Assembly (NCBI RefSeq): GCF_000520595.1
Contig: NZ_KI915003.1
Location: 11,108 to 46,888, forward strand
Direction of reading: 5' to 3'
Length of the DNA: 35,781 nt
DNA from: Arthrobacter sp. H5
Lineage (GTDB): Bacteria; Actinomycetota; Actinomycetes; Actinomycetales; Micrococcaceae
Numbering within the stretch: position 1 is the stretch's first letter; each line of letters begins with the position of its first letter. Shown in pieces: positions 1 through 35,781 of the stretch. The notes under the pieces were generated by a model, which saw only the letters and a list, made by a program, of their open reading frames with translations, was not told where the DNA came from and did not search any database. Both the position numbers and the translations under genes were made by a program.

Positions 1-20
1 GGGCATAACCAGTTGTGCCC
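1..20 (-). terminator. possible hairpin downstream of purC
   Basis: GGGCATAA and TTGTGCCC pair as an 8-bp stem with one G-T pair around the loop CCAG. It lies 75 bp past the purC stop, where a purD-purC terminator could sit. Any T tract on the minus strand would fall outside the window, so this is weak. Bases 21-94 hold nothing else I can name. Confidence 0.25.
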
Positions 21-94
21 ACCGAGTGCCCCGAGTCAATGGGCGGGATGAGACCCAGCTGGCGGGATGGCTGCCTGGGCAGGATGAAACAATC

Positions 95-964
95 CTAAGA
101 AAATGTCCGCCCAGTCAACCGCTCATAGGCCTCGACGTACCGGGAACGGGTCCGCTCCACCACGGCGGACGGCAATGCCGGCGGCGGGGACACCCTGTCC
201 CACCCCGCTTCGTCGGAGGTAAGCCAATCGCGGACAAACTGTTTGTCAAAGGACGGCTGTGACTGCCCGGGCGCATACAGGTCCGCGTCCCAGAACCGCG
301 ACGAGTCCGGCGTCAGCACCTCATCGCCGAGCGTGATGTCCCCGGAGGATGACAGCCCAAACTCCACCTTGGTGTCAGCCAGAATGATTCCCCGTGACCG
401 GGCAACCGACTCTGCCTGTGAGTAGATGTCCAGGGTCAGCGAGCGCAGCCTGGCCGCCAGGTCGTCGCCCACCATCATGACGACGGCGTCATAGGGGATG
501 TTCTCGTCATGCTCCCCCACCTCGGCCTTGGCGGAGGGAGTGAACACGGGGGGCGACAGGTGTGATCCGTCCTCGAGTCCCTCCGGCAGCGGCAATGAGC
601 ATACGGTGCCGGAGTGCTGGTACTCGAGGAGCCCGGAACCGGTGAGGTAGCCGCGGGCGATGCATTCCACCGGGATCATGTCCAGCCGTCGGCAGATCAT
701 GGCGCGCCCTGCCACGGCCGCCGGCACGTCGGTGGACAGCACGTGATTGGGTACGGGAAGCTGCTCAAACCACCACAGGCTCAGTTGGGTGAGCACCCGG
801 CCTTTGTCGGGGATCTCGCTGGAGAGCACAAAGTCGTAGGCGCTGATCCTGTCGCTAGCCACCACCAGCACCCGGTCGGACGGGCCGGACTCCGGCTCGT
901 ATAGGTCTCGTACCTTACCGGAGTAGAAGTGCCGCCACCCCTCAACCTCCGCAGGCACGGTCAT
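95..964 (-). CDS. purC: phosphoribosylaminoimidazole-succinocarboxamide synthase (SAICAR synthetase)
   Basis: PurC joins aspartate to CAIR using ATP, giving SAICAR, in cytoplasmic de novo purine synthesis. The 289-residue protein has the family length and opens with the ATP-binding signature YSGKVRDLY near residue 14. This is followed by SDRISAYDF and EIPDKGRVLTQLS; later it has ECIARGYLTGSG and the DTKVEFG motif. Its ATG overlaps the purD stop codon by 4 nt (ATGA), so translation is probably coupled and both genes form one transcript read leftward. Nothing looks broken. Identification is secure from the motifs. Confidence 0.97.
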   Translation of the reverse strand: MTVPAEVEGWRHFYSGKVRDLYEPESGPSDRVLVVASDRISAYDFVLSSEIPDKGRVLTQLSLWWFEQLPVPNHVLSTDVPAAVAGRAMICRRLDMIPVECIARGYLTGSGLLEYQHSGTVCSLPLPEGLEDGSHLSPPVFTPSAKAEVGEHDENIPYDAVVMMVGDDLAARLRSLTLDIYSQAESVARSRGIILADTKVEFGLSSSGDITLGDEVLTPDSSRFWDADLYAPGQSQPSFDKQFVRDWLTSDEAGWDRVSPPPALPSAVVERTRSRYVEAYERLTGRTFS

Positions 965-2250
965 GCCTCCTTCGAAGCGGAGCCGAAGACCTCGCCGCGT
1001 GCGGCCTTCAAACCGATGTCGGTGCGAAATTGGCCGCCCTCAAGATCGAGGAGGCCCACGCCGTCGTACGCTTTTGACCGCGCCTCCACCAGATCATCGC
1101 CCAACCCGACGACGGCAAGCACACGGCCGCCCGACGACACCACTTTGCCCTCCTCCGACAGGGAGGTCCCGGCGTGCAGCACATGAACACCTTCGAGTGC
1201 TGAGGCCTTTTTCAAGCCCCGCACGCGGTCGCCGGTGCGCGGAGTGTCAGGATAGTTCGCTGAGGCGAGTACGACGGCGACGGCGGTCTGCCGCGACCAG
1301 GCTAGGTCATTGATCCGGTCCAGTTCCCCCTTCGCGGCGGCCATCAGCAATCCGCCGAGCGGGGTCTTGAGCCGCGCGAGGACAGCCTGGGTTTCCGGGT
1401 CGCCGAAGCGGGCATTAAATTCGACCACACGCACCCCGCGTGAGGTGAGTGCCAAGCCGCAGTACAACACGCCGGTGAAGGGAGCTCCACGGTGCGCCAT
1501 CTCGTCGATGGTGGGCTGCGCCACCCGCTCAATGACCTCTTCCACCAGGCCTGCAGGCGCCCACTCCAGCGGCGAGTAGGCGCCCATGCCGCCGGTGTTG
1601 GGGCCGGCGTCGTCGTCGTAAATCCGTTTGAAGTCCTGTGCGGGCGCCAGCGGCAGCACGTTGTGGCCATCCGATAGAACAAACAGGGACACTTCCGGTC
1701 CGTCCAGGAATTCCTCGATGACCACCGAACCGCCGGCGTCGAAGCAGGTCTGCGCGTGGGCCAGTGCCTCATCGCGGGAGGAGGTGACCACAACACCCTT
1801 ACCTGCGGCCAGGCCGTCATCCTTGACCACGTACGGGGCGCCGAACGTGTCCAGTGCCTCGGCCGCCTCGGCCGCGGATACCGCAACGCGGGCCATGGCT
1901 GTGGGCACATTCGCCGCTGCCATCACCTGTTTGGCAAACGCCTTGGAAGCCTCAAGCTGCGCCGCTGCCCGCGACGGGCCGAACACCGGAATACCGGCCG
2001 AGGCAAGGGCATCGGCCACTCCTGCGGCAAGTGGTGCTTCGGGTCCGATCACCACGAGATCGGATGCGAGACGCTCCGCCAGCGCTGTCACGGCGGCAGG
2101 ATCGCTTGCGTCAATGCTGTGGACGGGCACAACCTGCGCAATTCCGGCGTTGCCGGGTGCGGCGTGCACCTCGCTGACATACGGGTCGGCCAGCAGGGAA
2201 CGGACAATGGCGTGTTCGCGGCCACCGGGGCCAATCACAAGAACCTTCAC
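961..2250 (-). CDS. purD: phosphoribosylamine-glycine ligase (GAR synthetase)
   Basis: PurD condenses phosphoribosylamine with glycine, the second step of purine synthesis. The 429-residue protein has the normal family size. It begins with the nucleotide-fold sequence VLVIGPGGREHAI, carries the ATP-grasp segment VVKDDGLAAGKGVVV and the family signature GPNTGGMGAYSP in the middle, and has FNARFGDPETQ later. The start codon is GTG at 2250, chosen because the conserved N-terminus begins there. No Shine-Dalgarno is visible; a -10-like box lies 8 nt upstream. purC follows with a 4-nt overlap. Confidence 0.97.
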   Translation of the reverse strand: MKVLVIGPGGREHAIVRSLLADPYVSEVHAAPGNAGIAQVVPVHSIDASDPAAVTALAERLASDLVVIGPEAPLAAGVADALASAGIPVFGPSRAAAQLEASKAFAKQVMAAANVPTAMARVAVSAAEAAEALDTFGAPYVVKDDGLAAGKGVVVTSSRDEALAHAQTCFDAGGSVVIEEFLDGPEVSLFVLSDGHNVLPLAPAQDFKRIYDDDAGPNTGGMGAYSPLEWAPAGLVEEVIERVAQPTIDEMAHRGAPFTGVLYCGLALTSRGVRVVEFNARFGDPETQAVLARLKTPLGGLLMAAAKGELDRINDLAWSRQTAVAVVLASANYPDTPRTGDRVRGLKKASALEGVHVLHAGTSLSEEGKVVSSGGRVLAVVGLGDDLVEARSKAYDGVGLLDLEGGQFRTDIGLKAARGEVFGSASKEA

Positions 2251-2258
2251 AGTAGTTC

Positions 2259-2264
2259 AGGGTA
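2259..2264 (-). promoter_or_regulatory. candidate -10 box of leaderless purD mRNA
   Basis: On the minus strand TACCCT lies 8 nt before the GTG start and no Shine-Dalgarno separates them. A TANNNT box 6-8 nt from the start is the usual layout of leaderless actinobacterial transcripts. I see no good -35. The rest of the divergent gap to 2377 shows no riboswitch-like structure. Confidence 0.35.
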
Positions 2265-2377
2265 CTGGCTGGGCATGGCGCCGGTGAAGCCCGCGCGTGG
2301 TACGTGACATTCCTTACGACAGTGTGACGGGTCCCCTCCATACCCATACACGCCGTGCCGCGCTGCGAACATAGAGT

Positions 2378-3976
2378 ATGAAAGCCGTGAAGAACTTCCT
2401 CCTGAGAGCGTCCACGCTCGCCATGCTCGCTGGAATCCTGGCGGCGGGGCTGGTGCTGGGTGTCGCCGAGCTGGTGGGCTCGTTCTTCACCAGCCGCTCG
2501 GCGCCTCTGATCGCTCTGGGTTCCACCTTCATCGACTTCACCCCGCCGTGGCTGAAGGACTTCGCGATCGACACCTTCGGCACCAATGACAAGCTCGCCC
2601 TGTTTGTGGGCATGGGAGTCACGATCGTGGCCCTGGCCGCGCTGCTTGGCTATGTCGCCTGGCGCACATGGGTCCTTGGCGTTGCGGGTGTACTGCTGCT
2701 GGGTGTGGTTATTGTCGCTGCCGTGGTTTCGCGTGCCGGCGCTTCGCCGTTCGACGCCCTGCCGTCCGTCCTGGGAACGGTTGCCGGGCTCGCTGCGCTC
2801 CGTTGGATGATCCGTAAAGTCCACGCCTCCACGGCACCCAAGACACAGCACGACGACGGCGAGGGCGCCAACAGCCACGCCCGAACCGACGCCGCGGACG
2901 GCGAACCTGCCACCAGCCGCCGCTCCTTCTTCGCAGCAGCAGGCGTGACCGCCGTCGTCGCAGCCGTTGCCGCGACGGGTGGAGCCGTCATCGGCGGGGT
3001 CCGCAATACCGTGAATGTGGTCCGCGAGAAACTGACTTTCCCTTCCCCCGCGAGCGCCGCGCCACCCGTTCCCGAAGGCGTGGAGGTAGACGTTGACGGT
3101 GTGGTCCCGTGGGTGACCCCAAACGAGGATTTCTACCGGATCGATACCGCGCTGAGCATCCCGCAGGTGGACGTCGACACGTGGGAGCTTCGCATTCACG
3201 GGATGGTGGAGGAGGAAGTCACCATCAACTTCCAGGACCTGCTGGACTCCGAGCTCATTGAACGGCACATCACCCTGACCTGCGTATCCAACCCGGTGGG
3301 TGGTGACCTGATCGGCAACGCCAAGTGGCTGGGCTTTCCCATCCGTGAACTGCTGGCGCAGGCGAAGCCGCAGGAAGGCGCGGACATGGTCCTGTCCACC
3401 AGCACCGATGGTTTCAGCGCCTCCACGCCCCTGCCCATCCTGCAGGATGACCGGGACGCCATCTTGGCCATTGCCATGAACGATGAGCCTCTTCCACTGG
3501 AGCACGGCTACCCGGTCCGTATGGTGGTCCCCGGGCTATACGGCTATGTGTCGGCAACCAAATGGGTGGTTGATCTGGAGGTCACCCGCTTCGCCGACCA
3601 GACGGCGTACTGGACCAACCGAGGCTGGTCCGAGAAGGGCCCAATCAAAACCATGGCACGGGTCGAGGTACCGCGGTCCTTCGAGCAGATGGCCGCCGGC
3701 ACCGTGATGGTTGGCGGCAGCGCTTGGGCACAGCACCGTGGCGTCGAAAAGGTTGAGGTTCAGATTGACGACGACGACTGGCAGGAAGCCACGCTGGCCG
3801 CCGAGGCATCGGTGGATACCTGGCGGCAGTGGTCGCTGGAGACGGAGCTTGAGCCGGGCTCGCACCGGATCCGCGCCCGCGCTTATGACCCCGAGGGTGT
3901 TCAGACGGAACAGCGCGCGGACACGGTGCCCAACGGTGCATCGGGCTGGCCCTCCGTTCAGTTCTCGGCGGAGTAA
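2378..3976 (+). CDS. membrane-anchored molybdopterin-dependent oxidoreductase (sulfite oxidase fold)
   Basis: The C-terminal half (from about residue 240) is a sulfite-oxidase-type molybdopterin domain. Its LTCVSNPVGG motif supplies the likely Mo-ligand Cys302, and the protein ends in an Ig-like dimerisation domain (from about residue 430). The N-terminal half has four predicted membrane helices (about 12-34, 72-93, 99-118, 125-145). A charged linker follows, then SRRSFFAAAGV (arginines 181-182) leading a fifth hydrophobic stretch (184-207). So the catalytic domain is probably exported and tethered. The substrate cannot be read from the sequence. It stands alone, divergent from purD and followed by a hairpin terminator. 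No clear Shine-Dalgarno precedes the ATG. Confidence 0.88.
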   Translation: MKAVKNFLLRASTLAMLAGILAAGLVLGVAELVGSFFTSRSAPLIALGSTFIDFTPPWLKDFAIDTFGTNDKLALFVGMGVTIVALAALLGYVAWRTWVLGVAGVLLLGVVIVAAVVSRAGASPFDALPSVLGTVAGLAALRWMIRKVHASTAPKTQHDDGEGANSHARTDAADGEPATSRRSFFAAAGVTAVVAAVAATGGAVIGGVRNTVNVVREKLTFPSPASAAPPVPEGVEVDVDGVVPWVTPNEDFYRIDTALSIPQVDVDTWELRIHGMVEEEVTINFQDLLDSELIERHITLTCVSNPVGGDLIGNAKWLGFPIRELLAQAKPQEGADMVLSTSTDGFSASTPLPILQDDRDAILAIAMNDEPLPLEHGYPVRMVVPGLYGYVSATKWVVDLEVTRFADQTAYWTNRGWSEKGPIKTMARVEVPRSFEQMAAGTVMVGGSAWAQHRGVEKVEVQIDDDDWQEATLAAEASVDTWRQWSLETELEPGSHRIRARAYDPEGVQTEQRADTVPNGASGWPSVQFSAE

Positions 3977-3992
3977 TTCCCGTCGACCACGT

Positions 3993-4037
3993 CTTGTGTC
4001 CATCGGATGACCGTTCTCTCCGGTGGGCACAAGTTTC
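3993..4037 (+). terminator. hairpin terminator after the molybdoprotein gene
   Basis: CTTGTGTCCATCGG (3993-4006) pairs with CCGGTGGGCACAAG (4020-4033) as a 14-bp stem with two G-U pairs and a 13-nt loop, followed by a short TTTC. It lies 16 bp after the stop and before the asparaginase gene. The weak T tract is common in GC-rich actinobacteria. Confidence 0.5.
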
Positions 4038-4056
4038 AATAGGGAATACTGGAACC

Positions 4057-5061
4057 ATGCCTCAAACCTTCACTTCTTCCAGCGCCGTGGACCTCGCCGT
4101 CCTGGAGCGCAACGGTTTCATCGAATCCCGTCACCTTGGTTCGGCGGTGGTGCTGTCCGCTGACGGAAGTGTGGTGACTGAACTTGGCGACATTAATGCG
4201 CCTGTCTTCCCCCGATCAACCCTGAAACCGTTCCAGGCGCTGGCCACCATGCAGGCAGGCGTCCCCCTGCGCGGCGCGCAGGTTGCGCTGGCCGCGGCCA
4301 GCCATGTGGGCAGTCATGAACACATGGACGTGGTGCGCACCATGCTCCACGCCGCGGGAGTCACCGAGGATCACCTGCAGTGTCCCGCCGACTGGCCACA
4401 GGATGAGGAGGCCCGCAACTGGCTGGTCCGCACCGAGAAGGGCCGGCAGCGGATCGCCTTTAATTGCTCCGGAAAGCATGCGGCATTCCTGTGGGCGTGC
4501 ACCGAGAACAACTGGGACCACAGCACTTATCTGCAGCCGGAACATCCCCTGCAGCAGCAGATCGCCTCCCTCATCGAGGAATACACCGAAGAGAAGATCA
4601 ACCACTGGGCGGTCGACGGCTGCGGCTCGCCGCTCGCCGCGGTCTCCCTCACCGGCCTTGCGCGGGGGATCGGGAAAATTGCCAAGGCTCCCGGAGACAA
4701 GAACGCCGATGCGCGTGCAGCCACTGTGGCTACCGCCATGCTCGACTACCCCTGGGCCGTCCATGGCCGCGGCCGCGAGAACTCGGTTGTCATGGAGGAC
4801 CTTGGCATCATCTCCAAGAACGGCGCCGAAGGCGTGCTGGTCATGGGAACATCCACCGGTGTTTCCCTTGCCTTGAAAATGCTTGACGGCAACATCCGCG
4901 CCACCACGCTGGTGGGTCTGACGCTGCTTGCGGCAACAGGCGCTATCGACATCGAACGCGTCGCCGCCGTGCTGGAGAAGGTTGTGCAGCCCGTGATGGG
5001 CGGCGGTGTCCCGGTGGGCCGGCTGCGTATCGCCGGCCCGGTCATGGCGCTGCTGGACTGA
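4057..5061 (+). CDS. asparaginase (L-asparaginase II family)
   Basis: The 334-residue protein matches the L-asparaginase II family (PF06089), which hydrolyses asparagine to aspartate and ammonia in the cytoplasm. Visible family features are [11 protein letters not shown] near residue 50, [14 protein letters not shown] near residue 135, and [13 protein letters not shown] near residue 188. The ATG at 4057 was chosen over an in-frame upstream ATG (3994) because family similarity begins there. The earlier start would also read through the terminator hairpin. AATACT six bases before the ATG could be a leaderless -10; AGGGA at 4041 is an alternative, poorly spaced ribosome site. The next gene begins 2 nt after the stop. 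Confidence 0.9.
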
Positions 5062-5063
5062 TC

Positions 5064-5432
5064 ATGGCACGACGGCGAATCGCGGCTTCCGCGGGCCAGT
5101 CAGCCCTCGCGGCGATGGCTTCCGGCAACGGCGAACGCGCCGACCGGGCGACGGCGGTGCGCTACGCACTCGAGGAGCTTGGTGCCAGGGCACCCGGGAA
5201 CAGTGTGGAAGTCCGGGTGCCCCCACTCGGCGTCGTGCAGTGTATTGAAGGCCCGCGGCATACCAGGGGCACACCTCCCAACGTGGTGGAAACCGATGCC
5301 GACACGTGGCTTTCCTTGGTGACCGGCGGCCTGTCCTGGACCGACGCCGTTGCTGCCGGGCGCGTATCGGCTTCCGGGCAGCGGGCGGATCTCTCCGATG
5401 TGCTGCCGTTGTTCGCTGCGGAGCTGCCGTGA
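5064..5432 (+). CDS. sterol carrier family protein
   Basis: The 122-residue protein resembles the small actinobacterial proteins annotated as sterol carrier family (SCP2/MDMPI C-terminal-like). It has a basic N-terminus (MARRRIAA), the segment [22 protein letters not shown], then [24 protein letters not shown], typical of the SCP2-like fold, and [14 protein letters not shown]. It probably binds a hydrophobic ligand, but no ligand is known to me. It sits 2 nt after the asparaginase gene, and its stop overlaps the next start (GTGA), so it belongs to one operon. Confidence 0.75.
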
Positions 5433-6868
5433 CGGACCAACGCTCACCCGCCACGGCGAACTTCCTCTCGCGGGGCGCGAGGGACATCAGCGCCGCAGTG
5501 AGCCGCCAGCCTGCCGGAGCGTGGCTGGTTGCCGGTGCTGTGACGGCCCTCTACCTGGCGTTTTCGACCGCGCAATGGAACAGGTTCGACACACCGTCCT
5601 GGGACCTTGGCATCTTCACCCAGCTCGCCAAAGCGTACGGCGGGTTTGACGCGCCGATTGTTTCCATCAAAGGCGAGGGCTTCAACCTGCTCGGGGATCA
5701 TTTCCATCCGCTGCTGGTACTGCTTGGGCCCGTCTACGCGTTCTTCCCGACTGGATTCAGCCTGCTGATGGTGCAGAATCTGTTGGTCGGGCTGTCGGTC
5801 CTGGTGATCACCCGGCTAGCCATCCGGCGCATCGGCAACGCCGGCGGGATGTTGCTCGGCGCTGCCTACGGGTTGTCGTGGGGTGTTCAGGCCGCGGTCG
5901 CCGTGCAGTTCCACGAGATCGCCTTCGCGCTGCCACTGCTCGCCCTGGCATTGGAGGCAACGGTCGAGACCCGGCTGCGGGCGGCGGTAATCTGGGCCGG
6001 CCTCCTCGTCTTCATCAAAGAGGATATGGGACTAACGGTCTTCGCTTTCGGGCTGGTCATTGCCTGGCGGTTCCGTCACCAGGCCGGCCTGTGGCTGGCG
6101 GTGTGGGGCCTTGCCTGGATGCTGATATCCGTTGGGCTGATCCTTCCGGCACTGAATACCGGTGGAACCTACGACTACGCCGACCGGATTGACGTCGGCG
6201 CGATGCTTGCCAACCCCGTAGACAGCCTGTTCACCATGCTGAGCGCAGAGGAGAAGTACCAGACGGTGTGGCTGCTCCTCATCGCGGGCGGATTCCTGTG
6301 GCTCCGGTCCCCGCTGGGTCTGATTGTGGTGCCGACGCTGCTCTGGCGCTTCGTTTCGGAGAACCCCGGCTACTGGGGACCGGGATGGCACTACAACGCG
6401 GTCCTCATGCCCATCCTGTTTGTCGCGCTGATCGACGGGATCCTGGCGGCCCGGCAGAGCAGGCGGGCCTGGCTGCGCTCCTACAGCGCCGCCGTCGTGC
6501 CGGTGGTCAGTGTGGTGGCCGTGATGCTGTTGCCTAGCCAGCCGCTTGCGGCGCTGGCCAATCCGGAGACCTTTCAGCAGTCGGCGCGCTGGGACGCAGC
6601 CCACCGGCTGATGGAGCGGATACCGGCGGGCGCAACTGTTGAAAGTGGGGTGGTTCTTATGCCGTATCTGGTGCCGCATACCGAGGTGCTATGGATCGGC
6701 AACGAGAACCCCGCGCCGGATTACCTGATAGTTGACGCCGACGACTGGAGTTGGGGGCCCGTGCGGCCCGAAAGCGCCGAAGACCATGCCGAGGAAACCT
6801 ATCCGGGTGAGGACTATGAACTGGTCTTCCAGGAGTCCGGGTATCAGCTGGTCAAGCGGAGCGGTTGA
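5429..6868 (+). CDS. DUF2079 integral membrane protein
   Basis: A 479-residue polytopic membrane protein of the DUF2079 family. Diagnostic segments are [13 protein letters not shown] (about residues 57-69), [19 protein letters not shown] (about 90-108) and [15 protein letters not shown]. About ten hydrophobic helices follow and the C-terminal tail is soluble. The family is distantly related to membrane glycosyltransferases, but its activity is unknown. The GTG at 5429 overlaps the preceding stop by 4 nt and places a short basic N-terminus before the first helix. The reading frame is open further upstream, but that stretch lies inside the preceding gene. Confidence 0.85.
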
Positions 6869-6875
6869 GGGCCGG

Positions 6876-6881
6876 TAGCCT
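6876..6881 (+). promoter_or_regulatory. candidate leaderless -10 box (TAGCCT)
   Basis: TANNNT followed by 6 nt and an ATG, with no Shine-Dalgarno between. It fits the same pattern seen before vapB, trmB and the DinB-like gene. Confidence 0.3.
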
Positions 6882-6887
6882 TAACGC

Positions 6888-7265
6888 ATGAGCACTACGC
6901 CGCCCACCCCACCTTCACCCGAGCGCCGTCAGGTCACCGTCCGCCGGGCGCCGAAGTTCGCGCCGATCATGGCGTTGGGGGCGTTGCTCGGTTTCGTTGC
7001 GGCCTTGATCATCACGTACGCGGGGCCCGGCGATCCCACGCTGACCCGCGCATCTGTGCTGGGATTCTTCAGCATGGTCCTTGCGATTCCAGGCCTGCTG
7101 CTGGGCGGGCTGGTTGCGCTGCTGCTGGACCGCCGGAGCGTGAAACGCGCCACGCGGGCGACGGCTGAGCGTATGGACGACGACGAAGACGGCGAGGTTG
7201 AGCCTGCCTCCGCGCCCGAGACCGGGTCGAAACCCGTCACGGGTAACCCGCCCTCGGGAAGCTGA
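6888..7265 (+). CDS. small two-helix membrane protein of unknown function
   Basis: The 125-residue protein has a proline-rich, basic N-terminus, two hydrophobic helices (about residues 25-46 and 58-83, the second with GLLLGGLVALLLDRR) and an acidic disordered tail. I do not recognise a function. It follows the DUF2079 gene by 19 bp. TAGCCT ends 6 nt before the ATG, so it may also have its own leaderless promoter. It is the last gene before the accessory island; in an undisturbed locus purF would probably come next. Confidence 0.75.
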   Translation: MSTTPPTPPSPERRQVTVRRAPKFAPIMALGALLGFVAALIITYAGPGDPTLTRASVLGFFSMVLAIPGLLLGGLVALLLDRRSVKRATRATAERMDDDEDGEVEPASAPETGSKPVTGNPPSGS

Positions 7266-7328
7266 GCCGGGCGCTCAGTACGGTGTTGCATAATCCCCGC
7301 CCAGCTGCGGGACGCAGCCTTCAGGACT

Positions 7329-7730
7329 TCACACTCGTATAACGGTGGGACCGCCCACGCTTTCGATCGCGTCGAAGTCGCTGTCCTGGCTGATAACATC
7401 CATCCCATTGGCCGCGGCCACCGCCGCAATCCAGAGATCGTTGATCTTGGCCGTACGTCCTTCTTCTGCCAGTCGCACCCTCAGCCTGGCCCACTCATGG
7501 GCCGCCGCTGCGGTGACCGGCAGTGCCTCCACCACAGAGACAGCATCCAGCGTGGTTAGACGGCGCGCACGGGTGCCCGTATCGGTCGCGGCCAGTACAC
7601 CCGCGTGCAGTTCGGCAAGCGTCACAACACTCACCGCGGTTTGCTCGGGTATCGACTCGGTATCCAGAGGACGTCCGCTCTCTTGACCTATCAGTACGCT
7701 GGTGTCCAGCAGCGCGCTTCGAGAGGTCAT
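7329..7730 (-). CDS. vapC: VapC-type PIN-domain toxin
   Basis: The 133-residue protein is a PIN-domain ribonuclease, the toxin half of a type II toxin-antitoxin pair. Acidic residues in the expected places are Asp9 (LLDTSVLI), Glu40 (TLAELHAG), Asp98 (INDLWIAA) and Asp116/Asp118 (SQDSDFD). They would bind the catalytic metal, and all are present, so the toxin looks active. VapC toxins usually cut tRNA or rRNA; the target here is unknown. Its ATG overlaps the antitoxin stop by 4 nt. The pair is the first unit of the island next to purF. Confidence 0.9.
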   Translation of the reverse strand: MTSRSALLDTSVLIGQESGRPLDTESIPEQTAVSVVTLAELHAGVLAATDTGTRARRLTTLDAVSVVEALPVTAAAAHEWARLRVRLAEEGRTAKINDLWIAAVAAANGMDVISQDSDFDAIESVGGPTVIRV

Positions 7731-7984
7731 AGCGGATCGAGGGTGTCGGTGGTCTCCCCAGCAAGCGTCTCAAGATCGTCACGCAGTCCAGGATCAGCCT
7801 GCCTCCGAGTCATGATCTCGATGAGATCGGTCTTGGTCAGGAACTGCTTGCGTGCGGATCGAATGGGGCTGATCTCGGCTACCGGCAAGCCGTTCACCGT
7901 AATCGTGACGTGCGTTCCGCCGGAAACTTGACGCAGGACATCAGCCGTGTGATTTCGCAGATCACGCGAAGCGATAGTCGTCAT
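7727..7984 (-). CDS. vapB: VapB/Phd-type antitoxin
   Basis: This 85-residue protein is the antitoxin partner of the PIN toxin. The N-terminal segment IASRDLRNHTADVLRQVSGG and the following VTITVNGLPVAEISP have the Phd/YefM pattern that forms a DNA-binding dimer. The C-terminal half is acidic and would wrap the toxin. The ATG at 7984 is chosen because the family begins MTTIASRDLRN; the frame is open further upstream but without similarity. TACGAT lies 7 nt before the ATG, so the mRNA may be leaderless. Like its relatives, the complex probably represses its own promoter. Confidence 0.88.
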   Translation of the reverse strand: MTTIASRDLRNHTADVLRQVSGGTHVTITVNGLPVAEISPIRSARKQFLTKTDLIEIMTRRQADPGLRDDLETLAGETTDTLDPL

Positions 7985-7991
7985 GTGTTTG

Positions 7992-7997
7992 ATCGTA
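7992..7997 (-). promoter_or_regulatory. candidate leaderless -10 box of vapBC
   Basis: On the minus strand TACGAT is followed by 7 nt and the vapB ATG, with no Shine-Dalgarno between. Confidence 0.4.
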
Positions 7998-8046
7998 GCA
8001 CTCTCGCCACACAAAAATTTGAAGCCTCTCCCGTTCCCGCTGACAA

Positions 8047-8060
8047 CCCCCGAACGGGGG
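8047..8060. repeat. short perfect palindrome CCCCCG-AA-CGGGGG
   Basis: Six-base arms around AA, 63 bp upstream of the vapB start in the divergent gap. It could be an operator arm for the VapBC complex or a small hairpin. Nothing in the sequence decides between these. Confidence 0.5.
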
Positions 8061-8076
8061 CCCAGTTGCCGATCGA

Positions 8077-8119
8077 TGACCACTGGATGCGGACAGTGGG
8101 TGTCCGCATCCAGTGGTCA
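8077..8119. repeat. 19-bp perfect inverted repeat with 5-bp spacer
   Basis: The left arm TGACCACTGGATGCGGACA (8077-8095) is matched exactly by its reverse complement (8101-8119) around GTGGG. It lies between the divergent vapB and GyrI-like genes, where a terminator serves neither, and it has no T tract. It could be an operator, a cruciform, or the footprint of a mobile palindrome. Confidence 0.9.
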
Positions 8120-8168
8120 GGAGGTGGCTCGTATATCGCATAGTCGTAACTGATGGAAGGAGAGCACG

Positions 8169-8810
8169 TTGCAGACGTATGACATCAAGAGGGACCGCAA
8201 GCACCTATACGCGCCGAAGCCCGGCGGCTTCGAGATCATCGACGTGCCTGAGATGGGGTTCCTCATGATCGACGGGCACGGCGACCCAAACACGACAGTG
8301 ACCTATCGAGAAGCGGTTGAGGCGCTCTACGCCTCCTCCTACGCAGTTCGAGCCGTGGCAAAGACACGGTTGGAAAGGGTGCACACGGTAGCGCCACTCG
8401 AAGGACTGTGGTCAGCGGAGAACCTGGAAGTCTTCCGCACCCGCGACAAGAACGCGTGGAACTGGACCATGATGATCGCTCAACCCGACTGGATCACCCC
8501 TGAGATGGTCGATGACGCACTGGCCGCCGCGCAGAAGAGGAAGCTGCCGGCGCTCAGGCTTGTCCGCTTCGAGCGCTATACAGAAGGCCGCAGCGTGCAG
8601 GTCTTGCACGTCGGCTCCTATGACGATGAAGGCCCCACGCTCGAACTCCTGCATGACGGGTTCCTCCCCGCGAACGGACTCGCCGCGACCGGCCGGCACC
8701 ACGAGGTCTACCTCTCTGATGCCCGCAAGATCGAACCCGCCCGGCTAAAGACCATCCTGCGCCAACCCGTCACCAGCACTCCTCGGAGCGCGGCAGTTAG
8801 TGGCGTTTAG
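8169..8810 (+). CDS. GyrI-like small-molecule-binding protein
   Basis: The 213-residue protein matches the stand-alone GyrI-like family (COG4832 type), a fold that binds small amphipathic molecules or acts as a stress-related accessory protein. Recognisable pieces are the N-terminal FEIIDVPEMGFLMIDGHGDPN, the central LEGLWSAENLEVF and WNWTMMIAQPDWIT, and the C-terminal YTEGRSVQVLHVGSYDDEGPTLELL. The start is TTG at 8169: AAGGAG (8157-8162) sits 6 nt upstream and no better start precedes it. No DNA-binding domain is attached. It belongs to the island and is divergent from vapBC. Confidence 0.82.
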   Translation: MQTYDIKRDRKHLYAPKPGGFEIIDVPEMGFLMIDGHGDPNTTVTYREAVEALYASSYAVRAVAKTRLERVHTVAPLEGLWSAENLEVFRTRDKNAWNWTMMIAQPDWITPEMVDDALAAAQKRKLPALRLVRFERYTEGRSVQVLHVGSYDDEGPTLELLHDGFLPANGLAATGRHHEVYLSDARKIEPARLKTILRQPVTSTPRSAAVSGV

Positions 8811-8839
8811 AGCCGTAGTTGGTGCATCGGTGAAGCAGA

Positions 8840-9448
8840 ATGGTATTCATGACCGCGGGCGACGACGAGCAGCTATTCCTGGATCTCATCCAACGCAATC
8901 GAATCAACAGCGAGATTCTTACCCTGGCTCCGCAGCTAGGCGTCCCGGATTGGTGGCTGACGGCCGGCGCGTTGTTTCAGACAGTGTGGAACGTGCTCGA
9001 AGGTCGAGACCCGGCCAGCGACATCCGCGACTACGACCTGTTTTATTTCGACGAGGACACCTCCTATGAGGCGGAGAATGCAGTAATTTCCCTGGCGCGG
9101 ACGTTGTTCCAGCATCTTGGCGTGGTCGTCGAAGTCCGCAATGAAGCCAGAGTCCATATCTGGTACCAGGATCATTTTGGGGTTCCGGCCATGCCGTTCG
9201 TCAGCACCCGGGATGCTATCGATCATTTTGCCGCCAAGACCTGCTGTTTCGCCGTCACTGCAATGGAGGACGGCAGCCTTGCCACATATGCGCCATTCGG
9301 TTACCGGGATATCTTCGAGCGACGGGTCGTGCCGAATCCCGTTCTCGCGCCGAAGGATGTGTTTGACGTCAAAACTGCGCGGTGGAGAGCTGAATGGCCG
9401 TCGTTGACCGTTCTTCCGTGGCCGGCGCCCGTTTTGCGAAACACATAG
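8840..9448 (+). CDS. nucleotidyltransferase family protein (COG3575/PF06042-like)
   Basis: The 202-residue protein resembles the nucleotidyltransferase-like family found beside many unrelated bacterial genes. Family features are PDWWLTAGALFQTVWN near residue 35, the paired acids in SDIRDYDLFYFD near residue 60, RNEARVHIWYQDHFG, and FGYRDIFERRVVPN towards the C-terminus. The substrate is unknown. Two ATGs (8840 and 8849) are possible and neither has a strong ribosome site; I give the first. It starts 29 bp after the GyrI-like gene and may share its transcript. Confidence 0.8.
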   Translation: MVFMTAGDDEQLFLDLIQRNRINSEILTLAPQLGVPDWWLTAGALFQTVWNVLEGRDPASDIRDYDLFYFDEDTSYEAENAVISLARTLFQHLGVVVEVRNEARVHIWYQDHFGVPAMPFVSTRDAIDHFAAKTCCFAVTAMEDGSLATYAPFGYRDIFERRVVPNPVLAPKDVFDVKTARWRAEWPSLTVLPWPAPVLRNT

Positions 9449-9756
9449 TTTTACGTTCAATCCCCGCAGCGAGCCGTCTGGTGATGATCCCTTCAGCACA
9501 GACACGCCCGGCCAGCCTCCACAAAGCGAAGGATGGGCCCACAGGTCGTCGGCGAGGTCTGTGAGGTCGCCGATCAGAGCCGCCCTCCGCATACACCAGG
9601 GACCAGATTTCGCTCATGAAGCGAACCCAACAGACACGCGACCCGTCTACCGCTGACTCTGACGATGCCGGCCCCGATGTCCGCTTGAGTATGCCCTAGG
9701 GGCCGGGTATTGAATGAAAAAGCACCGCACACTCCGCCCACCAAGAAGGGGAACTT
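9449..9756. other. 308-bp gap without a recognisable gene
   Basis: Short open frames exist on both strands, but none resembles a family I know or has a convincing ribosome site. Its position beside two gene stubs suggests it too is degraded island DNA. Confidence 0.5.
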
Positions 9757-9834
9757 ATGTCCATGCACACCCGCAGCACCCGAGTCGCAGCGACCGCCAC
9801 CATGCTGCCACTGCTCCTCGTATTGACCACGCCA
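9757..9834 (+). pseudogene. 5' stub of a secreted or lipoprotein gene
   Basis: AAGAAGGGGAAC lies just before an ATG. The product starts MSMHTRSTRVAATA and runs into the hydrophobic stretch MLPLLLVLTT, a good signal-peptide core. Just after it the sequence turns into the antisense nucleotidyltransferase remnant, and the frame closes at 9894 after 45 codons. So only the beginning of an exported protein survives. The parent protein cannot be named. Confidence 0.5.
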
Positions 9835-10019
9835 TGGCATCTCCCTCAGAAATCACGTCAACGCGCATTCCAGTCAGCTCTTCCAGTGAAGTGACGAGGT
9901 CAGCCAGGTCGAACACATCGGCATTGTGGTCGAAATTAACGAAGAGGTCGAGATCGCGGGCAGAGACGTCCTCTCCGCGGGCAACAGAGCCGAAAACATC
10001 AGCCGTTCGCCCGTGAGAG
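9835..10019 (-). pseudogene. fragment of an MNT-type minimal nucleotidyltransferase
   Basis: Read leftward, the frame encodes GRTADVFGSVARGED, then ARDLDLFVNF and LEELTGMRVDVISEG. GS-x4-GE and the DLDLFV acids are the nucleotidyltransferase signature of MntA-like (HEPN/MNT) antitoxins. The start is missing, because similarity begins only about 10 bp from the purF ATG. The end is missing too, because similarity stops near 9838 where the signal-peptide stub begins. No HEPN toxin gene is adjacent. Confidence 0.75.
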
Positions 10020-10028
10020 AATGGTCCA

Positions 10029-11588
10029 ATGGTTCGCGGCGACGGAATGCTTTCCCATGATCTCTTACCCGGCGAGAAAAGCCCCCAGGATGCCTGTGGT
10101 GTATTCGGCGTCTGGGCACCCGGCGAAGAGGTAGCAAAACTCACCTACTACGGCCTGTACGCACTGCAGCACCGTGGTCAGGAGTCGGCCGGTATTGCCA
10201 CGAGTGACGGCAGCCGCATCAGCGTCTATAAGGACATGGGCCTGGTCTCCCAGGTCTTTGACGAAACCACCCTCAACACGCTCACCGGGCACATCGCCGT
10301 TGGCCACTGCCGCTACTCCACCACAGGATCATCCAATTGGGCCAACGCCCAGCCCACCCTCGGCGCCACCGCAGCGGGGACAGTAGCCCTGGCGCACAAC
10401 GGCAACCTCACCAATTCAGCCGATCTCTATCAACTGGTGCTGAACCGCCATGGCAAGCCGCGCAGCGGGGAAATGGCTCAGGGCAACACCTCGGACACGG
10501 CACTGGTCACTACCCTGCTTGCGGGGAATGACGGCCGCTCCCTTGAAGACACGGCGCTTGAACTACTGCCAAAAATCCAGGGTGCCTTCTGCTTCGTCTT
10601 CATGGATGAGGGAACCCTGTACGCCGCCCGCGACCCGCACGGCGTACGTCCACTGGTGCTTGGCAGGTTGGAACGCGGCTGGGTGGTTGCCTCCGAGCAG
10701 GCCGCACTGGCTACCGTTGGCGCCAGCTTTATCCGCGAGATCGAGCCCGGCGAGTTCATCGCGATCGACGAGGAGGGCGTGCGTTCCAGCCGGTTTGCGC
10801 CCACAACTGCCGCTGGCTGCGTCTTCGAGTATGTTTACCTGGCACGTCCCGACGCCTCCATCGCTGGCCGTTCGGTCTACGACTCCCGCGTGGAGATGGG
10901 TCGTCAACTGGCGCGCGAGAACCAGGCCGAGGGCGACGTCGTCATCCCCGTTCCAGAATCGGGTACACCTGCCGCCGTGGGCTTTGCGGAGGAATCCGGG
11001 ATACCTTTTGCGCACGGATTCGTGAAGAACGCCTATGTGGGCCGCACGTTCATTCAGCCAAGCCAGACCCTGCGCCAGCTCGGCATCCGACTCAAGCTCA
11101 ACGCGCTGGAATCCGTAATCCGCGGCAAGCGCATCATTGTGGTGGATGACTCGATCGTCCGCGGAAACACCCAGCGGGCCGTCGTCCGCATGCTCCGCGA
11201 GGCCGGCGCCGCATCCGTCCACGTCAAGATCTCGTCGCCGCCCGTGCGCTGGCCCTGCTTCTATGGCATTGACTTCGCATCACGCGCCGAACTCATTGCC
11301 AACGGTGCGGCCGTGGAGGAAATCGGGAAGTCGATTGGCGCCGACAGCCTGGCCTACATCTCCGAGGACGGCATGATCAACGCCACCCGTCAGCCCCGTG
11401 AACGGCTCTGCACCGCCTGCTTTACCGGCGAATACCCCATCGCGCTACCGGACGAAGACCGGCGTGGCAAAAACCTTCTGGAACGCGTCGATCCCGCTGA
11501 CAAACCAGGCGCCACCGGCTGTGATCCCGGCCCGGACAGTGAGCTGGAAGCAGTCCTGACCGACGAAGACAAGAAGGAACGCGTATGA
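10029..11588 (+). CDS. purF: amidophosphoribosyltransferase
   Basis: PurF makes phosphoribosylamine from PRPP and glutamine, the committed step of purine synthesis. A 22-residue propeptide ends before Cys23 (DACGVFGVW), the N-terminal nucleophile for glutamine hydrolysis. YGLYALQHRGQESAG and AHNGNLTN follow, and the PRPP loop VVVDDSIVRGNT lies near residue 370. ERLCTACFTGEYPI and other cysteines fit the Fe-S-binding, self-processed class. The 519-residue length is normal. The ATG at 10029 keeps the conserved GDG-LSHDLLPGEK lead. The region upstream is island debris with only a weak GAGAGA ribosome site. The stop overlaps the purM start (ATGA). Confidence 0.97.
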   Translation: MVRGDGMLSHDLLPGEKSPQDACGVFGVWAPGEEVAKLTYYGLYALQHRGQESAGIATSDGSRISVYKDMGLVSQVFDETTLNTLTGHIAVGHCRYSTTGSSNWANAQPTLGATAAGTVALAHNGNLTNSADLYQLVLNRHGKPRSGEMAQGNTSDTALVTTLLAGNDGRSLEDTALELLPKIQGAFCFVFMDEGTLYAARDPHGVRPLVLGRLERGWVVASEQAALATVGASFIREIEPGEFIAIDEEGVRSSRFAPTTAAGCVFEYVYLARPDASIAGRSVYDSRVEMGRQLARENQAEGDVVIPVPESGTPAAVGFAEESGIPFAHGFVKNAYVGRTFIQPSQTLRQLGIRLKLNALESVIRGKRIIVVDDSIVRGNTQRAVVRMLREAGAASVHVKISSPPVRWPCFYGIDFASRAELIANGAAVEEIGKSIGADSLAYISEDGMINATRQPRERLCTACFTGEYPIALPDEDRRGKNLLERVDPADKPGATGCDPGPDSELEAVLTDEDKKERV

Positions 11589-12718
11589 GCTCCAACCCCA
11601 TCACCTATGCAAGCGCCGGCGTGGACGTCGAGGCAGGTGACAGGGCCGTCGAGCTGATGAAGGATGCCGTCAAGGCAACCCATACGGATCAGGTGATTGG
11701 CGGCGTCGGCGGTTTCGCCGGCCTCTACGATGTGTCCAGGCTCCTGACCTACCGGAGGCCGCTCCTCGCCACGTCCACCGATGGGGTAGGCACCAAGGTG
11801 GCTATTGCGCAGGCCATGGACATCCACGACACCATCGGCTTTGACCTGGTGGGCATGGTGGTCGATGACATTGTGGTGGTGGGCGCCGAACCGCTGTACA
11901 TGACCGACTACATCGCCTGCGGCAAGGTGGTTCCCGAGCGGATCGCCGACATTGTGCGCGGCATCGCCGCCGCCTGCTCGGTCGCGGGAACAGCCCTGGT
12001 GGGCGGCGAGACAGCCGAGCATCCCGGCCTCCTGGGCGAACACGAGTACGACGTCGCCGGCGCGGCAACCGGAGTGGTGGAAGCGGACGCGCTGCTTGGC
12101 CCGGACCGTGTACGGGACGGCGACGTGGTGATCGGCATGGCGTCCTCCGGCCTGCATTCCAACGGCTATTCGCTTGTTCGACGGGTCATTAATCAGGCGG
12201 GCTGGGCGCTGGACCGGCAGGTGTCGGAACTGGGCCGCACACTGGGTGAGGAGCTCCTCGAGCCCACGCGTGTGTACGCTGCCGACTGCCTGGATCTCGC
12301 GCGGTATCTGCCGGTAAACAACGACGACGGCGCACCGGGATCAGTTCATGGCTTCAGCCACGTTACCGGCGGCGGACTCGCCGCCAATCTCGCCAGGGTG
12401 CTGCCGCAGGGAATGGAAGCAACGGTTGACCGTTCCACGTGGGAGCTCCCGCCGATCTTCAAGCTGGTTGCAGAGCTGGGAAATGTCCCTCTGCCTGACT
12501 TGGAGCGCACGCTTAATCTCGGCGTGGGCATGGTTGCCGTGGTGTCCCGCGAAGGTGCGGATGCCGCCGTCGCGCGCCTAACCGAGCGCGGTGTGCCCGC
12601 CTGGGTGATGGGCCAGATTGGGGAAGCCTCGGGCTCTAGTACAGACGGTCCGGACTACGTTCAGGGCGCCAAAGGCGTTAACGGTGGATCAGTGCGGCTG
12701 ATGGGCGCCTACGCCTAA
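11585..12718 (+). CDS. purM: phosphoribosylformylglycinamidine cyclo-ligase (AIR synthetase)
   Basis: PurM closes the imidazole ring, turning FGAM into AIR with ATP. The 377-residue protein begins with ITYASAGVDVEAGDRAVELM. It carries the family segments STDGVGTKVAIAQ, FDLVGMVVDDIVVVGAEPL, ALVGGETAEHPG, the substrate loop ASSGLHSNGYSLVR and GFSHVTGGGLAANLARVLP. All key motifs are intact. Its ATG overlaps the purF stop by 4 nt, so the two are translated from one mRNA. A 3' hairpin at 12793-12821 may end it. Confidence 0.97.
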   Translation: MSSNPITYASAGVDVEAGDRAVELMKDAVKATHTDQVIGGVGGFAGLYDVSRLLTYRRPLLATSTDGVGTKVAIAQAMDIHDTIGFDLVGMVVDDIVVVGAEPLYMTDYIACGKVVPERIADIVRGIAAACSVAGTALVGGETAEHPGLLGEHEYDVAGAATGVVEADALLGPDRVRDGDVVIGMASSGLHSNGYSLVRRVINQAGWALDRQVSELGRTLGEELLEPTRVYAADCLDLARYLPVNNDDGAPGSVHGFSHVTGGGLAANLARVLPQGMEATVDRSTWELPPIFKLVAELGNVPLPDLERTLNLGVGMVAVVSREGADAAVARLTERGVPAWVMGQIGEASGSSTDGPDYVQGAKGVNGGSVRLMGAYA

Positions 12719-12792
12719 CCGCCGCCGGCGGACCCTTGAGGAAGTTGAGATCGGGGCATCCTACCCGGCCTGCCGCTGCTTTTGCGGTCCAG

Positions 12793-12821
12793 GGACACGG
12801 TAGCGACCGGAACCCGTGTCC
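12793..12821 (+). terminator. possible hairpin ending purF-purM
   Basis: GGACACGG pairs with CCGTGTCC across a 13-nt loop, 75 bp after the purM stop. There is no T tract, so it is only a candidate. Confidence 0.3.
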
Positions 12822-12885
12822 GCGGGTGGATCGTCTGGCGGGAAGTATCGCTGGCACGGCACCCGGTCCACATGACTTCGGGCGC

Positions 12886-12910
12886 ACAAAAGAGAAGCGG
12901 CAGCTGCCGC
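12886..12910 (-). terminator. rho-independent terminator of the DUF3073 gene
   Basis: The palindrome GCGGCAGCTGCCGC (12897-12910) is followed, reading leftward, by TTCTCTTTTG. It starts 28 bp past the DUF3073 stop, which fits a terminator for that gene. Confidence 0.55.
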
Positions 12911-12937
12911 ATCACCGGTGGTGCAGAAATGGTGAGG

Positions 12938-13168
12938 TTAGCCCGTGCGGCGGTTTCCGCCGTCGTCCCCATCGTCCTCAAACTGGTCCGCATACTTATC
13001 CGCGTACTCTGAGTAATCCGGTTCAACCGGATCATCATGACGGGAGGAAGCACGGCCACCCGGGCCTGTGAGCTCTCGCTGCAGCGCCGTGTAATCGGTG
13101 GACGGGCTGAAGTACTTCATATCCCGTGCCTGCTTGGTGGCTTTCGCCTTCTGACGGCCGCGCCCCAT
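12938..13168 (-). CDS. DUF3073 family protein
   Basis: A 76-residue hydrophilic actinobacterial protein of unknown function. The conserved N-terminus is MGRGRQKAKATKQARDMKYF followed by SPSTDYTALQREL; the rest is acidic and likely disordered (EYADKYADQFEDDGDDGG). The ATG at 13168 is chosen because the conserved family starts there and AAGGGGG precedes it. An in-frame ATG further upstream would add 19 poorly coding residues. Its place next to purM is one I recall as common in Micrococcaceae. Convergent with purM. Confidence 0.88.
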   Translation of the reverse strand: MGRGRQKAKATKQARDMKYFSPSTDYTALQRELTGPGGRASSRHDDPVEPDYSEYADKYADQFEDDGDDGGNRRTG

Positions 13169-13391
13169 GGCGTGACCCCCTTTTTGCGTCGATCCGGAGG
13201 TGGTCGCTGTAGCTTTGGGTCTCAAGGACCCAAGGCAGCTGCGAGGCCCCGGAGTATTTGGTCAATTTGTCGTAACTATAGGTTACATGTTTTCGGAGCG
13301 GCTGGTGCGCGGGCAACGCAGTACAGGCTACGCCCGCAGGGCCTTGATCCGACCTGCCCGGACGCCTGACCGTGCCTTATGGGCTGAAACT

Positions 13392-13423
13392 TGGCTAAAG
13401 TCGTGGTTAGCCACCTACTTTAG
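13392..13423. promoter_or_regulatory. overlapping inverted repeats upstream of the septum-formation gene
   Basis: Two 7-bp inverted repeats interlock: TGGCTAA (13392-13398) with TTAGCCA (13407-13413), and CTAAAGT (13395-13401) with ACTTTAG (13417-13423). TTGGCT and TACTTT could act as -35 and -10, although 19 bp apart. They lie about 40-70 bp before the ATG. A further repeat GTAAC-TATAG-GTTAC lies at 13272-13286; its minus-strand TATAGT could serve the divergent DUF3073 gene. No gene was found elsewhere in 13169-13463. Confidence 0.4.
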
Positions 13424-13463
13424 TCCGGATTTACGTGCAATCTACAGGAGGATTCCGTTCACT

Positions 13464-15083
13464 ATGAGCGATCAGCCGAACAAGCCGCAGGACGCTGATC
13501 CAGCATCCCCCGACAACGGCGTCCAACCGCCGGAAGAGAACGGATTGACGGCTGGTGACGCCGGATCATCCGCAGCGGAGCCGGAGATTGAGGAGCCCGC
13601 GCTGGTGGATCCCGACGAGGTTCAGTTGACCGACCCGTTGGTAAGCTCCGAGACGCTTGAGCCAGAGCTGGGAACCACGGCGGACGATGTGACGCTCACT
13701 GAGCCTTCACTCGAGCCTGTGAGAATCAGTGATGACATTGTTCAGGCGGCGTCACTCGACGAGATCGCTGCCGAGACCCGGAGGGTTGAGCGCGAGGCCG
13801 AGGAGGCCGGCACCCTGGTGGGCGGTCCCATGCCTGCGGATGTCCCGGCCGAAAAAGCAGTGCCGGCCGGGACGGCGCCTGCAGGTGGTCCCGCCGGTGA
13901 TACGGGACGCCCATCCTCTCCACCCGCACCGTCTGCACCACCGGTCGAATCCGCTGCTGCGCCGCCCGTGGGGGCCGGAACCAACGGCGACGGCGCACTT
14001 ACCAGTTTCGCTGTCACGGGCGAGTCCCCCACGTGGATGGGAGCGACAACCGATGAGGAACGTTGGGCTCGCCTCTATGACGACCAGGAGCTCGCGGCAT
14101 CGGGGACGGATCGCCACGAGGCGGTGGCCCAGCTTGCCGAAATGGCTGAGGAAACACCGTCGGCGCCACAGCCAGAGCCGACACTTGCTTCGGGCGTAGC
14201 GCCCGTAAATCTCCCGCCCAGCATTCCGGCTCCGCCCGCCAGCAAGCCGGACGCCGCAGGAACACCTCCGGTCAGCTTGGGCACACCAACCGGCCAGCAG
14301 CCGGAGCCACCGGAGGAGCAGCCTGTAGAGCCCACCGATGCCCGGCTCCCGCAGGACGCTGGTCAAGAAGAGTCACCCGCCGACAGGCCCTGGGGCGGAC
14401 AGCACGCGCCCTACCCGCCTGCCGATCCTTCTCAGCAGCAAGCGCGCGGGCCGCAGGAAGTGCCGCTGGGCGGCCACTATGGCCTCCCACCAGCCGGCAT
14501 GCCACCGGGACCCGGCACCGGTCAGCCGGGCGGGCAGCACCGGCCGGAAAACAGCGGTACCAGTAAGCGGACGCTGATTATCATCGGAGTAGTGTCGCTG
14601 GCGGTGCTCGTCCTGCTGATCTTTGCAATCTTCGTCATTTTCGACCGGCTCAACTCCGGCCCAGCGGAGGAGCCCAACGGTGGATCGGCAACCATTCCGG
14701 CAACCGCAGGAGCGGACGGAATCATCGCTGAAAGCGTTCCACCACTGGACCTGCCCCTCGCCGCATGCCTGCTCGACTTCGAGACCATCAATGACAACAT
14801 GACAGTGGTCACATGTGCTACACCGCACAACGCTCAACTGCTCGCCACCGAGAACTATCCTGACGACTCCGAGTTTCCCGGTGACGAAGCGTTGAACCTC
14901 CGGGCTCAGGAGCTGTGCGACGGGGTAATGGTGAATGAAGCAGCAGCTGCGGAGTATCCGGGGCTGCAGTTGACGCAGGCCAGTCCGTCCCAGTCGACCT
15001 GGGCCAACGGCGACCGCCGGGTGGACTGCTTTGTCTTCAGCGAGGACGGAAACATCATCACCGATGATCTGCTCGCTGAATAG
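13464..15083 (+). CDS. membrane protein with C-terminal septum-formation domain
   Basis: A 539-residue protein in three parts. First is a long disordered, acidic and proline/glutamine-rich cytoplasmic region (about 1-368). One membrane helix follows (about 370-395, LIIIGVVSLAVLVLLIFAIF). The extracytoplasmic C-terminal domain (about 425-539) is of the septum-formation type (PF13845). That domain shows paired cysteines (LAACLLDF, VVTCATPHNAQLL, AQELCDGV, RRVDCFVF). A link to the division septum rests on the family name only. The ATG at 13464 has AGGAGG 12 nt upstream; the frame is open further 5' but that stretch does not look coding. Convergent with clpB, 12 bp apart. Confidence 0.82.
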   Translation: MSDQPNKPQDADPASPDNGVQPPEENGLTAGDAGSSAAEPEIEEPALVDPDEVQLTDPLVSSETLEPELGTTADDVTLTEPSLEPVRISDDIVQAASLDEIAAETRRVEREAEEAGTLVGGPMPADVPAEKAVPAGTAPAGGPAGDTGRPSSPPAPSAPPVESAAAPPVGAGTNGDGALTSFAVTGESPTWMGATTDEERWARLYDDQELAASGTDRHEAVAQLAEMAEETPSAPQPEPTLASGVAPVNLPPSIPAPPASKPDAAGTPPVSLGTPTGQQPEPPEEQPVEPTDARLPQDAGQEESPADRPWGGQHAPYPPADPSQQQARGPQEVPLGGHYGLPPAGMPPGPGTGQPGGQHRPENSGTSKRTLIIIGVVSLAVLVLLIFAIFVIFDRLNSGPAEEPNGGSATIPATAGADGIIAESVPPLDLPLAACLLDFETINDNMTVVTCATPHNAQLLATENYPDDSEFPGDEALNLRAQELCDGVMVNEAAAAEYPGLQLTQASPSQSTWANGDRRVDCFVFSEDGNIITDDLLAE

Positions 15084-15095
15084 CGTGCAGCCGGA

Positions 15096-17693
15096 TCAGC
15101 TGGTTCCTACGACGATAAGTCCGTCGGAGGATTCGTCGGCGGTCCTGTCCACCTTGACGGTGTCGCCGTCGTTGATCGTGCCCGCCAGGATTCCACGCGC
15201 TAGCCGGTCACCGATCTCGCGCTGAACCAACCGGCGCAGTGGCCGGGCACCGTATGCCGGGTCAAACCCTGTGAGTGCCAGCCACTCGCGCGCTGCGTCG
15301 GAGACTTCAAGGACGAGTCTCCGCTCCTGCAGCCGGGCAGCAAGCGACTGAACCTGCAGGTCCACAATCCGCGAGAGCTCGTCAAGGCTCAAGGCATCAA
15401 ACATGACGATGTCGTCGAGCCGGTTGAGGAACTCCGGCTTGAAGCTGGCGTTCACCACCGCCATCACGGCGCCGTGCCGATCCGCGTCCTCCAGCCCTGG
15501 GTCCACCAGAAACTGCGAACCCAGATTGGAGGTCATCACCAGGATGACGTTCCGGAAGTCCACGGTGCGGCCCTGCCCGTCCGTCAGGCGTCCATCGTCG
15601 AGCACTTGAAGAAGCAGGTCAAAGACCTCCGGGTGGGCCTTCTCCACCTCGTCCAGCAGCAGAACACTGTATGGGCGACGGCGAACCGCCTCGGTGAGCT
15701 GGCCACCCTCCTCATACCCGACGTATCCGGGAGGTGCCCCCACCAGACGCGCCACCGAATGCTTCTCCGAGTACTCTGACATGTCGATCCGCACCATGGC
15801 GCGCTCGTCGTCGAACAGGAAGTCCGCCAGCGCTTTGGCGAGCTCCGTCTTGCCCACGCCCGTAGGTCCCAGGAAGAGGAACGAGCCGGTTGGACGATCG
15901 GGATCGGAAATCCCGGCACGCGCACGTCGTACCGCGTCGGACACTGCCCCCACGGCCGTGGACTGGCCGATCAGCCGTGCGCCGATCGCCTGCTCCATCT
16001 GCAGCAGCTTCTGGCTCTCCCCCTGCAGCATCCGCCCGGCGGGGATCCCGGTCCAGGCGGAAATCACCTCAGCGATGTCAGCCGCGGTCACCTCTTCAGC
16101 GACCATCAACTCAGGCTTGCCCGACGTCGTTTCCTCCTCTGCCTGGGCGGCATCCAGTTCACGTTGGACCTGTGGGATTTCTCCATAAAGCAGCCGTGAC
16201 GCTGTTTCCAGGTCTCCCTCGCGTTGGGCCCGGTCCGCCTGGGAGCGCAGCTCATCCAGTGCTGCCTTGAGATCGCCCACGCGGTTCAGCCCGGCCTTCT
16301 CCGCTTCCCAGCGGGCGTTGAGGGCTGCCAGCCGTTCCTTTCGGTCGGCCATGTCGGCCCGCAGCGCATCGAGACGGTCCCTGGCAGCGTCATCACTCTC
16401 CCCCTCCAGTGCCAATTCCTCCATGGTTAGACGGTCCACCGACCTGCGCAGTTGATCGATTTCCTCAGGGGCGGAATCGATCTCCATCCGCAGGCGTGAA
16501 GCGGATTCATCCACCAGATCAATCGCCTTGTCCGGAAGTTGGCGTCCCGTAATGTAGCGGTTGGACAGGGTGGCGGCGGCTACCAGCGCGGAGTCGGCGA
16601 TGGAAACCTTATGGTGCGCCTCATAGCGCTCCTTTAGCCCGCGGAGGATGCCAATGGTGTCCCCGACGCTGGGCTCGCCCACGTAGATCTGCTGGAAGCG
16701 ACGTTCCAGTGCAGCATCCTTTTCAACGTTCTGCCGGTATTCGTTGAGCGTTGTGGCGCCGATGAGGCGCAGCTCGCCCCGGGCGAGCATGGGCTTTAGC
16801 ATGTTCCCGGCGTCCATTGAGCCCTCCGATGCGCCAGCGCCAACAACGGTGTGCAGCTCATCGATGAAGGTGACAATCCGGCCGTTGGACGCCTTGATTT
16901 CCTCCAGTACCGCTTTCAACCGCTCCTCAAACTCCCCGCGGTACTTGGCTCCCGCGATCATCGAGCCCAGATCCAGGCTGATGAGCGTTTTTCCGCGCAG
17001 TGACTCGGGCACATCGCCGGCCACCATGCGCTGGGCAAGACCTTCCACCACGGCAGTCTTTCCCACGCCGGGCTCACCGATGAGCACTGGATTATTCTTG
17101 GTGCGCCGGGACAGCACCTGCACCACGCGCCGGATTTCCGTGTCGCGCCCAATGACGGGGTCAAGCTTTCCTGACCTGGCAATCTCCGTCAGGTCCACGC
17201 CAAACTTCGCCAGCGCCTGAAAGGTGTTCTCCGGATCAGGGGTGTTGACCCGCCGATCACCCCGCACTCCGGGAAGCGCGGCTTCCAACGCGTCTTTGGA
17301 CGCCCCTGCCTCGCGCAGGATGTGGCCGACGGCGCCGGCATCCGCTGCCAGTCCCAGCAGCAGGTGCTCGGTGGAGACGTAGCTGTCCCCCAAGGCCTCG
17401 GCTTCCTGCTGCGCTGCGTTGACGGCCTGGAGCATTGGCCGGGAAAACTGCGCCTGTGCCACCGAGGCGCCCGACGACGACGACAGCGCCTTGATTGCCG
17501 AGCTCGCCTTCACGCTGATGTCATCAGGACCCACGTCTGCAGCCTTCAACAGCGCAACTGCCACCCCGTCCCGCTGGTCCATCAGCGCCTTAAGCAGATG
17601 GACCGGTTCCACCTGGGCATTTCCGGCGGTCGACGCGTTCATGGCGGAGGCGGAAAGAGCTTCCTGACTCTTGGTGGTGAACTTGGTGTCCAT
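15096..17693 (-). CDS. clpB: ATP-dependent disaggregase ClpB
   Basis: ClpB is the Hsp100 ring ATPase that pulls proteins out of aggregates together with DnaK. The 865-residue protein has every module. These are the Clp N-domain (from [15 protein letters not shown]), the first ATPase with GEPGVGKT and TFIDELHT, the long coiled-coil middle domain (about 400-530), and the second ATPase with GPTGVGKT and [14 protein letters not shown]. The C-terminal domain follows. The ATG at 17693 fits the family N-terminus and has GAAGGA upstream. A HAIR-like HspR operator sits about 55 bp before it, so heat-shock control is likely. Confidence 0.97.
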
Positions 17694-17745
17694 GATGATT
17701 CCTTCCCCTCGCACTGACAGCATGCGCCCGGCAGGCGCTGAAACT

Positions 17746-17770
17746 AAGTTGAGTCTACTACGCTCAACTT
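17746..17770 (-). promoter_or_regulatory. HAIR-like HspR operator at the clpB promoter
   Basis: AAGTTGAG (17746-17753) and CTCAACTT (17763-17770) form a perfect 8-bp inverted repeat with a 9-bp spacer. On the minus strand the core is GTTGAGC-N7-ACTCAAC, close to the actinobacterial HAIR consensus CTTGAGT-N7-ACTCAAG bound by HspR. TTGAGC inside it could be the clpB -35. Confidence 0.8.
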
Positions 17771-17947
17771 CTTCCCGCTGCCGGCTCATTTGCCATTTCA
17801 CTGCAGGCGAACCCGGGCTCAGGGGCGGAATGGGTGTCCCGCCGCGTCATAGTGAGACACAATGCTGTCGGTGTTCACCGGTTTGCGTGAGGGTGTTTAC
17901 GTACCGGCGGCATAATGCCAGAGGAACAACCGTCGCAGGAGGAAAAA

Positions 17948-18730
17948 GTGGGCTCAGGAAACATAGACCGACCGATACTTCGCCTGAAGTGCGTACTGGA
18001 CGTGCTGGCCGAGGACATCTGGACCGGAAGGCCATCCGGCAACGGATCTGCGGCAGGACACGCCTTGACAGAGGCCGTGGCCCGCGCTCCCTTCACGAAA
18101 CATGAGGGCGAGCTGCTCAGCGGCGGAATTCCCCGCGGTTACAAGGCCCTCACAACCGCCTCCGCAAAGCTGGTCAAGGCTGGCTGGTTAGTCAAGGGCC
18201 GCAGCGGCTGGACAATCACAGAGGATGGCCTGCGAGCCGTGGTGGCCTTCCCTGACGCAAACTCCTTCGGGGAGGCACTGGCCGCCGGGACGCGTGTCCC
18301 CGAGATGCCCGTACCTATGGGACCGGCGAAGAAACCCGCAGCCAAGAGAAACCGGGCCAAAGTGAAGGCTGTCGATGCGTTTCCCCAGCCGGTCGATGCG
18401 TTTCCCCAACCGGTCGATGCGTTTCCCCAACCGGAAGCGGTGGCAGTGGCCGGCAACTTCAGTTCAGCTCTGGGAGCGCCCGAAGACTGGGCTCCCCGGT
18501 TCGACGAAGTGCAGCTCGCTCTGGACCCGGCCGATCAGTCGTGGAAGCTGACAGCCGACCTGCCGGCTGGTTCCTATGCCTACAAGATCGCCCTTGACCG
18601 GTCATGGACGGAGAACTACGGCGCGTTTGGAGTGCGCGACGGCGCCGACCACCAGCTTCATCACGCCGGAGGCTCGATTACCTTCAACTACGACCACCGC
18701 ACCCACGACATTTCCATCACAACCCCTTAG
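17948..18730 (+). CDS. winged-helix-like protein with C-terminal X25/CBM-like module
   Basis: A 260-residue protein without signal peptide or membrane helix. Residues about 5-95 look like a winged helix (GYKALTTASAKLVKAGWLVK, then wing WTITEDGLRAVV). A basic linker (AKKPAAKRNRAKVK) and three copies of VDAFPQP (142-162) follow. The last ~95 residues (VAVAGNFSSALG, then FDEVQLALDPADQSWKLTADL, then PAGSYAYKIALDRSWTENYG) match the X25 module of pullulanases, which contacts alpha-glucan. A cytoplasmic glycogen- or dextrin-sensing regulator is my inference. The GTG at 17948 has a strong AGGAGG; an ATG at 17915 lacks one. The stop overlaps the convergent reductase gene. Confidence 0.7.
   Translation: MGSGNIDRPILRLKCVLDVLAEDIWTGRPSGNGSAAGHALTEAVARAPFTKHEGELLSGGIPRGYKALTTASAKLVKAGWLVKGRSGWTITEDGLRAVVAFPDANSFGEALAAGTRVPEMPVPMGPAKKPAAKRNRAKVKAVDAFPQPVDAFPQPVDAFPQPEAVAVAGNFSSALGAPEDWAPRFDEVQLALDPADQSWKLTADLPAGSYAYKIALDRSWTENYGAFGVRDGADHQLHHAGGSITFNYDHRTHDISITTP
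18371..18433 (+). repeat. three tandem 21-bp repeats encoding VDAFPQP
   Basis: GTCGATGCGTTTCCCCARCCG occurs at 18371, 18392 and 18413, with one base differing in the first copy. Near-identity at the DNA level points to recent slippage. The unit is 7 codons, so copy changes would keep the frame and alter only linker length. Confidence 0.95.
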
Positions 18731-19734
18731 CTTTCGCGCCCCTTCGACACCCACTTTGGGTCGGCGCTTCGCTCCCCCACCACCAAAGCAGCTGCAGCGT
18801 CAAGGACATCCAGATTGGATTCAGAAAGAACAACGACGGCGGCGCCGGCATTCTCATCGATGCGCTCCGGACGGCGGGTCCCCGGGATCGGGACAACAGG
18901 CAGTCCAAAGCGCCGGCCCTGCGATGCCAACCACGCCAGGGCCACCTGGGCAGGCGTCGCGCCGGATTCCTGCGCCACGGACTGTACTGCTTCGACGACG
19001 GCGGCATTGGCTTCCAGCGCATCGCCGCCGAACCGCGGAACCCGGTGGCGGAAATCACCCTCCTTCAGGGTGGCAGCCTGGATGGTGCCGGTAAGGAATC
19101 CCCGGCCAAGGGGCGAATAGGGCACAAATCCCACACCGAGCTCAGCAGCTGCTGGCACCACCCGCGCCTCCACGTCCCGGCTCCAGATTGACCATTCGCT
19201 TTGAACGGCGGCAATCGGATGAACTGCGCAGGCCGCCCTGAGTTCGCTAGCTGTCACCTCGGACAGACCGAGGTGGCGGACCTTCCCATCGGCCACCAGT
19301 TCCGCCATGGCGCCAACAGTTTCCTCAATGGGGACCCGCGTGTCCCGGCGGTGCATGTAATAGAGGTCGATGACGTCGGTCTTCAACCGGGTCAGACTGG
19401 AATCCGCCGCGGCACGGACGTAACCGGCATCACCGCGGACACCAGTGTAGCCCTGGGCGGGGCTCCCTTCGATGCCGAATTTGGTGGCTAGCTCCACCTC
19501 CGACCGGCGGTCCCGCAGCAGCCTGGAGATAAGCTGCTCATTGCTGCCGGCACCATAGACATCAGCGGTGTCTATGAAAGTCACGCCGGTATCGACTGCA
19601 TGGTTGAGGGTTGCCAGCGCCTGCTCATCATCGATGCCGCCATAGACATCGGTGAGTGCCATGCCGCCAAATCCCTGTGCACTGACGGAGAAGCCTGGGA
19701 ACAGTTCCGTGCGCGAGAGTGTCATGGGAGGCAT
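18727..19734 (-). CDS. aldo/keto reductase
   Basis: A 335-residue NADPH-dependent reductase of the YajO/AKR13-like group. Catalytic-site pieces are FIDTADVYGAGSNEQLI (Asp and Tyr), ELATKFGI (Lys) and DLYYMHRRD (His). The cofactor loop VPIPGTRRPERIDENAGA lies near the C-terminus. The natural substrate is unknown. The ATG at 19734 is preceded by GGGAGG 8 nt upstream. An ATG three codons later (19725) is possible. Both starts lie inside a 23-bp perfect hairpin (19710-19764), so translation may be restricted. The stop overlaps the convergent X25-protein stop by 4 nt. Confidence 0.93.
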   Translation of the reverse strand: MPPMTLSRTELFPGFSVSAQGFGGMALTDVYGGIDDEQALATLNHAVDTGVTFIDTADVYGAGSNEQLISRLLRDRRSEVELATKFGIEGSPAQGYTGVRGDAGYVRAAADSSLTRLKTDVIDLYYMHRRDTRVPIEETVGAMAELVADGKVRHLGLSEVTASELRAACAVHPIAAVQSEWSIWSRDVEARVVPAAAELGVGFVPYSPLGRGFLTGTIQAATLKEGDFRHRVPRFGGDALEANAAVVEAVQSVAQESGATPAQVALAWLASQGRRFGLPVVPIPGTRRPERIDENAGAAVVVLSESNLDVLDAAAALVVGERSADPKWVSKGRES

Positions 19735-19764
19735 GCTATACGCCTCCCATGACACTCTCGCGCA
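19710..19764. repeat. 23-bp perfect inverted repeat over the reductase start codon
   Basis: The arms 19710-19732 and 19742-19764 are exact reverse complements around a 9-nt spacer (19733-19741). In the mRNA the loop carries the AUG. The ribosome site GGGAGG is in one arm and pairs with codons 2-3 (CCTCCC) in the other. It looks like an inverted duplication of the first reductase codons joined to a degraded neighbour gene. Confidence 0.95.
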
Positions 19765-19939
19765 GGGCGTGGAAAACTCCTCCGCCCACAAGCGGGTCAC
19801 CAACACCGATGATCAGGATGGTGGGGACCACAACGGCCAGGACAATTTTCAGCGTTGCCCTGATTTCCCGGGCGACGTCGTCGCGCATTGACTGTGGAAG
19901 GTGCCTTTCCACCTGGGCAACGTATTTGTCTTCCAGGTT
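19736..19939 (-). pseudogene. remnant of a HAAS (permease-prefix) membrane protein
   Basis: Read leftward, 67 codons give NLEDKYVAQVERHLPQSMRD followed by DVAREIRATL, the typical start of HAAS/permease-prefix domains. KIVLAVVVPTILIIGVGDPL, a membrane helix, comes directly after. The rest of the HAAS domain and any later helices are missing, and the frame stops 2 nt before the reductase start. There is no start codon: a TAG precedes the Asn. Its last codons come from the inverted repeat. Such genes normally lie just after padR, as here. Confidence 0.65.
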
Positions 19940-20083
19940 CTAGCCCTCGGACAGGGTATTGAGAAGTGAGTATCCATAGTGTGGCCCTCGAAGGACGCTC
20001 AGGCAGGCGAGCACAACCGAACCCCGCCGGACTTCCTGCACGTGCTGGGCAAATATCGGGTCCGTCTGCGCAATAATGGCGTC
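19940..20083 (-). pseudogene. padR-like: N-terminal remnant of a PadR-family regulator
   Basis: Read leftward, 47 codons encode DPIFAQHVQEVRRG, then SVVLACLSVLRGPHYGYSLL and NTLSEG before TAG. This is the first helix and helix-turn-helix start of PadR regulators. No start codon survives in frame, since the sequence runs straight into the complement of the next gene's ATG. The remaining two thirds, including the recognition wing, are deleted, and the HAAS remnant follows at once. Confidence 0.65.
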
Positions 20084-22033
20084 ATGGGGAAATTCCGACA
20101 CTTTACTTCTGTCCTGACCGTTGCCGCGCTTGCGCTCACTCTCACCGCCTGCACCGACGAGGGTCCAACCGCACAGGATGCAGCTACGGCCCTCGCCGAA
20201 GGCCTCACCTCGCAGGATGTGTCCGCAATAGTTTTCGGGGATGTTCCCGCCGAAACGGTCACCGCCGAGCTGCAGGAAATCACCGCTGCACTTGAGCCCT
20301 CTCAGCCCCTGGTTTCGGTCCTGGAAGTTGAATCCGCCTCGGAAGATGAGGCCACAGCACAGCTGAACCATGTGTGGGACGTCGACGACAGCGATACCGA
20401 TTGGGCCTACACCACCACCGCGCAACTCACCAGGGTCGACGACGTGTGGCAGGTAGCGTGGGATCCCGCCCTCGCAGTGGACGGTCTTACTGCCGGAGAG
20501 GCACTCGTGGTTTCCAGGACGCCCGCGGAGCGGTCAGAGATCCTCGGCGCCGACGGAGCCGTCCTGGTCACCGACCGCCCGGTCATCCGGGTGGGCATTG
20601 ACAAGACCCGCATCGAAGAGGCCGAACTGGAGACATCGGCGACGGCGCTGGCGGACCTGGTTGGCGTTGATCCCGCCGCGTTCACCGAGCAGGTGCTTGC
20701 ATCCGGCGCGGAGGCGTTCGTCGAGGCGATCGTCCTGCGCGATGATGCTTCGCGCACTGTCACCAATGAGCAACTGGAGGCCATTCCTGGCGCCCTCGGA
20801 ATGCCGGACACCCTGGCGCTGGCACCAACCCGAACCTTTGCCCGGGAACTATTGGGAGCGGTAGGCCCTGCCACCGCCGAGCTGATCGAACAGTCCGAAG
20901 GTGAATTGGCAGCCGGCGATGTCACCGGCCTGTCCGGACTCCAACTCCAGTACGACGACCAGCTGAACGGCACACCTGGGCTCACCATCGAGGCCATCGC
21001 CGGCGAAGGCGAGGCGCAGACCCGGGAGGTCCTGTTCGAACGGGAACCCGCGGCCGGTGACCCCCTGCAGACCACCATTGATCCGGCCATGCAGACCCTG
21101 GCCGAAGAGGTGCTCGCCGAGGAGCCTTCCGCTTCCTCCTTCGTTGCGATCAGACCGTCAAGCGGAGAGATCCTGACCGTCGCCAACGGCCCCGGAAGCG
21201 AAGGACTGCAAACGGCCCTGCTGGGCCAGTACCCTCCGGGGTCCACCTTCAAAGTGGCAACCTCGCTGGCCCTTCTGCGCAATGGATTCACCACCGAGAC
21301 CGCCACCAGCTGCCCCGAGGAGATTGTGGTTGACGGACGGGCCTTCAACAACGTCCCCGGATACCCCGTTGAATTCACCGGCGAAATCCCCCTGCTGCAG
21401 GCGCTTGCACAGTCCTGCAACACCGGTTTCATTTCCAACCGGGAGGTGGTCTCCCAGGAGGACCTCGCCACAGCTGCTTCGGACCTTGGTCTCGGCGTGG
21501 AAGCCAGCATCGGAACGCCCGCCTACTTTGGCTCCGTTCCCACAGAGGCCGACGGCACTGCACACGCTGCATCGATGATCGGTCAGGGCGAGGTCCTGGC
21601 CTCGCCGCTGGCGCTGGCCATCTTGGCCGCATCCGTTGGCGCCGGCGAGCGCGTCTCGCCAACCCTGCTGGCAGCCGAGGGGACCGCGCCGGAGGACGCG
21701 CCGTCGTCGTCCGCTGCACCCACCGAAGCCGCTGAAAGCGGGTCGGCGGAGCCCAGTGCATTCACCGAAGAGGAAGCAGGGGCACTGCGCGAAATGATGG
21801 GTGCCGTAGTCACCGTAGGCGGAGCGAACCTGCTGGCAGATGTCCCGGGCGAACCCGTGCTTGCAAAGACAGGCACCGCGGAGTTTGGCTCCGAGGACCC
21901 ACCGCGCACGCATGCCTGGGTGGTCGCCCTGCAGGGCGACCTTGCCGTTGCCGTATTCGTGGAGGAAGGCGAGCGCGGTTCCATTTCAGGAGGGCCTCTG
22001 ATGGAGGAGTTCCTCCGCGGCGTCGGGCAATAG
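20084..22033 (+). CDS. class B penicillin-binding protein (lipoprotein)
   Basis: A 649-residue transpeptidase that would cross-link peptidoglycan outside the membrane. The N-terminus MGKFRHFTSVLTVAALALTL ends in the lipobox TAC, so it is probably a lipoprotein. An NTF2-like (MecA-N) domain follows (about 30-150), then the PBP dimer domain, then the transpeptidase. Its active-site motifs are S387-T-F-K (PPGSTFK), S444-C-N and K595-T-G (AKTGTAE). An alanine/serine/glutamate-rich insert lies before the KTG motif. The ATG at 20084 directly abuts the padR remnant and has no Shine-Dalgarno. AATAAT ends 6 nt upstream, so a leaderless mRNA is possible. Confidence 0.92.
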   Translation: MGKFRHFTSVLTVAALALTLTACTDEGPTAQDAATALAEGLTSQDVSAIVFGDVPAETVTAELQEITAALEPSQPLVSVLEVESASEDEATAQLNHVWDVDDSDTDWAYTTTAQLTRVDDVWQVAWDPALAVDGLTAGEALVVSRTPAERSEILGADGAVLVTDRPVIRVGIDKTRIEEAELETSATALADLVGVDPAAFTEQVLASGAEAFVEAIVLRDDASRTVTNEQLEAIPGALGMPDTLALAPTRTFARELLGAVGPATAELIEQSEGELAAGDVTGLSGLQLQYDDQLNGTPGLTIEAIAGEGEAQTREVLFEREPAAGDPLQTTIDPAMQTLAEEVLAEEPSASSFVAIRPSSGEILTVANGPGSEGLQTALLGQYPPGSTFKVATSLALLRNGFTTETATSCPEEIVVDGRAFNNVPGYPVEFTGEIPLLQALAQSCNTGFISNREVVSQEDLATAASDLGLGVEASIGTPAYFGSVPTEADGTAHAASMIGQGEVLASPLALAILAASVGAGERVSPTLLAAEGTAPEDAPSSSAAPTEAAESGSAEPSAFTEEEAGALREMMGAVVTVGGANLLADVPGEPVLAKTGTAEFGSEDPPRTHAWVVALQGDLAVAVFVEEGERGSISGGPLMEEFLRGVGQ

Positions 22034-22070
22034 TTTTCGTGGTGGGTTTCGAGCTGAAACGAGGCGCCGA

Positions 22071-22472
22071 CTAACGCATCTGCGGGACCCTGCTTCCGCG
22101 TGATTTCACGATTTCCTTGCCCAGCCGCATGAGCGATACGGGAATCATCTTGATGTTGGCGATCCCCAGCGGGATGCCGATGATGCTTAGGAGCATGGGG
22201 ATTGATGTCAGCACGTGTCCGATCGCGATCCAGATGCCGGCGACCACCACCCAGATGACATTCCCCAGCGTCGACATGAAGTAGCTTCTGCCTCCGCGGT
22301 CAACCACGGCGCGGCCAAACGGCCAGATGGCATAGGCTGCGATGCGGAATGAAGCAACCCCAAACGGAATGGTAACGATCAGCAGGCAGCACACTATGCC
22401 TGCGAGCACGTAACCAAGTGCCAGCCAAATTCCGCCAAAAACAAGCCACATGATGTTCAGGATTGCATTCAT
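22071..22472 (-). CDS. YccF-domain inner-membrane protein
   Basis: A 133-residue membrane protein of the YccF family. The domain occurs twice: NIMWLVFGGIWLALGYVLAG near the N-terminus and NVIWVVVAGIWIAIGHVLTS from about residue 73. Each is followed by IPFG or IPLG. Function is unknown. The ATG at 22472 is chosen because the family starts MNA-LNI-WLV; longer in-frame starts add residues without similarity. No clear Shine-Dalgarno is visible. Convergent with the PBP gene and divergent from the APC permease. Confidence 0.9.
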   Translation of the reverse strand: MNAILNIMWLVFGGIWLALGYVLAGIVCCLLIVTIPFGVASFRIAAYAIWPFGRAVVDRGGRSYFMSTLGNVIWVVVAGIWIAIGHVLTSIPMLLSIIGIPLGIANIKMIPVSLMRLGKEIVKSRGSRVPQMR

Positions 22473-22481
22473 GGGTCTATT

Positions 22482-22550
22482 GTTCACAACAAGTGCTCTG
22501 ACGGCTATGGGGCGAGCCCCTGAGACACCACCCATAGCGGCGTTCACAAC
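22482..22550. promoter_or_regulatory. symmetrical repeat cluster between yccF and the APC permease
   Basis: GTTCACAAC occurs twice (22482-22490 and 22542-22550), each 9-18 bp from one of the divergent start codons. Between them GCTATGGG (22504-22511) and CCCATAGC (22531-22538) form an 8-bp inverted repeat. The layout suggests one factor controlling both genes; no regulator is encoded beside it. Confidence 0.4.
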
Positions 22551-22567
22551 TACCGACGGAGACCGTC

Positions 22568-24016
22568 ATGACAGCCCAGGACCCACAGTCAATCATGAGG
22601 CGGAAGTCCATCGCCCAGATGGACGACGAGGCCGAGAAGAGCGGCCTCTTTAAGAGCCTGGGACTCTGGCAGCTCACCGCTATCGGAGTCGGTGGCATCA
22701 TTGGCATCGGCATCTTCACTCTGGCCGGTCTGGTGGCCAGCGGCCAGGAAGGCGGCGAAGGCGCCGGGCCCGCCGTGCTCATCTCCTTCTTGATCGCCGG
22801 TCTCGCCAGCGCCGCCGCTGCGCTGTCCTACGCCGAGTTTGCGGGCATGATCCCCCGCGCCGGTTCCGCCTACACCTACGGCTACGTGGCGTTGGGCGAA
22901 TTTGTCGGCTGGTTCATCGGCTGGGATCTGCTGCTCGAATACATTGCCATTGTTGCGGTGGTGGCCATTGGCATTTCGGGATATTTCACCGAGTTCATGA
23001 ACGGGATCGGCATTGAGGTTCCCATCTGGATGCAGGGCACGGCGGACGTTATTGACGGCGGATTCGTCAATCTTCCCGCGATTGTGGTCTGCCTGTTCAT
23101 CACGTTTATCCTGAGCCGCGGCACCCAGACGTTCGGCAGATTCGAAGTCATTGCAGTGGGCCTGAAGGTCCTGCTGATTCTTTTCATCATTGGGCTCGGC
23201 TTCTTCTACGTCAACGGCGAGAACTACACACCGTTCATGCCCAACGGGTTCGGCGCCGTCTTCACCGGCGCCGCGACGGTCTTTTTTGCGGTGTTTGGCT
23301 ACGATGCGATGAGCACCGCCGCCGAAGAGGCCATCGACGGCAAAAAGCATATGCCGAAGGCCATCATCCTCTCGCTGATCATTGCGATGACGTTGTACGT
23401 GCTGGCCACGCTCGTCCTCACCGGGATGCAGAACTGGGAAGAGATCGACACCAGCGCCGCGTTTGCGGTGGCCTTCCAGTCCGTCGGTCTGCCGGTTATC
23501 GCCACCATCATTTCGGCCTTCGCTGTGGTTTCCATCCTGACCGTGATGCTCACCTTCCTCCTCGGTGTAACCCGCGTCTGGTTCTCGATGAGCCGCGACG
23601 GGCTCCTGCCCAAATGGTTCTCCGGGACGGACCGGAACGGCACCCCCCAGCGTGTGACTTGGATCGCCGGCATCGCCTCAGCATTCCTTGCGGGCGTCTT
23701 CCCCATCGGCCTGATCGCGGACCTCACCAACATCGGTATCCTCGCGGCCTTCGTAGTGGTCTGCATCGCAGTCGTTGTGCTTCGCTACAAGCGCCCAGAC
23801 CAGCCGCGCACTTTCCGGCTGCCATGGATGCCGGTCATTCCTGTCTTCGGCGTCATCGCTTCCGCTTTCCTGATCCTTCAGCTGGATCCGGAGACGTGGC
23901 TTCGCTTTGGTGTCTGGCTGGTGATCGGGCTGGTGATCTACTTCGGCTACAGCAAGCGGAATTCAGTCATGAACCCGGACAGTCCGCGGTACGAAGAGGT
24001 CACTCACAAGGACTGA
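22568..24016 (+). CDS. APC-superfamily amino acid permease (cationic amino acid transporter type)
   Basis: A 482-residue secondary transporter with about 12 membrane helices. The APC signature GVGGIIGIGIFTLAGLVASG lies near residue 40 in helix 1. Helix 2-3 segments ALSYAEFAGMIPRAGSAYTY and LLEYIAIVAVVAIGISGYF follow, and FFAVFGYDAMSTAAEEAIDG is the helix 6 region typical of the CAT group. Arginine, lysine or ornithine are likely substrates by family, but the sequence does not prove it. The N-terminal tail is hydrophilic. A GGAG precedes the ATG. A bulged hairpin follows the stop. Confidence 0.9.
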   Translation: MTAQDPQSIMRRKSIAQMDDEAEKSGLFKSLGLWQLTAIGVGGIIGIGIFTLAGLVASGQEGGEGAGPAVLISFLIAGLASAAAALSYAEFAGMIPRAGSAYTYGYVALGEFVGWFIGWDLLLEYIAIVAVVAIGISGYFTEFMNGIGIEVPIWMQGTADVIDGGFVNLPAIVVCLFITFILSRGTQTFGRFEVIAVGLKVLLILFIIGLGFFYVNGENYTPFMPNGFGAVFTGAATVFFAVFGYDAMSTAAEEAIDGKKHMPKAIILSLIIAMTLYVLATLVLTGMQNWEEIDTSAAFAVAFQSVGLPVIATIISAFAVVSILTVMLTFLLGVTRVWFSMSRDGLLPKWFSGTDRNGTPQRVTWIAGIASAFLAGVFPIGLIADLTNIGILAAFVVVCIAVVVLRYKRPDQPRTFRLPWMPVIPVFGVIASAFLILQLDPETWLRFGVWLVIGLVIYFGYSKRNSVMNPDSPRYEEVTHKD

Positions 24017-24049
24017 CCGGCGACAAACCCGCACGTTCGTTGCCTCGGT

Positions 24050-24082
24050 GCAGGGTCGCGGGATCCAAGCCGCGAGCCCTGC
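24050..24082 (+). terminator. bulged hairpin after the APC permease gene
   Basis: GCAGGGTCGCGG (24050-24061) pairs with CCGCGAGCCCTGC (24070-24082) with one bulged base. It lies 33 bp past the stop. There is no T tract. Confidence 0.35.
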
Positions 24083-24106
24083 GCCATCACAACGAATCTG
24101 TGTGAG

Positions 24107-24148
24107 CTCAAACAGAAAGCGCCCCCTCCCGTGACCGGGAAGGAGCGC
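24107..24148 (-). terminator. rho-independent terminator of the DEAD-box helicase gene
   Basis: Read leftward, GCGCTCCTTCCCG and CGGGAGGGGGCGC pair over 13 bp with two G-U pairs around GTCA (24119-24148), followed by TTTCTGTTTG. It starts 20 bp after the helicase stop. The plus strand lacks a T tail, so it works in one direction. Confidence 0.75.
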
Positions 24149-24168
24149 CTCAAACTGTCACATCGGGC

Positions 24169-25839
24169 CTAGCGCGGGCGGCGTTCGTTGGAGGCCGGGG
24201 CCGTTGCCCGGCGGGTTCCGGAGCGGCGCGCTGCGGCGGGACGGCCGGCCGAGGACGACGACGGCGCGTGGTTACGCTGATTGCCGGGCGTCTGAGTGCT
24301 TGCCTGGTTTCCGGCGCTGCGGGCGGACTGGCCGTGAGCCGCAGCATCTCCGGTGCGCTGGCCCTGCGCCGGGCGGCGGTTGCGGTTGCCTCCGGTTGAG
24401 CCTGCGTCCTCCGAAGTGCGGCGACGGCTTGTGCCGTCGCTGCCAAAGCGGGGTGCCTGTGGCTGATCTTTGCGGCGATCCGCGCGGTTGCCCTGCGATT
24501 CAGTACTCGCGGCAACCCGTCCACGTCCGCCTCTGCCACCGCGGCCTCCGGCTGCCGGGGCTGCGGCACCGCGGCGCTTGCGCTGGGCGTTGGCTCCGGT
24601 TGAGGTGCCTCCGCCGCGTTGGGTGTCGCGAGCGGTTACCAGTGCGGCCCGGGTGCGGGGATCCACCTTCTCGGCAATCTCACCGATCAGCTTTCCCACC
24701 AGGGGCGAGGTGGCCTTGACGTTCTCAAAGGCCACATCCACGCCGGCGGCGCGCATGAGTTTCTGAACTTCGGACTTCTGCTCGGGAAGGGTGATGGTCA
24801 CTACCGTGCCATCGGATCCTGCACGGGCTGTCCGCCCGGAGCGGTGAAGGTAGGCCTTGTGCTCCGTGGGAGGATCCACGTGGACCACCAGTTCGACGTC
24901 GTCCACGTGGACACCGCGGGCAGCCACGTCTGTGGCAACGAGGACGCGCACATCGCCCGTGGAGAACTCCGCCAGGTTCCGGTCGCGGGCATTCTGCGAA
25001 AGGTTGCCGTGCAGGTCAACGGCGGGGATGCCGGCGTCGGTCAGGGTCTTGGCGAGCTTGCGCGCCTGATGCTTGGTGCGCATGAAGAGCAACCGACGGC
25101 CGGTGCCGGAGGCGAGCTGAACAATGAGCTGCTTTTTCTGGGTCTGATCGCCGATCAGCAGCACGTGGTGCTCCATGGTGGTGACAGAGGCCTGCGGCGT
25201 GTCCACGGAGTGCGTCAGCGGGTTGGACAGGTAGCGCTGGACAATCTTGTCCACGCCGTTGTCCAGGGTTGCCGAGAACAGCAGGCGCTGTCCTTCGGCG
25301 GGAGTGGTGTCCATGATCTTCTTGACCACGGGAAGGAAGCCAAGGTCCGCCATGTGGTCGGCCTCGTCAAGAACGGTGATTTCCACTGCCTCAAGGGTGA
25401 TGAGCCGCTGGCGCATCAGGTCCTCAAGCCGGCCCGGGCAGGCGATAACAATGTCGACGCCGGCGCGCAGCGCCTTTTCCTGCCGCGCCTGGGACACGCC
25501 ACCGTAGATCACGGTGGTGTTGAGACCCAGCTCATTGGCCAGGGGTTCAACGGTGTTGTTGATCTGGGTTGCCAGCTCACGGGTCGGCGCAAGCACCAGT
25601 GCAAGGGGACGGCCGGGCTTGCGCCGGTAGGCCGCTTCCTGCTCGGCCAGCCGTGAAACCATGGGCAACGCAAAAGCGAGGGTCTTTCCGGAGCCGGTGC
25701 GGCCGCGGCCCAGGACATCGCGTCCGGCCAGGGTGTCCGGCAGGGTTTTGACCTGGATGGGGAAAGGCTCGGTGATTCCCTGGACTGTCAGGGTCTGGAC
25801 AAGCGCCTTGGGCACGCCAAGGGCAGCAAAAGTAGTCAT
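24169..25839 (-). CDS. DEAD-box ATP-dependent RNA helicase
   Basis: A 556-residue RNA helicase for ribosome assembly or RNA turnover in the cytoplasm. The core (about 1-370) shows the Q motif (EPFPIQ), motif I GRGRTGSGKT, Ia PTRELA, II LDEADHMADLG, III SAT, IV-V LLFMRTKHQARKL and ATDVAARGVHVDDV, and VI HRSGRTARAG. The last 150 residues are basic and disordered, with RGGRGGRGR and many Arg/Gln/Asn, an RNA-binding tail like those of cold-induced actinobacterial helicases. The ATG at 25839 has only a weak ribosome site. The following ~180 bp to 26022 hold no gene I can support. Confidence 0.95.
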   Translation of the reverse strand: MTTFAALGVPKALVQTLTVQGITEPFPIQVKTLPDTLAGRDVLGRGRTGSGKTLAFALPMVSRLAEQEAAYRRKPGRPLALVLAPTRELATQINNTVEPLANELGLNTTVIYGGVSQARQEKALRAGVDIVIACPGRLEDLMRQRLITLEAVEITVLDEADHMADLGFLPVVKKIMDTTPAEGQRLLFSATLDNGVDKIVQRYLSNPLTHSVDTPQASVTTMEHHVLLIGDQTQKKQLIVQLASGTGRRLLFMRTKHQARKLAKTLTDAGIPAVDLHGNLSQNARDRNLAEFSTGDVRVLVATDVAARGVHVDDVELVVHVDPPTEHKAYLHRSGRTARAGSDGTVVTITLPEQKSEVQKLMRAAGVDVAFENVKATSPLVGKLIGEIAEKVDPRTRAALVTARDTQRGGGTSTGANAQRKRRGAAAPAAGGRGGRGGRGRVAASTESQGNRADRRKDQPQAPRFGSDGTSRRRTSEDAGSTGGNRNRRPAQGQRTGDAAAHGQSARSAGNQASTQTPGNQRNHAPSSSSAGRPAAARRSGTRRATAPASNERRPR

Positions 25840-26022
25840 GTAAAGTACACGAACTTTCTTCTCATCTTCCCCAGGAGTCGGATGACACCAGGGGTTCGCC
25901 GAAGAAAAGTCAGACAGTGTCCACCGCGCTCACGATCCTGGGAGCATAGATGCGGGACAAAAGAATGCGTTCATCGACGCAGGCTGCGAAGGCGTGTAAA
26001 AGCCGTTGGTATCGCAGGCAAG

Positions 26023-26298
26023 TCATCCAAGTCTAACAGGGATGCGGACAGCCCCCGAGCCAGAAGGAGTGCTGCCCTCTGCCGGGGCTGCATCCCCGCC
26101 GCCCGCCGGCTGACCAGGCAGAGGCTGCAACAGCAAGAAAATCGGGTCCCGCTTCGAGGGGGCCTCCACACTGCCGCCCACACGGACCCACTCCAGTTGA
26201 TACTCCGCTTCGCCCAGGTTTGCCCCGTCTGTATCGAGAGTGCGGACCGTGACCTGTCCGGGCGTCGAGTTAAAACCCTCAATGGGAGAAGTATCCAC
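26023..26298 (-). CDS. small hypothetical protein downstream of the Lrp/AsnC regulator
   Basis: A 91-residue protein I do not recognise. The first half looks like a beta-rich domain (GQVTVRTLDTDGANLGEAEY, QLEWVRVGG); the second half is proline/glycine-rich and ends basic. The start is GTG at 26298, with GGAG 9 nt before it and only 18 bp after the regulator stop. That spacing and ribosome site are the main reasons to accept it. It is probably co-transcribed with the regulator. Confidence 0.45.
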   Translation of the reverse strand: MDTSPIEGFNSTPGQVTVRTLDTDGANLGEAEYQLEWVRVGGSVEAPSKRDPIFLLLQPLPGQPAGGGDAAPAEGSTPSGSGAVRIPVRLG

Positions 26299-26316
26299 GT
26301 GGATTCTCCAGAAGTC

Positions 26317-27330
26317 CTACGCCATCGCCGCCGGATACTGCGGTACCACCACCTCTCCCGTCGACGTTCCGTCGGGGGCAAGCCGCCATCCAACCCGTTT
26401 GAGAAAGTTCACTGTGACGGAGCTCTCCAGAATCCGTGCGGTAGGAACGGCAGCTAGGAACTCGGACTCGATTTCGGCCACACCCGAGGCATCCCTCAGC
26501 CACAGCACAAAGGTGAAGTTGCTGCTGCCGGTGGTTGACGCGCAGAAACGGAGGTTGCGGTAGCGGGCCAGAAATCCGGCCGCAGCCGTGTGGTCCGACG
26601 GCGGCACATTGGCGTACCACTGGCAGCTGATAGGGAACCCCGAGTAGTCCTGTGCAATCTCACAGCGGAACGACAACGTTCCGCTGTCCAGTACCTTAGC
26701 CAGTTGCCGGCGGACGGTGGATGGATGCTGTCCCGTGACGGCGGCAATGTCCGCGGCGGTAGCGCGACCATCGCGTCCGAGCACCCTGACGATCGGCCAG
26801 TAGGCCGCTGGGAGACGGACAACCACGGGCGACGACGGCGGGCGGGCCAGCCGTCGCAGCGCCGACTGCTGCGCCGGGCTGAGAACATCCAACCTCCAGG
26901 CATTTCCACCTGCGTGATGGGCAGTGACCAGGGCGCTCTGGTATCTCACCATTCCCGGTATGTCAGCAAACTGGGGGATCACCCGACGGGTCAGCTCCGC
27001 CCAGTCCCGGGTAATCACCGTCAACGTGAAGTCCCGGTTCCTTGCAGTTTCCTCGACAGAGATGACCTCCGGGATGCAGCACAGCGCTTCGGCCACGTCG
27101 GAGCGCTGGCCGGGCTCGCAATCGATGTCGTGCAGCGACAGCGTCATCTGGTCCGGTGACCCCATCAGATGCCCGGTCACCCAGGCCAGCCCTCCGGCCC
27201 TCAGCCTCGACCAGCGGGATGCCAGCGTGGTGGGATGCCTGCCCAGCACAGCCCCGGCATCGGTCCATCCAACTCTTGGCGCGATCTGCAGGGCATGGAT
27301 AAGCTCCAGATCATCCATTTCCAGTTCCAT
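26317..27330 (-). CDS. two-module Lrp/AsnC-family regulator
   Basis: A 337-residue regulator with two Lrp/AsnC-like modules in tandem. Module 1 has a helix-turn-helix (DDLELIHALQIAPRVGWTDA, GRHPTTLASRWSRL) and a RAM-like ligand domain (about 60-145). Module 2 has a second helix-turn-helix near 180-215 (GRATAADIAAVTGQHPSTVR) and a second ligand domain (about 220-310). It is divergent from the M20 amidohydrolase and transporter genes and most likely controls them, sensing an amino acid or its conjugate. The ATG at 27330 is used; another lies 4 codons later. Confidence 0.88.
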   Translation of the reverse strand: MELEMDDLELIHALQIAPRVGWTDAGAVLGRHPTTLASRWSRLRAGGLAWVTGHLMGSPDQMTLSLHDIDCEPGQRSDVAEALCCIPEVISVEETARNRDFTLTVITRDWAELTRRVIPQFADIPGMVRYQSALVTAHHAGGNAWRLDVLSPAQQSALRRLARPPSSPVVVRLPAAYWPIVRVLGRDGRATAADIAAVTGQHPSTVRRQLAKVLDSGTLSFRCEIAQDYSGFPISCQWYANVPPSDHTAAAGFLARYRNLRFCASTTGSSNFTFVLWLRDASGVAEIESEFLAAVPTARILESSVTVNFLKRVGWRLAPDGTSTGEVVVPQYPAAMA

Positions 27331-27370
27331 AAGGTAATTATGTGCGCGTTTCTTCGGAATCTTTGTTGTG

Positions 27371-27440
27371 TACTGAATTTTTACTGCAATTCGGGATCAC
27401 TGTGAGCCGGGTCACCCAGACTGGAATCACACCGCAGTAA
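27371..27440. promoter_or_regulatory. candidate Lrp/AsnC-type operator region
   Basis: In the 127-bp divergent gap TACTG occurs at 27371 and 27382, exactly 11 bp apart, and its complement CAGTA at 27435. The larger pair TTACTGC (27381-27387) and GCAGTAA (27434-27440) is a perfect inverted repeat, with GTGA-N6-TCAC between. The AT-rich stretch and helical phasing suit an Lrp-type octamer. No clear -35/-10 pair could be fixed. Confidence 0.4.
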
Positions 27441-27457
27441 GACCCAGAGGGAGATCC

Positions 27458-28690
27458 GTGACCACGGCAACCGAAATTCTCGCAGACGCCTACCAGATCA
27501 AAGACGAAGTCACCCGGCTCCGACACCGGCTCCACCAAGAGCCGGAGATTGGACTCGAGCTTCCGCAAACGCAGGAAAAAGTGCTTGAAGCGCTGGACGG
27601 TCTGCCCTACGAGATCACCCTCGGAACCGACACCACGTCGGTGACAGCAGTGATCCGTGGATCGGCCGCGCACGGGTCAGCGCAGAAACCGGTTGTCCTG
27701 CTTCGCGGAGACATGGATGCCCTGCCTGTGCAGGAACAGACCGGGGTCCCGTTTGCCTCAACAATCGACGGTGCCATGCACGCCTGCGGCCATGACCTGC
27801 ACACGTCCATGCTCGCGGGAGCCGCCACGCTCCTGGCCGACCGCCGGGATCAGCTGGCGGGCGACGTCGTACTGATGTTCCAGCCCGGCGAAGAGGGTTT
27901 CGACGGCGCGGGCGTCATGATCCGTGAAGGCGTCCTCGAAGCCGCCGGCAGGCGCCCGGATGCCGCCTACGGACTGCACGTGATTTCGTCGCTGCTGCCG
28001 GGCGGCACCTTCGCCAGTAAACCGGACACGCTCATGTCCGCCTCGGACGCGCTGTTTGTCACGGTACATGGATCCGGAGGCCATGGATCCGCGCCGCACA
28101 CCGCCAAGGATCCGGTGACAGTCGCCGCGGAGATGGTAACTGCACTGCAGACCATGATCACGCGGCAGTTCAACATGTTTGACCCCGTAGTCCTGACCGT
28201 GGGTGTCCTCCATGCCGGCACCAAACGCAACATCATTCCGGAGACCGCCCGCATTGAGGCAACCATCCGCACCTTTTCGGAAGAGAACCGGCAGAAGATG
28301 ATGACTGCGGCCCCGCGGCTCCTCAACGGCATCGCTGAAGCGCACGGACTGAGCGCCACCGTCGAGTACCACACCGAGTACCCGCTGACCGTGACAGACC
28401 ACGCCGAAACCGCCAACGCCGAAAGGCACATTGCCGAGCTGTTCGGCGAAGACCGCTACACCCGGATGGCTCAACCCCTCAGCGGTTCGGAAGACTTTTC
28501 ACGGGTGCTCGCCGCGGTGCCGGGGAGCTTTGTGTTCCTCTCCGCCGTGCCGCCGGGAGCCGATCCGGTGAAGGCTGCGTTCAACCACTCCCCGTACGCA
28601 ACGTTTGACGACAACATCCTGGCGGACGGAACCGCCCTCTACACGCAGCTGGCAATCGCACGCGTCGCGGAACTGGCTGCCGGCAACTAG
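27458..28690 (+). CDS. M20-family amidohydrolase (N-acyl amino acid or hippurate hydrolase type)
   Basis: A 410-residue metal-dependent amidohydrolase of the M20D type, which frees amino acids from N-acyl conjugates. Metal-site segments are GDMDALPVQEQTG, HACGHDLHTSM, QPGEEGFDGAG and HGSGGHGSAPHTAKD. FSEENR and the C-terminal GSEDFSRVL are also present. No signal peptide, so cytoplasmic. The start is GTG at 27458 with AGAGGGAG upstream. A transporter gene follows 17 bp downstream, and a divergent Lrp/AsnC regulator precedes it. Together they look like uptake and cleavage of an acylated amino acid. Confidence 0.9.
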   Translation: MTTATEILADAYQIKDEVTRLRHRLHQEPEIGLELPQTQEKVLEALDGLPYEITLGTDTTSVTAVIRGSAAHGSAQKPVVLLRGDMDALPVQEQTGVPFASTIDGAMHACGHDLHTSMLAGAATLLADRRDQLAGDVVLMFQPGEEGFDGAGVMIREGVLEAAGRRPDAAYGLHVISSLLPGGTFASKPDTLMSASDALFVTVHGSGGHGSAPHTAKDPVTVAAEMVTALQTMITRQFNMFDPVVLTVGVLHAGTKRNIIPETARIEATIRTFSEENRQKMMTAAPRLLNGIAEAHGLSATVEYHTEYPLTVTDHAETANAERHIAELFGEDRYTRMAQPLSGSEDFSRVLAAVPGSFVFLSAVPPGADPVKAAFNHSPYATFDDNILADGTALYTQLAIARVAELAAGN

Positions 28691-28707
28691 CCATCAAGGA
28701 GCATTAC

Positions 28708-29992
28708 ATGAGCACCACAACCACCACGCGCGCGCCTCCGTCAATGCGCAGAACCCTCATAGGCACCGGGATCGGCAACGCCGTCGAATGGTACGACTGG
28801 GCTATCTACGCCACGTTTGCCCCCTTCATTTCCGCTCAGTTATTCAGCCAGGCCGATCCAACCTCTGCGATTCTCGCCACTCTGGCGATCTTTGCCGTCG
28901 GCTTTGTTGCCCGCCCATTTGGTGGCTACGTGTTCGGGTGGATCGGCGACCGGATTGGGCGTAAGACGTCCATGACGATTGCTGTGGGACTGGCCTCTGC
29001 TGGCAGCCTGCTCATCGGAATTGCACCGACTTTCGAAGCGGTGGGTGTGTTTGCGTCCCTGCTGCTGCTCGTTGCCCGGCTCAGCCAGGGACTGGCGCAC
29101 GGAGGCGAGCTGCCGTCGTCGCAAACGTATCTATCGGAAATGGCGCCGAGGGAGGATCGCGGCTTCTGGGCCACGCTGATCTACTTTTCAGGAACCATCG
29201 GCATCCTGTTCGGCACCCTGATGGGAGCCGTGCTCACCGCTGTGCTTTCCGAGGAGGCAATGGGCTCCTTCGGGTGGAGGATTCCCTTCCTGGTGGGGTG
29301 CCGCGATGGGTTTGTACGCCCTCTTCATGCGCGTCCGTATGAGGGAAACCGAGGCCTTCGAACAGCGGGACAAGCGCCGCGAACCCATGTGGCCGCAGAT
29401 CGTCAAATACCGCAAGCAGGCCCCGCAGGTCATCGGGCTGATAGTTGGGCTGACAGTGGTGTACTACGTGTGGGGCGTATCGGCTCCGGCGTTTGCGATC
29501 AGCGCACTCGGCATTGACCCCGGTGCAGCGCTCTGGGCCGGAGTGGGCGCCAATCTGGTGTTCCTTGCCGCGCTACCCCTGTGGGGGAAGGCCTCCGACC
29601 GGTTTGGCCGCAAGCCGGTTCTGTGGACAGGTGCCATGGGTGCTGCCCTGCTGCACTTCCCAATGACCGCGCTGCTGCAGGACTCGGCGTGGCAGTTGTT
29701 CCTCTCGATGTCCGTCATGCTGGTGTTTATCGCAGCGTCCGCGGCCATCGTTCCCGCGGTTTACGCCGAGTTGTTCCCCACCAGCATCCGCACCGTCGGA
29801 GTGGGCATCCCCTACTCCATCTGCGTCGCAACGTTCGGGGGCACGGCGGCCTACCTGCAGCAGGGACTCGGCGTGTGGTTCGGTGACACCGGCAGCACGC
29901 TGTTCACCGCATACGGCGTGCTGTTGCTGGTGGTCAGCTTTGCCTTCGTCTTCACCATCCCTGAGGCCAAGGCCAAGGATCTCACGCACTGA
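28708..29992 (+). pseudogene. MFS transporter (metabolite:H+ symporter family), frameshifted
   Basis: The gene starts at ATG 28708 after AAGGAG and encodes the MHS-type sequence TGIGNAVEWYDWAIYATFAP, RPFGGYVFGWIGDRIGRK and LSQGLAHGGELPSSQTYLSE. At about 29295-29298 a GGGG run shifts the frame. Removing one G restores GWRIPFLVGAAMGLYALFMR and then a normal second half (LWGKASDRFGRKPVLW, YAELFPTSIRTVGVGIPYS). Joined, the protein would be 427 residues with 12 helices, the usual size. As given it is cut after about 200 residues. A true mutation and a sequencing error look alike here. It follows the M20 gene by 17 bp. Confidence 0.85.
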
Positions 29993-30055
29993 GACTCGCG
30001 CTGGTCCGCGCGCCCGCGCTCACCTAGGGTGGATAAAGGACGAAAGGAGCACCTC

Positions 30056-30823
30056 ATGAAGAAAGTCCTGCTTGTACTGACCAGCGTCTCCGAACTCGGA
30101 GACACCGGTGAGAAGACCGGATACAACGTTGCCGAGGCCGCGCATCCCTGGAAGGTATTCAAGGATTCCGGGCACTTTGTGGACTTCGCATCCATTGACG
30201 GCGGAGCGCCGCCGCAGGACGAAGTGGACAAGTCCGACCCCATCCAGGTTGCCTTCACCGAGGATGAAACCACCCGCGCCGGGCTCTACAACACCGCACG
30301 GGTGGAGGTTGTGGACCCCGAACAGTACGACGCCGTGTACCTGGTGGGCGGCCACGGCACCATGTGGGATTTCCCGGAGAGCGCCGGGTTACAAAAGCTG
30401 GTGGCAAGCGTGTACAACCGCGGCGGCGTAGTGGGCGCTGTCTGTCACGGGCCGGCCGGGCTGATCAACGTCGAGCTCGACAACGGCTTCCGCCTGGTGG
30501 AGGGCCGCCGGGTGGCCGCCTTCACCAACGAGGAGGAAGTGGCAGCGGGTAAAGACAAGATCATCCCGTTTTTCCTTGCCGACAGGTTGGAGGAAAAGGG
30601 TGCAACCCATGTTTCCGCCGACGTGTTCGAGGAGAAGGTTGTGGTGGATGAACGTCTTGTCACCGGCCAGAACCCAGCCTCCGCTGCGGGAGTTGCCAAG
30701 GAGATGGAAAAGCTCATGGCCGAGGTGATCCATCAGGAGAAGGCCGAGGAGCAGCACGAGTCGGAAGCGCTTCGCGCGGAGAAGGACGCCCAGAAGGCGG
30801 CCTCCGCCGACCAGGAAAGCTGA
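30056..30823 (+). CDS. DJ-1/PfpI-family protein (type 1 glutamine amidotransferase-like)
   Basis: A 255-residue protein of the DJ-1/PfpI superfamily, nearest in pattern to Hsp31-type glyoxalase or chaperone members. Features are MKKVLLVLTSVSELGDTGEK, the acidic motif DAVYLVGGHGTMWDFPE, and the nucleophile elbow AVCHGPAGL with Cys130 before His131. The tail (about 220-255) is charged and likely helical. Role by family: removal of methylglyoxal or stress protection. The ATG at 30056 has AAAGGAG 7 nt upstream, better than the in-frame start 9 codons earlier. A hairpin follows. Confidence 0.88.
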   Translation: MKKVLLVLTSVSELGDTGEKTGYNVAEAAHPWKVFKDSGHFVDFASIDGGAPPQDEVDKSDPIQVAFTEDETTRAGLYNTARVEVVDPEQYDAVYLVGGHGTMWDFPESAGLQKLVASVYNRGGVVGAVCHGPAGLINVELDNGFRLVEGRRVAAFTNEEEVAAGKDKIIPFFLADRLEEKGATHVSADVFEEKVVVDERLVTGQNPASAAGVAKEMEKLMAEVIHQEKAEEQHESEALRAEKDAQKAASADQES

Positions 30824-30849
30824 CGAGTCTCCACGCGCTCCTTTGTCGT

Positions 30850-30887
30850 TTGGTCGATCGCCGGGCTGAATCCCGGTGATCGGCCAA
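30850..30887 (+). terminator. 16-bp hairpin after the DJ-1/PfpI gene
   Basis: TTGGTCGATCGCCGGG (30850-30865) pairs with CCCGGTGATCGGCCAA (30872-30887) with two G-U pairs and a 6-nt loop. It lies 27 bp after the stop. No T tract follows. Confidence 0.5.
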
Positions 30888-30931
30888 GGGTCGCCGGGCC
30901 CGCGTGGAGATCAGCCGGACGATCTCGGAAG

Positions 30932-30968
30932 TTCAGTGGTACAACCCCGCTTGGCTACCCTTGTACCA
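30932..30968 (+). promoter_or_regulatory. trmB promoter with 8-bp palindromic operator
   Basis: TGGTACAA (30937-30944) and TTGTACCA (30961-30968) are perfect inverted repeats 16 bp apart, and the second directly touches the trmB ATG. TACCCT (30956-30961) lies 7 nt before the ATG, as for a leaderless mRNA, with TTCAGT 18 bp further up as a weak -35. A dimer bound to the arms would cover this promoter. Confidence 0.45.
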
Positions 30969-31832
30969 ATGAGCATTCCTCCGGTAACCCCGCATCCTTC
31001 GCAGCCCGTTTCGTTTGTGCGCCGCGGCTCGCGGCTTCAGGGCCGGCGTCGTGACGCCTGGGCTGAATTGGCCGAGGGACTGGTCATTGACGTGCCGCGC
31101 AGCACCGCGGCGGACACGTCCGTGGATCCGGATTACAGGTTCGACGCCGGCGCTTCCTTCGGGCGCACTGCGCCCCTGGTCGTGGAGGTGGGGTCAGGAC
31201 TCGGCGAAGCAGTAACCCATGCCGCGGAGCTGCGCCCGGACACCGACTTCCTCGCTCTTGAGGTCTATAAGCCAGGTTTGGCGCAGACCCTGCTGCGAAT
31301 CGACCAGAAGTCGCTGACCAACGTGCGGGTCGCGCAGGTCAACGCCGCGGAAGCCTTGTCCTCCATGATTGAACCGGCCTCGGTCCAGGAGCTATGGTTA
31401 TTCTTTCCCGACCCTTGGCACAAGACACGCCATCGTAAACGCCGCCTGGTGAAGGAAAGCTTCATTGGGCAGGCCGCGCGGGTGCTGGTTTCAGGCGGCA
31501 GCCTCCGCCTTGCAACCGATTGGTCGGACTACGCGTGCCAAATGCGTGAGGTTGCCTCAGCCTCTCCGCTGTTTGCCAACTTGCACGGCGGCGAGCGCAC
31601 CGGTGCAGACAGCCCGCTGACGCAGGTGTGGGCAAGCGGCGTGGAACACCTGGTTGGTGGCGCTCCACTGCGCGAGGGCAAAGACAAGGCCGGGACGGCG
31701 TCAGTCAGCGAGGGCGAGGATGCGCTTGGCGGCTGGGCTCCCCGCTTTGACGGACGCATCCTGACAAGCTTCGAGAACAAGGCCCATGAAGCCGGACGGA
31801 TGATTTTCGACCTCGCATACCGCCGGAGGTAG
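30969..31832 (+). CDS. trmB: tRNA (guanine-N7-)-methyltransferase
   Basis: TrmB methylates N7 of guanosine 46 in the variable loop of many tRNAs, using S-adenosylmethionine. The 287-residue protein has the SAM-binding motif VVEVGSGLGEAVTHAAELRP (about 72-91), DFLALEVYKPGL, and the catalytic signature FFPDPWHKTRHRKRR near residue 145. LRLATDWSDYACQM follows. The C-terminal half carries an acidic low-complexity insert. The ATG at 30969 sits right after a palindrome and has no Shine-Dalgarno; an upstream in-frame GTG would add 31 unlikely residues. Convergent with the DinB-like gene. Confidence 0.95.
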   Translation: MSIPPVTPHPSQPVSFVRRGSRLQGRRRDAWAELAEGLVIDVPRSTAADTSVDPDYRFDAGASFGRTAPLVVEVGSGLGEAVTHAAELRPDTDFLALEVYKPGLAQTLLRIDQKSLTNVRVAQVNAAEALSSMIEPASVQELWLFFPDPWHKTRHRKRRLVKESFIGQAARVLVSGGSLRLATDWSDYACQMREVASASPLFANLHGGERTGADSPLTQVWASGVEHLVGGAPLREGKDKAGTASVSEGEDALGGWAPRFDGRILTSFENKAHEAGRMIFDLAYRRR

Positions 31833-31846
31833 AACCTACCAGTTCC

Positions 31847-32359
31847 TCAGCCGTTCACGTCGTGCAGGTGATGCACCACATCATGCAGCCCGTACTGGGC
31901 CAGGGTGGCAACGGTGAACTGGGAGCCATTGCTGCGCCGGCCGGTGCGGTCCCAGGCGGTGGTGGCCTCCAGAAGCGCCGCATACTTTTCACCGGAATCG
32001 ACGAGGTCCCTGGCAACCACCAAGGGCACCTGTCCCGCGTAGTTCAGCTCCCGGGCTGCCTGGTCTTGATCCCAGTCGGCGAATACTGGATTATCCTGCC
32101 CCAGCATGAGTTCCGTTCGCTCAGTGAACAGCACAAAGACATCGCGAACGTGCGCGGCGTACTCCAGGCCGGACCAGGTGTTCGGGCCCGGCCGCTCCGC
32201 TACCGTGCCACGGCGCAGCGCCTCCTCCCAATGGGGCAGGTCCTCCCGGATCCGATCGGCGACCTTCGTCGCGGGAAAGTCCCCCGCCGAAAATCCGCAC
32301 TCGCCGCAGGATTCATTCAGAACCCAGGTCCAGTCCTTGGTATCCGGTTCGATTGGCAT
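31847..32359 (-). CDS. DinB-like (DUF664/mycothiol-type) protein
   Basis: A 170-residue four-helix-bundle protein of the DinB type. The N-terminus has DTKDWTWVLNESCGECGFSA, a pattern with a CxxC pair common in actinobacterial members. The metal-binding histidines of the fold are probably in LEYAAHVRDVF (about residue 70) and near the C-terminus in YGLHDVVHHLHDV. Members act as thiol-dependent transferases or are uncharacterised; I cannot assign a substrate. TAGGCT lies 6 nt before the ATG and overlaps the edge of a 20-bp palindrome, so the mRNA may be leaderless. Confidence 0.82.
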   Translation of the reverse strand: MPIEPDTKDWTWVLNESCGECGFSAGDFPATKVADRIREDLPHWEEALRRGTVAERPGPNTWSGLEYAAHVRDVFVLFTERTELMLGQDNPVFADWDQDQAARELNYAGQVPLVVARDLVDSGEKYAALLEATTAWDRTGRRSNGSQFTVATLAQYGLHDVVHHLHDVNG

Positions 32360-32365
32360 GGTCCG

Positions 32366-32371
32366 AGCCTA
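32366..32371 (-). promoter_or_regulatory. candidate leaderless -10 box of the DinB-like gene
   Basis: On the minus strand TAGGCT is followed by CGGACC and the ATG, with no Shine-Dalgarno between. The box is shared with the outer end of the palindrome at 32367-32410. Confidence 0.35.
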
Positions 32372-32410
32372 CTCGTGTGTGCGCGTCTCCACGCGCACAC
32401 ACGAGTAGGC
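32367..32410. repeat. 20-bp perfect palindrome with 4-nt loop
   Basis: GCCTACTCGTGTGTGCGCGT (32367-32386) is matched exactly by its reverse complement at 32391-32410 around CTCC. It begins 8 bp before the DinB-like start and ends 28 bp before the -35 of the divergent ABC operon. No T tract follows on either side. Confidence 0.95.
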
Positions 32411-32437
32411 GTTCGGTCGGCCACAAGGAGGCAACAC

Positions 32438-32475
32438 TTGACGCAAACTGGTTTGCAGTACAAACTAGTTTGCAG
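32438..32475 (+). promoter_or_regulatory. promoter with two palindromic operators for the ABC operon
   Basis: TTGACG (32438-32443) is a good -35. CAAACTGGTTTGCAG (32444-32458) and CAAACTAGTTTGCAG (32461-32475) are direct copies 17 bp apart. The core CAAACT-AGTTTG is a perfect 12-bp palindrome in the second copy and off by one base in the first. The copies fill the spacer and overlap the likely -10 (TACAAA at 32459 or CAAACT at 32461). This is a typical repressor layout. The winged-helix protein encoded in the operon is the natural candidate. Confidence 0.7.
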
Positions 32476-32498
32476 AAGCCGAGAGAAAGCAGGACCCA

Positions 32499-33170
32499 AT
32501 GTCCACCGCACCCCAATCACCCAATGACCCAATGACCCAATGACCCAATGACGATAAGCCGCTGGACCTCCACGCCGCCCTGCAACTGGTCACCGCCGCC
32601 GAAACCCACGCCCGCAAGGAACTGCGGGGCAATGAGGCGTTGACCTACCTCATCTGGGGACTCGCCTGGCTGGTTGGGTTCGGCATACTGCATGGTTCGC
32701 GGTTCGGTTGGCTGCCGTTCGATTACGAGGTGGCACTGCTGGCTTTCGGCGCCATCCTGCTTGTTGCCATCGTCGGAACCATCCTGATGGTAGGGCGTTA
32801 CGCGCGGGGGATCCGCGGTCATTCCGCGTTCATCGGCGCCATGTACGGTGTCGCGTGGGCACTCGGATTTCTGGTGATGGGTATCCTCAGCGGCATCATT
32901 GCGCAGGTAGTTGAAGATTTCTGGCTGCGTGGGATGCTGATCAACGGCATGGCCATTCTGATTGTTGGTCTCCTCTACATCACCGGAGGCACAACGTTCA
33001 ATGACCGGATCCAGTCCTCCATGGGTATCTGGTTCCTGTTGATCAACATTGCAGCCCTCATGAGCGGCCCGGATCATTACCTCACCGTGTTTTTCATCTT
33101 CGGGTCCGGCGGGTTTCTGGTCGGCGCTCTTGTTGCAACTCTCCGCCGCAGGAGTGCCCAGCATGCCTGA
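32499..33170 (+). pseudogene. membrane protein of the ABC operon, interrupted after the start by an 8-bp repeat
   Basis: The frame resumes as LDLHAALQLVTAAETHARKE and LRGNEALTYLIWGLAWLVGF, then five or six membrane helices to 33170. It therefore starts well before 32640. The only suitable start is ATG 32499, in frame, with AGGA 4 nt upstream. Between lies a CCCAATGA array; its third copy puts TGA at 32541-32543 after 14 codons. With only one copy the frame would read straight through (223 codons now, 8 fewer then). The stop overlaps the next gene by 8 nt. Function unknown; probably a partner of the ABC ATPase. Confidence 0.75.
32512..32551 (+). repeat. octanucleotide tandem repeat (CCCAATGA)4 plus one variant
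   Basis: CCCAATCA (32512-32519) is followed by four exact copies of CCCAATGA (32520-32551). The unit is not a multiple of 3, so any gain or loss other than three copies shifts the frame of the gene started at 32499. The start codon context is itself CCCAATG. Confidence 0.97.
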
Positions 33171-33465
33171 CCTCGACCCGGTCATCCATGCCGAATCCCG
33201 CCTCCGGGCCATCACCACCCTCAACGAGGTAGGTGACCGGGACCGTGTCGCCTTCACCAAGCTCCGCAAGATCCTCGGAATGACAGCAGGCAATCTCTCC
33301 ACCCACCTGCGCAAACTTGAGGACGCCGGTTACGTGTCGGTCACCAAGACCATCGAGGGACGCACCCCCGCCACCTACGTGGCCATCACGCCCAAAGGCA
33401 AAGCGGCCTACGCCGAGTACCGGATCGCTTTGACCGAGCTCCTCACCGGAAAGGAACGCCCATGA
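33163..33465 (+). CDS. winged-helix transcriptional regulator
   Basis: A 100-residue DNA-binding protein of the MarR/ArsR-like winged-helix group (PF13601 type). RLRAITTLNEVGDRDRVAFT and KLRKILGMTAGNLSTHLRKL form the helix-turn-helix (about 10-50). YVSVTKTIEGRTPATYVAIT is the wing, and a short C-terminal helix (AAYAEYRIALTELL) would dimerise. ATG 33163 has AGGAG 8 nt upstream and overlaps the preceding gene by 8 nt; the stop overlaps the ATPase start by 4 nt. It probably represses its own operon through the CAAACTNGTTTG sites. Confidence 0.85.
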   Translation: MPDLDPVIHAESRLRAITTLNEVGDRDRVAFTKLRKILGMTAGNLSTHLRKLEDAGYVSVTKTIEGRTPATYVAITPKGKAAYAEYRIALTELLTGKERP

Positions 33466-34394
33466 ACACCGCCACGGCAGCCATTCCAACAACACGCACG
33501 ACGGCGGCACTCGCCTCCGCAACCAGTGTCACCAAGACCTTCGGCGGCACCCCCGCCCTGAGTGGTGTCAGCCTGGACATCCATTGCGGTGAGTCGGTGG
33601 GGTTGCTCGGACCCAACGGTGCAGGCAAGTCCACACTCATTGGGCTTTTCTGTGGACTCCGCCGCCCCGATTCCGGTTCCGTGGAGCTTTTCGGCCGGAA
33701 CCCCTCGAACCCCCACGCCCGGCTTCGGCTGGGAACCACACCCCAGGCAACCTCCGTTCCGCAGACCCTCAAGGTCCGGGAAACGGTCGACTTTGTTTCC
33801 GCCCACTACGCGGATCCCATCCCGACGGCCAGACTCCTGGCGGATTTTGGTCTGGTCGGCATGGCGGACAAGCAGTGCGGCGGACTCTCCGGCGGCCAGC
33901 AGCGCCGCCTGCTCGTGGCGCTTGCCCTGGTGGGCCGGCCGGATCTTGTCATCCTCGATGAACCCACCACCGGGTTGGACGTCGACGCCCGTGAGACCCT
34001 CTGGACCCGGCTCCGCGAGTATCGGAACAACGGCGGGACGCTGCTGATCACCAGTCATTACCTCGAGGAAATCCAGACACTTAGCAGCCGCGTGGTGGTC
34101 ATTGACCACGGCGCCGTCATCGCGGACGGCACAGTGGAGCAGATCCGGGGCCGCGTGGCAGTGAGCAAGGTGTCCTTCCGAACGGAGCTGCCGCCGTCGT
34201 CGTTCGCTTCCCTGCCGCACGCCGTGGGCGTTGAAACGCACGACGACGACCGCGTCACCATCGTCACTCGGGACGCCGATGCCACTGTCCGCACCCTGGT
34301 TGAGCAGCGACTCCCGTTCTCCGGGCTCGAAGTGCACGGCGCCAGCCTTGAAGAAGCCTTTCTCGCCCTGACCTCTAAGCTGAAGTTACGTTAG
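33462..34394 (+). CDS. ABC transporter ATP-binding protein
   Basis: A 310-residue ATPase of the CcmA/DrrA-like exporter type. The Walker A GPNGAGKST lies near residue 50. The signature LSGGQQRRL, Walker B LVILDEPTTGLD and switch histidine ITSHY follow in order, then a C-terminal accessory domain (about 225-310). Such ATPases pair with an ABC-2 permease encoded next door, but here a terminator and an IS transposase follow at once. The last residues (SKLKLR) may already come from IS sequence. The start overlaps the regulator stop (ATGA). Confidence 0.92.
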   Translation: MNTATAAIPTTRTTAALASATSVTKTFGGTPALSGVSLDIHCGESVGLLGPNGAGKSTLIGLFCGLRRPDSGSVELFGRNPSNPHARLRLGTTPQATSVPQTLKVRETVDFVSAHYADPIPTARLLADFGLVGMADKQCGGLSGGQQRRLLVALALVGRPDLVILDEPTTGLDVDARETLWTRLREYRNNGGTLLITSHYLEEIQTLSSRVVVIDHGAVIADGTVEQIRGRVAVSKVSFRTELPPSSFASLPHAVGVETHDDDRVTIVTRDADATVRTLVEQRLPFSGLEVHGASLEEAFLALTSKLKLR

Positions 34395-34398
34395 ACAG

Positions 34399-34439
34399 AA
34401 CGCCAGGAACCCCGGTTTGTCGGGGTTCCTGGCGTTTTT
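34399..34439. terminator. strong rho-independent terminator
   Basis: AACGCCAGGAACCCC (34399-34413) and GGGGTTCCTGGCGTT (34422-34436) form a perfect 15-bp stem with an 8-nt loop and a TTTTT tail on the plus strand. Read leftward the tail is TTCTGTCT, so it could also end the transposase transcript. It may belong to the IS end. Confidence 0.9.
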
Positions 34440-34456
34440 GGGTCCGGGGTGTCTGG

Positions 34457-35781
34457 CTACTTTCTGTGGTTTCGGGCGTGGTGGTCGACGAGGTCCATGG
34501 CCCTGCGTTGGCGGGCTGTGGGGACGGTGAGCAGTTCGAAGGTCAGATCGCTGGCGGGCTCGTGCTGGCCGTTAATGCTGTCGTGCTCCGGGGTCTGTGG
34601 TTTGGTGAGTTTAGTGGTGTTCCGCGTGCGGGTTGCCATGTGAGCCAGGAGGTCCTGGTAGCTGGTGGCGGTGGTCCCGTCGTCGAGTTTTCGGGTACTG
34701 GCCTTGCGCTCCGCGTCCGTGGATCGGGCCACTTTGGTGACCGGTTCCTCAGGTGTTGGACGGTTCTCGTCGGTGAAGGTCAGCGGTGCCCAGGCGGTGC
34801 GTAGGTGCCAGGTGAGGTGGGCTGCGAGCATGCAGAGGAAGACGTGGGCGCGGGTGCGGGGCTCGGTGTAGTGGCGGATCGGACGGATGCCCAAATCCCG
34901 GCTCTTGAGGGTCTTGAAGATCTTCTCCACGTTGGCCAGGGACTTGTAGGTCCGTACCGCTTCGGGGGCGTCCATTGTGGTTTCAGGGACGTTGGTGCGG
35001 ATGACATAGATTCCGTCCAAGTCCGCTTCGCGGGCGATGGATTCGGTGTTGCGTTCATAGGTGAACTTCTTATCGGTGATGACCAGGTGGAAGTGCTTGG
35101 CCATGTTGTAGGTGCCGACGGTCTTTCCGACCCGCACCCCGGTGGTGCCGGCGTTCTTGGAGCGGCCGGCCTGAACCGCTTTCTTGATGGCTTCGAGCTT
35201 CTCTTCGGTGGCCTTGAGCAGTTCGGTGCGCTTGTGGGCGCGCTTTGCTGCCAGGGCGGGGTTGCGACAAGCGATAAGACGTTCGCCCGGGTATTTGGGG
35301 TGGGTGATTTCGGCGAGGTTCTGCTCGTCGAACAGGCTCATCTGCAATGACCCCTCATCGTCGGCGAGCTTCTGGATGTCGGTGTTGCGCAGCGCGGTTA
35401 CCCAGCTGAAGTTGGTGTCCTTTTTGAGGTCTTCCACCCGGGCGTTGGTGATCATGCCGCGGTCCCCGACCATGACCAGGTCATCGACTCCGGAGAGGTC
35501 ATGGATTTCGGAGGCGATCTGGATGAACGCGGCCGGGTCGGCGGTGTTTCCGGGGAACACCCGGACCGCGATGGGCAGCCCTTGGCGGGTGGCGAGCATG
35601 CCGTATTCGATCTGCTCGCACCCGCGTTTCCTGTCCCTCGAATACCCGAATTTGGCCAGTGGGTTGTGGGTTCCGGTGACCCAGGAGGAGGACAGGTCAA
35701 AGAGCGCGAGGCGCTCGGGGTTGTGTTCGGGTCCCAGGTGGGTGCGGGCGAGCTGTTTTTCGATGCGGGGTTGCTGCTCGC
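34457..35781 (-). CDS. IS1634-like transposase (5' part outside the window)
   Basis: The frame runs from the window edge to TAG at 34457, giving 441 residues of a DDE transposase related to the IS1634/IS4 group. Visible catalytic pieces are LALFDLSSSWVTG (first Asp), MVGDRGMITNARV (second Asp) and YKSLANVEKIFKTLKSRDLG, the Y-x-E-x-F-type region carrying the Glu. RGCEQIEYGMLATRQGLPIA links the first two. No stop or frameshift is seen in this part, so the element may be active. The N-terminus and start codon lie beyond 35781. Confidence 0.9.
   Translation of the reverse strand, partial: EQQPRIEKQLARTHLGPEHNPERLALFDLSSSWVTGTHNPLAKFGYSRDRKRGCEQIEYGMLATRQGLPIAVRVFPGNTADPAAFIQIASEIHDLSGVDDLVMVGDRGMITNARVEDLKKDTNFSWVTALRNTDIQKLADDEGSLQMSLFDEQNLAEITHPKYPGERLIACRNPALAAKRAHKRTELLKATEEKLEAIKKAVQAGRSKNAGTTGVRVGKTVGTYNMAKHFHLVITDKKFTYERNTESIAREADLDGIYVIRTNVPETTMDAPEAVRTYKSLANVEKIFKTLKSRDLGIRPIRHYTEPRTRAHVFLCMLAAHLTWHLRTAWAPLTFTDENRPTPEEPVTKVARSTDAERKASTRKLDDGTTATSYQDLLAHMATRTRNTTKLTKPQTPEHDSINGQHEPASDLTFELLTVPTARQRRAMDLVDHHARNHRK

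Follow-up and report, generated by a model that had tools for sequence, protein, structure and literature searches.

Arthrobacter sp. H5 carries a tandem octamer repeat shortly after the start codon of the gene that leads an ABC operon, and the locus raises the question of whether this repeat is a device that switches the gene off and on or a mutation that has closed it. We addressed this question in a stretch of 35,781 nucleotides (hereafter the window), which is the end of contig C31 of a 104-contig draft genome of 4.33 Mb (4,325,474 bases), and in the corresponding loci of related genomes. Taken together, the array does not look like a reversible length-dependent switch; it looks like an ordinary loss-of-function mutation.

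The octamer array and the reading frame

According to the initial annotation, which was made from the letters of the window, ATG 32499 is in frame with a long membrane-protein frame, (CCCAATGA)4 lies seven codons downstream, and the third copy supplies a TGA. All three points were confirmed by direct reading and by Tandem Repeats Finder, which reported a tract at 32512-32552 with a period of 8, 5.1 copies and 96% matches. The exact CCCAATGA units occupy 32520-32527, 32528-32535, 32536-32543 and 32544-32551, and the TGA made by the third is the sole stop inside the frame that runs from ATG 32499 to TGA 33168-33170. The features of the locus are collected in Table 1.

Table 1. Position, strand and basis of the features at the membrane-protein locus (window coordinates)
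Feature	Position	Strand	Basis or remark
Probable promoter/operator region	32438-32475	+	Two palindromes; putative promoter function
Palindrome CAAACTGGTTTG	32444-32455	+	Part of putative operator pair
Palindrome CAAACTAGTTTG	32461-32472	+	Part of putative operator pair
Start region, SD-like AGGA and ATG 32499	32490-32501	+	Direct reading; relatives L005, L006 and L013
Degenerate repeat unit (near-copy) CCCAATCA	32512-32519	+	Directly before the exact units
(CCCAATGA)4 array	32520-32551	+	In coding sequence, seven codons past ATG 32499
TGA in frame of ATG 32499	32541-32543	+	15th codon, made by the third copy
Remaining membrane-protein frame	32544-33170	+	208 codons with a terminal stop and none before it
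TTG, earliest common in-frame start codon remaining past the array	32640-32642	+	Frame scan; comparison with relatives
HTH_34 winged-helix regulator	33163-33465	+	Start overlaps end of membrane-protein gene; PF13601
ABC ATPase	33462-34394	+	Start overlaps regulator stop (ATGA); PF00005
Left part of insertion sequence, DDE transposase	34380-35781	-	Continues past the window

To relate array length to the reading frame, we scripted copy numbers from zero to nine and read each version from ATG 32499. The frame was open at one copy only, so the earlier arithmetic was right. At zero copies the frame opens from TTG 32470 and yields an N-terminus that resembles none in the relatives looked at; at two to nine copies TTG 32640 is the first usable ATG, GTG or TTG. 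Because the 8-base unit contains a TGA and its length is not a multiple of three, arrays of three or more copies are closed in every frame, and a frame check located a TGA in each of the three frames from three units upward. The four-copy allele itself adds 24 bases and thereby keeps the frame, which one UGA alone interrupts downstream of ATG 32499.

In 200 first-order Markov copies of the window, we counted 13 arrays in total with a period of 5-12 and at least three copies, that is, ~0.07 per window, four-copy arrays being included in this count and not tallied separately. A 4.25-copy octamer is thus very unlikely to arise by chance, and a chance origin of the array was ruled out. The possibility of an element repeated in the genome was also ruled out, since three exact CCCAATGA units occur at a single place in the 4.33 Mb.

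The operon and its insertion sequence

The proposal that the membrane-protein gene belongs to an ABC operon held: the gene is followed by an HTH_34 regulator (PF13601), an ABC ATPase (PF00005) and, on contig C28, an ABC-2 permease (PF01061), in the same order as in relatives. The regulator has an SD-like sequence of its own (AGGAG at 33150-33154). For the membrane protein, Pfam and NCBIfam yielded no family at E 0.1, and 32 aligned homologs compared with Pfam yielded no consistent family (at most two of the 32 members per family, best E 0.0041); a PDB sequence search returned nothing at E 1, and a scan of the genome contigs with the membrane protein as the lone query returned no relative.

Ahead of the operon, two palindromes of the form CAAACTnGTTTG are spaced 17 bp from each other (32444-32472). 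In 49 of 80 related loci the motif CAAAvTnnTTTG lay no more than 250 bp ahead of the gene, in 31 it was absent there, and it did not occur elsewhere in 632,901 bases of those loci. Judged from this distribution, the palindrome pair is possibly a binding site of the operon's own HTH_34 regulator, and the ABC-2 operon (membrane protein, HTH_34 regulator, ATPase and permease) is probably autoregulated.

The insertion sequence begins at 34380, in the last codons of the ATPase gene, so that its end, CTGAAGTTACGTT, encodes the last four residues of the ATPase; the transposase ORF lies at 34457-35599 on the minus strand, and the genome contains three copies of the element's left end. The best permease match (82% to the permease of genome G026) was located at the end of C28, which has 183 identical bases in common with the window end. 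These bases lie inside a multi-copy insertion sequence, and the overlap therefore does not prove that C31 and C28 are adjacent. On C28, TCTAAG comes after the right end of the element, and the same hexamer stands before the left end at the ATPase, so that TCTAAG flanks the element on both sides; the gene order is as in relatives. From this arrangement the insertion sequence appears to separate the ATPase gene from the permease gene. Because the ATPase is nearly whole and the permease frame on C28 is intact (266 aa), the operon need not be dead.

The same end of C28 (L064, G000:C28:198000-205686) contains a 996-bp tandem duplication, 99.9% identical, which is either real or an assembly fault. 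It spans the right part of the insertion sequence and the 5΄ part of the permease gene, so that two permease frames stand in succession, one truncated (168 aa) and one full (266 aa).

The locus in relatives

The gene was matched in 10 of 38 genomes of the genus, the own genome included, with no match in the other 28, and in 61 of 395 genomes of the family, with no match in 334 (E 0.001 for both). The nearest matches bearing the gene came from Arthrobacter sp. H20, 260 and Bz4 (G015, G026 and G023, respectively), and the match was stop-free in eight of the nine other genus genomes that had one. We compared the locus in relatives, as the initial annotation had advised, and the array was absent from the start regions of all 110 ortholog locus records; some genomes are represented twice among these records, once in each of two collections, and in five records the match does not begin until residue 25-89, which places the start region only roughly. 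An array conserved among orthologs was thereby ruled out (0/110). Three exact units were found in the own genome only, and in none of the other 37 of the 38 genus genomes.

Among nine relatives in the genus, the gene seems to start directly after the palindromic operator in L007-L012, and in the three nearest (L005, L006 and L013) an ATG stands in a position equivalent to that of ATG 32499. In L006 a further in-frame ATG just past the operator is a possible start, and this relative could use either. With one copy of the octamer, the window gene would begin much as relatives do, with an N-terminus of similar length and start (L006, for example, has MTTQVPDSDQPLD). This ordinary length and kind of the one-copy N-terminus fits a recent expansion. 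A start at TTG 32640, which the initial annotation had named as an example of a start past the array that would refute the switch, received no support: in the eight relatives checked (of 80 loci), the site reads CTG in four, TGG in three and GGC in one. TTG 32640 was accordingly ruled out as the ancestral start.

Downstream of the array, the frame is intact, with no further stop and with a dN/dS inside the range of relatives. The dN/dS of the window gene against five relatives was 0.14-0.21, compared with 0.10-0.37 among those five, these values being rough because synonymous sites are near saturation. The rest of the gene thus displays no extra decay; the expansion looks recent, and the loss, if real, would be young. 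Long-standing decay of the gene was set aside, as dN/dS gave no sign of it. An allele that is off part of the time would also be compatible with the preserved frame past the stop.

The membrane protein adjoined the HTH_34 regulator in all 20 loci compared, and an ATPase match of usual size and place was present in 17 of these 20; L043 had none, in L048 the match shrank to 28 residues, and in L044 it was displaced by ~1.5 kb. An ABC-2 permease was seen after the ATPase in six of the 11 listed loci, and was read in five. In Arthrobacter sp. Bz4 (G023; L013/L043/L070), the ortholog has an early stop of its own, with the first 80 residues alone matching, and no ATPase match follows the regulator; by its sequence, this strain too has lost the membrane-protein gene. 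The genus can do without the operon, and in this group it has suffered damage more than once, which suggests a relaxed need for it. L044 and L048 belong to another genus of the family, and there too the operon looks as if damaged.

Probable expansion versus proposed switching or leaky expression

We consider it probable that slippage expanded the octamer in this genome alone and left a recent null or near-null allele in an operon that is dispensable and eroding. Established directly were the array with its stop, the dependence of the frame on copy number, the lack of the array in the relatives looked at, and the insertion sequence. In the ancestor, one CCCAATGA would have stood beside the near-copy CCCAATCA, and ordinary replication slippage would have expanded the octamer; slippage had been suggested in the initial annotation and is the likely origin. 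The expansion would have placed TGA at codon 15 of the operon's first gene, and the protein would be lost or nearly so. The operon would then have been hit twice, by the repeat expansion and by the insertion sequence that splits it.

The initial annotation had proposed slippage-driven phase variation, in which the array would change in length often and toggle the gene off and on. One part of this proposal stands, namely that a non-triplet repeat at the gene start closes the gene; the switch does not, because reading from ATG 32499 succeeds at a single copy alone and the open state therefore does not recur with copy number. A change of one or two units does not alternate open and closed frames, as all states from two to nine copies are closed. 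If three units were lost in one step, the frame would be open again, and such a return to the open state is possible on the sequence. However, the one-copy allele lacks any exact repeat, so that a high slippage rate is not expected of it, the unit carries its own stop so that three or more units are closed in all frames, the array was found in none of the 110 ortholog start regions, and an insertion sequence interrupts the same operon. The mismatch repair of this bacterium favors the proposal in one respect: a NucS gene is present (control search positive in 7 of 14 genomes), and MutS_V had no match in the genome (control positive in 11 of 14). According to PMC8228993, NucS cannot correct short indels, and slippage products would thus escape mismatch repair; the same review proposes that most short indels in these bacteria are cleared by polymerase proofreading, which would make slippage rarer. 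Nor did a sample of 695,110 bases of the genome contain a set of comparable arrays in gene starts. Overall, frequent toggling of a non-triplet array near the start of an otherwise intact gene is very unlikely here. A related scenario, in which NucS-type repair leaves indels uncorrected and the octamer expands from one copy and collapses by multi-unit deletion often enough that both states are always present in the population, seems more improbable still; if true, it would represent a rarely reverting off-allele in a soil actinobacterium, with the repeat unit itself carrying the stop.

The strongest rival to a null allele is leaky or re-initiated expression, because the four-copy allele stays in frame and just one UGA stands in the way of a full reading from ATG 32499. 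Read-through of this UGA would give the full-length protein with eight extra residues, and reinitiation via overlapping ATGA motifs, ending at TTG 32640, would give an N-truncated protein. Each copy contains an ATGA, a reading from ATG 32548 in another frame ends at TGA 32641-32643, whose bases overlap the in-frame TTG 32640, and the frame past the array is preserved. Whenever the base before a TGA is not C, however, an overlapping NTG is to be expected, and the relay at TTG 32640 is therefore not remarkable. Moreover, none of the eight relatives checked has a start codon at this site, no properly spaced SD precedes TTG 32640 by eye, and a start there would drop an N-terminal segment that is common to relatives. 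We regard such expression as unlikely, and an assembly or sequencing artefact, in which the true copy number differs, as highly improbable: the genome is a draft of 104 contigs and the duplication at the C28 end looks odd, but the array with its degenerate unit measures ~41 bp, which ordinary reads can span.

In the simple-sequence contingency loci of host-associated bacteria, such as the tetranucleotide loci of Haemophilus, the unit is stop-free in all frames, and the open state recurs at every third copy number, so that small slips toggle the gene. The locus described here resembles them in that a short non-triplet tandem repeat just inside the 5΄ coding end decides the reading; it differs in that the unit has its own stop, that the gene is open at one copy only and that no array was seen in relatives. 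Ordinary pseudogenes also arise by short tandem duplication. As in those cases, a private, recent duplication closes the frame and leaves the remainder intact, whereas four exact copies instead of two are present here, hence the visible array. Among actinobacteria, homopolymeric-tract phase variation is reported in Mycobacterium tuberculosis (PMC11898584, PMC6667613) and Propionibacterium acnes (PMC3224659). Those loci likewise involve a change of repeat length in or near an actinobacterial gene; they are single-base tracts with lengths reported to vary among strains or to arise frequently, in contrast to an octamer in one genome. In the available part of PMC10220949, phase variation refers to colony types, shown for Pseudomonas, and Arthrobacter appears in a reference only. 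Among the titles listed in literature searches, which covered 20 of 26 papers that pair Arthrobacter with phase variation, none dealt with repeat-length switching in a soil actinobacterium, which does not prove its absence from print.

A repeat at a gene start does not by itself make a switch: unit length and stop content decide whether toggling can occur, and at this locus it is hardly possible. As a null allele, the case is ordinary; it would matter more if both copy states coexisted, because mismatch repair in these bacteria leaves indels uncorrected.

The sample of the own genome mentioned above (16% of its 4,325,474 bases; non-triplet arrays, period 4-12, at least 22 bp) contained two further non-triplet arrays of at least 22 bp besides shorter ones, neither of them inside a listed ORF start. 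The corresponding count in relatives was five in 867,919 bases (100 loci), and the own genome is thus not visibly enriched. One of the two (L151:1851-1879, G000:C2) is TCCTG x5.8 at the 3΄ end of an ORF that by eye encodes a P-loop-like protein; it is the adjacent ORF that looks frame-shifted, likewise by eye. The other (L184:12552-12579, G000:C28) is CTGATTAT x3.5 just upstream of an ORF at 11762-12535 on the minus strand, which is phage-like by eye. Among the relatives, Isoptericola variabilis has CCGGCGA x3.3 (L118:3190-3212) upstream of the start of the ortholog, outside the coding sequence.
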